Positions 1 to 64,000 of a DNA stretch of 64,000 bases are shown here, one piece after another. A model generated the notes under the pieces. It worked only from the letters and a program-made list of their open reading frames with translations, searched no databases and was not told where the DNA came from. The DNA is from Allobosea sp. GTDB taxonomy: Bacteria > Pseudomonadota > Alphaproteobacteria > Rhizobiales > Beijerinckiaceae. Location: assembly GCF_030695125.1 (NCBI RefSeq), contig NZ_JAUYTP010000032.1, forward strand, positions 62,001 through 126,000. The letters are read 5' to 3'. The position numbers and the translations under genes are program-made. Numbering within the stretch: position 1 is the first letter of the stretch; every line of letters begins with the position of its first letter.

Positions 1-925
1 CGACGCGATCCTGATGGCGCGCGCGCTCCACCGTGCTGGCCTTGAGATGGCGGATCGCAGCGAGCGCGCCCGCCGCGACCGGCGGCGGCAGCGAGCTGGA
101 GAAGATGAAGCCCGAGGCGAAGCTGCGGACATAGTCGCACAGCGCCGCCGAGCCCGCGATATAGCCGCCCATCACGCCGAAGGCCTTGGCGAGCGTGCCC
201 TCGATCACGGTCAGCCGCGAGGTCAGCCCGTCACGCTCGCTGACGCCGCCGCCGCGCGGCCCGTAGAGGCCCACCGCATGAACCTCGTCGATATAGGTCA
301 TGGCGCCGAATTCCTCGGCGATGTCGCAGAAGGTCTCGATCGGGGCGATGTCGCCATCCATCGAATAGACCGATTCGAAGGCGATCAGCTTGGGCCGGGC
401 GGGATCGAGCGCGGCAAGCTTGCGGCGCAGGTCGTCGGGGTCGTTGTGGGCGAAGATGTGCCGCTCGGCCCGCGAATGGCGGATGCCCTCGATCATCGAG
501 GCGTGGTTGAGCGCATCCGTCAGCACGACGCAGCCAGGGATCCGCGAGGCCAGTGTGCCCAGCGAAGCCCAGTTCGACATGTAGCCGGAGTTGAACAGAA
601 GCGCTGATTCCTTGCCGTGCAGATCGGCAAGCTCCTGCTCCAGCAGCACATGGTAGTGGTTCGTGCCGCCGATGTTGCGGGTGCCGCCCGCGCCGGCGCC
701 GCAGGAATCGAGCGCCTCATGCATCGCCGCCAGCACGGCCGGGTGCTGGCCCATGCCGAGATAGTCGTTGGAGCACCAGACGGTGATCTCGCGCGGTCCG
801 CCTTCGCCATGATAGGTGGCGCGCGGGAAACGGCCCGCCTTGCGCTCCAGATCGGCAAAGACGCGGTAGCGACCTTCCTGGCGCAGGCCGTCCAGTTCGG
901 TGCGGAAGAATGTCTCGTGGTCCAT
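1..925 (-). CDS. hemA: 5-aminolevulinate synthase, 3' end cut by window edge
   Basis: Condenses glycine and succinyl-CoA to 5-aminolevulinate, the first step of heme and tetrapyrrole synthesis by the Shemin route used in alphaproteobacteria. The protein begins [14 protein letters not shown], and the family block [14 protein letters not shown] follows. The PLP-lysine motif [12 protein letters not shown] is present, with the lysine at about residue 247. Some 308 codons are visible of roughly 400-425 usual for the family, so the last quarter lies outside the window. The start is supported by an AGGAGG ribosome site just upstream. The next gene upstream is 86 bp away on the same strand and functionally unrelated. 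Identification is near certain from motif order. Confidence 0.97.
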
Positions 926-1011
926 CGCCAGCCTCCTGCGGCGCGCGCTTTCTAGGCCCGTAGCCGGATAGGGGAAATGGCACGCGGTGTCGCGCCCGGC
1001 CTTGATCGCGA

Positions 1012-2271
1012 TCAGCCTTCGCGCCTCGCCAGCTCGAGGACGGCTTCGAGCAGGACGCGGATGGCGATGCCGGCATCGGCCTCGGTCATGTTTTCCAGCG
1101 GGGAATGGCTGATGCCCCTCTCGTTGCGCACGAACAGCATCGCGGACGGGCAGAGCGCCGCCATCGCCATGGCGTCATGCGCCGCGCCCGAGGGCAGGCG
1201 CCGCGCCGCGACATTGCCCCCGGCGCGCGCCACGCCCGCCGCGAGCGCGTCCTGAAGGCCGGCATCCATCGGCACCGCCCGCGCATTGGTATAGAGCGCG
1301 AAATCGAGGCCGACGCCGCGCCGCGCCGCGATCTCGCCGAACCGGCTGCGGATCGCGGCATCCATGCTTGCGAGCGTGTCGTCGGAGGGGCAGCGAAAAT
1401 CGACGGTGAAGGCCACGCTGCCCGGCACGACATTGGCCGCGCCGGGGCTGACCTGGAAGGTGCCAACCGTGGCGACGGCCTGGTGGTGCGCGGCCGCGAT
1501 CGTCTCCAGCGCCAGCGCCATCTCGGCGCTCGCGGTCAGCGCGTCCTTGCGCAGGCTCATCGGAACGGTGCCGGCATGTCCGGCCTCGCCCGTCACGCAT
1601 ACGCGGGCCCGCCGCTGGGCGTTGATGGCGGTGACGATGCCGACGGGCTCGTTCTCGACCTCGAGCACCGGCCCCTGCTCGATATGCAGCTCGATATAGG
1701 CCTTCACCGCGCCGCGCTTGCGCGCCAGACCGGCGACCCCGGACGGATCGCCGCCGAAGGCGACGAGGGCGTCGGCGAGTCGGATGCCCTCCGCATCGCG
1801 TGTCTCCAGCCAGGCCGGGTCATAAACGCCCGCGAGCGCCGCCGACGTGGACAGATGCGTCGGATACCGGACATTCTCCTCGTCGCCGAAGGCGACGACC
1901 TCGAGCGCGAAAGGCAGCGCGATGCCGGCGTCGCGCAGGGCTTGCGCCACCAGGATGCCGGCGACGACGCCGAGATTGCCGTCGAACCGCCCGCCATCCT
2001 TCACCGTGTCGATATGGGAGCCGATGATCACGCTCGGCCCCCCCGGCACAGGTCCGTCCCGCCGGCCTTGCACCGATCCCGCCGCATCGATGAAGGCGGC
2101 CAGTCCCGCGACCTCCATCGCTCCCCTGGTCCATTCCGCTGCCTGGCGATGGGACGGGGACAGATAAAGCCGCGTCAGCTTGCCCGGCTCGTCGGTGAAG
2201 CGGTTGAGGCCCTGGAGCGCCGCGAAGGCGCGCGCGCCCAATACCGCGGCGGAGGGGAGAGAGGCGGTCAT
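1012..2271 (-). CDS. Zn-dependent amidohydrolase, M20 family (allantoate amidohydrolase / N-carbamoyl-L-amino acid hydrolase type)
   Basis: A 419-residue cytosolic metallohydrolase of the AllC/AmaB/HyuC group, which hydrolyses ureido or carbamoyl groups from allantoate, ureidoglycolate or N-carbamoyl amino acids. Visible signatures are the first metal motif [11 protein letters not shown] with the DGNLGV run, the bridging acidic motif GDEEN, the [12 protein letters not shown] block, GHAGTVPM in the dimerisation lid, and the C-terminal histidine in [11 protein letters not shown]. The frame is open 51 codons further upstream, but that part lies inside a palindromic repeat, so the ATG at 2271 is preferred. 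No purine- or pyrimidine-catabolism gene is adjacent, so the true substrate cannot be assigned. It is not a classical peptidase. Confidence 0.88.
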
Positions 2272-2308
2272 CGGTGAATCCTGGAACCTGACATTGGCAC
2301 GGTGAAGC

Positions 2309-2422
2309 GCGCCGTCATCCTGGACAAGCGGCGAAGCCGCGCAGATCCGGGATCCATCATGTTGCTCTGTAGAGCCCGAGGATGGATCCCAGGCGACCTT
2401 CGGTCGTCCAGGATGACGGCGC
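2309..2422. repeat. Nested-palindrome intergenic element, copy 1
   Basis: The ends form a perfect 17-bp inverted repeat (2309-2325 against 2406-2422, arm GCGCCGTCATCCTGGAC). Inside it, GGGATCCATC at 2349-2358 pairs with GATGGATCCC at 2381-2390. The transcript would fold into one long stem with an inner arm. The design matches the elements at 12515, 19312, 39883 and 41637. It has no coding content or transposase, and resembles the RIME/MITE-like palindromes common between genes in Rhizobiales. Confidence 0.85.
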
Positions 2423-2446
2423 ATTTCCGGTTGTAATGGTCACGCC

Positions 2447-3193
2447 TCAATAGGTCGCCCGGCCGCCCGACAGGTCGAAGACGCCGCCGGTGGTGAAGCT
2501 GTTTTCGGCCGAGGCCAGGAAGGCGACCATGGATGCGACCTCGTCGGGCAGGAGGAAGCGCCCGCGCGGGATCTTGGCCAGCATGTAGCCGATATGCTCC
2601 TCGCTCATCTGGTCGAAGATCCGGGTACGAGCGGCGGCCGGCGTGATGCAGTTCACCGCGATGTCCTGCGTCGCCAGTTCCTTGCCGAGCGACTTGGTCA
2701 GCGCGATCACCGCCGCCTTCGAGGCCGAATAGGCCGAGGCGTTGGGGTTGCCCTCCTTGCCGGCGATCGAGGCGACCAGCACGAGCCGCCCGTAATTGCG
2801 CTTGATCATGCCGGGGATCACCGCCTGGCAGCAATGCAGCGTGCCGTCGACATTGAGCCGCATCACCCGTGCCCATTCCTCGAGCGGGTATTCCCAGGTC
2901 TTGAGATTGGCGCCCGCGATGCCGGCGCTGGTGACGAGGATGTCGACGCTGCCCTGCCGGGCATCCAGCGCATCCGCGGCGGCCTTCACGGCCTTGGCGT
3001 CGGTGACGTCGATGCCGAGCCCGGTCGCGGTTCCGCCGATCTCGGCGGCCGTCTTCGCGGCGAGGTCGGCGTCGAGATCCCAGATCGCAACATGGGCGCC
3101 GCTGGCGGCGAAGCGTTCGGCCACGGCGCGGCCGATGCCCTGCGCCCCTCCGGTGACGATGGCGGTTCTTCCCTGCAGATCGATCTGGTTCAT
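2447..3193 (-). CDS. SDR family NAD(P)-dependent oxidoreductase
   Basis: A 248-residue classical short-chain dehydrogenase/reductase with a single Rossmann domain. The cofactor motif TGGAQGIG is at residues 14-21. The acidic run IWDLDAD ends the second strand, where an aspartate usually selects NAD(H). An NAG-type motif appears as SAGIAG, the catalytic tyrosine and lysine are in YSASK, and the C-terminus carries the usual GGVFDLSGG. It resembles FabG-like reductases and sugar-acid dehydrogenases; the substrate cannot be told from sequence. A strand neighbour is the amidohydrolase, separated by the palindromic element, so co-transcription is doubtful. The start ATG at 3193 fits the family length. 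Confidence 0.9.
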   Translation of the reverse strand: MNQIDLQGRTAIVTGGAQGIGRAVAERFAASGAHVAIWDLDADLAAKTAAEIGGTATGLGIDVTDAKAVKAAADALDARQGSVDILVTSAGIAGANLKTWEYPLEEWARVMRLNVDGTLHCCQAVIPGMIKRNYGRLVLVASIAGKEGNPNASAYSASKAAVIALTKSLGKELATQDIAVNCITPAAARTRIFDQMSEEHIGYMLAKIPRGRFLLPDEVASMVAFLASAENSFTTGGVFDLSGGRATY

Positions 3194-3302
3194 TGTCGGC
3201 CCCTGACTCGTTGGACGCGCACCCTAGAGGCTGCGGGGGATGTCCAACAAGGGCCCGGATGAGCCCGGCCCGGCCCTGGTGCCGGCGATCCCACCCGTCT
3301 CG

Positions 3303-4562
3303 TCAAGACGACGGCCCAGGTCGCACTGGACGGTTCGGCGCCTGCCCCAGCAACCGGTAGGTCACCGCCGCCGACAGCACATAGACCAGTCCGAACACCA
3401 GATTGAGCCAGGGCGCCCAGCCATCGCCCGCGGAAAACGCCAGCACCACCCAGGACAGCAGGGCCGCCTTCAGCGCCGTGATGGCGCAGAGCAGCGCGAT
3501 GCGCGAGCCGGTGCGCTCGCGCGCATAGAGCAGCTCGGCGTGATATTCGACGAGGTTGCGGAAGGCCGGCACCAGCAGCATCGGCAGGAACAGGTAGGAC
3601 GCCTCCGAGACATTGCGTCCGAGCAGGCCCGGGAAGGGCAGCAGCGCCAGGATCACAGCCGCGAGGCCGCCGATCGAAATCGTCGCGATGCCGAATTCGA
3701 CCAGGGCAAGCCGGCCCGGCCCGCCGGCGAGGCCGCGCTCGGTCATGATCTTCTGGACGAGCATCTGCGTGAAACTGCGCACCGGCATGGCGGTCAGGTC
3801 GATGACGCGCATCGCAATGACATAGAGCCCGGCCGTGCGTTCGCCGGCCAGCGCCAGCATCAGCAGTTTGTCGAGCTCGGCCTGGACGTAGAACACGATC
3901 TCCGCCGCACTGGCATAGATCGCATCCGCCATCCGGCGCGGATAAAGCCGCCGCACGAAGCGCAGGCGCATCGGCGGCAGGAAAAACACCAGCGCCACGA
4001 TCAGCGTCGCCAGCGTCGCCGCGAGATAGGCCCAGGCCCAGATCTCGAGGCTGCGCTGCCCGAACCCGGCAAACAGCAGGGCCGCAAGGGTCCGCAGCGA
4101 CGAGCCGATGATGACCAGCAGGGCCGACTGCCGGAAACGCCGCAGCCCGTTATTGACGATCGCGACCACCTCGACGAGCCGCCAGCACAGGATCTCGGCC
4201 ATCAGGATGAGCGCGAATGGCAGGATCGCCAGCCGGTCGGCGAACAGCAGCAGGTAGACCAGCGCCGCGGCGAGCCCGATCGCGGGCAGGGAGAGCAGGC
4301 CGAGCCCGGCGAAACCGGCGAGATACGCCCCCAGCAGACGCGGCTTGACTGTCGCGACCCGGTAGACCGGCGAGACGAAGCCGAAGGCCAGCAATCGCGA
4401 CAGGATCAGCCCGGCCGCCGACGCCGTGGCGAAGAGACCGAATTCGCCGAGAGTCAACGTATTCGCAACGATGAGGAAGTAGACAAGGGAGATGACGAGC
4501 CGGCCGGCGGAGCCGCTCAGGATGGTGAGGTAGGCGAGGATGGCGGCGCGGTCTGGCAGCAT
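3303..4562 (-). CDS. Polysaccharide flippase, Wzx/MATE-like (MVF superfamily)
   Basis: A 419-residue multi-pass inner-membrane protein with about 12 hydrophobic segments, for example around residues 12-35 (LTILSGSAGRLVISLVYFLI). The architecture fits O-antigen/exopolysaccharide repeat-unit flippases, which move undecaprenyl-linked oligosaccharide to the periplasmic face. It carries loop arginines typical of the family but no diagnostic motif I would rely on. Its divergent neighbour at 4894 is a polysaccharide co-polymerase, which strongly supports a role in exopolysaccharide or capsule export. No polymerase (Wzy) or initiating glycosyltransferase is adjacent, so this is a partial EPS locus or one whose other genes lie elsewhere. 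Confidence 0.82.
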   Translation of the reverse strand: MLPDRAAILAYLTILSGSAGRLVISLVYFLIVANTLTLGEFGLFATASAAGLILSRLLAFGFVSPVYRVATVKPRLLGAYLAGFAGLGLLSLPAIGLAAALVYLLLFADRLAILPFALILMAEILCWRLVEVVAIVNNGLRRFRQSALLVIIGSSLRTLAALLFAGFGQRSLEIWAWAYLAATLATLIVALVFFLPPMRLRFVRRLYPRRMADAIYASAAEIVFYVQAELDKLLMLALAGERTAGLYVIAMRVIDLTAMPVRSFTQMLVQKIMTERGLAGGPGRLALVEFGIATISIGGLAAVILALLPFPGLLGRNVSEASYLFLPMLLVPAFRNLVEYHAELLYARERTGSRIALLCAITALKAALLSWVVLAFSAGDGWAPWLNLVFGLVYVLSAAVTYRLLGQAPNRPVRPGPSS

Positions 4563-4893
4563 GGGGTCCGTTTCGCCACGCGAGGCGAGGTCTCGCAGGC
4601 CGTCTGGCCCGGCTCGTGCCTGCCCGCGATCGCCTGATCCCCGTCATGTAGACCAGAGGCGTTGAGCGACCCTAAACGAAACGGAACCGTCCTGCCCATG
4701 CGTCTTCATGAACCGGATCGACCCATCGGTGCCCCGCGGCGGCGCGGCGGCGCGAGTCCGGTTGCTGAGGCCGAGGCGGGCTTTCGCGCCGAGGACCGGG
4801 ATCGCGCCGGTCTCTGCGGCGGGCTGGACGGCGCTGACGATCATGCCTGGGAGGCGCCCTTTGCGGCGCAGGGCCCGGGCGAGGCCTTGAAGA
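4563..4893. other. Divergent intergenic region between flippase and co-polymerase genes
   Basis: This 331-bp gap must hold the promoters of both divergent polysaccharide genes, but I cannot point to a convincing -35/-10 pair or operator. GGAAC occurs at 4683 without a CGTT at EcfG spacing. An 80-codon open frame (4662-4904) overlaps the downstream start and has no recognisable protein features. Confidence 0.4.
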
Positions 4894-7287
4894 GTGAAGC
4901 GTAGCGTCATGTTCACCACCGAGACCGCCGTCAGCGAGCCGGAACCGAGGCAGGAGCCGCGCGAGCGCCGCGCCGCCTCCGTCGCGGCCCCGGCCGTCGT
5001 CGCCCGGTTGACGGATCCCGCCTGGCTGGTCCGGACACTCTGGGCGCGCAAGGGCCTGATCGTGCTGGCGACCATCGCCGGCGCGGTACTGGCGGCGCTG
5101 GCGAGCCTGCTGATCCCGCCGAAATACGTCTCGACCGCGCAGCTCTTCATCGATCCGCGTGATCTGCGCGTGCTCCAGAACGAGGTCTCGCCCAACGTCA
5201 CCGGCGGCGACCCGACCTCGATCACGAGCTTTCTCGAAAGTCAGGCGCGGATCATCGCCTCCGACAGCATCAAGTCTCCCGTGGTCCTGAGCGAGGGATT
5301 GGACAAGGATCCCGAGTTCGGCGGTGAGGCTGCGAAATCGGGGCTGGGGCAGATCATCGCCGCTCTGCTGCCGGGCGGGGGCGCAACGCCCCATGACGGC
5401 ATGGTCTATGCGCTGGCGGCTCTCGACAAGAACGTCACGGTCCGGCGCGGCGAGCGCACCTTCGTCATCGACATCTCGGTCACGGCGCGCGAGGCGGCGA
5501 AAGCCGCCCGCATCGCCAATGCGCTGGCCATGACCTATCTCGAAAACCAGGCTTCGGTGCGCGCCGATGCCGCCCAGCGCGCCACGGCGGCGCTGACCGC
5601 GCGCCTCGAGGAGCTGCGCAACCGCCTGCGCGTCGCCGAGGAGAAGGCCGAGCGCTACAAGGAAGCCAACAACATCGTCGGCGTCGGCGCCGGCCGATCG
5701 ATGAGCGAGGAGCAGCTCGCGCTCAACAACAGCCAGCTCGTCGCCCTGCGCACCCGCGTCACCGAGGCCCGGGCGAAATACGAGCAGACGCTGGCGACGC
5801 GCCCGGCCGGCATCGAGGCCGGCGCGATTCCCGAGGCGGTCGCGTCCCAGACCATGACGGCGCTGCGCGCCCAGCTTGGCGCCGCCCTGGCGAGGGAGGC
5901 CGATCTCCTGGCGTCGCTGGGCGCCCGCCACCCCGCGCTCGTCGCGGCCCAGGCCCAGACCCGCGACGCCCGCCGCCAGATCGCCGACGAATTGTCGCGC
6001 ATCGCCCGTTCGGCCAAGGTGGAACTCGACCGCGCCGTCGAGGCCGAGCGCCAGATCTCGCGGCGCGTCGATCAACTCACCGCCAATCAGTACGCGGCCG
6101 GTCGCGCCTCAGTCGAATTGCGCGAACTGGAGCGCGAGGTCGAATCCTCGCGCGTCGTCTACGACGCCTTCCTGCGCCGCGCCCGCGAAACCGGCGAACT
6201 CGCCGGCATCGACACGACCAACGCCCGTGTCATCAGCGCCGCCATGCCGCCGCTCGAGAAGAGCGGCATCAGCCGGCGCGTGATCGTCATGGTCGGCGCG
6301 GTCTTCGGCGGCGGTGCGGGCGTCGCGCTGGCGCTCGGGCTCGCCCTGTTTGGTGTCGCCTTGCGCCCCGCGCCCCGACCGCGCGTGGAGGAGACCGACC
6401 CCGTTGCGGCGCCCGCCATGGTTGCGCCCGAACCCGTTGCGGCGCCTGTGGCAGGACCGCTTGTGCCGGCCGCGGCGGCCGCCGGCCCAAGCGCGGCGGC
6501 CCCACCGGCTGCGAAGGCCGGTTGGCGGCGCCTCGTCTCGATTCAAGGCGGGCAGGCCGAGCGCCTGCCCGATCCGCTGCGGCTGGCCGCCGCGCCGCTG
6601 CTGGCGACGCTGCCCTCCGTCCGCCACCGCCGCTGGCGGCGTGACGACGGCCAGGCGCGCTCCGTCTTCCAGGCCAAGTCGCATCTCGTCGATACGATCG
6701 ACAAACCCCACGCCGCCTTCGCCAAGGCGGTCAGGCTGGTGCGCGCCACGCTCGCCGACCAGACCCAGGGCGCCAGCCACCGTCGCATCCTGGTGCTGGG
6801 CCTCAAGGGCGATGCCGGCGCCTCGACCCTGGCGCTCAATCTCGCGCTCGATGCCGCGCTGGCGGGCCTGCCGGCCATGCTGGTCGATGCCGGCGCCGGC
6901 GACGACAGCCTGACGCGGGTGTTTGCGCCCGAAGCCGCGGTCGGCTTGTGCGAGATCGTCGACGGCAAGGTCGGGCTGGTGCGGGCGGCGCTGCAGGACG
7001 AGGGCACCGGCCTGTTCTTCCTGCCGCGCGCCGGCCGTGCCGACGAGGTCGCGAAAGCGCAGATCGAAAGCGGCTTCCTCGACAAGGCGCATCGCTTCGG
7101 GCCGATCATCATCGATGGCGGGGCCGTCGGCGCGCAGGGCCTGGCCCAGCGCTTCGTCGAACTCGCCGACGACATCGTCCTGATCCTGCGCGAAGGCGCG
7201 ATCGGCGATGGCGACCTGGCGCATGCCACGGCGGCGCTGGGCGGCGATGCCGAAAAGCTCCGCGGCTTCGTCGTCAACGAGGCCTGA
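4894..7287 (+). CDS. Polysaccharide co-polymerase with degenerate BY-kinase domain (Wzz/GumC/ExoP-like)
   Basis: A 797-residue inner-membrane chain-length and export protein for exopolysaccharide. The Wzz domain starts after the first membrane helix (about residues 52-75, ATIAGAVLAALASLLIPP). A long periplasmic coiled coil rich in Glu/Ala/Arg follows (about 200-440), then a second helix (about 464-490), a Pro/Ala linker, and a cytosolic P-loop-like domain from about residue 615. In that domain the Walker A equivalent reads LKGDAGASTLALN, with no P-loop lysine where BY-kinases have GKST or GKTT, and no C-terminal tyrosine cluster. It therefore looks like a kinase-inactive co-polymerase. The GTG at 4894 or an in-frame ATG at 4909 could be the start; neither has a strong ribosome site. 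Confidence 0.87.
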   Translation: MKRSVMFTTETAVSEPEPRQEPRERRAASVAAPAVVARLTDPAWLVRTLWARKGLIVLATIAGAVLAALASLLIPPKYVSTAQLFIDPRDLRVLQNEVSPNVTGGDPTSITSFLESQARIIASDSIKSPVVLSEGLDKDPEFGGEAAKSGLGQIIAALLPGGGATPHDGMVYALAALDKNVTVRRGERTFVIDISVTAREAAKAARIANALAMTYLENQASVRADAAQRATAALTARLEELRNRLRVAEEKAERYKEANNIVGVGAGRSMSEEQLALNNSQLVALRTRVTEARAKYEQTLATRPAGIEAGAIPEAVASQTMTALRAQLGAALAREADLLASLGARHPALVAAQAQTRDARRQIADELSRIARSAKVELDRAVEAERQISRRVDQLTANQYAAGRASVELRELEREVESSRVVYDAFLRRARETGELAGIDTTNARVISAAMPPLEKSGISRRVIVMVGAVFGGGAGVALALGLALFGVALRPAPRPRVEETDPVAAPAMVAPEPVAAPVAGPLVPAAAAAGPSAAAPPAAKAGWRRLVSIQGGQAERLPDPLRLAAAPLLATLPSVRHRRWRRDDGQARSVFQAKSHLVDTIDKPHAAFAKAVRLVRATLADQTQGASHRRILVLGLKGDAGASTLALNLALDAALAGLPAMLVDAGAGDDSLTRVFAPEAAVGLCEIVDGKVGLVRAALQDEGTGLFFLPRAGRADEVAKAQIESGFLDKAHRFGPIIIDGGAVGAQGLAQRFVELADDIVLILREGAIGDGDLAHATAALGGDAEKLRGFVVNEA

Positions 7288-7358
7288 CGCGCGTCGCCCG
7301 GCGGTCTCACCTCGCGAGGCGGGGGACGGCCGCGCAAGGCAAAGCGCGCTCTTTGGGC

Positions 7359-8477
7359 CTATTCGCCAGGTCCGGGCTTCGGGGCCTGGCGTCGCCCGGC
7401 GATCAACCCGAAAAGCGGCCCGGCGCTGATCATCACCAGGAAGACGCGGATGATGTGGTGCGCCGCCACGAAGGCGACCTCCGTGTGCAGCGCCAGCGCG
7501 ATCAGGCTCATCTCCGCGAGCCCACCGGGCGAATAGGCCAGAATCAGCGGCACATGGCCGTGGACCGAAACCTTCGCGACCAGCCAGGCGAAGAGAAGCG
7601 TCAGCGAGAGCAGGATCGCCGTCGAGCCGACCGACAGCGCCAGCACGCGCAGGATGCTGCGGGGCGGCGTGCCGACGAAGCGGCAGCCGATGGTGATGCC
7701 GAGGATGAGCTGGGCGGCATTGACGATCTCGAAGGGTGGCACCGAGTCGCTCAGGCCAAAGACATGAACGACGGCGCTGACCAGCATCGGCCCGAGCAGG
7801 TATTTCGCCGGCAGCCGCAGCCAGTGCCCGAGAACGATCCCGGCGACGCCGCAGGCGAGCAGCGCCAGCTCGGCCAGCAGCGGTGTGTCCATCACCGAGG
7901 GCCCGCTGACGCGGTTGCCGCCGATCGGCACCCCGCCGATCCACTGCACGATGAAGGGCAGCGTCATCACCACCAGCAGGATGCGGGCGGAATGGATCAG
8001 CGCGATGATGCGGGCATCGCCGCCCTTCTCCTCGCCCAGCGTCACCATTTCGAGCAGGCCGCCGGGCATGCCTGCGAAGAAGGCCGTCACCGGATCGAAG
8101 CCGGCGACCTTGCGGAAATAGCCGACGCAGGCGACGGCGCAGGCGATCATGAACAGCATCAGGCCGATGATCGTCGGCAGCCAGTTGGGCAACTGCGCCA
8201 CGATGTCGGGCTTGAAGCCGGCGCCGAGCATCACGCCGATCACCATGGTCATCGGCGGGCGGATCACCGACGGCGCCGCGACCGGCCAGCGCAGCAGCGC
8301 CGCCGCCGTGCAGATCACCATTGAGCCCAGCATCCAGGGCAGCGGCAGCCTCGCCTGCAGGAAGAGCCAGCCGCCCAGGCCGCCGAGCAGCAGCGCGAGG
8401 GCAAAACGCCGATAGGGGAAGCGCGCCGGCGCGAACGCCCTCACGCCCTCCGCAAAATCGACCAGCAGCGCCTTCAC
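7359..8477 (-). CDS. AbrB-family integral membrane protein (PF05145, often misnamed ammonia monooxygenase)
   Basis: About 372 residues with ten or so hydrophobic helices arranged as two repeats, each with a GG-rich turn: MPGGLLEMVTLGEE in the first half and YSPGGLAEMSLIALAL in the second. This duplicated PGGL-EM pattern is the hallmark of the family. Its function is unsettled, and some members are annotated as transporters or as AbrB duplication proteins. The frame is open far upstream, but that part has no membrane protein character. The GTG at 8477, directly before KALLVDFAEGVRAF, gives the family length. The gene converges on the co-polymerase gene and is divergent from the EamA transporter. 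Confidence 0.85.
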   Translation of the reverse strand: MKALLVDFAEGVRAFAPARFPYRRFALALLLGGLGGWLFLQARLPLPWMLGSMVICTAAALLRWPVAAPSVIRPPMTMVIGVMLGAGFKPDIVAQLPNWLPTIIGLMLFMIACAVACVGYFRKVAGFDPVTAFFAGMPGGLLEMVTLGEEKGGDARIIALIHSARILLVVMTLPFIVQWIGGVPIGGNRVSGPSVMDTPLLAELALLACGVAGIVLGHWLRLPAKYLLGPMLVSAVVHVFGLSDSVPPFEIVNAAQLILGITIGCRFVGTPPRSILRVLALSVGSTAILLSLTLLFAWLVAKVSVHGHVPLILAYSPGGLAEMSLIALALHTEVAFVAAHHIIRVFLVMISAGPLFGLIAGRRQAPKPGPGE

Positions 8478-8789
8478 CGGCCTGCGCCCGCCCGAAAACG
8501 GGCCCACCCTGCGGCGCCGGGGGGCGATCCTGCGGGGGCGGGCGGGGAAGCGGGCTGGGTCATACGCGGTCCGGGTCGTGGCGATGCGCGTTCTCCTAGA
8601 CCGCGCGGCGAACCCCGCAAAGCCCCCGCAGGGCATGCCGCTTCTGCCAGGTCGGCCTATCGCGCCGGCACAACCCGGGCATGTCCGCCCGGCTCTGGCG
8701 CGCGCGCCCGGTTTGGCCGAACAGTTTCCAGATACGGACGAAACGAGCGGGCCAGGCGTGAAAAAACCGCAGGCCGATGATCGAGGGCG
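8478..8789. other. Divergent intergenic region, AbrB-like / EamA transporter genes
   Basis: A 312-bp gap. Open frames here lack protein character. I see no clear terminator, operator or promoter pair that I would defend. Part of it may be the true N-terminus of the AbrB-like gene if an upstream start is used. Confidence 0.35.
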
Positions 8790-9833
8790 ATGAGCGAAGA
8801 ACGCCAGACCGGGCGGCAGGGCCGCACGGCCGAGGAAGACGGTGCGGCCGAGACGGAAGCGCCGCAGCCGCTGCTTGAGCCTGTGGCCCGGCCCCCGGCG
8901 GTCCAACCGAGCGGGCCGGTCGATCGCGGCGGCCAGCGTCTGCGTCACTGGTGGGCAGGAGCCAGCCCCAATCTGCGGGGCTCGGTCTACATGCTCAGCG
9001 CGCTCCTGGTCTATGCGGTGATGGTCGGCGCCATCAAGCATGTCGGCGGGGTCATTCCGCTCGTCCAGATCCTGCTGATCCGCCAGATCATCATGAGTAT
9101 GGTGATCCTCGGCCTGTCTGGTGGCGGCGTCGGGCCGATGCTGCGCACGCGGCGGCCGGGACTGCAGATCATCCGCAGCCTGCTCACGCTCGCCGCCATG
9201 CTCTGCGGCTTCACCGCGGTGATCCAGATTCCCCTCGCCCAGGCCACCGCCATCGGCTTCAGCCAGGTCCTGTTCGTCACCATCGCCGCCGTCATCATCC
9301 TCAAGGAGGTGGTCGATGCGCGGCGCTGGGCCGCGACCGTGATTGGCTTCGTCGGCGTGCTCGTGATGCTCAAGCCCAGCGGCGATGGCCTCGACGCCTT
9401 TGCCCTGCTGGCGGTCGCAGGCGCGCTGCTCAATGCCGGCATCACCGTCAGCGTGCGGATGCTGGCCTCGACCGAGCGCACCGACACGATCCTGATCTGG
9501 CAGGGCATGGTGATGATCGCCGCGCTGGCCCTGCCGGCCTGGCTCTGGTGGGTCCCGCCCGATGCCGCGCAATGGGGCTGGTTGATCGTGCTCAGCCTGT
9601 TCGGCACCGCCGGCCAATGGCTGATCACCCGGGCCTACCAGGTCGGAGAGGCGGCGGCGCTCGCCCCGCTCGATTTCAGCCGCCTGATCCTGGCAAGCCT
9701 GACCGGCTTTGTCTTCTTCGCGGAGATTCCGGCCCTCTCGACCTGGATCGGCGCGGGAATCGTGGTCGGGGCGACGCTCTACACCATCCGCAAGAACGCG
9801 CGTCCCTTCCCGCGAGAGCCGGCCTCGGTCTGA
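8790..9833 (+). CDS. EamA/DMT superfamily transporter
   Basis: A 347-residue inner-membrane protein with about ten transmembrane helices in two EamA repeats. A polar, proline-rich N-terminal tail of about 65 residues comes before the first helix ([20 protein letters not shown]). The second repeat contains [19 protein letters not shown], a typical conserved loop where the A-P-L-D-F sequence follows. Family members export or import small metabolites, amino acids or purines; the substrate here is not predictable. The unusually long tail is conserved in composition but not in motif, and may be regulatory or simply a mis-extended start. A purine gene, guaC, follows 115 bp downstream, but a functional link is only a guess. 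Confidence 0.88.
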
Positions 9834-9948
9834 GCGAGACGGGGAGGCCGATTGCCCTTACCGACCGCCTGCGGTTATGAATCGGCGCACGCAAGCCTCA
9901 CTGACAATTCCGCCGCGCGTGCTCCAACCCAGACGCGAAGGCCCGATC

Positions 9949-10992
9949 ATGCGCATCGAGAACGACCCCAAGCTCGATTTCCGCGACGTTCTGATTCGCC
10001 CCAAGCGCTCGACGCTGGGCAGCCGCGCCGAGGTCGACGTCCACCGCTCCTTCCGCTTCGCCCATACCGGGCGGGACTGGACCGGCTTTCCGCTGATCGC
10101 CGCGAACATGGATGTGGTCGGCACCATGGCGATGGCCCGCGCCCTGTTTCGCCATGGCGCGATGGTGGCGCTGCACAAGCATTACGGCGCCGAGGAGCTC
10201 GCCGCCTTCTTCCGCGAACCGGAATCGGCCAACGCCTTCTTCTCGCTGGGCACGACGCAGGCCGACCACGACAAGCTCGCCCGCGTCCACGCGCAGTCGC
10301 CGATCAGCAAGATCTGCCTCGACGTCGCCAATGGCTACACCGAGAAGTTCGTCGAGACGGTCAAGGCGACCCGGGACGAGTATCCCGATGCCGTGATCAT
10401 GGCCGGCAATGTCGTCACCGGCGACATGACCGAGGCGCTGATCCTGGCCGGGGCCGACATCGTCAAGGTCGGGATCGGGCCGGGCTCGGTCTGCACCACC
10501 CGGAAGATGACCGGCGTCGGCTATCCGCAGCTGTCGGCCATCATCGAATGCGCTGATGCCGCCCATGGGCTGAAAGGCCTGGTCTGCGGCGATGGCGGCG
10601 TCACCGTGCCGGGCGACCTCGCCAAGGGCTATGGCGCCGGCGCCGATTTCATGATGCTCGGCGGCATGCTGGCGGGCCATGACGAATGCGAGGGCGACAT
10701 CCGCTACGAGGAGCGCGGGGGTGAGAAGGTCCCCGTCGCGATGACCTTCTACGGCATGTCTTCCGACACCGCGATGAAGCGCTATTCCGGCGGCGTCGCG
10801 AAGTACCGCGCCTCCGAGGGCAAGACGGTCGAGGTTCCCTATCGCGGCCCGGTCGAGGGCACGATGCAGGAGCTGATGGGCGGCGTGCGCTCGGCGATGA
10901 CCTATATCGGCGCCGTCCGGCTCAAGGAGGTGCCCAAGCGCACCACCTTCATCATGGTCGGCAGCCAGCTGAACACCGTCTTCGGAGGATAG
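9949..10992 (+). CDS. guaC: GMP reductase
   Basis: Converts GMP to IMP and ammonia using NADPH, returning guanine nucleotides to the purine pool. The 347-residue length equals that of the enterobacterial GuaC. The TIM-barrel landmarks are visible: the N-terminal block [33 protein letters not shown], the catalytic-loop cysteine in [11 protein letters not shown] (about residue 182), [11 protein letters not shown] and [13 protein letters not shown]. The CBS insert that marks IMP dehydrogenase is absent, which separates the two enzymes. The frame is open far upstream, but the ATG at 9949 matches the family start and is preceded by a GAAGG ribosome site. The next gene follows after 3 bp, so the two are probably co-transcribed. 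Confidence 0.95.
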
Positions 10993-10995
10993 CTC

Positions 10996-11379
10996 TTGCA
11001 GGCTGGCGTATGCGCCGTTCTCGTCCACGTATCCGACATGGACGAAGGTATGTCGTGGTATCGAAACGCTTTTCCTCATGCTGCGCTCGAGGTCAGCTAC
11101 CCGTCCGGCTTCGCCTTCCTGAAGATCGGGACGACCCAGCTCGAGATCGTTCCCGCCGACGAAAAGGTCGGCAGCGGCGCCGCCGGTTCGGTCGTGTATT
11201 GGTGGACGGATGACTTCGAGAGGTCGCTGGCCGGCTTGAAGGCGGCCGGCGCGGTCCTTTACCGCGGCCCATTGAAGATCGACCATGAGCTTTGGATGTG
11301 TCAGCTACGCGACCCATGGGGCAACTGCATCGGCATCCGGGGTCCGCTTGCCGGAGATCGATTGGACGCCGTGCCTTGA
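10996..11379 (+). CDS. VOC (glyoxalase/bleomycin-resistance) family protein
   Basis: A 127-residue vicinal-oxygen-chelate fold protein. Family pattern visible: VLVHVSDMDEGMSWYRNAF at the N-terminus, a central SVVYWWTDDFE segment, and C-terminal QLRDPWGNCIGIRGP. Metal ligands of true glyoxalases are only partly matched, so an enzymatic role is uncertain. The only in-frame start that fits is TTG at 10996, just after the guaC stop. The GGAGG embedded in the end of guaC (10985-10989) lies at ideal distance and supports this rare start and translational coupling. Substrate unknown. Confidence 0.8.
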   Translation: MQAGVCAVLVHVSDMDEGMSWYRNAFPHAALEVSYPSGFAFLKIGTTQLEIVPADEKVGSGAAGSVVYWWTDDFERSLAGLKAAGAVLYRGPLKIDHELWMCQLRDPWGNCIGIRGPLAGDRLDAVP

Positions 11380-11402
11380 GCGACATCGACCCGCTACCGC
11401 TC

Positions 11403-11420
11403 GCGGCTCGACTGTTGCAT
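11403..11420 (+). promoter_or_regulatory. Possible sigma-54 promoter of aapJ
   Basis: The sequence CGGCTCGACTGTTGCAT has GG and GC separated by ten bases, and its TTGCA matches the -12 part of the sigma-54 consensus. It lies about 50 bp before aapJ. Aap uptake in rhizobia is known to respond to nitrogen status. The -24 half is imperfect (CGGCTC instead of TGGCAC), so this is tentative. Confidence 0.3.
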
Positions 11421-11470
11421 AGTCGCGCCCGGAACGTAGAGAGCCGCCAACGGCTCCGGGAGAACCGACC

Positions 11471-12502
11471 ATGAAGACAATGATTTTGACGGCGGCCGCA
11501 ACGGTCGCCATGGGCGCGTCACTGGCGAGCGCCCAGCAACTCGCCCCGAGCCCGACACTCGATGCGATCAAGGCGCGCGGCCATATCGAATGCGGCGTGC
11601 ATCTCGGCCTGCCGGGCTTCTCCTTCGCCGACGACAAGGGCGAGTGGACCGGCCTCGACGTCGATTACTGCAAGGCGCTGGCCGCCGCCGTGCTCGGCGA
11701 CGCCAAGAAGGTCAAGTTCACGCCGACCTCGGTGCAGCAGCGCTGGCCGATCCTGCAGTCGGGCCAGGTCGACCTGCTCTCGCGCAACTCGACCATCACC
11801 TTCTCGCGCAACGCCTCGCTGGGCCTGAACTTCCAGGGCATCAATTTCTACGAAGGCCAGACCTTCATCGTCCGCAAGGCGACCAACGCCAAGAGCGCGG
11901 CTGATCTCGACGGCGCCTCGGTCTGCGTCGCCGCCGGCTCGACCGAAGAGAAGAACGCCTCCGATTGGTTCCTCGAGCGCAATCTCAAGGTCACCATCAC
12001 CAATTTCCAGAAGAACGACGACGCCATCGCCGCCTATGACGCCGGTCGCTGCGACGCCTACACCGCCGGCGTCGGCGCGCTCGCCGGCCAGCGCGCCAAG
12101 CTCAAGGTCCCCGCCGACCACATCATCCTGACCCAGCCGATCTCCAACGATCCGCAGGGTCCCGTCACCCGCTGGGGCGACGAGCGCTGGCAGCTCGTCG
12201 TGCGCTGGGTGCTGAACGGCACGATCGCCGCCGAGATGCTGGGCGTGACCTCCGCCAATGTCGACCAGATGAAGGCGAGCTCCAAGAACTCGGAAGTCCG
12301 CCGCCTGCTCGGCGCCGAGGGCAATTTCGGCGCGATGATGGGGCTGTCCAACGACTGGATGTACAACGCCATCAAGCAGGTCGGGAATTACGGCGAGAGC
12401 TTCGAGCGCACCGTCGGCATGGGCTCGGGCCTGAAGCTCGAGCGTGGCCAGAACCAGCTCTGGACCAAGGGCGGCCTGCTCTTCACCCCGCCCTTCCAGT
12501 GA
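11471..12502 (+). CDS. aapJ: General L-amino acid ABC transporter, periplasmic substrate-binding protein
   Basis: Periplasmic receptor of a polar amino-acid uptake system. The 343-residue protein has a signal peptide (MKTMILTAAATVAMGASLASA, cleavage before QQL). The type II binding fold starts with LDAIKARGHIECGVHLGLPGFSF and continues with WTGLDVDYCKALAAAV and the RW...DLLSRNSTITFSRN region. AapJ/BztA-type proteins are about 340 residues, longer than HisJ-type receptors of about 250, and the match runs end to end. Two permease genes of the same system follow. The spacing to aapQ is unusually long (166 bp) because a nested palindrome sits there. Confidence 0.93.
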   Translation: MKTMILTAAATVAMGASLASAQQLAPSPTLDAIKARGHIECGVHLGLPGFSFADDKGEWTGLDVDYCKALAAAVLGDAKKVKFTPTSVQQRWPILQSGQVDLLSRNSTITFSRNASLGLNFQGINFYEGQTFIVRKATNAKSAADLDGASVCVAAGSTEEKNASDWFLERNLKVTITNFQKNDDAIAAYDAGRCDAYTAGVGALAGQRAKLKVPADHIILTQPISNDPQGPVTRWGDERWQLVVRWVLNGTIAAEMLGVTSANVDQMKASSKNSEVRRLLGAEGNFGAMMGLSNDWMYNAIKQVGNYGESFERTVGMGSGLKLERGQNQLWTKGGLLFTPPFQ

Positions 12503-12514
12503 GAGAGTAGGGCT

Positions 12515-12641
12515 GTCGTTCCGGGGCATGCCGCAGGCATGAACCCGGAACCCACGACGGGGTTGTTCGACGGCCGGTGGCGTCAAGCGATCACCCGGTC
12601 GTGGGTTCCGGGTTCTTCGCTTCGCGAAGCCCCGGAATGAC
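12515..12641. repeat. Nested-palindrome intergenic element, copy 2, inside the aap operon
   Basis: Outer arm GTCGTTCCGGGGC (12515-12527) pairs with GCCCCGGAATGAC (12629-12641), with one G-T mismatch. The inner arm is a perfect 18-bp inverted repeat, GAACCCGGAACCCACGAC (12541-12558) against 12598-12615. It is closely related to the copy at 39883. Its place between the receptor gene and the first permease gene suggests a role in lowering permease expression or stabilising aapJ mRNA. Confidence 0.88.
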
Positions 12642-12668
12642 ATCCCCTGCCAGGATGACGTCGCCATC

Positions 12669-13832
12669 GTGACCAAAGCCCTCGCCCTCTTCAACGACAA
12701 GCGCGTCCGCGACTGGATCTACCAGGCGGCGCTGCTGCTCGGGCTCGTGGCCCTGACCGTCTTCTTCGTGCGCAACGCCTCGGAGAACATGGTCAAGGCC
12801 GGCATCGCCTCGGGATTCGATTTCCTCTGGCGCAATTCGGGCATCGACGTGCCCTTCGTGCTGACGAACTACACCCGCGCCAGCCCGATCATCGACCTGT
12901 TCTGGGTCGGCGTGGTCAACACGCTGCTGGTGACGGTCGTGGCCCTGGTCCTCGCGACGGGGCTCGGCTTCGTCATCGGCATCGCGCGCCTGTCCTCGCA
13001 CTGGCTGCTCTCGACCATCGCCGGCGCCTATATCGAGTTCGTCCGCAACATCCCGCTGCTGTTTTTCGTGCTGTTCTGGTATTTCGGCGTCATCGCGGCC
13101 CTGCCCGCGCCGCGCGACAGCGTCAGCGTCTTCGGCGTCGCCTTCCTCAACAATCGCGGCCTGACCATTCCGCTGCCGGAGGTGCCGGCGAATTTCCGCT
13201 GGGCTCTGGCCGCGATCCTGCTGTCATGGCTGGCGCAGGCCCTGGTCTCGGTCTGGGCCCGCCGCCGCAAGGACCGCACGGGACAGGATGCGCCGATGCT
13301 GGCGATCGGCCTCACGTTGATCCTGCTCGTCCCGGCGCTGGCGGTGACCTGGGCGAGCCTGACGACAGGCTGGGACATTCCGGTCCTGCGCGGCTTCAAC
13401 TACCGCGGCGGCTTCGTCATCATCCCCGAATTCGTCGCGCTTCTGGCGGCGCTGGTGACCTACACGGCCGGATTCATCGCCGAGATCGTGCGCGGTGGCA
13501 TCCAGGCGGTGCCCCATGGCCAGGTCGAGGCCGCCTCCGCGCTCGGCCTGCGGCCGTTCCAGACGTTGCGCCTCGTCACCATCCCGCAGGCGCTGCGGGT
13601 GATGATCCCGCCGCTGACCAACCAGTATCTCAACGTGCTCAAGAACTCGTCCTTCGGCGCCGCGATCGCCTATCCCGACGTGGTCAGCCTGTTCATGGGC
13701 TCGGCGCTTAACAACACCGGCCAGGCGATCGAGATCATCGCGATGACGCTCGCCGTCTATCTCGTCATCGGCCTCGCCGTCTCGGCCTTCATGAACTGGT
13801 ACAACGCCCGCATCGCCCTGGTGACGCGATGA
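12669..13832 (+). CDS. aapQ: General L-amino acid ABC transporter, permease (AapQ type)
   Basis: One of two inner-membrane permeases of the polar amino-acid importer. The 387-residue protein has an N-terminal helix (about 18-35), the His/Glu/Gln/Arg/opine permease core starting with WVGVVNTLLVTVVALVLA, the YIEFVRNIPLLFFVLFWYFG segment, a polar insert of about 100 residues usual in AapQ/BztB, and the ATPase-docking EAA loop (EAASALGLRPFQTLRLVTIP). A GTG start at 12669 is used. The stop overlaps the next start (ATGA), so translation of the two permeases is coupled. The two permeases normally form a heterodimer. Confidence 0.93.
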   Translation: MTKALALFNDKRVRDWIYQAALLLGLVALTVFFVRNASENMVKAGIASGFDFLWRNSGIDVPFVLTNYTRASPIIDLFWVGVVNTLLVTVVALVLATGLGFVIGIARLSSHWLLSTIAGAYIEFVRNIPLLFFVLFWYFGVIAALPAPRDSVSVFGVAFLNNRGLTIPLPEVPANFRWALAAILLSWLAQALVSVWARRRKDRTGQDAPMLAIGLTLILLVPALAVTWASLTTGWDIPVLRGFNYRGGFVIIPEFVALLAALVTYTAGFIAEIVRGGIQAVPHGQVEAASALGLRPFQTLRLVTIPQALRVMIPPLTNQYLNVLKNSSFGAAIAYPDVVSLFMGSALNNTGQAIEIIAMTLAVYLVIGLAVSAFMNWYNARIALVTR

Positions 13833-14878
13833 CCGCGGCATCGACCTCTCTCTGGCGCCGGCGCCTGTTCGGGACGCCTGCGACCGGCGTCGTCACCGTC
13901 CTGCTGGCGGCGGCGATCGCCTGGTTCGCGATCCCGATCATCCGTTGGGCGCTGATCGATGCGAGCTGGAGCGGCACGACACGGGCCGACTGCTCAGCGG
14001 GCGGCGCCTGCTGGGTCTTCGTCAAGGCCCGCTTCGGCCAGTTCATGTACGGGCTCTACCCGCAGGACGAGCGCTGGCGCGCCGATCTCGCTGGGATAAT
14101 CTTTGTCCTCGCCACCGCGGCCGTCGTCTTCGCGCCGCCGCGCTTAAGACTGAAGCTGGCGGTCGCGGCGCTGGTCGTGCTGCCGCCGCTCGGCATCTGG
14201 CTGCTCGCGGGTGGTTTCGGCCTGCGCTGGATCGAGACGCGCGAATGGGGCGGGCTGATGCTGACCCTGTTCATCTCGGTCTATGCCAGCCTGATCGCGA
14301 TCCCGCTCGGCATCCTGCTCGCACTCGGGCGCCAGTCGCAGCTCAAGATCGTCCGGCTGATCAGCGTGCTGTTCATCGAGTTCTGGCGCGGCGTGCCGAT
14401 TATCGCCGTGATCTTCCTGGCCTCGCTGCTGCTGCCGCTGATCCTGCCCGGCGGTATCGGCATCGACCGCCTGGCGCGCGCCGTGATCGGGCTCGGCCTC
14501 GTCATCGCCGCCTATATGGCGGAGGCCGTCCGCGGCGGCCTGCAGGCGCTGCCGCCGGGCCAGCGCGAAGCCGCGACCGCGCTCGGCCTGAGCTACTGGA
14601 AGGCGACGGGGCTGATCATCCTGCCCCAGGCGCTGCGGATCTCGCTGCCGGCGATGACCAACGAGTTCATCGCGCTGGTGAAGAACACGACGCTCGTCCT
14701 GGTGGTCTCGATCCTCGACCTGCTCGGCATCGCCCAGGCCTCGCTCGCCGACCCCGCCTGGGTCGGCATGAGCATGGAGGCTTATGTCTTCTCGGGCTCG
14801 ATCTACTGGCTGATCTGCTTTGCCCTCTCGCGCTGGAGCCGGCATCTGGAGACGCTCGGCCGGCGCCAGCATCGCTGA
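13829..14878 (+). CDS. aapM: General L-amino acid ABC transporter, permease (AapM type)
   Basis: Second permease of the importer, 349 residues, partner of the preceding permease. It shows several N-terminal helices, then the conserved core LMLTLFISVYASLIAIPLGI, LFIEFWRGVPIIAVIFLASL, and the EAA loop REAATALGLSYWKATGLIILPQ that contacts the ATPase. Its start overlaps the aapQ stop by four bases. No AapP-type ATPase follows: a terminator-like hairpin comes 28 bp after the stop, and then gcrA reads from the other strand. The transporter must therefore borrow an ATPase encoded elsewhere, or the operon has lost its last gene. Confidence 0.93.
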   Translation: MTAASTSLWRRRLFGTPATGVVTVLLAAAIAWFAIPIIRWALIDASWSGTTRADCSAGGACWVFVKARFGQFMYGLYPQDERWRADLAGIIFVLATAAVVFAPPRLRLKLAVAALVVLPPLGIWLLAGGFGLRWIETREWGGLMLTLFISVYASLIAIPLGILLALGRQSQLKIVRLISVLFIEFWRGVPIIAVIFLASLLLPLILPGGIGIDRLARAVIGLGLVIAAYMAEAVRGGLQALPPGQREAATALGLSYWKATGLIILPQALRISLPAMTNEFIALVKNTTLVLVVSILDLLGIAQASLADPAWVGMSMEAYVFSGSIYWLICFALSRWSRHLETLGRRQHR

Positions 14879-14906
14879 GCGGGCTGGGCGGACGAGACCC
14901 AAAGAA

Positions 14907-14930
14907 AAAGCCGACCTCGCGGCCGGCTTT
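14907..14930. terminator. Hairpin between convergent aapM and gcrA
   Basis: AAAGCCG at 14907-14913 pairs with CGGCTTT at 14924-14930 with a GC-rich loop. Short A/T runs on both sides would let it end transcription from either direction, which suits two convergent genes. Confidence 0.65.
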
Positions 14931-14955
14931 GTCGATCATCTCAAAGTGTCGCGTG

Positions 14956-15528
14956 TCAGGCGCGGGCCACCTTGCCGCGATCGCGCCGGCGGTCGGAAGC
15001 CGGCTGGTAGGCGATGCGGGAGTGGTAGGTGCAATAGGGCATGCCGGTCTGCGAACGGCCGCCGCAGAAGCGGAACTCCGCCGTCGTCGGGTCGCCCATC
15101 GGCCAGCGGCACATATACTCGCGCAGCTCCATGATCGTGACGCGCTCGGAGAACGGGATCACCACATCCTCGGACGGTGCGGGGGCGGGCTCGACCTCGG
15201 CCTGCGCCTCGGGGGCATACTGCGCCGCAAGCGCATTGGCGCCGCGGGTCATGCCGCCCTGCACGGTAGCCTGGCCGCCGGTCATCGGGTGGCTGGGCGA
15301 ACGGGTCGGCGTCTTTCGCGGCGCGGCACTGCGCGGCGCGCTGGCTGCGGCGGGGTTCTTGGCGCGGCCCGACAGGCCGAGCCGATGCACCTTCCCGATG
15401 ACGGCGTTGCGGGTCACGCTGCCGAGTTCGGCGGCGATCTGGCTGGCGCTCAGGCCGTCGCTCCAGAGCTTCTTCAAAAGCTCGACGCGCTCCTCAGTCC
15501 ATGCTCCGGCTTCGTTCATCGGGCTCAC
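14956..15528 (-). CDS. gcrA: Cell-cycle regulator GcrA
   Basis: GcrA is a sigma-70 cofactor of alphaproteobacteria that binds CcrM-methylated GANTC sites and raises transcription of cell-cycle and division genes. The 190-residue protein shows the diagnostic N-terminal helix-turn-helix (WTEERVELLKKLWSDGLSAS and VTRNAVIGKVHRLGL), a Pro/Ala-rich middle, and the C-terminal sigma-binding region with CRWPMGDP, FRFCGG and MPYCTYHSR. Two in-frame ATGs (15528 and 15519) are possible; other family members often begin close to the WT..RVE block. It is divergent from argD, and the interval between them carries a dense cluster of GANTC sites, suggesting self-regulation through DNA methylation. Confidence 0.96.
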   Translation of the reverse strand: MSPMNEAGAWTEERVELLKKLWSDGLSASQIAAELGSVTRNAVIGKVHRLGLSGRAKNPAAASAPRSAAPRKTPTRSPSHPMTGGQATVQGGMTRGANALAAQYAPEAQAEVEPAPAPSEDVVIPFSERVTIMELREYMCRWPMGDPTTAEFRFCGGRSQTGMPYCTYHSRIAYQPASDRRRDRGKVARA

Positions 15529-15581
15529 CTGTCTTGTCCGGACGGCTCCTGGCGGGGCCGTCCTAGGGGCGGATCATGGCG

Positions 15582-15774
15582 GAATCCGATACCGCGGCGC
15601 CCGTCGCAGGACGGGGGCCGTTACAGCCGAAACTGACAGGTACAGGGGTCGCCGCACGAGATGTCGTATCTGACGAGGGCGACCCTACAAGATGCGATGA
15701 CTCGGCCACAAGAGTCGCCGAATCGGAAAACGCTTTTTCCCCAGACGATTCGTCAATCGCCCGTCAAGCGAATC
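15582..15774. promoter_or_regulatory. Cluster of six GANTC (CcrM) sites upstream of gcrA
   Basis: GANTC occurs at 15582, 15699, 15712, 15720, 15747 and 15770; the last five fall within 76 bp. At this GC content about one site per 300 bp would be expected. An inverted repeat GGAAAA-CGCT-TTTTCC (15725-15740) sits in the middle, and two TTGACG hexamers face gcrA. Methylation-dependent control of gcrA, possibly by GcrA itself, is inferred. Confidence 0.7.
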
Positions 15775-15829
15775 CTTTCGGCAACACTGCCGTTGCGACG
15801 TCCCGCCTTCGCGCGGCCGCGTCTCAGAA

Positions 15830-15858
15830 TTGACAGCAGCCATGCCCTTTTGCATAGT
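15830..15858 (+). promoter_or_regulatory. Sigma-70 type promoter reading toward argD
   Basis: TTGACA at 15830-15835 and CATAGT at 15853-15858 with a 17-bp spacer. A start near 15865 would give a leader of about 225 nt before the argD start. Confidence 0.65.
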
Positions 15859-15864
15859 TCCAAC

Positions 15865-16090
15865 CAGAGACCGCCGCCCTTTCGGGCGGCGCTTATGTTT
15901 TGCGGATCAGGATCTTTCAATCCATGCGGATGACGGCGCGACGAGAGGTCGGAACCGGACTGCGACGATAACGTCGTCGCCGGGTCGTAATCGGCTGCAC
16001 AGCCTCAGCGTCTGTGCCGGCCAGCCCGGGCCACCGTTTTCAGTCCAGCGCCCATCTGTTCCCCATTGCCCGTTGCAAGGATCGCATCCC
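15865..16090 (+). other. Long structured argD leader
   Basis: Just after the predicted start, GCCGCCC-TTTC-GGGCGGC (15873-15890) forms a strong hairpin followed by GCTTATGTTTT. Further on, GCGACGA...TCGTCGC near 15960-15980 forms a second one. A 12-codon frame ([12 protein letters not shown], from 15896) has no arginine codons. It may be an attenuator or simply a stable leader; I recognise no known riboswitch. Confidence 0.4.
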
Positions 16091-17311
16091 ATGGCTTCCG
16101 CCCCTGTTTCCGCATCGCCATCCCTCCTGCTGCCGACCTATGCCCGCGCCCCCGTTGCTTTCGAGCGTGGCGAGGGCGCCTGGTCGATCACGGCTGACGG
16201 CACGCGCTATCTCGATTTCGGCGCCGGCATCGCCGTCAATGCGCTCGGTCATGCGCATCCGCATCTGGTCGCCGCGCTGACGGCGCAGGCCGGCAAGATC
16301 TGGCACACCTCCAACCTCTACACGATGCCCGAGGGCGAGAGGCTGGCGCGCCGGCTCTGCGATGCGACCTTCGCGCAGCGCGTCTTCTTCACCAATTCGG
16401 GCGCCGAGGCGAACGAGGCGGCCATCAAGATGGCGCGGAAGTACCATGCCGCGAAGGGCCATCCCGAGCGCTTCCGCATCATCACCTTCGAGGGCGCCTT
16501 CCATGGCCGCACGCTGGCGACCATCGCGGCCGGCGGCCAGCAGAAATACATCGACGGCTTCGGCCCCAAGGTCGACGGCTTCGACCAGGTCCCCTTCGGC
16601 GACCATGACGCGCTGAAGGCGGCGATCACCAGCGAAACCGCCGGCATCATGATCGAGCCGATCCAGGGCGAGGGCGGCTTGCGCTCGGTGCCGCCGCAAT
16701 GCCTGCGCGGCCTGCGCGAATTGTGCGACGAGCACGGGCTGATGCTGATCTTCGACGAGATCCAGACCGGCGTCGGCCGCACCGGCAAGTTCTTCGCTCA
16801 TGAACTTTCGGGCGTGACGCCCGACATCATGTCGGTCGCCAAGGGCATTGGCGGCGGTTTCCCGATGGGTGCCTGCCTCGCCACGGAAGAAGCCGCCTCG
16901 GGCATGACGCTGGGCACCCACGGCACCACCTTCGGCGGCAATCCGCTGGCCATGGCGGTCGGCAATGCGGTTCTGGACGTCATCCTGGCGCCGGGCTTCA
17001 TCGACCATGTCGCCCAGATCGCCCTGCGGCTGAAGCAGTCGCTGGCCGAGCTCAAGGACAAGCACCCGCAGGTCATCGCCGAGATCCGCGGCGAGGGGCT
17101 GATGCTCGGCCTCAAGCTCCACACGCTCAACACCGATTTCGTCGCCGAGGCTCGCGCCGCCGGGCTGCTCGTCGTCGCGGCCGGCGACAATGTCGTGCGC
17201 CTGCTGCCACCGCTGATCATCGGCGAGGCCGAGGTCGCCGAGGCGGTCGCCCGTCTCGACCGCGCGGCCTCCGCCACCGAAGCCGCGCTGAAGCGCCCCG
17301 CGGCGGAATAG
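16091..17311 (+). CDS. argD: Acetylornithine aminotransferase
   Basis: PLP-dependent class III aminotransferase that makes N-acetylornithine in arginine synthesis, and often serves as succinyldiaminopimelate aminotransferase in lysine synthesis. The 406-residue length is typical. Visible: [57 protein letters not shown] and the PLP-lysine motif [14 protein letters not shown] with the lysine at about residue 251. The frame is open upstream to 15830, but the ATG at 16091 is preceded by AAGGA and fits the family. It leads the argD-argF-hslO cluster found in many alphaproteobacteria. Confidence 0.96.
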
Positions 17312-17377
17312 CGCCGGCTCATTGCGGCCGGGCTGTTCGTCCGGTCGGTTCATTCCAGGCAAGCGAAGGACGCGCCC

Positions 17378-18298
17378 GTGACGCGCCATTTCCTCGATCT
17401 CTCCGATTTTTCCGAAGCCCAGCTGCGCGCGATCCTGCGCGCCGGCGAGGAGATCAAGTCGCGCCGCCGCACCCCGGCGGCCGCCGGCGACCGCCTGCTC
17501 GAGGGCAAGGTCGTCGCCATGGTCTTCGAGCAGCCGAGCCTGCGCACGCGCGTGTCCTTCGATGTCGGCATCCGGGAACTCGGCGGCTCGCCGATGATGG
17601 TGACCGGCCGCGAGATCGAGCTCGGCGAGCGCGAGACCATTGCCGATACCGCCCGCGTGCTGTCGCGCTATGTCGATGCGATCATGATCCGCATGCTCGA
17701 CCATGACGCCGTGGTGGAGATGGCGAAATACGCCACCGTGCCAGTCATCAACGGGCTGACCAAGCGCCAGCATCCCTGCCAGGTCATGGCCGACGTCATG
17801 ACCTTCGAGGAGCGCAAGGGCTCGATCCAGGGCAAGCGCATCGCCTGGACCGGCGACACCAACAATGTCCTGACCTCCTGGATTCACGCCGCCGGCCGGC
17901 TCGATTTCGAACTCGCCATTGCGACGCCTGAGGAACTGGCGCCCCAGCAGGCCATCCTCGATTGGGCGAAGACGCAGGGCGCGAAGCTGACTCTGACGAC
18001 ACGGCCGGAAGCGGCGGTCGAGGGTGCCGATTGCGTCATCACCGATTGCTGGGTCTCGATGGGCGACGAGGAGGGCACGCGTCACAACCTGCTGCGGCCC
18101 TACCAGGTCGACGAGCGCCTGCTCGGCCGCGCCGAGAAGGACGCGATCTTCATGCATTGCCTGCCTGCCAGCCGGGGCGAGGAAGTCACCGACGGAGTGA
18201 TGGATGGGCCGCAATCGGCCGTCTTCGACGAGGCCGAGAACCGGCTTCATGCGCAGAAGGGCATTCTGGCCTGGTGCTTCGGCGGGGTCGCCGCCTGA
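17378..18298 (+). CDS. argF: Ornithine carbamoyltransferase
   Basis: Transfers the carbamoyl group from carbamoyl phosphate to ornithine, giving citrulline, in arginine synthesis. The 306-residue protein has the carbamoyl-phosphate motif in its alphaproteobacterial form (SLRTRVSF), the HPCQVMADV block, the ornithine loop [11 protein letters not shown] and the catalytic cysteine motif MHCLPASRG. The GTG at 17378 is preceded by AAGGAC. It follows argD by 66 bp, and its stop overlaps the hslO start (TGATG), so the last two genes are translationally coupled. Confidence 0.96.
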
Positions 18299-19302
18299 TG
18301 GCCGATGCTGACACCGGGGCGACGATCGCCGCGCTCGACGACCGCGTCGTGCCCTTTGCCGTGCCCGAACTCGATGTGCGCGGCCGCGTCGTGCGGCTGG
18401 GCGCCTCGATCGACACGATCCTTGCCCGCCATGACTATCCCGAACCCGTGGCGCGGGTGCTGGGGGAGGCGGCGGCGCTGACCGTTCTGCTCGGCACGGC
18501 GCTCAAATTCGAGGGCCGCTTTCAGCTCCAGACCAAGAGCGACGGGCCGATCTCGATGATGGTCGTCGATTTCAATGCGCCGGACGTCTACCGCGCCGTC
18601 GCCCATTTCGACGCCGATCGGCTGGCGGAGGCGGAAGCCTCGGGTCTGCTGTCGACGGGCGACCTCCTCGGCGAGGGCCACCTCGCCATGACCGTCGACC
18701 AGGGCACGGCGACGACGCGCTATCAGGGCGTCGTGGCGCTGACACGCCAGAGCCTCGAGGAGGCCGCGCATCAGTATTTCCGCCAGTCCGAGCAGATCCC
18801 GAGCCGGATCCGCCTCGGCGTCGGGTCGATCGTCACCGGTGAGGGCCGCCAATGGCGCGCCGGCGGCCTGCTCGTGCAGTTCATGCCGCATTCGGTCGAT
18901 CGGCTGCGCGCCGCCGACATCCACCCCGGCGATGCGCCCGAAGGCCACGAGATCCTGACGAGCGCGGACCCCGACGGCGTCAGCGACGATGCCTGGGCCG
19001 AGGCCCGCTCGCTGGTCGAGACGGTCGAGGATCACGAACTGCTCGACCCGCTGCTCGAAAGCGAGCGCCTGCTGTACCGGCTGTTCCATGAGCGCGGCGC
19101 GCGCGTGTTCGAGCCGGTGCTGGTGCATGAGGATTGCCGCTGCTCGCGCGAGCGCGTGCTTGGCATGCTGCGCGGCTTTTCGGGCGAGGACCGCAAGGCG
19201 ATGGTCGCCGATGACGGCCAGGTCGCGATCACCTGCGAATTCTGCTCGCGGCGCTATGTGTTCACGCCGGCCGAGGTTGAAGAGGGCTTGGCGGCGGAGT
19301 GA
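18298..19302 (+). CDS. hslO: Redox-regulated chaperone Hsp33
   Basis: Hsp33 holds unfolding proteins under oxidative stress; oxidation of a zinc-bound cysteine cluster switches it on. The 334-residue protein has an N-terminal substrate-binding domain (VVRLGASIDTILARHDYP, LLGTALKFEGRFQLQTKSDG) and the C-terminal zinc switch with cysteines at about 280, 282, 313 and 316 in CRCSRER and CEFCSRRY, the usual CxC plus CxxC pattern. It overlaps argF by one base, a linkage seen widely in Rhizobiales although the two functions are unrelated. A nested palindrome follows directly downstream. Confidence 0.95.
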   Translation: MADADTGATIAALDDRVVPFAVPELDVRGRVVRLGASIDTILARHDYPEPVARVLGEAAALTVLLGTALKFEGRFQLQTKSDGPISMMVVDFNAPDVYRAVAHFDADRLAEAEASGLLSTGDLLGEGHLAMTVDQGTATTRYQGVVALTRQSLEEAAHQYFRQSEQIPSRIRLGVGSIVTGEGRQWRAGGLLVQFMPHSVDRLRAADIHPGDAPEGHEILTSADPDGVSDDAWAEARSLVETVEDHELLDPLLESERLLYRLFHERGARVFEPVLVHEDCRCSRERVLGMLRGFSGEDRKAMVADDGQVAITCEFCSRRYVFTPAEVEEGLAAE

Positions 19303-19311
19303 GGCAGTCCG

Positions 19312-19389
19312 CCGTCATTCTCGGGCGGCGCTCGCGCCGACCCGAGAATCGCTAGCCGGAGATGCTCGGGTCAAGCCCGAGCCTGACGG
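19312..19389. repeat. Nested-palindrome intergenic element, copy 3 (short)
   Basis: The outer arm CCGTCATTCTCGGGC pairs with GCCCGAGCCTGACGG (13 of 15 positions). The inner arm GACCCGAG (19339-19346) pairs perfectly with CTCGGGTC (19365-19372). It lies between convergent hslO and argE and could act as a bidirectional transcription stop. It is the most diverged copy of the family in the window. Confidence 0.75.
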
Positions 19390-19398
19390 AGGTGAAAG

Positions 19399-20574
19399 CT
19401 ACCCCCGGCACTCCGCCATCAGCCGGCGCATGAACGCCTCGCCGGCGGCAAACTGCTCCAGCGTGATGTACTCGTCGGGCTGATGCGCCTGGTCGATCGA
19501 GCCGGGACCGCAGACGATCGTCGGCAAACCCGCCCGCTGGAAATGCCCGGCCTCCGTCGCATAGGCCACCGCGATCGTGCGGTTGCGGCCCGCCAGCCGC
19601 ATCACCAGCGTCTCGGCCTCCGAACCCGGATCGGGCGCGAGGCCGGGCACGTCCGAGCTCATCACCGTCTCGATCGTCGCCGAGGGCGCGGTCTTGCGCA
19701 TCCGGGCGAGAACCTCCTGCGACAGCGCCGCGAAACGCGCCGGCACGTCTTCGGGGTCCGAGCCCGGCAGCGTGCGGACCTCCCAGGACAGATCGCAGCG
19801 ATCGGCCAGGATGTTGCGGGCGATGCCGCCATGGAATTTGCCGACATGCACGGTGTCATAGGGCGGATCGAAGCGCCCGCTCGTATCGGGTTTCGCTTCC
19901 AACGCATCGGCGAAGGCGACGAGCCCGGCGGAGAGCCGGATGCCGCCATGCACGGCGCTTGCCCCCAGATGCGGCTTGGAGGAATGCGCGGCGGCGCCGG
20001 TGATGGTGGTGAAGAAGGTGCGGATGCCCTTATGCGCGTCGGCGAGTTCCAGCGAGGTCGGCTCGCCGACGATCACGGCGCGCGGCTTCGGCAGATCCAC
20101 ACCCATCCGCGCGATGCCGTCGACGACTCCGAGGCAGGTCACCTCCTCGTCATAGGAGAAGAACAGGTGGATCGGCGTCTTGAGATCGGCTGCCACGAAA
20201 TCCGGCACCAGCGAAAGCGCCAGCGCGATGAAGCCCTTCATGTCGACCGCGCCGCGGCCATAGGCGCGCCCGTCCTCGATGTGCAGCGTGAACGGGTCGC
20301 GGCTCCAGGCCTGTCCCTCCACCGGCACGACATCGGTATGGCCCGAGAGCAGCACGCCGCCATGGTCCTGCGGGCCGATCGTGGCAAACAGCGCCGCCTT
20401 GTCGCCCGTCGCGTTGGGGATGCGGATCGAGGAGACGCCCCAGCCCGCGAGATAGTCCTCGACGAAGGCGATCAGCGGCAGGTTGGATTTGTGGCTCACC
20501 GTGTCGAAGGCGACGAGCCGGGCGAGCATGTCGAGGGGCGCGAAGCGCTGCCCGCTGGGGGGATGGCCAGTCAA
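19399..20574 (-). CDS. argE: Acetylornithine deacetylase
   Basis: M20-family metalloenzyme that releases ornithine from N-acetylornithine. The 391-residue protein shows the metal motif LLSGHTDVVPVEGQAW, the second ligand region GRGAVDMKGFIA, the catalytic glutamate pair SYDEEVTCLGV, VGEPTSLELADAHKG, AAHSSKPHLGASAV in the lid domain and the C-terminal histidine near IDQAHQPDEY. The start is a TTG that overlaps the apaG stop (TTGA at 20574-20571). This indicates coupling between the two genes and explains the absence of an independent ribosome site. Two other arginine genes lie just beyond hslO on the opposite strand. Confidence 0.93.
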   Translation of the reverse strand: MTGHPPSGQRFAPLDMLARLVAFDTVSHKSNLPLIAFVEDYLAGWGVSSIRIPNATGDKAALFATIGPQDHGGVLLSGHTDVVPVEGQAWSRDPFTLHIEDGRAYGRGAVDMKGFIALALSLVPDFVAADLKTPIHLFFSYDEEVTCLGVVDGIARMGVDLPKPRAVIVGEPTSLELADAHKGIRTFFTTITGAAAHSSKPHLGASAVHGGIRLSAGLVAFADALEAKPDTSGRFDPPYDTVHVGKFHGGIARNILADRCDLSWEVRTLPGSDPEDVPARFAALSQEVLARMRKTAPSATIETVMSSDVPGLAPDPGSEAETLVMRLAGRNRTIAVAYATEAGHFQRAGLPTIVCGPGSIDQAHQPDEYITLEQFAAGEAFMRRLMAECRG

Positions 20575-20963
20575 TGCAGGACCTTCTTCACATAAGGGGA
20601 ATCGAGCGGGAACAGCGGGACCTCGACGTCGAAGATCACGCCGTCCTCGCGCAGCATCGCATAGAAGCCGCGCATCGCGCCGTCGGGCGTCATCAGCGGG
20701 CAGCCGGAGGTGTAGCTGTAGCTTTCGCCCGGGCGCAGCACCGGCTGCTGGCCGACGACACCGTCGCCGCGCACCTCATGCACCTCTCCGCGGCCGTCGG
20801 TGATGAACCAGTGCCGGCTCATCAGCTGGATGGTCCGTCCCGAGAGGTTGAGGATCTCGATGGTGTAGGCCCAGAAATAGCGGCCCTGCGCAGGCGAGGA
20901 CTCGCCCTCCATGAAGCTCGGCACGGCGGTCACGCGCACGCCCTGCGTCTCCGCTTGATACAT
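20571..20963 (-). CDS. apaG: ApaG family protein
   Basis: A 130-residue single-domain protein with a fibronectin-III-like fold, associated with Co2+/Mg2+ tolerance. Family motifs are RYFWAYTIEILNLSGRTIQLMSRHW, ITDGRGEVHEVRGDGVVGQQPVL, GESYSYTSGCPLMTPDGAMRGFY and the C-terminal FPLD. The length is normal (about 125-130). It is cytosolic, and the biochemical activity is not firmly established. It is read together with argE through an overlapping stop and start. Confidence 0.95.
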   Translation of the reverse strand: MYQAETQGVRVTAVPSFMEGESSPAQGRYFWAYTIEILNLSGRTIQLMSRHWFITDGRGEVHEVRGDGVVGQQPVLRPGESYSYTSGCPLMTPDGAMRGFYAMLREDGVIFDVEVPLFPLDSPYVKKVLH

Positions 20964-21160
20964 CGCGACGGTCCTGCTCCTGATGCGCCGGCCGAGCCGG
21001 CGCAGTCCCTTTGTTATCGAGGCGCGGGCGGCAGGGTCAATGCCGGAGCCCCCGATTCCGGCGTGGACAACCCGGGGCGGGGCGGCTCCCGCCCGCTTGC
21101 CGCGCTTGGCCTTTGCGCCGCGCTTCGCTAGCTGTAGCCGATTGTTGTTGCGGACATCGC

Positions 21161-22249
21161 ATGCTGCCCTTCCAGCCCGGCATCCAGCCCGACCACTGCA
21201 TCCGCACCTTCATCGAGGGCGGGGCGATCAGGCTCGCGCATCCGCCGGCGGAAGGCCAGATCCAGCCCGCCAGCCTCGATCTGCGGCTGGGTGACAAGGC
21301 CTATCGCGTCCGCGCCAGCTTCCTGCCGGGGCCGGAGCGCACGGTCGAAAGCCGGCTCGAACAGCTCGCCCTGCACGAGATCGATCTGACGCGCGGCGCG
21401 GTGCTCGAAACCGGCTGCGTCTACATCGCGCAGCTGATGGAAGGTCTGAACCTGCCGCCGGGCCTGCGCGCCGCCGCCAATCCCAAGAGCTCCACGGGGC
21501 GTCTCGACGTCTTCACCCGCGTCATCACCGACCGCGCCCGCGAGTTCGATCTCGTCGAGGACGGCTATGAGGGCCCGCTCTTCATCGAGATTTCGCCGCG
21601 CACCTTCCCCGTGCTGGTGCGCTCCGGCTCGCGCCTCTCGCAGATCCGCTTCCGCGCCGGCGAGACCAAGCTCGACGACCGCGCGCTCGGCGAACTGCAT
21701 GAGCGCGAGACGCTCGTCACCGCCGCCACGCCCTCCTTCCAGGGCGGTGTCGCCGTCAGCGTCGACCTGGCGGGTTTCGACGGGCTGATCGGCTATCGCG
21801 GCAAGCACCACACCGCGCTGATCGATGTCGACCGCGTCGGCGCCTACCGGGCTTCCGAGTTCTGGGAGCCGATTCCCTCCGACGGCTCGCGCGCGATGAT
21901 CCTCGATCCCGGCCAGTTCTACATCCTGGCCTCGAAGGAAGCCGTCCATGTCCCTCCGGACTACGCCGCCGAGATGACGCCGTTCGACGCGCTGGTCGGC
22001 GAATTCCGCGTCCATTACGCCGGTTTCTTCGATCCCGGATTTGGCCACAGCGCGGCCGGCGGCCAGGGCGCGCGCGCCGTGCTCGAGGTGCGTTCGCGCG
22101 ACGTGCCCTTCATCATCGAGGACGGCCAGATCGTCGGCCGCCTCGTCTATGAGGCGATGGCGAGCCGCCCGGCCGCGCTCTACGGCGCCGGGCTGAAGTC
22201 GAACTATCAGGGCCAGGCGCTGAAGCTCTCCAAGCATTTCCACGACTGA
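21161..22249 (+). CDS. dcd: 2'-deoxycytidine 5'-triphosphate deaminase, long form
   Basis: Deaminates dCTP to dUTP, feeding dTMP synthesis. The 362-residue protein belongs to the long alphaproteobacterial family, about twice the size of the E. coli enzyme and made of two dUTPase-like halves. Seen in sequence: GQIQPASLDLRLGDKAYR in the first half, NPKSSTGRLDVFTRVITD for the phosphate-binding serine region, and in the second half AVHVPPDYAAEMTPFD and HYAGFFDPGFG, which match the substrate and catalytic regions of trimeric dUTPase folds. The frame continues upstream, but the ATG at 21161 fits known starts. It lies divergent from apaG. Confidence 0.9.
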   Translation: MLPFQPGIQPDHCIRTFIEGGAIRLAHPPAEGQIQPASLDLRLGDKAYRVRASFLPGPERTVESRLEQLALHEIDLTRGAVLETGCVYIAQLMEGLNLPPGLRAAANPKSSTGRLDVFTRVITDRAREFDLVEDGYEGPLFIEISPRTFPVLVRSGSRLSQIRFRAGETKLDDRALGELHERETLVTAATPSFQGGVAVSVDLAGFDGLIGYRGKHHTALIDVDRVGAYRASEFWEPIPSDGSRAMILDPGQFYILASKEAVHVPPDYAAEMTPFDALVGEFRVHYAGFFDPGFGHSAAGGQGARAVLEVRSRDVPFIIEDGQIVGRLVYEAMASRPAALYGAGLKSNYQGQALKLSKHFHD

Positions 22250-22363
22250 ACGACTCCGCCGCCGGCACGCACCCGTGCCGCGCGATTCTCGGATGACACC
22301 CACCCCGCAAGCCGCTATGAACGTGCTGCTTCGGCGCGATGCGATTGCACAGGCCGGACGCAT

Positions 22364-22438
22364 GCGGGCGTAGTTCAGTGGTAGAACGTCAGCTTCCCAA
22401 GCTGAATGTCGTCGGTTCGATCCCGATCGCCCGCTCCA
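22364..22438 (+). tRNA. tRNA-Gly (anticodon CCC)
   Basis: The acceptor stem GCGGGCG pairs with CGCCCGC. The D arm includes AGTGGTAGA. The anticodon stem TCAGC/GCTGA closes the loop TTCCCAA with anticodon CCC, and the T arm contains GGTTCGATCC. The 3' CCA is encoded (22436-22438). Length 75 nt. Confidence 0.95.
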
Positions 22439-22491
22439 ACTTTCCAACCAGCGCGAGACTTTGAGCTTGGCCGCGGCTTTCGCCGGCCCCG

Positions 22492-23697
22492 TCAGGCGCT
22501 GCGCTCGGCGATGGCCGTTCCCGCCGCCCAGCCCGACGACCAGGCCCATTGGAAATTGTAGCCGCCGAGCCAGCCGGTGACGTCGACGACTTCGCCGATG
22601 AAATACAGGCCTTCGACGGCCCTCGCCGCCATCGTCTTCGAGTTCAGGCCGGCGGTATCGACGCCGCCGAGCGTCACCTCCGCCGTGCGGTAGCCTTCCG
22701 AGCCGATCGGCTGCACGTCAAAACCCTGGATCGTCGCCGCGATCGCGGCGAGTTTCTTGTCGCCGGCGTCGCCGATCGGCCCGGCCCAGCCATGGCTTTC
22801 CGCGAGAAAGGCTGCCAGGCGCTTGGGCAGGATTTCGCCGAGCGCGTTGGGCAGGCTCCGGCGGCCGTTCTCCTGCCGCGAGGCCCGCAGGGCGGCAAAG
22901 AGGTCGCGCCCCGGCAAAAGCGCGATGGTGACCGGCTCCTTCTCCCGCCAGTAGGACGAGATCTGCAGGATCGCGGGCCCCGACAGGCCCCGATGCGTGA
23001 ACAGCAGCGCCTCGTCGAAGCTCGCCTTGCCGCAGGACACGCGTGCCTCGGCCGCGACGCCGGCCAGCTCGCGAAACCCGGCGAGGACATCTTCGCCGAA
23101 GGTCAGCGGCACCAGAGCGGGCCGTGTCTCCGTCACCGCCAGGCCGAACTGGCCGGCGATCTGGTAGCCGAGGCCGGACGCGCCCATTTTGGGGATCGAT
23201 TTGCCGCCCGAGGCCACGACGAAGTGCCGGCAGCGGAGCGAGCCGGCCCCCTCGCCGCCGAGAACGACGGCAAAGCCGTCATCGACCCGCTCAAGGCTCT
23301 CCAGCGTGGTCGAAAGCCGCAGCGCGCAGCCGGCGCGGGCCATCTCGCCCGTCAGCATCGCGATGATGTCTTTGGCCGAATGGTCGCAGAACAGCTGCCC
23401 GAGCGTCTTCTCGTGGTAGGCGATGCCGTGTTTCTCGACCAGCGCGACGAAATCCTGTGGCGTGTAGCGGCCCAGCGCGGATTTGGCGAAATGCGGGTTG
23501 TTCGAGAGGAAATTGCGGGCGGTCGTGCCGGTGTTGGTGAAATTGCAGCGACCGCCGCCAGAGATCCGGATCTTCTCGCCTGGGGCCTTGGCGTGGTCGA
23601 TGACGAGTACCCGCCCGCCGCGCGCGGCGTGGATCGCGCACATCATGCCGGCGGCTCCGGCGCCGAGGATGACAGTGTCGAATGCGTCGATCGACAT
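22492..23697 (-). CDS. NAD(P)/FAD-dependent oxidoreductase, BaiN/HI0933 family
   Basis: A 401-residue flavoprotein with the N-terminal FAD motif ILGAGAAGMMCAIHAARGG, the family signature PGEKIRISGGGRCNFTN, VVASGGKSIPKMGASGLGYQIA and the C-terminal FAD block GLYFIGEVVDVTGWLGGYNFQWAWSSG. The family is widespread but its substrates are mostly unknown; the BaiN name comes from a bile-acid enzyme and should not be taken as the function here. The start at 23697 was preferred to an open extension of 15 codons because MSIDAFDTVILGAG matches family starts. Flanked by tRNA-Gly and a stress block. Confidence 0.9.
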   Translation of the reverse strand: MSIDAFDTVILGAGAAGMMCAIHAARGGRVLVIDHAKAPGEKIRISGGGRCNFTNTGTTARNFLSNNPHFAKSALGRYTPQDFVALVEKHGIAYHEKTLGQLFCDHSAKDIIAMLTGEMARAGCALRLSTTLESLERVDDGFAVVLGGEGAGSLRCRHFVVASGGKSIPKMGASGLGYQIAGQFGLAVTETRPALVPLTFGEDVLAGFRELAGVAAEARVSCGKASFDEALLFTHRGLSGPAILQISSYWREKEPVTIALLPGRDLFAALRASRQENGRRSLPNALGEILPKRLAAFLAESHGWAGPIGDAGDKKLAAIAATIQGFDVQPIGSEGYRTAEVTLGGVDTAGLNSKTMAARAVEGLYFIGEVVDVTGWLGGYNFQWAWSSGWAAGTAIAERSA

Positions 23698-23876
23698 TGA
23701 ATGAGGGCGCCTCTGACGGCCCTGATGGCCCTGCCGCAGCATGCCGGATCACGTCACGCTGCCTTGCGGTGGGGTAGATGATCCGCGGGCGTCCTTCAAC
23801 ATGCGACGGTTGAGGAAGAGCCGTCGTCAGTCCTGCGCCATCCCGCCCAAGCGCTTGCTGGGCCTCCCTAGACAAC

Positions 23877-23904
23877 AAAAAACCTCCGGGGCGGACCCCG
23901 GAGG
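23877..23904 (-). terminator. Rho-independent terminator of the general-stress operon
   Basis: On the minus strand CCTCCGGGG, a 4-nt loop (TCCG) and CCCCGGAGG form a perfect 9-bp stem followed by TTTTTTGTTG. It lies 27 bp beyond the stop of the gene at 23931. Confidence 0.9.
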
Positions 23905-23930
23905 CTGTCTTGTCGACTGCGTGACGGACG

Positions 23931-24485
23931 TCAGATGATCGTCGTCGTCGACGCCGTCGAGCCCTTGTACGGCTCAGCCTTCTCGTCGAAGCGCGACCAG
24001 CCTTCCTGGCGATACTGCGCCAGGCGGGTGTCGCGATCGATCGGGGTCGCGCCGTCCATGATCGTTTCGGCCGTCGCCGCATGTGCGTCCGACGCCTTCA
24101 CGGACACCACGGTGCCGCCGCGACGGACGGTTTCGGCATAGTAATGCGCGTCGTCCTCGCTGACGCCGGCATTGGTGAACGAGCCGACCAGGCCACCAGC
24201 AGCAGCGCCGGCAACGGCGCCTGCCGCGGTCGCGGCGAGCCAACCCGCGGCGACGACCGGGCCGACGCCCGGGATCGCCAGCATGCCGAGGCCAGCGAGC
24301 AGACCGGCCGCCCCGCCGACGCCGGCGCCGATGCCCGCGCCTTCGGCGGCGTTATTGCCCTCGGCGCGCTCATCGCGGCCGACAACGCTGATGTCGTCGG
24401 CGGGAAGGCCGGCGACTTCGAGCTTCTCGACGACGGCGGCGGCGGTCTCGTAGCTATCGTAGGAACGGGTGATGGTACGGGTCAT
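23931..24485 (-). CDS. General stress protein with glycine-zipper-rich centre (YflT-like)
   Basis: A 184-residue protein. The N-terminal 40 residues (MTRTITRSYDSYETAAAVVEKLE, then DDISVVGRDE) match the YflT/general-stress-17M type fold. A central segment (about 50-105) is extremely rich in Gly and Ala (AGVGGAAGLLAGLGMLAIPG and following), resembling glycine-zipper membrane segments. A C-terminal part carries a DAHYYAETVRRGGTVVSVKA motif. It is likely membrane-associated and stress-induced; molecular role unknown. GAGGAG lies just before the start. It follows the PepSY-like gene by 39 bp in the same operon, behind an EcfG-type promoter, and ends in a strong terminator. Confidence 0.83.
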   Translation of the reverse strand: MTRTITRSYDSYETAAAVVEKLEVAGLPADDISVVGRDERAEGNNAAEGAGIGAGVGGAAGLLAGLGMLAIPGVGPVVAAGWLAATAAGAVAGAAAGGLVGSFTNAGVSEDDAHYYAETVRRGGTVVSVKASDAHAATAETIMDGATPIDRDTRLAQYRQEGWSRFDEKAEPYKGSTASTTTII

Positions 24486-24524
24486 GGCAATCTCCTCAAA
24501 ACGAATGCGAAAAAGCAGGATCGA

Positions 24525-24824
24525 TCAGTTGCGGACGATGTTGCCGCGGTAATCGACCGAGACGTTGACAGTTGCGCCGGTGTGCATGGCCGAACCACGC
24601 CAGACACCGTTCTCGTCCTTCTTGAGCTCGGTGACGTTGGAGTAGCCATTGGCTTCGAGGCGGCTCTTGGCCTGGCCCTCGGTGAAGCTGTTGGCGCCCG
24701 GCAGCGGGGCGTTCTTGTCGGCTTCAGCGTTGGGAGCCGGGGTCGGGGCGGTCGTTGCGGTCTGCGCGACGGCGCCGAAGGATGTCGCGGCGACAAGCAT
24801 CGAGGCGAAAAGCAGCGTCTTCAT
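24525..24824 (-). CDS. Small secreted protein, PepSY-like
   Basis: A 99-residue exported protein. It has a signal peptide (MKTLLFASMLVAATSFGAVA, cleavage before QTA), a short Thr/Pro/Ala linker, and a 60-residue domain (SFTEGQAKSRLEANGYSNVT, then VSVDYRGNIV) that looks like a single PepSY module. Such modules are thought to inhibit or bind periplasmic partners. The function is unproven. It is the first gene behind a GGAAC-N17-CGTT promoter and is followed by a general stress protein, which places it in the general stress response. Confidence 0.78.
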   Translation of the reverse strand: MKTLLFASMLVAATSFGAVAQTATTAPTPAPNAEADKNAPLPGANSFTEGQAKSRLEANGYSNVTELKKDENGVWRGSAMHTGATVNVSVDYRGNIVRN

Positions 24825-24870
24825 GGGATGATCTCCAAAGGCTCGCGGCGAGGCCGCTGATGCCCAAGGA

Positions 24871-24896
24871 AACGGCCATCTGCTCAAAACTGTTCC
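24871..24896 (-). promoter_or_regulatory. EcfG-type (general stress sigma) promoter
   Basis: Read on the minus strand: GGAAC (24896-24892), 17-bp spacer, CGTT (24874-24871). This equals the alphaproteobacterial EcfG consensus. It sits 47 bp before the start of the PepSY-like gene. Confidence 0.8.
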
Positions 24897-24920
24897 AGAA
24901 ATAAACCGCGGCCGCAGCGT

Positions 24921-24945
24921 GGAACCGAGGTCATGTTTCGTCGTT
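24921..24945 (+). promoter_or_regulatory. EcfG-type (general stress sigma) promoter
   Basis: GGAAC (24921-24925), 16-bp spacer, CGTT (24942-24945), reading toward the YciE/DUF892 gene 32 bp away. It is back to back with the other EcfG promoter only 24 bp apart. Confidence 0.82.
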
Positions 24946-24977
24946 GGGCGAGCAAGGCAACATTTTGGAGAACACCC

Positions 24978-25481
24978 ATGGCCACGACACCCAAGCCGCT
25001 CGACGAGCTGTTCCACGACATGCTCAAGGACGTCTATTACGCCGAGAAGCAGATCCTCAAGGCGCTGCCGAAGATGGCGAAGGCGGCGACCTCCCCCGAG
25101 CTGAAGAAGGCCTTCGAGACCCACAAGACCGAGACGGCGGCGCAGGTCGAGCGTCTCAGCGAGGTCTTCGAGCTGATCGGCAAGGCCCCCCGCGGCAAGA
25201 CCTGCGACGCCATCCTCGGCATCCTCGAAGAGGGCAAGGCCGTGATGGAGGATTACGCCGACAGCCCTGCGCTCGATGCCGGCCTCGTCGCCTCCGCCCA
25301 GGCGGTCGAGCATTACGAGATCGCCCGCTATGGCACGCTGAAGGCCTGGGCGACCCAGCTCGGCCACGCGGACGCCGTCAAGCTCCTCGACGAGACGCTC
25401 GCCGAGGAAACCGCGACCGACAAGGCGCTGACCAAGCTGGGCGGCCCGGCCAATTCCGCCGCCGTCGCCAAGGCCGCTTGA
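24978..25481 (+). CDS. Ferritin-like DUF892 (YciE/YciF) family protein
   Basis: A 167-residue, all-helical ferritin-like protein. Family pattern: LDELFHDMLKDVYYAEKQILKALPKMA at the N-terminus, LKKAFETHKTETAAQVERL as second helix, then CDAILGILEEGKAVME and AQAVEHYEIARYGTLKAWA, with the Glu/His residues usually involved in the di-metal or dimer core. Members are strongly stress-induced in Rhizobiales and enterobacteria, but their activity is unknown. The ATG at 24978 follows GGAG by a good distance; an open extension of 15 codons is rejected because it overlaps the predicted promoter start site. It carries its own EcfG promoter and terminator, so it forms a single-gene unit. Confidence 0.9.
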   Translation: MATTPKPLDELFHDMLKDVYYAEKQILKALPKMAKAATSPELKKAFETHKTETAAQVERLSEVFELIGKAPRGKTCDAILGILEEGKAVMEDYADSPALDAGLVASAQAVEHYEIARYGTLKAWATQLGHADAVKLLDETLAEETATDKALTKLGGPANSAAVAKAA

Positions 25482-25520
25482 TCCAGACCGCCTGATCCAG
25501 GCTTTCATCGCGTACCAGGA

Positions 25521-25551
25521 AAGGCCCGCCGCGTGTCACGCGGCGGGCCTT
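25521..25551 (+). terminator. Terminator after the DUF892 gene
   Basis: AAGGCCCGCCGCG pairs with CGCGGCGGGCCTT around the loop TGTCA, a 13-bp perfect stem with a short T run. It ends about 70 bp after the stop codon. Confidence 0.8.
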
Positions 25552-25633
25552 GTCGCATCAAGCCGCTCCGCACCCCGCCTGCGTCACGGATGAAGCTTCC
25601 GGCGAGCGCGCCGGAGCGCTATGGTTGCCCACC

Positions 25634-25825
25634 ATGAGCCAGGCCGATCCCACCCACCCGCTCGACGATGCCGGCGAGGCCGACCCCGCGCCGTCGCGCC
25701 TGGGCATCGCGCTTCTGGCGGGCGGCGGGATGACGCTGGTCCTGGCCGGCCTGCTGCTCTGGTGGCGCGAGGGCGACCGTCTCTTCACCGACGGCCTCAT
25801 CGCCGCCATCGTCGCCTGTTTTTGA
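25634..25825 (+). CDS. Small single-helix membrane protein
   Basis: A 63-residue open frame starting MSQADPTHPLDDAGEADP, with one clear hydrophobic helix (GIALLAGGGMTLVLAGLLLW) followed by a charged turn and a second short hydrophobic stretch at the C-terminus (GLIAAIVACF). No family recognised. It ends 52 bp before the SCO1 gene on the same strand and may be part of that unit, for example as a helper in cytochrome oxidase assembly, but this is a guess from position. The start is uncertain because the frame is open to 25550. Confidence 0.5.
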   Translation: MSQADPTHPLDDAGEADPAPSRLGIALLAGGGMTLVLAGLLLWWREGDRLFTDGLIAAIVACF

Positions 25826-25877
25826 AGGCGCCCGCAGGTCCCGGATCGTTCCCGGGCCGCAATCAGGAAACCGTCCC

Positions 25878-26465
25878 GTGAACCGCCGCCTCGTCCTGCC
25901 CCTCGTCGTCTTTCTCGTCGGCGCGCTGGCCCTTGCCGCCGCCGCCATCCTGACCTTCTCGCCAGCGCGCCAGTCGCAGTCCGGGACGGCCAGCGTCGGC
26001 GGGCCGTTTGCGCTGACGGCACAGGATGGCAAGACGCTGACCGACAAGGACCTGCGCGGCGCGCCCTTCCTGGTCTTCTTCGGCTTCACCCATTGCCCCG
26101 ACATCTGCCCGACCAAGCTGTTCGAGATTTCCGAGGTGCTGCGCGCCGCTGGCCCCAAGGGCGAGAAGCTGCGGGCGCTCTTCGTCACGGTCGATCCCGA
26201 GCGCGACACCCCCGAAATCATGAAGAGCTATCTCGGCTCCTTCGATCCGCGGATCGTCGGCCTCAGCGGCGATCGACCAGCAATCGACGCCATGATCAAG
26301 GCGTACCGGGCCTATTCCCGCAAGGTGCCGCTCAAGGACAACGACTACACCATGGACCACACCTCCCTGGCCTATCTGATGGGCAAGGATGGCGGGTTCG
26401 TCGGCGCGTTCAATGTCGAGCAGCCACCGGCGCAGGCGGCGCAGGAATGGCTGCGCCATCTGTGA
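25878..26465 (+). CDS. SCO1/SenC family copper chaperone
   Basis: A membrane-anchored thioredoxin-fold protein that delivers copper to the CuA site of cytochrome c oxidase or acts as thiol reductase for it. The 195-residue protein has an N-terminal anchor helix (about 4-27) and then the copper site CPDIC in FTHCPDICPTKLFE. The third ligand is the histidine in DYTMDHTSLAYLM. It also has the FVTVDPERDTPE block of the family. The start is GTG at 25878. Its last 56 bases overlap the end of the convergent glycosyltransferase gene, an unusual tail-to-tail arrangement. No oxidase genes are in the window. Confidence 0.92.
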   Translation: MNRRLVLPLVVFLVGALALAAAAILTFSPARQSQSGTASVGGPFALTAQDGKTLTDKDLRGAPFLVFFGFTHCPDICPTKLFEISEVLRAAGPKGEKLRALFVTVDPERDTPEIMKSYLGSFDPRIVGLSGDRPAIDAMIKAYRAYSRKVPLKDNDYTMDHTSLAYLMGKDGGFVGAFNVEQPPAQAAQEWLRHL

Positions 26466-28338
26466 CGGCGGCGCCACGCTCGAGCGGCGCGCGCTGGCGG
26501 GCAAGGCCATGCGTCGTCTTGTTCCAGGTGAAGCGGCGGGCGTGGTACTCGTACAGCGCCATCCAGGCCGCGATGCAGACCAGCCCGTAATAGACCGGCA
26601 GCAGCGGAAGCAGCAGCAGGCGTCGTGGCGTCGCCCGCCGGATGGCCCCGATGGCGGGCGGCAGGAAGAGCGCGAAGGCGCCGAGGAGCGAGATCGTCAG
26701 CGCCAGCGTCGAGGCCACGTTGGCGAAGGCGCCTGCGGGGCTAAGCAGCGAGCCCTCGCGATAGGCTAGGACGGCCGCGATGGCGAAGACCGGATAGGCC
26801 AGCGCGGTCAGCACCGTCCCCAGGCACAATGACAGGAAGGCGAGCGTCGCAGGCAGTCCGGCTTCGCGCAGGAGCAGCAGAGGCGCGCGCGAATGCGTCA
26901 CCAGCGTCTGCATGTAGCCCTTGATCCAGCGCGAGCGCTGCTTCAGCCAGGCGTGCAGCGCCAGCGGCGCCTCTTCGCGCGTGGCGGACGGCAGATCGCC
27001 CATGCGATAGCCCGCCCGCACCAGCCTCAGGCCCAGATCGGCATCCTCCGTCACGTTCCAGGCGTCCCAGCCCCCGATCGCCCGCAAGGCGTCCGTCCGG
27101 AAATGGTTGGAGGTGCCGCCGAGCATGATCGGCAGCCCCGCGCGCAGCAGGCCCGGATTGAGCACCTCGAACAATCCGGCATATTCCAGCGCAAACAACG
27201 CCGGCATTAGCCCTTCGTCGGCGTGGTCGATCACGAGCCGCGCCTGCAGGCAGGCCAGGTCGTCAGGTGCCCGCAGGAAGCGCGCGGCCGCCATGCGCAA
27301 TTGCTGCGGCTCGGGAATGTCCTCGGCGTCGAAGATCGTGAACAGGTCGCCGCGCGCCTCCAGCAGGGCGAGGTTGAGCGCGCGGGGCTTGGTGCGCGGC
27401 AGGCCCGGCGGCACGATGATGACGACGATATGGGCCGGCAGGGCCCACTGCGACAGCGCCGCTCGCATGCCGTCGTCGTCGGCTTCGATCAGGAGCCGGA
27501 TATCGAGCTTGGCAGGCGGATAATCGAGAGACGCCAGGGCTCGCAGCATCTGCCGCAGCACCGCTTCCTCCCGAAAGAGCGGGATCGCGACGGTGTAGAC
27601 CGGCAGCCGGCCGTCATCGACGCGCCAGCGCTGCTGGCGCCAGAGATCGGGAGCGGGCTGCTCGATCGCCGCGGCCAGCCGCAGCAGGATCAACCCGAGA
27701 AACACCGGCCCGAGCAGCAGCGCGACGGCAAAGAAGGTCTGCAGCGGAGCCAGCACGCCGCCGGCTGCCAGGGCGGCGGCGCCAAGCGCCGTCGCGATCC
27801 GCTGGCCCCGGCTGGAGCCGGTGCGCGCGCTGTCGCGGGCCAGCCCCGCTTCGTCCAGATTGGCGGCGCGGGCGGCGAGCGTCGTGCCATTGGCCAGGCG
27901 AAGCGCCTCGGCGAAGCGCCGCGGCGTGACCACGGCGATGTCGCGCCGGTCGCGTGGCCCCGCTTCCAGCATGCGCCGCAGCGCCGGTCCCTCGGGGGCG
28001 AGCACGAAGCGCAGCCGGCCCGTGACGTCCGCCACCGGCGCGATGCCGCCGCGCAGGATCGCGCCATGCTCGCCGCCCGGCCGGAGCGCAAAGCCGCCAC
28101 GGTGAAAAGGCAGGGCCATTTCGGCGGCCAGCGCGCGATAGAAGCCCTCCTCGTCGATCAACCCGAGCGCGAAGATCTCCCGCGCCGGCTCGGTTCGCCA
28201 TCGCTCGGCCCGTCGCGCCGCCATCGCGAGGTCGGCGGGGGCTATGCCATGGCGCGCCAGAAAAGCGATCTCGACCGGCAGGCCGGCTGAGGCCTCCGCA
28301 TGTCCAGCCGAACGCCCGTCGTGACCGCTGCCCCCCAC
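26410..28338 (-). CDS. Family 2 membrane glycosyltransferase with MshEN-like N-terminal domain
   Basis: About 642 residues. Residues 25-170 resemble the MshEN/GspE N-terminal module (AREIFALGLIDEEGFYRALA, then EMALPF), which in other proteins can bind cyclic di-GMP. Two helices follow (about 187-225), then a processive GT-A domain with DADDDG-type, FDAEDIPEP and TEDADLGLRL acidic motifs and KQRSRWIKG (QxxRW box), as in cellulose-synthase-like enzymes. Four or five C-terminal helices follow. It probably polymerises or transfers a sugar at the inner membrane; the product is unknown. The apparent GTG start at 28338 is uncertain. Its 3' end overlaps the convergent SCO1 gene by 56 bp. Confidence 0.85.
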   Translation of the reverse strand: MGGSGHDGRSAGHAEASAGLPVEIAFLARHGIAPADLAMAARRAERWRTEPAREIFALGLIDEEGFYRALAAEMALPFHRGGFALRPGGEHGAILRGGIAPVADVTGRLRFVLAPEGPALRRMLEAGPRDRRDIAVVTPRRFAEALRLANGTTLAARAANLDEAGLARDSARTGSSRGQRIATALGAAALAAGGVLAPLQTFFAVALLLGPVFLGLILLRLAAAIEQPAPDLWRQQRWRVDDGRLPVYTVAIPLFREEAVLRQMLRALASLDYPPAKLDIRLLIEADDDGMRAALSQWALPAHIVVIIVPPGLPRTKPRALNLALLEARGDLFTIFDAEDIPEPQQLRMAAARFLRAPDDLACLQARLVIDHADEGLMPALFALEYAGLFEVLNPGLLRAGLPIMLGGTSNHFRTDALRAIGGWDAWNVTEDADLGLRLVRAGYRMGDLPSATREEAPLALHAWLKQRSRWIKGYMQTLVTHSRAPLLLLREAGLPATLAFLSLCLGTVLTALAYPVFAIAAVLAYREGSLLSPAGAFANVASTLALTISLLGAFALFLPPAIGAIRRATPRRLLLLPLLPVYYGLVCIAAWMALYEYHARRFTWNKTTHGLARQRAPLERGAAVTDGAAIPAPPAPVAARH

Positions 28339-28441
28339 TGGCCCGGTTCCGCTCCACGCAACGCCGCAGGTCCCGGCGCTTCTGGCCAGGACAACCCATG
28401 GTTGCCGGTTTGACGGTGCGAGTCGAGAGGTCTTGCCGCTT

Positions 28442-28465
28442 ATCGCGGCTCAGCCGCGATTTTTG
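28442..28465. terminator. Hairpin directly after trpB
   Basis: ATCGCGGC-TCA-GCCGCGAT followed on the plus strand by TTTTT, right beside the trpB stop. The T run is on the plus strand, so for trpB itself it works only as a plain hairpin; it would block antisense transcription entering trpB. Confidence 0.4.
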
Positions 28466-29679
<1,214 letters not shown>

Positions 29680-29683
<4 letters not shown>

Positions 29684-30369
29684 GTCCGGCCTGCCTCTTG
29701 TGTCGCTGCTGCCGCCGCGGCCCGTGCCGCAACGACGAAATCCGTGATCCGATCGATGTCCTTGACGCCGGGTGCGCTTTCCACGCCCGACGAGACGTCG
29801 ACGCCCGATGGCCTTGTGACGGTGATGGCCTGCGCCACATTCGCCGGATCGAGCCCGCCCGATAGCATGAAGCGCAAAGCGGGGTCGAGCGCCGCCAGGA
29901 TCGACCAGTCGAACGGTCTGCCATGCCCGCCCGGATAGGCGGCGTCTTTCGGCGCCTTGGCGTCGAGCAGGATGCGGTCGGCGACCTCCTGATAGGACGC
30001 GATCGCGGCGAGATCATGCTGCGTGGCGATGCCCAACGCCTTCATGACGCACAAGCCGGTCGCATCCTTGATGGCGCCGACCCGCTCAGGCGTTTCCTGC
30101 CCATGCAGTTGCAGCCAGTCGGGCCGCAGCCATTCGACGAGGTGGCGGGCCTCGTCGGGCTCGTGATCGACGATCAGCGCCACGATCTCGGCGCGGCCGC
30201 GCGCCATCGCGGCGAGTTCGAGGGCCTGGATGTCCGAGACGAAGCGCGGGCTCCTAGGGTGAAACACGAGGCCGATCATCTCGACGCCGGCGGTCAGGGC
30301 AGCATCCAGCGTCTGCGGCGTCGACAGACCGCAGATCTTGATCGCGAAGGGAGGCACGGGACGTTCCAT
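29680..30369 (-). CDS. trpF: Phosphoribosylanthranilate isomerase
   Basis: Converts N-(5-phosphoribosyl)anthranilate to the carboxyphenylamino-deoxyribulose phosphate in tryptophan synthesis. The 229-residue TIM barrel shows the catalytic cysteine motif [39 protein letters not shown], a phosphate-binding FDW block ([12 protein letters not shown]), [10 protein letters not shown] and the C-terminal [15 protein letters not shown]. It is slightly longer than E. coli-type domains because of a short C-terminal Ala-rich tail. It overlaps trpB by four bases and is divergent from the TAXI receptor gene. Confidence 0.96.
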
Positions 30370-30412
30370 CGCACGGCTCTAGCATGAAGGTGAACGGCGC
30401 CGCACTTGCGAC

Positions 30413-31786
30413 ATGATGACAGACGAAGCAATGCTCGACGAGCCCGGACGGTGGGTCGAGGCGCGGCAGGGCGGGCAGATACGGGTGTTCGGCAAGGGAC
30501 GGCGCGGTTTCACGATCCTGGCGGGGCTGCTGGCGATGGCCGGTTTGACGGCCGCGATCTTCTACGTCGCCAATCAGCCGCGCACGCTCAAACTGGCCGT
30601 CGGCCCGCTCGGTTCCGAGGATGCCCGGATGGCGGCAGGCTTCGTGCAGGGGCTCAACCGAGAGAAATCCCAGATTCGCCTCAGGCTCATCCTGACGGAA
30701 GGCTCGGAGGAGAGCGCCCGCAAGGTCGATGGCGGCGACGCCGATCTCGCCATCGTGCGGCCTGATATCGCGCTGCCGGCCAAGGCCGATACGGCGCTGA
30801 TCACGCGTCGGTCCTTTCCCTTCCTGATCACTGACAAGGACAGCGCGATCGGCCGCATTGCCGATCTGCGCGGTCGCAGGGTCGGGGTGGTGCGCAATCC
30901 CGCCGGCAATATCGTGCTGTTGAAGCTCGTGCTGGCGCAGTACGAGGTCGATCCCACCGAGGTGACGATCATCGGCCTGACGCCCGACGAGATCGTCCCC
31001 GCGGCCAGGGAACGGCGCGTCGACGCCTTCTTTTCCGTCAATGCGGTGGGGGCACGCGCCAATGGCGACGGCACCGCCCGGCTGCGCTCGGCCTGGGGCG
31101 AGGACCCCGTCCTGATCCCGATCCGCGAGGCCGACGCGCTGGCGGCGCGGGTGCGCGCCATCGAGACCGGCGAGATCGTCAGGGGCGCGCTCGGGGGCGA
31201 TCCGCCGCGCCCGTCGGAGAACCTGCCGACGATCGCGATCACCTCGCGGCTGGTCGCCTCGCAGGATCTCGACGAGGACGTCGTCGGAAACCTCGTCAGC
31301 GCGCTTCTGGCGCTGCGGGTGACGCTGGCCGCAGAACTGCCGCAGATCCAGGGGCTCGAGGCGCCCGCGACCGACAAGGACGCGCCGCTGCCCGTCCATC
31401 CCGGTGCCGCCGCCTTCATCGACGGCGAACAGAAGACGTTCTTCGAGCGCTATGGCGACTGGTTCTATCTCGGCGTCATGGCGCTGTCGCTGTTTGGCAC
31501 CGGCGCGGCCGGCCTGCTCGGCCGCGAAAGCGCCGCAAGACGGCGGCAGGCGATGCTGGGGCTCGACCGCCTGCTGGCGCTCCTGCCGCAGATCCGCAGC
31601 ACGACCGATCTGGACAGGCTCGACCGCTACCGCAGCGAAGCCGATGCGATCCTGCTCGAGGTTCTCGGCGATTTCGGCCAGGGCAACCTCGATTCCTCGG
31701 CCATTGCGGCCTACCGCCTGGTCTTCGATCAGGTTAGCCGCGCGGTGGTCGAGGCCAAGATCAGGGCCGCAGCCATCCAGATCTGA
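30413..31786 (+). CDS. TAXI-family TRAP transporter solute-binding subunit
   Basis: A 457-residue protein with an N-terminal membrane anchor (about 33-53), a type II periplasmic-binding domain (TLKLAVGPLGSEDARMAAGF, then LILTEGSEESARKVDGGDADLAIVRPD), a second hydrophobic helix near residues 347-365 (GDWFYLGVMALSLFGTGAAG) and a C-terminal, probably cytosolic helical tail. TAXI proteins are solute receptors of TRAP transporters, but no TRAP membrane subunit gene is nearby, and the two-helix form is often found alone. It may therefore sense rather than transport. Substrate unknown. The gene is divergent from trpF with only 43 bp between starts. Confidence 0.8.
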   Translation: MMTDEAMLDEPGRWVEARQGGQIRVFGKGRRGFTILAGLLAMAGLTAAIFYVANQPRTLKLAVGPLGSEDARMAAGFVQGLNREKSQIRLRLILTEGSEESARKVDGGDADLAIVRPDIALPAKADTALITRRSFPFLITDKDSAIGRIADLRGRRVGVVRNPAGNIVLLKLVLAQYEVDPTEVTIIGLTPDEIVPAARERRVDAFFSVNAVGARANGDGTARLRSAWGEDPVLIPIREADALAARVRAIETGEIVRGALGGDPPRPSENLPTIAITSRLVASQDLDEDVVGNLVSALLALRVTLAAELPQIQGLEAPATDKDAPLPVHPGAAAFIDGEQKTFFERYGDWFYLGVMALSLFGTGAAGLLGRESAARRRQAMLGLDRLLALLPQIRSTTDLDRLDRYRSEADAILLEVLGDFGQGNLDSSAIAAYRLVFDQVSRAVVEAKIRAAAIQI

Positions 31787-32025
31787 TGTCGTGACGGCGA
31801 CAGGCTGGCCAGCTGACGGCCTTCCGAGGACCGAACGCAGCGGCAAAGCGGCTCCGGGCCGGCACGCGATTCACCCTGCGCCCGGCGAGCGGGCCGTTCG
31901 TGGTTGCCCAAACGCCCGTCAAGGGTTATGTGCAGCGCAGCGAATTCCAGTTTCCTCGTGAACGGGCTGCGCCGGCAGGGCATCGATCCTCGCCGGCTTG
32001 TGGCCATGACAAAGGCCCTTCCCGC

Positions 32026-33849
<1,824 letters not shown>

Positions 33850-33876
33850 TCGGCTTCCTTCCGAGCCATTGAAATC

Positions 33877-33909
33877 AAAAAGGGCGAGCCTCGCGGCGCG
33901 CCCTTTTTT
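33877..33909 (+). terminator. Rho-independent terminator of typA
   Basis: AAAAAGGGCG pairs with CGCCCTTTTT over a GC-rich loop, followed by more T. The A run on the 5' side makes it usable also for the convergent gene at 33951. Confidence 0.9.
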
Positions 33910-33950
33910 ATTGTTCTGAGCGTTGCCTGGTCGGCGCGCCGCGGCGGCTC

Positions 33951-34790
33951 TCAGTGGCTCATCAGGATCGGCAGCGTGCTGTCCTTCAGCAGCGACTGCG
34001 TCACACCGCCGAGCAGCCACTCGCGCAGCCGGGAATGCTTGTAAGCGCCGCAGACGATCAGATCCGCGCCGAAGGCTTTCGCCGCCTGCGCGATCTCGCT
34101 GGCGACGTCGGGCTGCGTCAACGCCACGTTGCGAACCGTGACCTTGATGCCGTGCCGCGACAGATGCGGCGCGAGATCGGTGCCGCCGAGGCTGCTCGAC
34201 AGATCTTTTTCGCCGCTGACCGTGAGAATCTCGACCTCGTCGGCTTCGCTCAGGAAGGGCATCGCATCGCCGACGGCCCGCGCCGCCGAGGCGCCGCCAT
34301 CCCAGGCGATCAGGATCCGCTTCGCCGAAAACGTCTCGCAGCCGGGCGGAACGATCAGGACGGGCCGCCCGCTGTCGAACAACGCCGCCTCGATCAACCC
34401 GCGGTCGCGCTGCACCGGGTCCTTCTCGAGATCGAGGATGCTGACATCGTGGACCCGCGCATGGGCGAGCAGCTGGTCGCAGAGATTGGCGTAGATCAGC
34501 GACGGCGTCTCGATCGTGCAGGTCACCCCGGCGAGATCGGCGCGGCCCCTGGCCTTCTCCGCGAAGGCATCGGCCAGTTCGGTGATGCGGCGGTTCTCGC
34601 GGTTGATCAGTTCGGCCCCGAAGGCGCCGACCAGAGAGCCGGGCACGCCATAGCGCATCGAGGCGGCCTGCAGGGTCAGATGCGCGCCCGCCTGCTGCGA
34701 CAGGGACATCGCGTAAGCGAGGGCCGAGCTCTGCTCCCCGCGCCCTTCTTCCGTGAAGGCGATGAAAACACTCTTGATCGATGCGAGCAT
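33951..34790 (-). CDS. Universal stress protein, tandem domain
   Basis: A 279-residue cytosolic protein with two UspA-type domains. The first begins MLASIKSVFIAFTEEGRGEQ, and the second begins at FSAKRILIAWDGGASAARAV. The C-terminal nucleotide loop reads GAYKHSRLREWLLGGVT, where the second glycine of the usual G-2x-G-9x-G pattern is a lysine, so ATP binding may be lost. The ATG at 34790 has a GGAGG ribosome site. It is paired with a related gene at 35365, and both end in nearly the same sequence. A FixK/FNR-type box lies 60 bp upstream, suggesting control by oxygen limitation. Confidence 0.9.
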   Translation of the reverse strand: MLASIKSVFIAFTEEGRGEQSSALAYAMSLSQQAGAHLTLQAASMRYGVPGSLVGAFGAELINRENRRITELADAFAEKARGRADLAGVTCTIETPSLIYANLCDQLLAHARVHDVSILDLEKDPVQRDRGLIEAALFDSGRPVLIVPPGCETFSAKRILIAWDGGASAARAVGDAMPFLSEADEVEILTVSGEKDLSSSLGGTDLAPHLSRHGIKVTVRNVALTQPDVASEIAQAAKAFGADLIVCGAYKHSRLREWLLGGVTQSLLKDSTLPILMSH

Positions 34791-34850
34791 GGCGAGCCTC
34801 CAGGCTGTTGTTCTGTTGCGGCAGCTTGCCCCGAAGGCGCAGGCGGCATC

Positions 34851-34864
34851 TTGCGCTGGATCAA
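34851..34864. promoter_or_regulatory. FixK/FNR-type binding site
   Basis: TTGCGCTGGATCAA is a full match to the 14-bp FixK-type pattern (TTG..C, two bases, G..CAA). It lies in the divergent interval between the universal stress protein gene at 34790 and the gene starting at 34927, about 60 bp from each start. Confidence 0.65.
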
Positions 34865-34926
34865 TCCACCCTGTGGCGATCGATGAAACAGTAGATCGGC
34901 GAACGGAAGACCGAAGGAACGGCACC

Positions 34927-35322
34927 ATGTTACAGCGCATCTCGCTTCATCTGGGGCGCACGCCCACCCATCCTGAAGGCGACAGCCGGGACGGCTACGA
35001 GATCACCGCGCCGCTCGATGCCGAAGGCCGGCTGGTGGCCGCGGAATGGCAGGCGGCGCGGGACAAATGCCGCGTTCGCCGTTTCAGCCCCGGTGAGTCT
35101 GACCGCTATGGCTGGCTGCTGCACCGGGCCGGCGGCGAGGGCGGCGCGAATTGGGGAATCGATTACAACGATGCCTCCAGCGACGACGACGAGGTCGGCT
35201 ACAAGCTCGACCGCCACCGCTTCACGATCGGCGAATATGTCTCGATCCGCGAGCAGGATGGCGACTTCCTGCCCTACAAGGTCGTGGCCATTCATCCCGT
35301 GGGCAAGCCGGCTGCGGCCTGA
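34927..35322 (+). CDS. Conserved hypothetical protein in universal-stress cluster
   Basis: A 131-residue soluble acidic protein starting MLQRISLHLGRTPTHPEGDS. Distinctive segments are GYEITAPLDAEGRLVAAEWQ, a WGIDYNDASSDDDEVGYKLDRH run, and FTIGEYVSIREQDGDFLPYKVV near the end. It has no signal peptide or membrane helix. I do not recognise a characterised family. AAGGAAC lies just before the start. It is the first gene of a likely two-gene unit with the universal stress protein 36 bp downstream, behind the FixK-type box, so it probably belongs to a micro-oxic or stress response. Confidence 0.8.
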   Translation: MLQRISLHLGRTPTHPEGDSRDGYEITAPLDAEGRLVAAEWQAARDKCRVRRFSPGESDRYGWLLHRAGGEGGANWGIDYNDASSDDDEVGYKLDRHRFTIGEYVSIREQDGDFLPYKVVAIHPVGKPAAA

Positions 35323-35364
35323 CCCCCACCGCCATAGCAACCCTCTCCGACGGAGACGATGGCC

Positions 35365-36210
35365 ATGCCGACTGCCCGATCCGCCGCCCAGCCTCTGGGT
35401 TTTGGCGCGCTGCTCACGCCCGTTCATCTCGGCACCGGTGCGCAGGCGACGATCCGTTTCGCCGCTGGGCTGGCCAGGGCCCTGTCCTGCCGGCTGATCG
35501 GCATCGGCGCCGATCAGATCGATCTGCCCTATTATGGCGACGGCACCGGCATGGTCGACGCCGTCCTCGTCGAGAACGCCCGCGGCGTGGTCATCGAGGA
35601 TCTCGCCAGGGCTGAGGCCCTGTTTCGCCAGGCGGCGCAGGGCGTCGCGCTCGACTGGCGCTGCGCGATCGAGCAACCCCGCGCCTTCGCGCTGACGCAG
35701 TCGCGTGCGGCCGATCTGGTGGTGATGGCAAGGCAGGGGCCAGACGATCAGGCGCTGGGGCGCATGGGCGTCGCGCCGGGCGACATCGTCATGGAGCTCG
35801 GGCGACCGATCCTGCTGGTTCCGCCGGGCGTCGAAACCTTGACCGCCAAGAGCGTGATCGTCGCATGGAAGGACACGCGCGAGGCGCGGCGCGCCGTCCA
35901 GGATGCGCTGCCGTTTCTGGTCCGGGCCGAACTGGTCAGCGTGCTTGCGGTCGGGGCCGATCCCGAGGACGACGGCGCGCAGGATGTCTGCGGCTATCTC
36001 GCCCAGTTCGGGATCGCGGCGCGCGCGGTGCTGCGCCCCGACAGCGGCGAATACATCGTCGACGAGATCACCCGACAGGTCGCGCAGCAGGGAGCCGACC
36101 TCATCGTTGCCGGCGCCTATGGCCACAGCCGCCTGCGCGAATGGATCTTCGGCGGCGTCACGCAGGATCTGATCGAGACCACGCCCGTCTGCTGCCTGAT
36201 GTCGCACTGA
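35365..36210 (+). CDS. Universal stress protein, tandem domain
   Basis: About 281 residues with two UspA-like domains; the second begins at TAKSVIVAWKDTREARRAV. The C-terminal nucleotide loop GAYGHSRLREWIFGGVT keeps the G-2x-G-9x-G spacing, unlike its divergent paralogue at 33951. Its first domain is less typical and lacks a recognisable ATP loop. Two in-frame ATGs exist; the second, at 35365, lies nine bases after GGAG and is preferred to 35359. It follows the hypothetical gene at 34927 closely and is likely co-transcribed. Confidence 0.88.
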   Translation: MPTARSAAQPLGFGALLTPVHLGTGAQATIRFAAGLARALSCRLIGIGADQIDLPYYGDGTGMVDAVLVENARGVVIEDLARAEALFRQAAQGVALDWRCAIEQPRAFALTQSRAADLVVMARQGPDDQALGRMGVAPGDIVMELGRPILLVPPGVETLTAKSVIVAWKDTREARRAVQDALPFLVRAELVSVLAVGADPEDDGAQDVCGYLAQFGIAARAVLRPDSGEYIVDEITRQVAQQGADLIVAGAYGHSRLREWIFGGVTQDLIETTPVCCLMSH

Positions 36211-36349
36211 GGCGCGGGCCGGCTCATTACGGCTGGCTGCGCTGCGTCCATCCGCCTTGCGTCCTGCGCAGCGGCGCTGGCCGCTTGCCGTGCTTGTGAC
36301 GGCGGCCCGGCTCTGGTCCTGTGGGCCTTCCGGCAGAAGGACCTCTTCC

Positions 36350-37282
36350 ATGCAGTTCCGCAATCTCGGCCGCTCCGGCCTGCGCGTCTCCCTTGTCGGC
36401 CTCGGCTGCAACAATTTTGGCGGACGCATCGATGATGCGGCGGCGGCCAGGGTCGTCGATGCGGCGATCGACCATGGCATCACCCTGTTCGACACCGCCG
36501 ACATCTATGGCGAGAAGGCGGGTTCGGAACGGGTGCTCGGCGAGTTGCTCGGCGCGCGCCGCAAGGACATCGTGCTGGCGTCCAAGTTCGGCATGAAGAT
36601 GTTCCATGGCGGGCAGGGCGGTTCACGCCGCTACATCATCAGCGCCGTCGAGGAGTCGCTTTCGCGGCTGAAGACCGACTGGATCGACCTCTATCAGTTC
36701 CACACGCCCGACCCGCTGACCCCGATCGACGAGACGCTGCGCGCGCTCGAGGATCTCGTGACGCAGGGCAAGGTCCGCTACACCGGCTGCTCCAACATGC
36801 CGGCTTGGCAGGTCGCGGACGCGCAATGGACTGCGCGCGATCTGCGTCTCGCCGGCTTCGCCTCGGCGCAGGACGAGTACAGCCTGCTCAAGCGCGGCGC
36901 CGAGAAGGACTTGATCCCCGCGCTCAGCCATTACGGCATGGGGCTGCTGCCCTATTTCCCGCTCGCCAACGGCGCCCTCACCGGCAAATACAAGCGCAAC
37001 GCGCCGATGCCCGACGGCGCACGCCTGACCAAGCTGCCCGAGCGCGCCGGCCAGATCTTCAGCGACGCGAACTGGACGAAGATCGAGGCGCTGACCGATT
37101 TCTGTGAGGCGCGCGGCAAGACGCTGGTCGAGCTCGCCTTCTCCTGGCTTGCCGCCCAGCCGGTCGTCTCCAGCGTCATCGCCGGCGCGACCAAGCCGGA
37201 GCAGATCGCTGCCAATGTGAAGGCGGCCGACTGGGCGCTGACCGCCGACGACCTCGCCGGGATCGACCGCATCACCGCATGA
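36350..37282 (+). CDS. Aldo/keto reductase
   Basis: A 310-residue NADPH-dependent TIM-barrel oxidoreductase. The catalytic residues of the superfamily are visible: aspartate and tyrosine in FDTADIYGEKAGSE, lysine in VLASKFGM and histidine in LYQFHTPDP. The cofactor-binding end reads VIAGATKPEQIAANVKA. It resembles the YghZ/Gpr group of general aldehyde reductases; the natural substrate is unknown. AAGGA precedes the ATG at 36350. It converges on amn with 24 bp between stops. Confidence 0.93.
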   Translation: MQFRNLGRSGLRVSLVGLGCNNFGGRIDDAAAARVVDAAIDHGITLFDTADIYGEKAGSERVLGELLGARRKDIVLASKFGMKMFHGGQGGSRRYIISAVEESLSRLKTDWIDLYQFHTPDPLTPIDETLRALEDLVTQGKVRYTGCSNMPAWQVADAQWTARDLRLAGFASAQDEYSLLKRGAEKDLIPALSHYGMGLLPYFPLANGALTGKYKRNAPMPDGARLTKLPERAGQIFSDANWTKIEALTDFCEARGKTLVELAFSWLAAQPVVSSVIAGATKPEQIAANVKAADWALTADDLAGIDRITA

Positions 37283-37306
37283 CGGTGCGCGAGCTCCGCG
37301 GCCCGC

Positions 37307-38761
37307 TCACCGGAAGGGCGGCTCGTCGAAGCTGCGCAGCTTGCGCGAATGGATCGTCGAGCCGGCTTTCTTGAGCTTCTCCAGCGCCGCGAGCCCGATC
37401 CGCAGATGCTCGCTGACGGCGCGCTCGTAAAAGGCGTTCGCCGCACCCGGCAGCTTGATCTCGCCATGCAGCGGCTTGTCGGAAACGCAGAGCAGCGTGC
37501 CATAGGGCACACGCAGCCGGTAGCCCTGCGCCGCGATCGTGCCTGACTCCATGTCGACAGCGATGGCGCGCGACAGGTTGATCCGTCGACGCTCCTTGGT
37601 CCAGCGCAGCTCCCAGTTGCGGTCGTCCTGCGTCACCACGGTTCCGGTGCGCAGGCGGTTCTTGAGCTGGTCGCCCTTCTCGCCGGTCACCTCGGCGGCG
37701 GCCTCTTGCAACGCCACCTGCACCTCCGCCAGCGCAGGCACCGGCACGTCCGGCGGCACCAGCTCGTCGAGGATTCCGTCCTGCCTGAGATAGGCATGGG
37801 CGAGGACATAATCGCCGATGATCTGCGTCTGCCGCAGGCCGCCGCAATGGCCGACCATCAGCCAGCAATGCGGGCGCAGCACGGCCAGATGGTCGGTGAT
37901 GTTCTTGGCGTTGGAGGGGCCGACGCCGATGTTGATCAGGGTCACGCCCTGCCCGTTCTTGCGCAGCAGGTGATAGGCCGGCATCTGGAAGCGGTGCCAG
38001 GGCGCCGACATCACCCGTTCCGCCGCGCTGACATCGACACCGTCGCGCTCGATCCGCACCCCGCCCGGCGTCACCAGCGCCTGTGCCGTGCCGGCTTCAA
38101 TCTCGGCCAGCCCCAGCCGGACGAACTGGTCGACATAGCGGTGGTAGTTGGTCAGCAGCACCCAGGGCTGCACCGCGCGCCAGTCGGTGCCGGTGTAGTG
38201 CACCAGCCGGCGCAGCGAATAATCCACCCGCACCGCGTCGAACAGCGAGAGCGGCCGTGGCTGCCCCTCGACGATGTCGAAGGTGCCGTCGGCGATCTCG
38301 TCGCCGACCAGCGAGAGCAGCGGTGTCGGGAAATACCGCGCCAGCTCGGCCGCCGTGATCTTGCCGCGCCCCAGCTCGTCGCCGCCGTCGAGCGCATAGG
38401 GGTAGGGAATCTCCTGGTCGCTGACGCCGGTCTCGATCGTCGCGCCATACTCCTCGACCAGCGGCTGAAGCTGGTCGAGCAGATAGGCACGAAACTCCGC
38501 CGGTTGCGTCACGGTGGTCGAGTAGATGCCCGGCGCCGCGAACTTCGCATAGCCGCGCCGGGTGGCCGTCGGCAGCCTCGACGGCTCATAGGTCACGCGC
38601 AGCAGCGGGTAGCGATAAGCCGCGCGCTCGCCGGGCGTCGGCGCCTGCCCTGTGTCGAAGAAGCGCTGCAGGTCCCGGCGCAGCGCCGCCCGCGCCTCGC
38701 CATAGAGACGTTCGAGCCGGTCGATCGCGGCGGCGGGATTTGCGGCTGTCTCGAACGTCAT
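37307..38761 (-). CDS. amn: AMP nucleosidase
   Basis: Cleaves AMP to adenine and ribose 5-phosphate, adjusting the adenylate pool. The 484-residue protein has the Amn-specific N-terminal domain (about 1-200, with RYPLLRVTYEPS and FPTPLLSLVGDEIADGTFD) followed by a nucleoside-phosphorylase-type catalytic domain (LINIGVGPSNAKNITDHLA, HCGGLRQTQIIGDYVLAHAY, and AIAVDMESGTIAAQGYRLRV carrying the ribose-binding Met-Glu). The length is usual. The start ATG at 38761 is divergent from the DUF1579 gene. Confidence 0.96.
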   Translation of the reverse strand: MTFETAANPAAAIDRLERLYGEARAALRRDLQRFFDTGQAPTPGERAAYRYPLLRVTYEPSRLPTATRRGYAKFAAPGIYSTTVTQPAEFRAYLLDQLQPLVEEYGATIETGVSDQEIPYPYALDGGDELGRGKITAAELARYFPTPLLSLVGDEIADGTFDIVEGQPRPLSLFDAVRVDYSLRRLVHYTGTDWRAVQPWVLLTNYHRYVDQFVRLGLAEIEAGTAQALVTPGGVRIERDGVDVSAAERVMSAPWHRFQMPAYHLLRKNGQGVTLINIGVGPSNAKNITDHLAVLRPHCWLMVGHCGGLRQTQIIGDYVLAHAYLRQDGILDELVPPDVPVPALAEVQVALQEAAAEVTGEKGDQLKNRLRTGTVVTQDDRNWELRWTKERRRINLSRAIAVDMESGTIAAQGYRLRVPYGTLLCVSDKPLHGEIKLPGAANAFYERAVSEHLRIGLAALEKLKKAGSTIHSRKLRSFDEPPFR

Positions 38762-38931
38762 GGGCGGGGGCGTCCTTTCGTTCGCACGAGCTTTAGCCCC
38801 GGCCGCGCGCGCGTGACAACTGCCGGCGGCTGACAGGGGCCTCGCCTTGACTCGATGACCATCGCTAATTACTAAACCAATCAGTTAACTTAGGCTGAGC
38901 CCGAGAACGAGACTACGAGGAGGAGATGCCG

Positions 38932-39414
38932 ATGTTCGCCAAACCGCAGAAGGAACACGACTGGCTGCAGCAGCTCGTCGGCGAGTGGACCTCGGAAATG
39001 GACTGCGCCATGGGGCCGGACCAACCGCGGCAGAAATCCAAGGGCAGGGAAACCGTGCGATCGCTCGGCGGGCTCTGGACGCTCGGCGAAGGCGAGGGCG
39101 AGCTGCCCGACGGCACGACCGGCAGGACGCTGATGACGCTGGGCTTCGACCCCGTGAAGGGTCGTTTCGTCGGCAGCTTCATCGGTTCGATGATGACGCA
39201 TCACTGGCTCTACGAGGGTACCCTCGACGAAGCCGCCAACGTGCTGACGCTCGAATCCTCGGGCCCGAACATGATGGGCGACGGCGCCATCATCCCCTAT
39301 CGCGACGTCGTCACCCTCCGCTCGCCCGATCACCGCATCCTGGCGTCCTACATGCCCGACGGCAAAGGCGGCTGGAGCGAATTCATGACGGCTCAATACC
39401 GCCGCGTGGCCTGA
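38932..39414 (+). CDS. DUF1579 family protein
   Basis: About 160 residues, soluble. Family-like segments are KEHDWLQQLVGEWTSEMDC, GRTLMTLGFDPVKGRFVGSF, MTHHWLYEGTLD and GKGGWSEFMTAQYRRV. DUF1579 proteins are small beta-barrel-like proteins of unknown function, often next to VOC or ArsR-type genes. Two ATGs are available; 38932 stands eight bases after GGAGG and is preferred to 38926. A VOC protein gene follows by 29 bp with its own ribosome site, so they form an operon. The AT-rich stretch at 38867-38891 upstream may hold the promoter or an operator. Confidence 0.85.
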   Translation: MFAKPQKEHDWLQQLVGEWTSEMDCAMGPDQPRQKSKGRETVRSLGGLWTLGEGEGELPDGTTGRTLMTLGFDPVKGRFVGSFIGSMMTHHWLYEGTLDEAANVLTLESSGPNMMGDGAIIPYRDVVTLRSPDHRILASYMPDGKGGWSEFMTAQYRRVA

Positions 39415-39443
39415 TCACCCGCGTCCGTCCGAAGGAGAGACCG

Positions 39444-39875
39444 ATGAAGATCGCCCCCTATCTGATGTTCGACGGCAACTGCCGCGAGGCCTTCACCACC
39501 TATGAGACCGTCTTCGGCGGCCGGATCGTCGCCATGATGGACCATCGCGGCACGCCGGCCGAAGCCCATGTCCCGCCCGAATGGCTGGACAAGATCATGC
39601 ATGCCTGCCTCGAGCTCGACGGCCAGATGCTAATGGCCTCCGACGCCCCGCCCGAGCGCAGCGATGGCCCGATGCGCAGCGTCTCGGTGTCGGTCAACGT
39701 GCCGGAGATCGCCGAGGCCGAGCGCCTCTTCGCGGCCCTCTCCGAGGGCGCGACCACCCAGATGCCGATGGAGGAAACCTTCTGGGCGCCCCGCTTCGGC
39801 ATGCTGCGCGACCGCTTCGGCACGAACTGGATGATCGGCGCCGAGATGCCGGCCGACAGGGCCAATTGCGGCTGA
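39444..39875 (+). CDS. VOC family protein, PhnB-like
   Basis: A 143-residue vicinal-oxygen-chelate protein of the PhnB/YjdN type: MKIAPYLMFDGNCREAFTTYETVFGG at the start, LDGQMLMASDAPPE, a VSVNVPEIAEAERLFAALSEGAT repeat half, and the C-terminal FWAPRFGMLRDRFGTNWMIG. Members lack a firm activity and often occur with DUF1579 proteins, as here. GAAGGAG precedes the ATG. It is followed at once by a nested palindrome that separates it from the convergent ubiB gene. Confidence 0.9.
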   Translation: MKIAPYLMFDGNCREAFTTYETVFGGRIVAMMDHRGTPAEAHVPPEWLDKIMHACLELDGQMLMASDAPPERSDGPMRSVSVSVNVPEIAEAERLFAALSEGATTQMPMEETFWAPRFGMLRDRFGTNWMIGAEMPADRANCG

Positions 39876-39882
39876 GCCGCCT

Positions 39883-40030
39883 GTCATTCCGGGGCGCCGC
39901 GACAGCGGCGAACCCGGAACCCACGACCGGGCGAGGGGCATACATTCTCGAAATTCCGGATCGGGAAGCTGGGTGGGCTGCGCCAAGCCGTGGATTCCGG
40001 GTTCTTCGCTCCGCGAAGCCCCGGAATGAC
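39883..40030. repeat. Nested-palindrome intergenic element, copy 4
   Basis: Outer arms GTCATTCCGGGGC (39883-39895) and GCCCCGGAATGAC (40018-40030) match perfectly. The inner arm around GAACCCGGAACCCACG (from 39909) pairs imperfectly with the region ending GGATTCCGGGTTC near 40004. It is clearly the same subfamily as copy 2 and fills the whole gap between convergent genes. Confidence 0.87.
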
Positions 40031-40034
40031 AGGG

Positions 40035-41591
40035 TTACCCCAGCACCGCCCAGGCGAGCAGGCCTGCGATCACCCAGAGCGCCCAGTTGCCCCAGCGGTT
40101 GCGCTGCGCCTCGGCGCGGCCGATCGCGGCGACGCTGCGCTCGTCGAGCGAGAAACCGTGGCGCGAGGCGTCCTCGAGCTGCCCGAGCACGCGTTCGGCG
40201 CGGGCGACCGTCTCGGGCAGGCGCGACAGGCTGCCCAGCAGCGACCCTGCCCCGCGCCCGGCCTCCTGAACCCGGCCGAGCGGGCCGAGATTCTGCGTGA
40301 TCCAGTCGCGCACCACCGGCTCGGCCGTGCTCCACATGTCGAGATGCGGATCGAGCGTGCGCGCCACGCCCTCGACCACCACCATGGTCTTCTGCAGCAT
40401 GACGAGCTCGGTGCGCGTCGCCATGTCGAACATGCCGGTGATCTCGAAGAGCAGCGTCAGCACCTTCGCCATCGAGATCTGGTCGGCGCTCTTGTCATGG
40501 ATCGGCTCGCCGACAGCGCGGATCGCCTGCGCGAAATCGGCGACGTCGTGATGAACCGGTACATAGCCGGCCTCGAAATGCACCTCCGCGACGCGGGTAT
40601 AGTTGCGGGTGATGAAGCCGAGCAGGATCTCGGCGAGGAAGCGCCGTTCCTTCAGGCCGAGCCGCCCCATGATGCCGCCATCGACCGCCACCAGCCGGCC
40701 CTGCGCATCCACGAACAGGTTTCCCGGATGCATGTCGGCATGGAAGAAGCCGTCGCGGATCGCGTGCTTCAGGAAGGACTGGATGACGATGCGCCCCAGC
40801 GTCGGCAAATCGTGGCCGGCCGCACGCAGGCCCTCGATGTCCGACAGGCGGACCCCGTCGATCCACTCGTCGACCAGCATCTCGCGCGCGGTCAGCTGCC
40901 AGTCGGGCTGGGGCACGCGGAAATCGGCGTCGTCCTTGGTGTTCTCGGCGAATTCCGACAGCGCGGCGGCCTCCAGCCGCAGATCCATCTCCATCGTCAC
41001 CGAGCGCGCCAGCGTCTCGACCACGCCGGTCATGCGCAGGCGGCGCGCCTCTGCGGAGCGTCGCTCGGCGAGTTCCGCGCCGAAGCGCATCGCGCCGAGA
41101 TCGCGCTGGAAACGGTCGCGAATGCCCGGCCGCAGGATCTTCACGGCGACCTCGCGGCCGTCGTTCAGCCGGGCGCGGTGCACCTGCGCGATCGAGGCCG
41201 CAGCCACGGGCTCGCCGAATGACGCGAAGACCTGCTCCACCGGCCGGCCATGAGCCGCCTCAATGATGGCGCGCGCCTGGGCGACGGGGAAGGGCGGCAT
41301 CCGGTCCTGTAGGGCCGAGAGATCGGAGGCGATCTTCATGCCGACCACGTCCGGCCGCGTCGCCAGGAACTGCCCGAACTTGACATAAGAAGGGCCGAGC
41401 CGCGTCAGCGCCGCCGCCAGCCGCGTCGCGGACGTCCCGGCGCCGCGCCGCTCGATCAGCCGTCCAAGCCGGATCAGTCCGCGCGCCAGCGGCGGCAGCA
41501 CGGACGGGTCGACCAGGGCGAGCGCACCCTCGCGCGCCAGCACGAAGCCGACGCGGGCGGTGCGTGCGAGATGGAAGAGGGAGGAGATCAT
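40035..41591 (-). CDS. ubiB: Ubiquinone biosynthesis atypical kinase UbiB
   Basis: A 518-residue membrane-anchored ABC1/ADCK-type ATPase required for ubiquinone synthesis. The family features are the KxGQ motif (GPSYVKFGQFLATRPD), the alanine-rich nucleotide loop AAASIAQVHRA, the lysine in VAVKILRPG, and the catalytic HADMHPGN with the VDGGIMG metal motif. The C-terminus ends in a hydrophobic helix (GNWALWVIAGLLAWAVLG) that anchors it in the inner membrane. It lies downstream of ubiE on the same strand, but a nested palindrome fills the space between them. Confidence 0.95.
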   Translation of the reverse strand: MISSLFHLARTARVGFVLAREGALALVDPSVLPPLARGLIRLGRLIERRGAGTSATRLAAALTRLGPSYVKFGQFLATRPDVVGMKIASDLSALQDRMPPFPVAQARAIIEAAHGRPVEQVFASFGEPVAAASIAQVHRARLNDGREVAVKILRPGIRDRFQRDLGAMRFGAELAERRSAEARRLRMTGVVETLARSVTMEMDLRLEAAALSEFAENTKDDADFRVPQPDWQLTAREMLVDEWIDGVRLSDIEGLRAAGHDLPTLGRIVIQSFLKHAIRDGFFHADMHPGNLFVDAQGRLVAVDGGIMGRLGLKERRFLAEILLGFITRNYTRVAEVHFEAGYVPVHHDVADFAQAIRAVGEPIHDKSADQISMAKVLTLLFEITGMFDMATRTELVMLQKTMVVVEGVARTLDPHLDMWSTAEPVVRDWITQNLGPLGRVQEAGRGAGSLLGSLSRLPETVARAERVLGQLEDASRHGFSLDERSVAAIGRAEAQRNRWGNWALWVIAGLLAWAVLG

Positions 41592-41636
41592 GGGAGAACG
41601 CCCGTCGGCGCTTCGGCTTCATCTGTGAACCCAAGC

Positions 41637-41739
41637 GCGCCGTCGTCCCGGGCGGAGCGACGCGCAGACCCGGGACCCATGCCGGACCGGTACTGGAATG
41701 GGTCCCGGGTCTCCCTCCGGTCGCCCGGGACGACGGCGC
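41637..41739. repeat. Nested-palindrome intergenic element, copy 5, between ubiE and ubiB
   Basis: The outer arm is a perfect 18-bp inverted repeat (41637-41654 against 41722-41739, GCGCCGTCGTCCCGGGCG). The inner arm is a perfect 15-bp repeat (41666-41680 against 41698-41712, AGACCCGGGACCCAT). It shares the end sequence GCGCCGTC with copy 1. Confidence 0.88.
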
Positions 41740-41754
41740 GATGAAAGGTACGCC

Positions 41755-42516
41755 TCACAGCTTCCAGCCCGAATGCAGCGCCACGACGCCGCCGGTCATC
41801 GGCGTGAACTTCGCGCGGCGGAAACCGGCGGCCTCGATCATGCCGGCGAAGGCCTGCGGGCGCGGGAATTTGCGGATCGATTCGACCAGATACTGGTAGG
41901 GCTCGGCCTCGCCGGTCACCATCCGCCCCATCGGCGGGATGACGTTGAAGGAATAGGCCTCGTAGACCTTGTCCAGTAGGGGCACGTCGACATGGCTGAA
42001 TTCGAGGCACAGGAACCGCCCGCCCCGCTTGAGCACCCGGTAGGCTTCCGACAGGGCCTTGTCGATGCGCGGCACGTTGCGGATGCCGAAGGCGATCGTA
42101 TAGGCGTCGAAATGGTTGTCGGGCAGGCCGAGTTCCTCGGCATTGCCCTGGACGAAGGCGATGCGGTCGTCGTCGGGGAAGCGCTTGGCCGCCCGATCGC
42201 GCCCGACGCTCAGCATCTCCGCGTTGATGTCGAGCACCGTCACCTGCGTCTGCGGTCCGCCCGCCTCCAGCACCGAGAAGGCGATGTCGCCCGTGCCGCC
42301 GGCCACGTCGAGATGCCGGAAGGGCCGGTCCTTCGGCGGGTTGATCGCCGTCAGCAGCGCACTCTTCCAGGCCCGATGCAGGCCCGCCGACATGAGATCG
42401 TTCATCACATCGTAGCGGGCGGCGACCTTGTGGAAGACGTCGTCGACCTTGGCCTGCTTCTCGGCGAGCGGCACGGTCTCGAAACCGAAATGGGTGGTGT
42501 CCGAAGCTGCTGTCAC
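41755..42516 (-). CDS. ubiE: Ubiquinone/menaquinone C-methyltransferase UbiE
   Basis: SAM-dependent C-methylation of the benzoquinol ring in ubiquinone synthesis. The 253-residue protein shows [24 protein letters not shown], the SAM motif [29 protein letters not shown] and the UbiE signature [20 protein letters not shown]. The GTG at 42516 (before [15 protein letters not shown]) gives the normal family length; longer frames upstream run into mutM's promoter region. Divergent from mutM, a standard arrangement in alphaproteobacteria. Confidence 0.95.
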
Positions 42517-42629
42517 GATCGGTCCGATCCTGTGCAATCTGTCTTGTCTTTGCCTGGGGCGATGCATAGCCAAACCAGCAGGGCTTGTCGCGGCCCCTCT
42601 CGACGCAGGCCGACCGGAGAGTATGTGAG

Positions 42630-43529
42630 ATGCCCGAGCTTCCCGAGGTCGAGACGGTGCGGCGCGGGCTGGAGCCGGCCATGCTGGGCGAGACGCTGCA
42701 GCGGGTCGAGCAGAACCGGCCGGATTTGCGCTTTCCATTGCCGGAGCGCTTCGCCGCCCGCCTGACCGGCCGGCGCGTCGAGGCCCTGTCGCGGCGTGCG
42801 AAATATCTGATCGCCGATCTCGACGACGGCCAGGCGCTGATCATGCATCTCGGCATGAGCGGGCGCTTCGTGGTCGAGGCCCCCGGCACCCCTTCCGTGG
42901 AGCCGGGGGCCTATTACAACGAGATCGGCCGGCACCTGATCCACGACCATGTCGTCTTCCACATGGGGTCGGGCGCCCGCATCACCTATAACGACGTCCG
43001 CCGCTTCGGCTTCATGGACCTCGTGCCGCGTGCCGAGCTCGCGACCTCCAAGCATTTTGCCGGCATGGGCATCGAGCCGCTCGGCAACGAACTCTCCGGC
43101 GAGACGCTGGCGCGGCTCTTCGCGGGCAAATTCGCGCCGCTGAAGGCGGCGCTGCTCGACCAGCGCCTCGTGGCGGGCTTGGGCAACATCTATGTCTGCG
43201 AGGCGCTGTTCCGCGCCGGCCTCCATCCCGAGGCCGAGGCCGGCTCGATCGCCACGCCGACCGGCCGGCCGCGCCCCGCGGCGCATGCGCTGGCGCAGAT
43301 CATCCGCGACGTCCTGGAGGAGGCGATCCTGTCGGGCGGCTCGACCTTGCGCGACTTCGCCCATGCCGACGGCTCGCTCGGCTATTTCCAGCACCGCTTC
43401 AAGGTCTATGACCGCGAGGGGCAGCCCTGCACGGCACCGGGCTGCGGCAACCTCGTCAGCAGGCTCGTCCAGTCCGGCCGCTCGACCTTCTATTGCGAGA
43501 CCTGCCAGCCCCGCGCGCCGCGGCGCTGA
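42630..43529 (+). CDS. mutM: Formamidopyrimidine-DNA glycosylase
   Basis: Base-excision repair enzyme that removes 8-oxoguanine and formamidopyrimidines and nicks the strand. The 299-residue protein begins with the catalytic MPELPEVET (Pro2 and Glu3) and contains HLGMSGRF, the RRFGFMDL loop, [19 protein letters not shown] and the C-terminal zinc finger. In this finger the first cysteine pair is spaced by four residues (CTAPGC) instead of two, while the second pair is normal (CETC). The ATG at 42630 is preceded by GGAG. Confidence 0.97.
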
Positions 43530-43552
43530 CGCGCCGGGCGTGGGGGCCTGCC

Positions 43553-44104
43553 TTAGCGCCGCGGCAGCTCCGGATATTCCAGCTTCGACACGTCGTAGCC
43601 GAGCGCGGCGGCGCGCTGGACGAGCTGGCGGCGCAGCGCCGGGCTCATCTTCGGGTCGCGCACGAAGATATAGAGATCGGTGAAGGTCGGATCGGCCGAG
43701 ATGAACCAGCTGTAGTCCGGGGCGCGGTCGAGGATCCAGTAGTCGCGCACGATCGGCACGACGCCGAAGAGCGTGTAGGTCACGCGCAGCTTCGCATTGG
43801 TGCCGGGATCGAGAATCTCGCCCGGCCCGCCGATCGTCTTGAGTTCGCCCGAGGGCGTCCCCATCCGGCAGGAATCGAGCACCTCGATCCGCCCCTGCGC
43901 GTCGCGCTTGTACTCGGTCGCGCCGGCGACGCAGCCATCGGTGATGGCCATCGGACGCCGGGCGAATTCGTGCCAGAGCCCGGTATAGAGCCGCTCGACC
44001 GCGACCGGCTTGGCGGGCTGCGGCGCATTGCTGCTCTGGAGCCCGGCCGAGGCACAGCCGGCGAGCAGGAGCCCGGCGAGGAGGGCGATGATCGGCGCGC
44101 GCAT
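43553..44104 (-). CDS. Outer-membrane lipocalin lipoprotein (Blc-like)
   Basis: A 183-residue lipoprotein with signal peptide and lipobox LAGC (cysteine at about residue 17). The lipocalin fold starts with [12 protein letters not shown] and continues with [37 protein letters not shown] and [20 protein letters not shown]. Blc-type lipocalins bind lipids or lysophospholipids at the outer membrane during envelope stress. GGAGG precedes the start. It lies between mutM and the enoyl-CoA hydratase on the opposite strand. Confidence 0.9.
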
Positions 44105-44287
44105 CAGGGATATCCTCCGGCGGGGTTTGCGGTCGTGTGGAGGATACGCGCTGACCCCTGTGCCGGATCCATTCGGTCCCGCTGCATCTCCCCGTCGCAG
44201 CACAGCCCGCCTTGCACCGGCGCGCATGGACCACCGCAGTCCGCCCCGTTAAAGCTCGACGGCAAGAGACCATCCCGGGAGGCTGCC

Positions 44288-45061
44288 ATGGCTTATGAGA
44301 CCATTCTCGTCGAGACGAAGGGCAAGGTCGGCGTCATCACGCTGAACCGGCCCCAGGCGCTGAACGCGCTGAACGGACAGCTCATCGCCGAGATCAACAT
44401 GGCGCTCGACGGCTTCGAGCGCGACCCCGGCATCGGCTGCATCGTGCTGACCGGCTCGGAGAAGGCCTTCGCCGCCGGCGCCGACATCAAGGAGATGCAG
44501 GGCCGAACCTACCCCGAGACCTATCTCGACGACAAATTCGCCGATTGGGACCGCGTCGGCCAGCGCCGCAAGCCGATCATCGCCGGTGTCGCGGGCTTCG
44601 CGCTCGGCGGCGGCTGCGAGCTCGCCATGATGTGCGATTTCATCATCGCCGCCGACAACGCGAAATTCGGCCAACCCGAGATCAATCTCGGCGTCATCCC
44701 CGGCGCCGGCGGCACGCAGCGGCTGACCCGCGCGATCGGCAAGGCCAAGGCGATGGATCTCTGCCTCACCGGCCGGATGATGGATGCAGCCGAGGCCGAA
44801 CGCGCCGGGCTGGTGGCCCGCATCGTGCCGCTCGCTGATCTGATGACCGAGGTCATGAAGGCCGCCGACGCCATCGCCGCCAAATCGCTGCCCTCGGCCC
44901 TGATGGTCAAGGAGAGCGTCAACCGCGCTTTCGAGGTCACGCTGGCCGAAGGCGTCCGCTTCGAGCGCCGGCTGTTCTCGTCGCTTTTCGCCACGCAGGA
45001 CCAGAAGGAAGGCATGAGTGCCTTCGCCGAGAAGCGGAAGCCCGACTTCAAGAACCGCTGA
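44288..45061 (+). CDS. Enoyl-CoA hydratase
   Basis: Crotonase-fold hydratase of fatty-acid beta-oxidation, 257 residues. The oxyanion-hole regions are present ([15 protein letters not shown] and [15 protein letters not shown]). The two catalytic glutamates lie in [11 protein letters not shown] and [17 protein letters not shown], as in mitochondrial and bacterial short-chain enoyl-CoA hydratases. GGGAGG precedes the ATG at 44288. A hydratase gene near mutM and rpsT is common in Rhizobiales; the link is positional, not metabolic. Confidence 0.94.
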
Positions 45062-45172
45062 CCGCCCGAGCCGTCCAGCCCTGTCGCGGGCATGGTTGGC
45101 GTCACAGAGTTTGATTGGAGCCGGGATCGCGCCGGCCGCACGATGGCCCGAAGCCCTCACACAGGATCGCCC

Positions 45173-46171
45173 ATGACCGCCGCCCTCAAGCCGACCGAGA
45201 CCGGTCTCGTCCTCCCGACCTATGCCGATGTCGAAATCGCGGCTGGCCGCCTCCAGGGCGTCGCCCACCGCACCCCGGCCCTGACCTCGCGCACCGCCAA
45301 TGAGCGCACGCGCGCCAATCTCGTCTTCAAGCCCGAGAACCTGCAGCGCATGGGCGCCTTCAAGTTCCGCGGCGGCTACAACGCCATCGCGGCGCTGTCG
45401 CCGGCGCAGAAGAAGGCCGGCGTCGTCAGCTTCTCCTCCGGCAACCATGCCCAGGCGATCGCCTATGCTGGCCGGCTGCTCGGCGTGCCGACGACCATCA
45501 TCATGCCGCTCGACGCTCCCGCGGCCAAGGTCGCCGCCACCCGCGGCTATGGCGCCGAAGTCATCACCTATGACCGCTACACCCAGGACCGGCTCGCGAT
45601 CGGCGCCGAGCTTGCGCAGACGCGCGGCCTTGCGCTGATCCCTCCTTACGACCATCCCGACGTCATCGCCGGGCAGGGCACGGCGGCCAAGGAGTTGATC
45701 GAGGATGCCGGGCCCCTCGACATCCTGCTGGTCTGCCTGGGCGGCGGCGGGCTGCTCGCCGGCTGCGCGCTCGCCGCCAAGGCGCTCAATCCCGCCTGCC
45801 GGGTCTTCGGCGTCGAGCCGGAGGCCGGCAATGATGGCCAGCAATCGCTGCGCTCGGGAAAGATCGTCAAGATCGCCGTGCCCAAGACCATCGCCGACGG
45901 CGCCCAGACGCCCTTCCTGGGCGACTACACCTTCCCGATCATCCAGGCGCTGGTCGAGGACATCGTCACCGTCAGCGACGAGGCCCTGGTCTCGGCGATG
46001 CGCTTTTTCGCCGAGCGGATGAAGCTCGTCGTCGAGCCCACCGGCTGCCTCGCCGCCGCGGCCGCCTTCACCGGCGCCGTGCCCGTCGAAGGCAAGCGCG
46101 TCGGCGTGATCATCAGCGGCGGCAATGTCGATCTGGGCAGCTTCGCCCGCTTCCTGGCGCCGGCTGGCTGA
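45173..46171 (+). CDS. PLP-dependent threonine/hydroxyaspartate ammonia-lyase
   Basis: A 332-residue fold-type II PLP enzyme. The cofactor lysine is in [12 protein letters not shown] (about residue 64), the asparagine loop is [15 protein letters not shown], and the phosphate-binding loop is [12 protein letters not shown]. No C-terminal ACT regulatory domain follows, so it is of the catabolic, serine-racemase or threo-3-hydroxyaspartate lyase type rather than biosynthetic IlvA. The precise substrate is unresolved. The ATG at 45173 fits related proteins; the frame is open 27 codons further upstream. Confidence 0.88.
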
Positions 46172-46220
46172 TCGAGCGTCGGTCCCGGCGCGATTCTTCG
46201 GTGGCGCCGGCAATTCCTCG

Positions 46221-46249
46221 TTGACGCGAACCTGGCTTGAGACTATACG
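46221..46249 (+). promoter_or_regulatory. Sigma-70 promoter of rpsT
   Basis: TTGACG at 46221-46226 and TATACG at 46244-46249 with exactly 17 bp between. The start would lie near 46256, giving a leader of about 120 nt before rpsT. Confidence 0.75.
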
Positions 46250-46376
46250 CCACCCACTCGCGACGGCCCGCGAAAGCATCGGTCGTCGCTCCAGCATTTC
46301 CATCACGGTAGCGGTCGTGTCCCGCCAGGCAATTGCCAGGCGCCCGGTCGCGATGCAGAAGACGAGGACGTATCCG

Positions 46377-46643
46377 ATGGCCAATACGACGTCGGCCAAA
46401 AAGGCGACGCGCAAGATCGAGCGCCGCACCGAGGTCAACAAGGCGCGCCGTTCGCGGATGCGCACTTTCCTGCGCAAGGTCGAAGAGGCGATCGCCTCCG
46501 GCGACAAGGGCGCCGCTTCCGACGCCCTGAAGGCCGCCCAGCCCGAGATCATGCGCGCCGCTCAGAAGGGCATCGTGCACAAGAACACCGCCTCGCGGAA
46601 GGTCTCGCGCCTGGCCCATCGGATCGGCGCTCTCGCCTCCTGA
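46377..46643 (+). CDS. rpsT: 30S ribosomal protein S20
   Basis: An 88-residue basic, helical protein that binds 16S rRNA early in small-subunit assembly. The sequence [20 protein letters not shown] and the C-terminal [17 protein letters not shown] are diagnostic. GAGGAC precedes the start. It has its own promoter and a strong terminator, so it is a single-gene unit ahead of dnaA, the usual order in alphaproteobacteria. Confidence 0.98.
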
Positions 46644-46676
46644 TCGCCAGCTGCGGCATCGTATATCAGACGTTTG

Positions 46677-46704
46677 AAAAGCCCGGCTTCACGCCGGGCT
46701 TTTT
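46677..46704 (+). terminator. Rho-independent terminator of rpsT
   Basis: GCCCGGC-TTCAC-GCCGGGC, flanked by AAAA and TTTTT, 34 bp after the stop. Confidence 0.95.
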
Positions 46705-47413
46705 GTCGTTCCGGGCCTGCTCGTGGCCGTTGCGCCACAGTGAAAACATGATCGAAAACGATCGTCCCGAAGCGCGATTCCGCAATCTTTCCGACCCTTT
46801 ACGGGCTTGACTCCCCCAGGGCTTTCGGGGCGGAAAAACGCTCTCCGGAGCCCCCGCGACCGCGCAGCAAAAGCTCATATTTTTCAGGCCATTAGCGGGC
46901 AAAGGATTCGACCGCGGGGAATCCCGGCGACTCTGGGGCACCGCGCCTCGCGGCGCGAAAAAAAAGATTCGCGCCCTCCCCGGCATCGCCTTCATGAAGA
47001 AAATCTTAAGTCCCACAACCAATTGCGAGCCGGCTGCCGGTGGGTCACGACGGGCCTTCCGGGGGGTGACTCTCGGGTAGCGAACAATGGGCGTATTGCA
47101 GGCCTTCGAGAGCGCCCTGTAAGGTCTTTTTCAACGCCGGTTGGACAGCGATGGACGCCCGGCCTTTCCACAGGATTATCGGTTCTTGGCTCGCAACCCG
47201 GGGGTTGGAGGATGACGCTCTTTATCTTTTTCTAGCGTGAGATGAAGTGCGGCTTCGTCCTGCGACGAGCCTTTCCAGCGTAATCGATCAGAACGGACCG
47301 GAAAACCCGCGGGCCATCATCCGCAGGAACCCCTGTCCTATGACCGGTCAAAACAGCACCGGTTCGGCAGCCTCTCGGAGGCGGCCGGATCTGGCGCGCG
47401 AAGTGTCGAAGAA
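46705..47413. promoter_or_regulatory. rpsT-dnaA intergenic region with seven GANTC sites
   Basis: A 709-bp gap with no gene. GANTC occurs at 46776, 46809, 46905, 46919, 46929, 46966 and 47068, against about two or three expected in the whole gap. A/T-rich tracts such as GCGCGAAAAAAAAGATTCGC are present. There is no perfect DnaA box; the nearest is CTTTCCACA at 47164-47172 (7 of 9). It must carry the dnaA promoter and may be part of a replication origin, but a box cluster is lacking. Confidence 0.65.
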
Positions 47414-48961
47414 ATGGGGCAAATGATGTTCGAACGGCGGCGGATGGACGATACGGTGGAGGTTGTGTCGGCGTCGGTGGGAAAGGGTTTCGCAGAGCAG
47501 GCTCGCCAGATCGATGAGGCGCCGGTGGTCATTCAGGCCTCGGCAGGAGAGGCCTGGGACCGTGTGCGGCGGCGCCTGCGGGCGGAACTCGGCGAGGATG
47601 TGTTCTCGAGCTGGTTTGCCCGTGTCGAACTCGGCAGCATCGTCGACGGCGTCGCCTATCTGACGGTGCCGACCCGCTTTCTGAAGAGCTGGCTCGAGTC
47701 GCACTATGCCGAGCGGCTGCGGGTCAACTGCATGGCCGAACTGGCGGGCCTGAACGGCGTCATGCTCTCGGTCCGCCAGGTCTCGCGCGACATGAGCCAG
47801 CCGCCCGCCGAGATCGTGCCGCTTCGCGGCCGCGCGACGGTCGCCGCCCCCACGGAGCCAAGGCCGGCCCCCGCGACCGGCATCGCGGCCGCCGAGCTTG
47901 GCGAGCGCGACCTGGTCGATGCCTGCGGCACGCTGCTCGACCGGCGGATGAATTTCCAGGCCTTCATTGTCGGCAAGTCGAACCAGCTCGCCTTCGCCGC
48001 CGCCGAGCGCATCGCGGCGGCGCCGGCCGGCACCACCCCCTATAACCCGCTCTACATCCATGCCGGGGTTGGGCTGGGCAAGACGCATCTGCTCCAGGCG
48101 ATCGCGCAGGAGGCGCGCAGCCAGGGCAAGCGCGTCGCCTATTTCACCGCCGACCGCTTCATGTACGGCTTCGTCGCCGCGCTGAAGTCGCAGACGGCGC
48201 TGGCCTTCAAGGAGAAGCTGCGCGGCATCGATCTCCTCGTCGTCGACGATGTCCAGTTCATCCAGGGCAAGTCGATCCAGCAGGAGTTCGGCCATACGAT
48301 CAACGCGCTGATCGACGCGGGCAAGCAGATCGTCGTTGCCGGCGACCGCATGGCCAATGATCTGGAGGCGCTCGACGAGCGCATCCGCTCGCGCCTCGGC
48401 GGCGGGCTCGTGGTCGAGGTCGGCGATCTCGACGAGGCGCTGCGGGCGACGATCCTGGGCAACCGGCTGGAGACGCTGCAGGCGGCCCATCCGAATTTCC
48501 AGGTCAATCCCGATGTCGTGACCTATGTCGCCCGCGTCGTCGCCACCAATGGGCGCGATCTCGACGGCGCCGCCAACCGTCTGCTCGCCCACGCGACGCT
48601 GTCGGGCCAGCCCGTCTCGCTGGAGACGGCGGAAGCCGCCATTCGCGACCTCGTTCGCACCCGCGAGCCGCGCCGCGTCAAGATCGAGGACATCCAGAAG
48701 CTGGTCGCGACCCGCTACAATGTCAGCCGCGCCGACATCCTCTCGGAGCGTCGCACCGCAGCCGTGGTCAAGCCGCGCCAGATCGCGATGTATCTCGCCA
48801 AGGCGCTGACGCCGCGTTCCCTGCCCGAGATCGGCCGGCGCTTCGGCGGTCGCGACCACACCACGGTGCTTCACGCCGTGCGCAAGATCGAAAAGGCGAT
48901 CACCGAGGATCGCTCGCTGCATGACGAGGTCGATCTCCTGAAGCGCATGCTGCAGGAGTGA
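47414..48961 (+). CDS. dnaA: Chromosomal replication initiator DnaA
   Basis: Opens the replication origin and acts as a transcription factor. The protein is 515 residues if the ATG at 47414 is used; ATGs at 47423 and 47426 are equally possible, and none has a good ribosome site. Domain I (WDRVRRRLRAELGEDVFSSW) lies at about 45-110, a Pro/Ala linker follows, and the AAA+ domain has GVGLGKTHLLQAIA, LLVVDDVQF and the sensor RSRLGGGLVVEV. The DNA-binding domain IV ends with GGRDHTTVLHAVRKI. The upstream interval is rich in CcrM sites, consistent with methylation-timed expression as known in Caulobacter. Confidence 0.97.
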   Translation: MGQMMFERRRMDDTVEVVSASVGKGFAEQARQIDEAPVVIQASAGEAWDRVRRRLRAELGEDVFSSWFARVELGSIVDGVAYLTVPTRFLKSWLESHYAERLRVNCMAELAGLNGVMLSVRQVSRDMSQPPAEIVPLRGRATVAAPTEPRPAPATGIAAAELGERDLVDACGTLLDRRMNFQAFIVGKSNQLAFAAAERIAAAPAGTTPYNPLYIHAGVGLGKTHLLQAIAQEARSQGKRVAYFTADRFMYGFVAALKSQTALAFKEKLRGIDLLVVDDVQFIQGKSIQQEFGHTINALIDAGKQIVVAGDRMANDLEALDERIRSRLGGGLVVEVGDLDEALRATILGNRLETLQAAHPNFQVNPDVVTYVARVVATNGRDLDGAANRLLAHATLSGQPVSLETAEAAIRDLVRTREPRRVKIEDIQKLVATRYNVSRADILSERRTAAVVKPRQIAMYLAKALTPRSLPEIGRRFGGRDHTTVLHAVRKIEKAITEDRSLHDEVDLLKRMLQE

Positions 48962-49157
48962 AGGCATGCGGGATCGGTGAAGACATGCGGGAGCGTGCTC
49001 GGCCGGCGTTCGGCCGGGCGCATTTCGCAGCGCGGCATTTTGGTTGTGGTTGCAGCCAAGGTGCCCTTGCGCCTCGCGCTGGCCTCCGGCAATGTCGGCG
49101 GCCATTCATGAGGCCCGTGCATTCGCTGCGGGCGCAGACACGCCAGAAGACTTGAAG

Positions 49158-50273
49158 ATGAAGGTCACTGTCGAACGCTCCACCCTGCTGAAGTCGCTGG
49201 GCCACGTCCATCGCGTGGTGGAGCGCCGCAACACGATCCCGATCCTGTCGAACCTGTTGCTCAGCGGCACCGATGCCGGGCTGAAGCTGAAGGCGACCGA
49301 TCTCGACATCGAGGTCGTCGAGACGGTGGCGGCTGATGTGGCCGAGCCTGGCGCGACCACCGTTCCGGCGCATACGCTCTACGACATCGTGCGCAAACTG
49401 CCCGACGGCGCGCAGGTTTCGCTCGAGACGACCGGCGACACCGGGCTCGTGCTGCGCTCGGGGCGTTCGCGCTTCCAGCTCCAGACCCTGCCCGAGAGCG
49501 ATTTTCCCGACATCACCGCCGGCGAGATGGCCCACAGCTTCAAGCTGCCGGCCGGCGAACTCAAGCGCCTGATCGACAAGACCCAGTTCGCGATCTCGAC
49601 CGAGGAGACGCGCTACTATCTCAACGGCATCTATCTCCACACCATCGATGTCGACGGCCGCCCGATGCTGCGTGCCGTGGCGACCGACGGTCACCGGCTT
49701 GCGCGCGTCGACACTGCCGCGCCGCAGGGCTCGGTCGGCATGCCCGGCGTGATCGTGCCCCGCAAGGCCGTCGCCGAGATCCAGAAGCTGCTGGAGGATG
49801 GCCAGAGCGAGGTCGTGGTCGAGCTCTCCGCCACCAAGATCCGTGTCGCCACTGCCGATGTCGTTTTGACCTCGAAGCTGATCGACGGCACCTTCCCGGA
49901 CTATCAGCGCGTCATCCCGAGCGGCAACGACAAGCGCCTGACGGTCGACAAGGGTGATTTTGCGGCGTCCGTCGACCGCGTCTCGACGATCTCGTCGGAG
50001 CGCGGCCGCGCCGTGAAGCTCTCCATGGCCGATGGCCGGATGACGCTCTCGGTCACCAATCCCGATTCCGGCTCGGCGACCGAGGAGATCGAGGTCGACT
50101 ACGAATCGAGCCCGCTCGATATCGGCTTCAACGCCCGCTACCTGATGGACATCGCCCAGCAGCTCGACGGCGACACCGCCCTGCTCAAGCTGGCCGATCC
50201 GGGTTCGCCGACGGTGATCCAGGATCGCGAGGGGGCCTCTGCGCTCTATGTGCTGATGCCGATGCGCGTCTAG
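49158..50273 (+). CDS. dnaN: DNA polymerase III sliding clamp (beta subunit)
   Basis: The ring-shaped clamp that tethers the replicative polymerase. The 371-residue length is typical for three clamp domains. Recognised segments: MKVTVERSTLLKSLGHVHRVVERRNTIPILSN, the protein-partner pocket region AVATDGHRLA, and the C-terminal hydrophobic-pocket end LYVLMPMRV. The ATG at 49158 fits the family start. The 196-bp gap after dnaA holds no gene but contains two near-identical GCATGCGGGA-like stretches. recF follows 13 bp downstream. Confidence 0.97.
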   Translation: MKVTVERSTLLKSLGHVHRVVERRNTIPILSNLLLSGTDAGLKLKATDLDIEVVETVAADVAEPGATTVPAHTLYDIVRKLPDGAQVSLETTGDTGLVLRSGRSRFQLQTLPESDFPDITAGEMAHSFKLPAGELKRLIDKTQFAISTEETRYYLNGIYLHTIDVDGRPMLRAVATDGHRLARVDTAAPQGSVGMPGVIVPRKAVAEIQKLLEDGQSEVVVELSATKIRVATADVVLTSKLIDGTFPDYQRVIPSGNDKRLTVDKGDFAASVDRVSTISSERGRAVKLSMADGRMTLSVTNPDSGSATEEIEVDYESSPLDIGFNARYLMDIAQQLDGDTALLKLADPGSPTVIQDREGASALYVLMPMRV

Positions 50274-50286
50274 GCGCCATCGCGCC

Positions 50287-51414
50287 GTGGCCGCCGTCGC
50301 GCGCCTGATCCTGCAGGATTTCCGCTCCTATCAGGCCCTCGATCTGCCGATCGGGGGCCAAATCATTGCGCTTGTCGGCGAAAACGGCGCCGGCAAGACC
50401 AATATCCTCGAAGCGCTGTCGCTGTTCTCGCCTGGCCGCGGCCTGCGACGCGCGGATCTGGCGGAGATGGCCAGGCAGGATGGCGACGGCGCCTTCGCGG
50501 TCTCGATCGCGCTGGACGATGACGGAGCCCGCCTCGGTGTCGGCCTGGGCCCTGCGGACGCAGACGGCAAGCGCGCCCGCCTCGCCCGGATCGACGGTGC
50601 GCCCGCCGGCTCGGCGCTTGCCTTCAGCGAGCACTTACGCGTCGTCTGGCTGACGCCCGATCTCGACGGTCTGTTTCGGGGCGCCGCCGGCGACCGCCGC
50701 CGCTTCCTCGACCGGCTGGTTCTGGCGGTCGACCCCGTGCATGGCACGCGCTCCAACGCGCTCGAAAAGGCGCTGCGCTCGCGCAACCGCATCCTCGAGG
50801 AGAATCCGGGCCAGACCCAATGGCTCGACGCCATCGAGCGCGAGATCGCCGAGCTCGGCGTCGCGGTCGCCGCGGCGCGCGCCGAGACCGTGGCGCGGCT
50901 GTCGGCCATCATCGCCGAGACGCGCGACGACGCCTCGCCCTTTCCCCATGCCGGCATCGCGCTCTCGGGCGAGATCGACCTTCTGGTGGCGCGCGGCGCG
51001 GCGCTCGACGCCGAGGATGGCTACCGCGCCCTGCTGCGCCAGGGCCGTACGCGCGACCGTGCGGCCGGGCGCACGCTGACGGGTCCGCAGGCCTCCGATC
51101 TCGAGGTTCGACACGGCCCCAAGGGCATTCCCGCAGGGCAGGGCTCGACCGGCGAGCAGAAGGCGCTGCTGATCGGGCTCGTGCTGGCCCATGCCAGGCT
51201 GGTCGCGGCGATGAGCGGCCTGAGCCCGCTCGTCCTGCTCGACGAGATCGCCGCCCATCTCGATCCACGCCGGCGCGCCGCGCTCTACGAGGGGCTCACG
51301 GCTCTGGGCTGCCAGGTCTGGATGACCGGGGCCGACGCGGCCCTGTTCGGCGATCTGCCCTCGGGCGCGCAACGGCTCGCGGTCACACCCGGCCAGATCG
51401 AACGCCTCGATTGA
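50287..51414 (+). CDS. recF: Recombination mediator RecF
   Basis: Loads RecA at gaps and helps restart stalled forks. The 375-residue SMC-like ATPase shows LILQDFRSYQALDL, Walker A GENGAGKTNILEAL, a coiled region, the ABC signature STGEQKALLIGLVLA and Walker B LVLLDEIAAHLD. The GTG at 50287 lies 13 bp after the dnaN stop, so dnaN and recF are likely co-transcribed. gyrB, often next, is here separated by a chemoreceptor, recQ and hicAB. Confidence 0.96.
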   Translation: MAAVARLILQDFRSYQALDLPIGGQIIALVGENGAGKTNILEALSLFSPGRGLRRADLAEMARQDGDGAFAVSIALDDDGARLGVGLGPADADGKRARLARIDGAPAGSALAFSEHLRVVWLTPDLDGLFRGAAGDRRRFLDRLVLAVDPVHGTRSNALEKALRSRNRILEENPGQTQWLDAIEREIAELGVAVAAARAETVARLSAIIAETRDDASPFPHAGIALSGEIDLLVARGAALDAEDGYRALLRQGRTRDRAAGRTLTGPQASDLEVRHGPKGIPAGQGSTGEQKALLIGLVLAHARLVAAMSGLSPLVLLDEIAAHLDPRRRAALYEGLTALGCQVWMTGADAALFGDLPSGAQRLAVTPGQIERLD

Positions 51415-51457
51415 CAAACAACCGTGGCGAGCAAAGGCGTTCGTGGTTGAGCAGCGG

Positions 51458-51465
51458 TTAACCAT
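51458..51465 (+). promoter_or_regulatory. CtrA-type half site upstream of the chemoreceptor gene
   Basis: TTAACCAT, an octamer known as a CtrA half-motif in alphaproteobacteria, 21 bp before the ATG at 51487. It is short enough to occur by chance, but its place before a motility-related gene is suggestive. Confidence 0.35.
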
Positions 51466-51486
51466 TCCGTGTCAAGGCTGGCGACC

Positions 51487-52812
51487 ATGCAGCCCTCCCC
51501 GAACATGTTCTCGGCAGCGGAGAAAGAGATTGCGAGCCGCCTGCTTGCATTGCTGTCGCCGCATTTCGATGCGTCGATCGAGACGCTCTACAGCACGACC
51601 TTCGGGCGCGACAAGCTCAACCGGGACCGGCAGCTGCACCGCGACGAGCAGGCGAAGTACCGGATGCTGTTTTCGCTGCGCTTCGACGCCGATTACGTTG
51701 CCGCCAAGCGCCGCATCGTGAGCCGGGCCAACCAGCACGACATTCTGCTGGCCGACTATCCGCTGTTCTTCCTCGAGGATTTCTCGAATTTCTCGTCGGT
51801 CATCGTGAAGGGCTGGAAGCGGCGCTGGGGGTCGATCGACGACGCGCTGCGCGTCTTCTGCAAGCTGATGCTGACCGACATCTCCTATTCGATCGCCCGC
51901 TTCGACGAGGCGATCGACCAGCATACCGGCGAGCGCATCCGGCAGGTCGAGCAGGCATTTCGCAACGGCATCGCCGAGCGCATTTCAGCGATAGAGGTCA
52001 GCATGAGCGACATTTCCGGCTTTTCGAGCGAGATGTCGGCGAAGGCCAGCGAAACGCTGTCGGCGGTGGCTGAAACCCAGCGCCGGCCCGAGCAGGTCGC
52101 CGCCTCCGTTGCCGAAATCGTCTCCGCAACGCGCGCCTTCGGGTTGTCCTGTGCCGAGATCACGGTCGAGACCGCCCAGTCCAGCCGCGCGGCCGACGAG
52201 GCCGGCGCCGGTTGCGAGGGGATCGCCAGAAACGTCGCCATGCTTCGGCAGGCAAATGGCCGCATCGGCAACGTGGTCGAGTTGATCCGCAGCCTCGCGG
52301 CGCAGACCAACCTGCTGGCGCTGAACGCCACCATCGAGGCGGCGCGCGCCGGCGAGGCCGGGCGCGGCTTTGCGGTGGTCGCCGCCGAGGTCAAGTCGCT
52401 GGCGACGGCAACCAACAGCGCGACAGAAACGATCCGCCAGGGCATCGACGAGGTGGTCAGCGCGAGCCTCGCCATCGACGGTGCGGTGGAGCAACTCGGC
52501 AGCACGATGCAGGCGATGCAGGCCAGCGCCCGCCTCGTGGCTGCGTCGGCGGCCGGCCAGCACAACCGGATCGAGGCGGTCGCGGCGCAGGCCGAGACCT
52601 CGTCGTCGGGCGTCGATGCGATCGCGCGCCACGCGGCGCTGGTCGAGGGGCTGGCCGGGGAGGCTGCGGCGCTCGCCCAGCAGACCGACGAGCGGATCAA
52701 GGCGACCTCGCGGCTGGCTCAGGAGCTGGAGCGCTCGATCGCCGTCTTCCTGGGCGAAATCGCGCAGGCCCGCGCCGACCGGCACGGTTCGGTCCTTCGC
52801 GATGCGGGTTGA
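51487..52812 (+). CDS. Globin-coupled soluble chemoreceptor
   Basis: About 441 residues without membrane helices. The first 160 residues match the protoglobin-type sensor: [17 protein letters not shown], then [21 protein letters not shown], where the histidine is the expected proximal haem ligand. A linker and the methyl-accepting signalling hairpin follow, with [21 protein letters not shown] at its tip. Such proteins (HemAT-like) sense oxygen and steer aerotaxis or other responses. The ATG at 51487 has AAGG at good spacing and is preferred to GTG at 51469. The gene is embedded between recF and recQ with no chemotaxis genes nearby. Confidence 0.85.
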
Positions 52813-52877
52813 GCCGAACGCTGCGGAATCCATCTGAGGCTTTCCATCCGGTCCGGCCTCGGGCACACCCATGCGCC

Positions 52878-54716
52878 ATGCCGCAGTCCCGCGAATCAGC
52901 CGCCCGCGCGATCCTCAAATCCGTTTTCGGCTACGATGATTTCCGTCCCGGCCAATGGGAGGTGATCGAGGCCGCGCTCGCAGGCCGCGATGTCTTCGCG
53001 GTTATGCCGACCGGCTCGGGCAAGTCGATGTGCTACCAGCTCCCGGCGCTGGTGGCGGGCGGGCTGACGCTGGTCGTCTCGCCCCTGATCGCGCTGATGC
53101 GCGACCAGGTCGGGCAATTGACCCGGGCCGGCGTCGCCGCCGCCTCGCTGAACTCGATGAACAGCGAGAGCGAGGCGAGCGAGGCCTGGGACAAGCTGAA
53201 TGCGGGCGATCTGCGCCTGCTCTTCGTCTCGCCCGAACGCCTGGCGGGCGAAGGGCTGGTCGGCCGCCTGCGCCGCCTCGGCGTGACCCGACTGGCGATC
53301 GACGAAGCCCATTGCGTCTCGCAATGGGGCCATGATTTCCGCCCCGAATACCGCTTGCTCGCCAAGACGCGCGAGGCGCTGGGCGGCGTGCCGGTGACGG
53401 CCCTGACCGCGACCGCCGACCGCCAGACGCGCGAGGACATCGCCCAGCAGCTCTTCCCCAAGCCGCCGCATCTGGTGGTGCATTCCTTCGACCGGCCGAG
53501 CCTGAAGCTCGCCTTCGCGCCCAAGGACCAGCCGCGCCGCCAGATCGACGAGTTCCTGCGCAGCCATCGCGGCGGCTCGGGCATCGTCTACTGCTCGTCG
53601 CGCAACCGCACCGAGAAGCTCGCCGAGGGCCTGCGCGAAAAGGGCTGGAATGCGCTGGCCTATCATGCCGGGCTCGACCAGAGCGTGCGCAACCGCAACC
53701 AGGACGTCTTCCTGCAGGAGGACGGCGTCGTCGTCTGCGCCACGATCGCCTTCGGCATGGGCATCAACAAGCCCGATGTCCGCTTCGTCGTCCACGCCGA
53801 CATGCCCGGTTCGATCGAGAGCTATTACCAGGAGATCGGCCGCGCTGGCCGCGATGGGCTGAACGCCGACACGCTGACGCTCTACGGCATCGACGATATG
53901 TCGTTGCGCCGCCGCCAGATCGACGAGAAGGCGATCGACGACGAGCGCCGCCGGATCGAGCACAAGCGCCTCAACGCGATGATCGACCTCTGCGAATCCG
54001 CGCTCTGCCGCCGCAGCGCCCTGCTCTCCTATTTTGGCGAGGAGACGCCAAGCTGCCGGCATTCCAATGCGCCGATCCGCTGCGATCTCTGCAGCGCGGA
54101 TGCGCCAGAGCTCACCGATGCGACGCTCGATGCGCGCAAGCTGCTCTCGGCCGTCGCCCGCTCGGGCCAGCGCTTCGGCGCCGCCCATCTCGCCGACATC
54201 CTGACGGGCACCGCGACGGAGGCCGTCCGCCGACAGAACCATGACGGACTCAAGACCTTCGGCGTCGGCCAGGACAAGCCCAAGAGCGCCTGGACGGCGC
54301 TGACTCGCAAGCTTTTCGCTGCGGGCGCGCTGGCCGAGGCCAGCCTCGAGCATGGCGGCTTCTGCCTGACGGGGAAAGGCGAGGACATCCTGTTCGGTCG
54401 CGAGACCATCGCGCTGCGGGCCGACCCCCATGCCGATCGCCGCGCGCGTCGCGCCGGGCGCGAGGCGGCCCGTGCCGACGGGCTCGACGAAGGCACGGCG
54501 GGCCTGTTCGAGCATCTGCGCCAGCTGCGCCTCTCGCTCGCCCGCGAGGAGGGCGTCGCGGCCTACATCATCTTCACCGACCGCACGTTGATCGCCATGG
54601 CCCGCGCCAGGCCGGCGGGTCTCGAACAGATGCGCGCGATCGAAGGCGTCGGCGAGCGCAAGCTGACGCAATATGGCGAGGCCTTCCTGGAGGCGATCGC
54701 GGGGTTTGCCGAGTAG
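52878..54716 (+). CDS. recQ: ATP-dependent DNA helicase RecQ
   Basis: A 3'-5' helicase in recombination repair and fork maintenance, 612 residues. Motifs: 0 (FGYDDFRPGQWEVIEAAL), I (MPTGSGKSMCYQLPAL), II (AIDEAHCVSQWGHDFRPEY), III (ALTATAD), V and VI (CATIAFGMGINKPDVRFV, YYQEIGRAGRDG). The RecQ-C zinc site is modified (CRRSALLSYFGE, then SCRHSNAPIRCDLC). The HRDC domain is at the end (EQMRAIEGVGERKLTQYGEAFL). The start is ATG 52878; an ATG seven bases earlier is in another frame. Ends five bases before the convergent hicB stop. Confidence 0.96.
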   Translation: MPQSRESAARAILKSVFGYDDFRPGQWEVIEAALAGRDVFAVMPTGSGKSMCYQLPALVAGGLTLVVSPLIALMRDQVGQLTRAGVAAASLNSMNSESEASEAWDKLNAGDLRLLFVSPERLAGEGLVGRLRRLGVTRLAIDEAHCVSQWGHDFRPEYRLLAKTREALGGVPVTALTATADRQTREDIAQQLFPKPPHLVVHSFDRPSLKLAFAPKDQPRRQIDEFLRSHRGGSGIVYCSSRNRTEKLAEGLREKGWNALAYHAGLDQSVRNRNQDVFLQEDGVVVCATIAFGMGINKPDVRFVVHADMPGSIESYYQEIGRAGRDGLNADTLTLYGIDDMSLRRRQIDEKAIDDERRRIEHKRLNAMIDLCESALCRRSALLSYFGEETPSCRHSNAPIRCDLCSADAPELTDATLDARKLLSAVARSGQRFGAAHLADILTGTATEAVRRQNHDGLKTFGVGQDKPKSAWTALTRKLFAAGALAEASLEHGGFCLTGKGEDILFGRETIALRADPHADRRARRAGREAARADGLDEGTAGLFEHLRQLRLSLAREEGVAAYIIFTDRTLIAMARARPAGLEQMRAIEGVGERKLTQYGEAFLEAIAGFAE

Positions 54717-54720
54717 GCTG

Positions 54721-55140
54721 TCAGGCCGCTGCCTGAACCTCGATTTCAAAGGTCTTGCCGACGGCGGCCATCGCGGCTTCGATCTGCTCCAGCCGGGACG
54801 CATGATCGAGGCGAAACAGGCGATCGACCGATTCACGTTTCCAACCCAGACGGCGGCCGAGTTCGGCCCGCGTGATTCCCGCCGCCCCGACTGCGCGATA
54901 GAGTTCGATCTTCAAGGTGGTCAACATCGGCAGGCGGACCAGGATTCCAGCAGGATCGGCCGGTGGGATGTCCTCGCCATCGGCAATCATGCTGGCCAGC
55001 GCCGTTTCGATCGCATCCCTGGCGTGACGCAGAGCCTCTTCGCGCGTGTCGCCAAAGCTGACGACCATGGGCAGCGACGGGCAGGTGACGAGCAGGGTGT
55101 CATTGTCGTCGGGCGTCAGTTCGACATGATAAGCCAGCAT
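54721..55140 (-). CDS. hicB: HicB family antitoxin
   Basis: A 139-residue antitoxin that neutralises HicA and represses the operon. The N-terminal half has the degenerate RNase-H-like HicB fold (LTPDDNDTLLVTCPSLPMVV, then SFGDTREEALRHARDAIETAL), and the C-terminal half a helix-turn-helix (GITRAELGRRLGWKRESVDRL) suited to operator binding. The start overlaps the hicA stop by one base (TGATG), so antitoxin synthesis is coupled to toxin synthesis. It converges with recQ, five bases apart. Confidence 0.92.
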   Translation of the reverse strand: MLAYHVELTPDDNDTLLVTCPSLPMVVSFGDTREEALRHARDAIETALASMIADGEDIPPADPAGILVRLPMLTTLKIELYRAVGAAGITRAELGRRLGWKRESVDRLFRLDHASRLEQIEAAMAAVGKTFEIEVQAAA

Positions 55141-55328
55141 CACTTCAACCCCAGTTGCTTCTTGATGGCGTTGACCAGACCCGTGCCAAGTTCCTTGCGG
55201 CCGCCATGCATCGGTATCTCGGACTTGAATGGTCCGCGTCGCACGACGAGATGGCCGGAGCCGCCTCGCTTCGTCTCGAAGGTGCAGCCCTGCGCCGCCA
55301 GCCACTTCTTCAGCTCTTGCGCGTTCAT
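55140..55328 (-). CDS. hicA: HicA family mRNA interferase toxin
   Basis: A 62-residue double-stranded-RNA-binding-fold toxin that cleaves mRNA when not bound by HicB. The family pattern is complete: NAQELKKWLAAQGCTFETKR, the catalytic histidine in GGSGHLVVRRG, the IPMHGG turn and a C-terminal helix (GTGLVNAIKKQLGL). It is the first gene of the hicAB operon, preceded by a promoter region with two overlapping palindromes. With both parts intact, the system appears functional. Confidence 0.93.
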   Translation of the reverse strand: MNAQELKKWLAAQGCTFETKRGGSGHLVVRRGPFKSEIPMHGGRKELGTGLVNAIKKQLGLK

Positions 55329-55357
55329 CGGGCCTCACAATCGAGCATCCTACCAAA

Positions 55358-55383
55358 TTCAACACTACTGTTGAAGTCAACAG
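55358..55383 (-). promoter_or_regulatory. hicAB promoter-operator with overlapping palindromes
   Basis: TTCAACACTACTGTTGAA (55358-55375; arms TTCAACA/TGTTGAA) and CTGTTGAAGTCAACAG (55368-55383; arms CTGTTGA/TCAACAG) share a half site. A TTGACT hexamer (55380-55375 on the minus strand) could be the -35 box. This is the expected place and form for HicB operators. Confidence 0.75.
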
Positions 55384-55433
55384 ATGTGTGGCGCCGCCTT
55401 CGCACGCGCTCTCGCGCACGCACGCGTACACGC

Positions 55434-57957
<2,524 letters not shown>

Positions 57958-57967
57958 TGCGTGACAA

Positions 57968-57994
57968 CACCTGACGCCTTTGGGGCGTCAGGTG
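57968..57994. terminator. Hairpin between convergent gyrB and chemoreceptor genes
   Basis: CACCTGACGCC pairs with GGCGTCAGGTG, a perfect 11-bp stem with a 5-nt loop, but with no T run. It could stop transcription from both sides only weakly or protect the mRNA 3' ends. Confidence 0.5.
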
Positions 57995-58004
57995 CAGGGG
58001 GCCG

Positions 58005-60362
58005 TCAGGCGGCGCGGCGGGTGTTGCCGTGCTGCGGATAAGCGCGGACGGCGCTTGCGCCCTCCGGCCCGGTCTTGAAGGCGGCGACGAGGTCGTTGAG
58101 CTGGCCGATGCGGCCCGAGAGCGAGCCGGCCGAGGCCGCGCTCTGTTCCGACAGCGCGGCGTTCTGCTGCGTCATCTCGTCGAGATGCGCGACCGCCTGG
58201 CTCATCTCGTCGATGCCCGAGGCCTGTTCGCCCGACGCGGCAGAAATCTCCGCGATGGTGGCGGCGACCTTCTGCGAGGCGGACAGGATCTGGCTGAGCG
58301 CCTCGCCGGCCTGACGCACGAGCTTGACGCCCTCGCCGACCTCGCTGTTGGACGAGGAGATCAGCGCCGAGATGTCCTTGGCGGCCGAACTCGAACGCTG
58401 CGCGAGTGTACGGACTTCCGAGGCCACCACCGCGAAGCCCTTGCCGGCATCGCCGGCTCGCGCCGCTTCCACCGCCGCGTTCAGCGCCAGCAGGTTGGTC
58501 TGGAAGGCGATGTCGTCGATGACGCGGATGATGTCGGAGATCTTGGTCGAGGCGGTCTCGATGCGGGCCATGGCGTCGACCGCCTGGCCGGCGATCGCGC
58601 CGCCGTCCTTCGCGGCCTCCATGGCCTCCGTGGCGATCGCCGCCGCATTCCGCGAGGCCTGGGCGGTGGCCTTCACCGACGCCGCGAGCTCCTCGGTCGT
58701 GGCGGCGGTCTCTTCCAGGCTTGAGGCCTGCTCTTCGGTGCGCTTGGAGAGATCATCGGCGCCCGTATTGATCTCGCGGGCGGCGAGCCCGACATCGGCC
58801 GAGGTCACCTGGATCGTGCGCACGGTCGAGGACAGCCGGTCGACCGTCTCGTTGATCGCGCTCTTCAGCTCGGCAAACTTGCCGCGATAGGCCGAATCCA
58901 CCCGCACCGTCAGGTCGCCGCCGGCCACCGCCGAAAGCGCAGACGCGAACTCGGTCGTGGCCGAATCGACCACCGCATTGATCTCGTTGATGCCAGAGAC
59001 GAGGTCGCCCAGCGGGCCGCCGACATCCCCAACGGCGGCCCGCCCGGAGAAGTCGCCGTTCTGCGCGGCGCTGACGATGAGGGAGACCTCGCCGAGCAGC
59101 TTCTGGACATTGGCCGCCTGCTGGCTGTCGGCCAGCATGGCGAGCTCACGATCGCGCCGGCTCGCCTCGAGCGACAGCGCGTTTTCGCGATAGGCTTCGA
59201 GTGCGCCGCTCAGCGCGCCGATCTCGTCGGGCGAGGCGGGCTTGGGGATCGGCTGCGAGAAATCGCCAGCCTGCATGACGTCGAGCGCGGATTTCAGGGC
59301 CACGACCGGCTTGGCGATGCGGCGCTGCACGCCGCGCCAGCTCACGATGCAGACCGCCATCAGCGTGGCCAGGAGAGCGGCGATGATGGCCAGCTGGGCC
59401 CAGGCGGCATCCAGCTTGTCCTGCGTCGCGCTCGCCATGTCGTCGAGCGACTGGGTGATGGCCGAAAGCATCGCCGTGAACGGGCCGTTGCACAGGCGGG
59501 TCCAGTCCTCGGCCGAGATCAGCGGGGCGGTGCCCTGGCCGAGCTTGCCGGTGAGGCCATCCATCGCCTTGTTGGCGGCGTCCATCTCGGCGCCCATCAC
59601 GCCGGTCTTGCGCAAGAGCTCCGCGCCGATGCCGCTGCGCTGGCTCATCTGCCGCAACTGCTCCATGCTCGATTCGGCGACGCCGCGCAGCTCGCCCAGC
59701 CGGCGGATCTGCGCCGGTTCGAGGGCCTTGCCGGAGGCCATGTGCGGCCGCAGGACCGAACACTGGATGCCGTAGCTGGAACGGGCGCGCCAGCCGGTCG
59801 CCTTGAAGTTCTGCAGATCGGCCATGATCGGATCCGACAGGCGCACGGCGAGCGAGGTGGCGTCGGCCGCCTTGACCAGCGCCGTCTCGATGTCGCCGAC
59901 GCCGTTGTACCACGGCATTGTCGCCTGGAGGCTGCGCTGGGCCTTGGGCTTGCTCGCCTCTGCCCGCAGATCTGCGAATTTGGCGTCGGTGGCCTTCTGC
60001 TGGCTCGCCACGGCTTCAGCCAGGGCGGCGCGGTTGGCCAGCGAGGTCGCCGCGAGTCGTGCCACGGCCTCGTCCAGGTCCTTGCGGTTGGCCTCCTGAA
60101 CCTTGGTGATGATCGGGGTCGGGTCGTCGGCCGCCTGGATCGCGGTCTGCGCCTGGCCGCGATTGGCGCGAATGCTGTTGCCGGCGATCAGAAGCGCCTT
60201 GTCGGCTTCGACGAGGCTGGCCAGCCGCATGTTTTCGCGCACATCGGCAAAGGATTGGCTGGCCATATACGTCAGGGCACCCACGCCGGGGATGCATAGA
60301 CACGCCATGGTTGCAACGAGGTAATGCTTGATCGAAGCGGGGAAGAGCTGCACAGCCACCAT
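58005..60362 (-). CDS. Methyl-accepting chemotaxis protein, membrane-bound
   Basis: A 785-residue chemoreceptor. A first helix (about 12-34) leads to a long helical periplasmic sensor region (about 35-325), where only two cysteines stand out (QCSVLRPH and RLCNGPF). The second helix is at about 325-345 ([18 protein letters not shown]). Two HAMP-like segments follow ([22 protein letters not shown] and a later one with [13 protein letters not shown]), then the signalling domain with [21 protein letters not shown]. No CheR-docking pentapeptide is at the C-terminus (RRAA). The ligand is unknown. The ATG at 60362 is preferred to a 13-codon longer frame. Confidence 0.92.
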
Positions 60363-60514
60363 CCTGGGTCGTATCGGCCATTGTTCGCGACAGGGTCGCA
60401 ACGGTCATCTTTTCAGAGCATTCTGGACTGCAGCTTGCGCCATGATGATTAAGATTTGCTGATTGCCTGAAACAGCACGGTAATCTTAAGCATCGGCCTG
60501 CAACCGCCTTTGGG

Positions 60515-61447
60515 TCAGGCTTCCGCGAAGACTGACCAGCCCGTGGCGTCGGCGAGGCGCTCGAGCGCCAGAGTGCCCAGTTGGGAATTGCCGCTGGCGT
60601 TGAGCCCGGGCGACCAGACCGCGATCGAGGCTTTTCCCGGCGCGATCGCCAAAATCCCGCCGCCTACGCCTGATTTGCCCGGCAGGCCGACGCGAAAGGC
60701 GAAGTCGCCCGAGGCGTCGTAATGGCCGCAGGTCAGCATCAGCGCATTGATCCGGCGGGCGCGGCGGGCCGGCACGATCCGCGCGCCGCCCGGCGCGTGC
60801 AGCCCGCCATGCATCAGGAAGCGCCCGGCCATGGCGAGCTGCCGGCAGCTCATGGCAATGGCGCATTGGTGAAAATAGACGCCGAGCGTCAACTCGGGCG
60901 CATGCCGGATGGTGCCGAAGGCCTTCATGTAGTTGGCGAGCGCGATGTTGCGGAAGCCCGTCGCCTGCTCGGCGCGTGCCACGATCTCGTCGATCACGAT
61001 GGACTCGTCGTCGGCAAGATGGCGTACGAAGCGCAGCAATTCGCCGATCGCGACGCGCGGCGCGTGGCCGGCGAGGTTGATGTCGGCCACGACCAGCGCG
61101 CCGGCATTGATGAACGGGTTGCGCGGGATGCCCTGCTCGCGTTCGAGTTGGACGATCGAGTTGAACGGGGTGCCCGAGGGTTCGCGGCCGACGCGCGACC
61201 AGAGCGCCTCTCCAACTTTGCCGAGCGCCTGCGTGAGCGCAAACACCTTGGAGATGCTCTGGATCGAGAAGGGTTCGAGCGCATCGCCCGCCAGATGGAT
61301 TGCGCCGTCGGCGGTCACCACGCAGAGGCCGAACCGGCCGGGGTCGATCGCAGCCAGAGGCGGGATGTAGGTCGCGACCTCGCCCCGCTCCGGCAGGTCC
61401 GCCATCTCCCGGGCGATGTCGCCAACCAGGCGCGCCAGATCCGTCAC
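60515..61447 (-). CDS. glsA: Glutaminase
   Basis: Hydrolyses glutamine to glutamate and ammonia. About 310 residues with the serine-dependent beta-lactamase-like fold: [17 protein letters not shown] contains the SxxK pair, [13 protein letters not shown] the asparagine-binding region, and [18 protein letters not shown] the KSG triad end. GTG at 61447 follows GGAG at good spacing and matches the length of E. coli-type glutaminases; a longer frame to 61495 begins with Arg/Pro-rich residues not seen in the family. The upstream cyclase gene is on the same strand 138 bp away. Confidence 0.94.
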
Positions 61448-61584
61448 GCGTCTCGGTCTCCGGTGGCGCGGTCGCAAGCGTGCCCCAGCGCTCATGGGCG
61501 GTCACGCCAGGAGAATGTCAGAAAGAAGGCCCTCGTGACGCATCACGAGCATGCCATGCCGGGCGGGCGTCGTGATCCCCAACC

Positions 61585-62769
61585 CTATGCGGTTTGCGCG
61601 CAGGTGTCCAAAGGTGTCACCGGCGTCGGTTTCGGCAGTGCGGCGATCACGCAGCGCGACTTGCCGCCCGATTTGGCCTGGTAGAGCGCTGCATCGGCGG
61701 CGCTCATCAGGCTTTCCATGTCGAGCCCGTGATCGGGCGCGCGGGCGATCCCGATCGAGGCCCCGATCGTCACCGTGACGCCCTCGTCGAGGACATAAGG
61801 CAAGGAGATCTCGCGGATCAGGCGCTCGCCCAGACGTTTGAGCGGGCCGCTTCCGGGTTGCTCCGACAGCACGATGAACTCGTCGCCGCCGATGCGCGCA
61901 ACCAGATCGCCGCTGCGCACGAGGCGGCGCAGGCGCTCTGAGACAAGCTGGAGAAGCCGGTCGCCGGCGACATGGCCGTGCGTGTCGTTGACCGCCTTGA
62001 ACCCGTCGAGATCGAGATAGATCAGCGCTACGGCGCCATCCTGCCGCGCGAGGCTGGCGTTGAGCGCCCGCGTCAGCCCGACGCGGTTCGACAGGCCCGT
62101 CAGGACGTCGTGCCGGGCTTGGAAGGCGTGCGCCCGTTCCGCCTGCATCGTCGAAACAAGCATCGCGTTGAGACCGAACGATGCCCGCAACATGCTGTAG
62201 ATGTAGAATGGGAGCTGGATCAGGCCGATTAGCATGATCGGCTCGTTCATGAAGGGCGTCGCGAGGGTGCAGGGGCCCAGCGTCAGGATGATCATCAGCC
62301 CCGCCATGCGCGGCGCGCCGAAATTGCGAAAACAGGTGCCGCCGACCATGGCCGTCGCCGAAAGGCATGCCAGGGTCGCCACGACCCAGTCGCCGCTGAG
62401 CAGGCTGATGAACGCGCCGAAGCCGACGCCCGCGGCCCAGGCGACGCCGAGCAGGATGTAGAGATCGGTGGGTGTCTCCTGCTGCCGGGCGGCCCGACGC
62501 CGGGCGATCATCAAGACGGCTGTGCGTGCCAGGCAGCACAGGATGTCGAAGGCGCACCAGAGGATGAACGGCCAGGTCGGGATGCGCAGCGCAATCAGCA
62601 CCGAGACGGCGATGGTGTTGACCACGCCCGCGCCGAAGATCGGCAGCGTTCCGAACAGCCCGCCGATGAGGGCGACACGGATATCGGTCGGCACCTCGGA
62701 GCCGGCATCGGTCAGCCAGCGCGTCGCGCGCCATCTCGGCAGGCTGAAACGAAGCGTCTCGCCTTGCAT
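61585..62769 (-). CDS. Membrane-anchored diguanylate cyclase
   Basis: A 394-residue protein. About six hydrophobic helices (residues 30-200) form an N-terminal membrane sensor with no obvious ligand motif. A GGDEF domain follows (LTGLSNRVGLTRALN, DLDGFKAVNDTHGHVAGD, active-site IGGDEF). The inhibitory I-site RSGD stands at the correct distance before GGDEF, so the enzyme should be active and feedback-inhibited by cyclic di-GMP. No EAL domain is fused. The sensed signal is unknown. Flanked by glutaminase and the PmtA-like gene, with no obvious functional link. Confidence 0.93.
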   Translation of the reverse strand: MQGETLRFSLPRWRATRWLTDAGSEVPTDIRVALIGGLFGTLPIFGAGVVNTIAVSVLIALRIPTWPFILWCAFDILCCLARTAVLMIARRRAARQQETPTDLYILLGVAWAAGVGFGAFISLLSGDWVVATLACLSATAMVGGTCFRNFGAPRMAGLMIILTLGPCTLATPFMNEPIMLIGLIQLPFYIYSMLRASFGLNAMLVSTMQAERAHAFQARHDVLTGLSNRVGLTRALNASLARQDGAVALIYLDLDGFKAVNDTHGHVAGDRLLQLVSERLRRLVRSGDLVARIGGDEFIVLSEQPGSGPLKRLGERLIREISLPYVLDEGVTVTIGASIGIARAPDHGLDMESLMSAADAALYQAKSGGKSRCVIAALPKPTPVTPLDTCAQTA

Positions 62770-62912
62770 GCGCGTCTTTCCCCAATGACGAGCGCCTGGC
62801 CGCCGATGATCTGGTGATAGACCGCCAACCGTTACAATTAAGTTGGTTTCTTTGCAGATAATCGCTGAGGATCGCCCAGGGCCGAGGGGGCTGCGCGCGA
62901 TGGCAGTCGCCT

Positions 62913-63707
62913 TCAGACCGCCTGGCGATAGACCCAGACGCGCGCCGGGGGGATGTTGCGCAGCACCCAGTCCGAGACAAAGGCCTTCAGGCCCGAGCCC
63001 TTGCGGGGAACGGGCGAAACCACCGAGTAGGTGAATTGGATGAAGGGCGCGCTGTCGACGAGCAGAGTGAACGCGTCCTTCGCCAAGGCGCTGCGCATTG
63101 CCGGTGGCTGGTTGAACAAGGGCAGGCTCGACACGACCGCGATCGCCTTGTCCTGCAGATGCCCCGCGAGCGTCGTCGAGAGCGCATAGGCGTCCCCCTC
63201 GACGATGGTGGCGCGCGGAAAGCGCTGGCGCAGCAAGGTGCAGAATTCAGGGCTGTATTCGACCAGGATCAGCCGGTCCTCGCTGATGCCGCGTTCGATC
63301 AGCGCTTCCGTCACCGGCCCGGTTCCCGGGCCGATCTCGATCACCGGGCCGGGCAGGGCGGGGTCCACGAAGGACGCCATGCGCCGGGCCAGCGCCGGGC
63401 TCGACGGCGTCACCGAGCCGGTGCGGGACGGGTTGTCGATCCAGGATTTGATGAAGCGAGCCTCGTCGCCGAGCTTCGCGCGGGCTTCGCTGACCCGTGA
63501 GCGGAACTTCTGCGTCTTGCTGCGGACCTCGTCCTCCACCTTGTAGCGCACGGTCGCGACCTTGAGGCGGGCCTGCGCGACGCTGTCGACGAGGTCGGCA
63601 GCTGTCACCCGCACCTCGTCCTCGATCCGCGAGGCGACGCGGGACTGCCCGAGACGGGCTGCCAGCGAACGCCCCTGCGGGGAACGGCGAGACGGGGTGA
63701 GCGACAT
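62913..63707 (-). CDS. pmtA: PmtA-like phospholipid N-methyltransferase with helical N-terminal extension
   Basis: A 264-residue SAM-dependent methyltransferase. From about residue 88 it matches Agrobacterium/Rhodobacter PmtA, which converts phosphatidylethanolamine to phosphatidylcholine: FIKSWIDNPSRTGSVTPSSP, the SAM motif VIEIGPGTGPVTEALIERG, LVEYSPEFCTLLRQRFP, VSSLPLFNQPPAMR and the end NIPPARVWVYR. The first 85 or so residues are extra, basic and amphipathic (QARLKVATVRYKVEDEVRSK), and may bind the membrane. The ATG at 63707 was chosen; the frame is open 25 codons upstream. Confidence 0.82.
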   Translation of the reverse strand: MSLTPSRRSPQGRSLAARLGQSRVASRIEDEVRVTAADLVDSVAQARLKVATVRYKVEDEVRSKTQKFRSRVSEARAKLGDEARFIKSWIDNPSRTGSVTPSSPALARRMASFVDPALPGPVIEIGPGTGPVTEALIERGISEDRLILVEYSPEFCTLLRQRFPRATIVEGDAYALSTTLAGHLQDKAIAVVSSLPLFNQPPAMRSALAKDAFTLLVDSAPFIQFTYSVVSPVPRKGSGLKAFVSDWVLRNIPPARVWVYRQAV

Positions 63708-63895
63708 GAGGCCTCTGACATCGGCCCGAAAGGCACGACCTTGGTGGAAAGCAAACGTTAACTGCGCGTCATATGGGGTCAAGTCGCATCGCCAGCCAAG
63801 TGCTTATGAGTACGAAGACGCCGAATCCGCACAAGTCGTGGCTGGCGCTGGCATTTTTTGCGTTTCCGGTGGGGTCCAGGCGCGCGCGCAGGGCT

Positions 63896-64000
63896 TCAGA
63901 TCAGCGGTCGGGGCGCGACCTCCCGCTCATAGAGCAGCGCCATCCGGGAGGTCAGGCGCGGATTGAGGAGCCTCAGGCGACCCTCGTGGATCGCAAACAG
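63896..64000 (-). CDS. 3' end of an unidentified gene
   Basis: The last 34 codons of a gene whose start is beyond the window: LFAIHEGRLRLLNPRLTSRM, then ALLYEREVAPRPLI and a stop. The frame is open to the edge with codon use like its neighbours. I cannot assign a family from so short a piece. The 188 bp between it and the PmtA-like start show no clear terminator. Confidence 0.5.
   Translation of the reverse strand: MFAIHEGRLRLLNPRLTSRMALLYEREVAPRPLI

Follow-up and report, generated by a model that had tools for sequence, protein, structure and literature searches.

Does methylation control the gene for GcrA? In the 64,000-nucleotide stretch of DNA from Allobosea sp. that we analyzed (the window, always meant as the whole stretch), GANTC sites crowd the interval between gcrA and the divergent argD. 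A sequence-only reading of the window had proposed a loop in which hemimethylation after passage of the replication fork tunes gcrA, with argD possibly drawn into the cell-cycle program. Here, we consider how exceptional and how conserved these sites are, which promoter they would act on, and whether GcrA itself has a part in the response.

GANTC sites cluster upstream of gcrA

The gcrA-argD interval does hold six GANTC sites, and the five from 15699 to 15770 lie within 76 bp (Table 1). As the sequence-only reading had stated, the cluster adjoins gcrA on its upstream side, the gene being on the minus strand with its last coordinate at 15519. The assumed background of about one GANTC per 300 bp was too high: we counted 1357 sites in 1,018,000 bases, or one per 750 bp, across the window and 48 other stretches of the same genome (a 1.02-Mb sample, 20% of the 5.13-Mb genome). 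Within the window, GANTC is scarce, with 92 sites found versus 329 expected from dinucleotide shuffles.

Table 1. Features of the gcrA-argD region, in window coordinates.
Feature	Coordinates	Strand	Basis or remark
gcrA coding sequence, 187 aa	14956..15519	-	PF07750, 189.6 bits; matches solved-structure chains named GcrA
GANTC in predicted gcrA 5' leader	15582..15586	-	site near start codon conserved
Leader element TCTCGTGCGGCGA	15649..15661	-	may pair with an EcpR1-like small RNA
Predicted gcrA start, about -155 from ATG	15674..15675	-	7 to 8 bases past -10
Predicted -10, TAGGGT	15682..15687	-	conserved core
GAGTC in -35/-10 spacer	15699..15703	-	near-fixed across loci
Predicted -35, TTGTGG	15706..15711	-	conserved core
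GACTC touching -35	15712..15716	-	GANTC conserved in genus
GATTC 5' of -35	15720..15724	-	fits YGAKTCG; kept 8 bp from abutting site in genus
TGGGGAAAAA element holding TGGGGA	15734..15743	-	TGGGGA is the complement of DnaA W-box TCCCCA; putative role
GANTC fitting YGAKTCG on plus strand	15747..15751		site listing and motif match
Outermost GANTC of cluster	15770..15774		site listing; first base 60 bp before argD -35
argD-side promoter, TTGACA-17-CATAGT	15830..15858	+	sequence pattern; argD start predicted
GC-rich hairpin, then CTTATGTTTT	15872..15891	+	just past predicted argD-side start
argD coding sequence	16091..17311	+	PF00202; NF002325 above cut-off

The gcrA cluster is an outlier within the counted 20% of the genome. 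No other place in the 1.02-Mb sample has 5 sites within 76 or 150 bp, or 6 within 193 bp; weaker clusters there reach 4 sites in 76 bp (three times) or 5 in 193 bp (twice); 7 sites in 300 bp are found at dnaA and not at gcrA. Under uniform scatter, the whole genome would be expected to contain 0.02 groups of 5 sites in 76 bp and 0.05 groups of 6 in 193 bp. All six sites fall within 255 bp of the gcrA ATG, against the background of one per 750 bp, an excess like that at the gcrA promoter (PG) of A. tumefaciens. The observation is stronger than the sequence-only reading had put it.

That reading also presupposed CcrM, and the genome encodes an orthologue (523 bits against CcrMI from the Protein Data Bank, residues 46 to 396; 612 bits against the NCBIfam CcrM model, which is below its cut-off of 830). 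CcrM is convincing in 60 of the 61 genomes searched, the window's own included; G034 has a partial match, and G030 has just a 41-residue piece at a contig end. Relatives without CcrM, sought as a control for the loss of GANTC, did not occur among these 61 genomes.

A second GcrA-like gene is present in the same genome (G000, contig C45, about 30348 to 30812; PF07750, 96.8 bits), and several relatives also have weaker second GcrA matches. Among viral contigs, 132 stretches encode a relative of the GcrA-like query, of which 80 (L123 to L202) were kept.

A predicted gcrA promoter within the cluster

Read on the gcrA strand, the cluster contains a core composed of GACTC, TTGNNN, 2 bases, GANTC, 10 or 11 bases, and TANNNT. 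This corresponds to a -35 and a -10 element spaced by 17 or 18 bases, with 18 in the window versus 17 in 51 of 80 named loci (best 80 of 586). The pattern TTGN5GANTC-N9..12-TANNNT has a single occurrence in 1.02 Mb of the genome, namely at the gcrA promoter, and the core score is reached by 1 of 400 random 300-bp pieces of the same genome. We predict that this core is a sigma70-type gcrA promoter of the window's organism. In Sinorhizobium saheli (L229), a count of 7 to 8 bases past the -10 leads to position -123/-122 relative to the ATG as the start, which agrees with the S. meliloti gcrA start reported at -122 (PMC4414408); on this basis, we place the window's start near 15675. Relative to position 15675, the centers of the six GANTC sites lie at about -97, -74, -47, -39, -26, and +91.

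Two other elements accompany the predicted promoter. The leader element TCTCGTGCGGCGA is conserved in the genus, with similar elements in other families. In S. meliloti, a site for EcpR1, with the loop UCCGCCGCAUCU, begins 13 nt past the transcription start site of gcrA (PMC4414408). The window is like the S. meliloti gcrA leader (PMC4414408, PMC3616915) in having an element about 13 nt past the start and a divergent argD, but differs in the position of the start (-122 versus about -155 predicted) and in that TTAA-N7-TTA near the start is missing from its genus (0/37). The 12-base EcpR1 loop occurs 3 times in the window's own genome, versus 6 times for a reversed control, and none of the 3 occurrences folds, by eye, like the described RNA. 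Farther upstream, the TGGGGA element is related to the DnaA W-box, for which we used the consensus given in PMC4285127. Its form GGGGAAAA is found in 34 of 37 genus, 12 of 24 order, and all 80 named loci (best 80 of 586), in the last of which it stands 38 to 39 bp upstream of the core (28 bp in one). Two copies of TGGGGAAAA were counted in 624 kb of the genome, one being that at 15734 to 15743; DnaA is a putative binder of this element.

The core and its GANTC sites are conserved

We compared 61 gcrA loci, of which 37 belong to the genus (the window's among them) and 24 represent other families of the order, one locus per family, together with 80 named loci, mostly from Rhizobiaceae and their relatives, which are the best 80 of 586 found with one of the 61 locus proteins. 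The 141 loci may contain one species twice. At a fixed score, the core is present in 128 of them: 37/37 genus, 11/24 order, and 80/80 named loci (best 80 of 586). The loci below this score are 13 of the 24 from other families of the order.

Both GANTC sites of the core are widely kept. The spacer position has one in 37/37 genus loci, 11/11 order loci with the core, and 77/80 named loci, and the position abutting the -35 in 37/37, 8/11, and 75/80, respectively (named loci being the best 80 of 586). A further site stands 8 bp before the abutting one in 34 of 37 genus loci, and the next upstream site in the named loci is mostly 9, 18, or 19 bp away (66/80; best 80 of 586). A leader GANTC at -80 to -25 from the ATG is found in 36/37 genus, 15/24 order, and 77/80 named loci (best 80 of 586); it reads GATTC in 21 of the 22 loci printed, the other (G010) having no site there.

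The 300 bp upstream of gcrA contain 3 to 7 GANTC sites in every one of the 37 genus loci (mean 5.3, against 0.19 for an equal length in the rest of the pieces) and 0 to 6 in the 24 other families (mean 2.75 versus 0.29 elsewhere); for 250 bp in the named loci (best 80 of 586), the range is 0 to 7, with one locus at zero, and the mean 4.86 versus 0.24 elsewhere. Per 280 bp, the genus has 5.16 sites upstream versus 0.22 in the gene and downstream, and seven control pentamers of similar composition rise less than threefold upstream in the same loci.

A sample of the class (76 genomes with a GcrA match) provided 29 loci besides our own. One of these, from another genus of the window's family, has 7 GANTC sites. 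Of the 28 loci from outside the order, 12 lack GANTC in the 300 bp, and three or more sites are present in 3. The core score is nevertheless attained within 400 bp by 4 of the 28, among them G163, whose spacer has GAGTC. By these comparisons, then, the cluster belongs mainly to the order, though not exclusively.

To count substitutions, we used a quick LG+G4 tree built from 128 GcrA proteins; of the 141 loci (which include the best 80 of 586), the 13 that fall short of the core score enter neither the tree nor the spacer counts. Across the spacer pentamer, G changes 1 time, A 3, N 9, T 2, and C 1, a conservation among the 128 that is partly selected for because the core score rewards GANTC letters. 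The two bases before the pentamer change 17 and 21 times and the ten after it 10 to 31 times, so that the two nearest on each side range from 17 to 31; the TTG of the -35 has zero changes. In the abutting pentamer, the letters change 5, 5, 4, 7, and 1 times, the N being no freer than the rest. The spacer pattern, with a freer N between near-fixed G, A, T, and C, is what we read as selection on a methylatable site.

Proposed methylation control and its alternatives

A precedent for this arrangement is found in A. tumefaciens, where gcrA is preceded by six GANTC sites within 250 bp, a density well above that of the chromosome (PMC11514494). According to the same report, methylation lowers the activity of the promoter, in E. 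coli as well, a host described as being without alphaproteobacterial regulators, and gcrA is up 2.8-fold upon CcrM depletion; its authors propose that gcrA is activated via hemimethylation after fork passage. The window is like A. tumefaciens PG in its six upstream GANTC sites and in its core, which is common to the window, the named Agrobacterium loci (L240 and L246), and other Rhizobiaceae loci. There are also differences: The effect was seen with reporters there and is deduced from sequence here; A. tumefaciens is reported to have two origins, with gcrA about 0.43 Mb from ori1; and the start could not be predicted there, whereas for the window we propose a core and a start. Since the window shares the anatomy of A. 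tumefaciens PG, we take the same mechanism to be the most likely, and we consider there to be a good chance that the cluster is a methylation-sensitive gcrA promoter switched by fork passage.

The mechanism would run as follows. The predicted -35 is framed by two GANTC sites, one touching it and the other within the spacer, and further sites follow a short way upstream. When CcrM has methylated both strands, sigma70 RNA polymerase would use the gcrA promoter poorly; passage of the fork would leave the sites hemimethylated and raise gcrA transcription, a rise that would end late in the cycle, once CcrM has remethylated the sites. This supposes that methylation has an effect of the same sign in the window's organism as in A. 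tumefaciens, that hemimethylation would be enough to release the promoter, and that methyl groups near the -35 may hinder the polymerase directly. Caulobacter provides related cases. Its transcription starts that have GANTC in the -10/-35 interval reach their peak at 40 to 60 min of the cycle (PMC4287350), and ctrA P1, which is activated on hemimethylation, likewise has GANTC near its core promoter (PMC4287350, PMC8116508); unlike the GcrA-activated ctrA P1, however, the window has clustered sites and a spacer site without the full GcrA motif. As counter-evidence, cell-cycle-regulated promoters of E. meliloti are reported not to be enriched in GANTC overall (PMC8725594). By analogy with A. tumefaciens, methylation control of gcrA is well supported, the release probably coming from hemimethylation behind the fork. 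In the loop of the sequence-only reading, it is this tuning that is supported, by the outlier density in the fifth of the genome counted, the CcrM orthologue, the conserved predicted promoter, and the A. tumefaciens precedent; the action of GcrA on its own gene is not.

That action, in which GcrA with sigma70 would read the methylated sites of its own promoter and activate or repress gcrA, is unlikely in our judgment. GcrA of Caulobacter prefers methylated GANTC (PMC3667746), and its activation motif is given as YGAKTCG or YGAKTCK (cited in PMC7987155). Two of the six window sites, 15720 and 15747, fit YGAKTCG, but these fully fitting sites sit 5' of the -35. At the spacer site, the shorter YGAKTC is found in 32/37 genus, 5/11 order, and 18/80 named loci (best 80 of 586), but YGAKTCK in just 1 of 128 loci (including the best 80 of 586) and in 0 of 37 from the genus. 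In addition, the methylation effect of A. tumefaciens persists in E. coli and so needs no GcrA (PMC11514494). The misfit of the spacer motif and the E. coli result both count against a GcrA self-loop. Note that the motif's absence is not decisive, because GcrA of B. subvibrioides is reported to show no extended motif (PMC7987155).

We find it improbable that the sites instead serve a DNA-binding protein, whether MucR, DnaA, NtrX, or CtrA, that covers them, keeps them unmethylated, and has GANTC as part of its own site. MucR proteins do bind some unmethylated GANTC in Caulobacter (PMC7987155), NtrX is reported to bind the S. meliloti gcrA promoter, and a CtrA motif overlaps the S. meliloti gcrA start (PMC3616915). 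However, a CtrA-like TTAA-N7-TTA (or TAA-N7-TTAA) near the start is absent from all 37 genus loci and present in 2/24 order and 32/80 named loci (best 80 of 586), and both the freer N in the spacer and the shifting distance of the upstream site argue for GANTC itself. Least probable is that the pentamers merely happen to belong to a conserved core promoter in which methylation plays no role, as the abutting GACTC, which touches the -35 with an N no freer than its other letters, and the invariant GATTC of the printed leader sites might suggest, because the near-fixed letters of the spacer site stand among fast-changing neighbors and a methylation effect on the gcrA promoter has been published for A. 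tumefaciens (PMC11514494).

The argD side of the interval

In 34/37 genus, 21/24 order, and 80/80 named loci (best 80 of 586), gcrA has a divergent argD homologue no more than 1.5 kb away, an old arrangement that has already been noted in S. meliloti (PMC3616915). The sequence-only reading placed a strong argD promoter between 15582 and 15774, but the promoter-like site at 15830 to 15858 falls outside these limits. Every genus locus that has an argD homologue (34) also has this -35/-10 pattern. In none of them does GANTC occur between the argD -35 and a point 60 bp past its first base; in the 80 bp preceding the -35, 26 of the 34 have GANTC (nearest at 17 to 60 bp) and 8 do not. With the limit of 50 bp upstream of a start used in PMC4287350, the window has no GANTC before the predicted argD start, the nearest being the outermost site at 15770. 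The case for argD being drawn into the cell-cycle program is weak, its promoter being without GANTC and the nearest site 60 bp 5' of the -35.

In 20 of 20 sequences printed (of 34 from the genus), a hairpin stands directly past the predicted argD-side start, and 16 of the 20 have the CTTATGTTTT tail. An Rfam search with the hairpin and T-rich tail at 15872 to 15901 gave no match at the gathering score. The element may be a very short RNA, a 5' stabilizer, or an attenuator. Because it comes right past the start, the tie of the argD-side promoter to argD is only putative.

Distance to the origin and a second cluster at dnaA

As an origin marker, we used hemE, which we take to be a neighbor of the replication origin; it was sought in 10 genus genomes (our own and nine with few contigs) and in G055, from another family. 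The distance from gcrA to hemE is 59 to 178 kb in 9 of the 10 genus genomes, about 2.6 Mb in the remaining one (G012), and 0.85 Mb in G055. GC skew has a sign change near 25 to 30 kb of contig C3, in agreement with the placement of hemE; this change is weak, so that hemE is a putative origin marker. Closeness of gcrA to the origin is not general, since Rhizobiales gcrA is reported to be mostly midway between ori and ter (PMC8116508).

The window has a second GANTC cluster, with 7 sites in 297 bp (46776 to 47072) between rpsT and dnaA, both identified by eye from their sequences. The distance from this cluster to gcrA is 32 kb, and both lie to one side of the likely origin. Among 30 loci from the 37 genomes, the rpsT-dnaA gap holds 3 to 8 GANTC sites in 28, several of them at conserved places (in 2 of the 30, rpsT was not found and the count is 0). 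A conserved TTGACTC upstream of dnaA looks like a -35 overlapping GANTC. CcrM methylation has been described as activating dnaA in Caulobacter. More tentatively, we suggest that in much of the Hyphomicrobiales the gcrA promoter could be a GcrA-independent methylation sensor, in which marks at the -35 exclude sigma70 polymerase until the fork opens it, with dnaA responding oppositely, such that one fork would turn dnaA down and gcrA up.

Most of this is known biology, here traced across an order. The only report of a GANTC cluster at gcrA that we met in the literature, as far as its text was available, is that on A. tumefaciens (PMC11514494); in PMC2877005, sites upstream of cell-cycle genes were counted, with no conclusion on methylation control in the available text. 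A prior description of an order-wide conserved gcrA core was not found in a full-text search that covered few subscription journals and no more than passages of most papers. Our findings extend the single Agrobacterium report to a promoter core common to several families of the order, and the letters named here (GANTC abutting the -35 and GANTC in the spacer) make a clean promoter test possible. The loci outside the order that have three or more sites (3/28) or reach the core score (4/28) help to ask where the circuit arose.

Small groups of GANTC were also observed elsewhere in the same genome. Three sites lie in 21 bp (L072, 4500 to 4520, contig C71) directly 5' of a recA-like reading frame, and four lie in 57 bp (L328, 1161 to 1217, contig C77) in the gap between a pair of leftward reading frames, of which one resembles an ABC-transporter ATPase.
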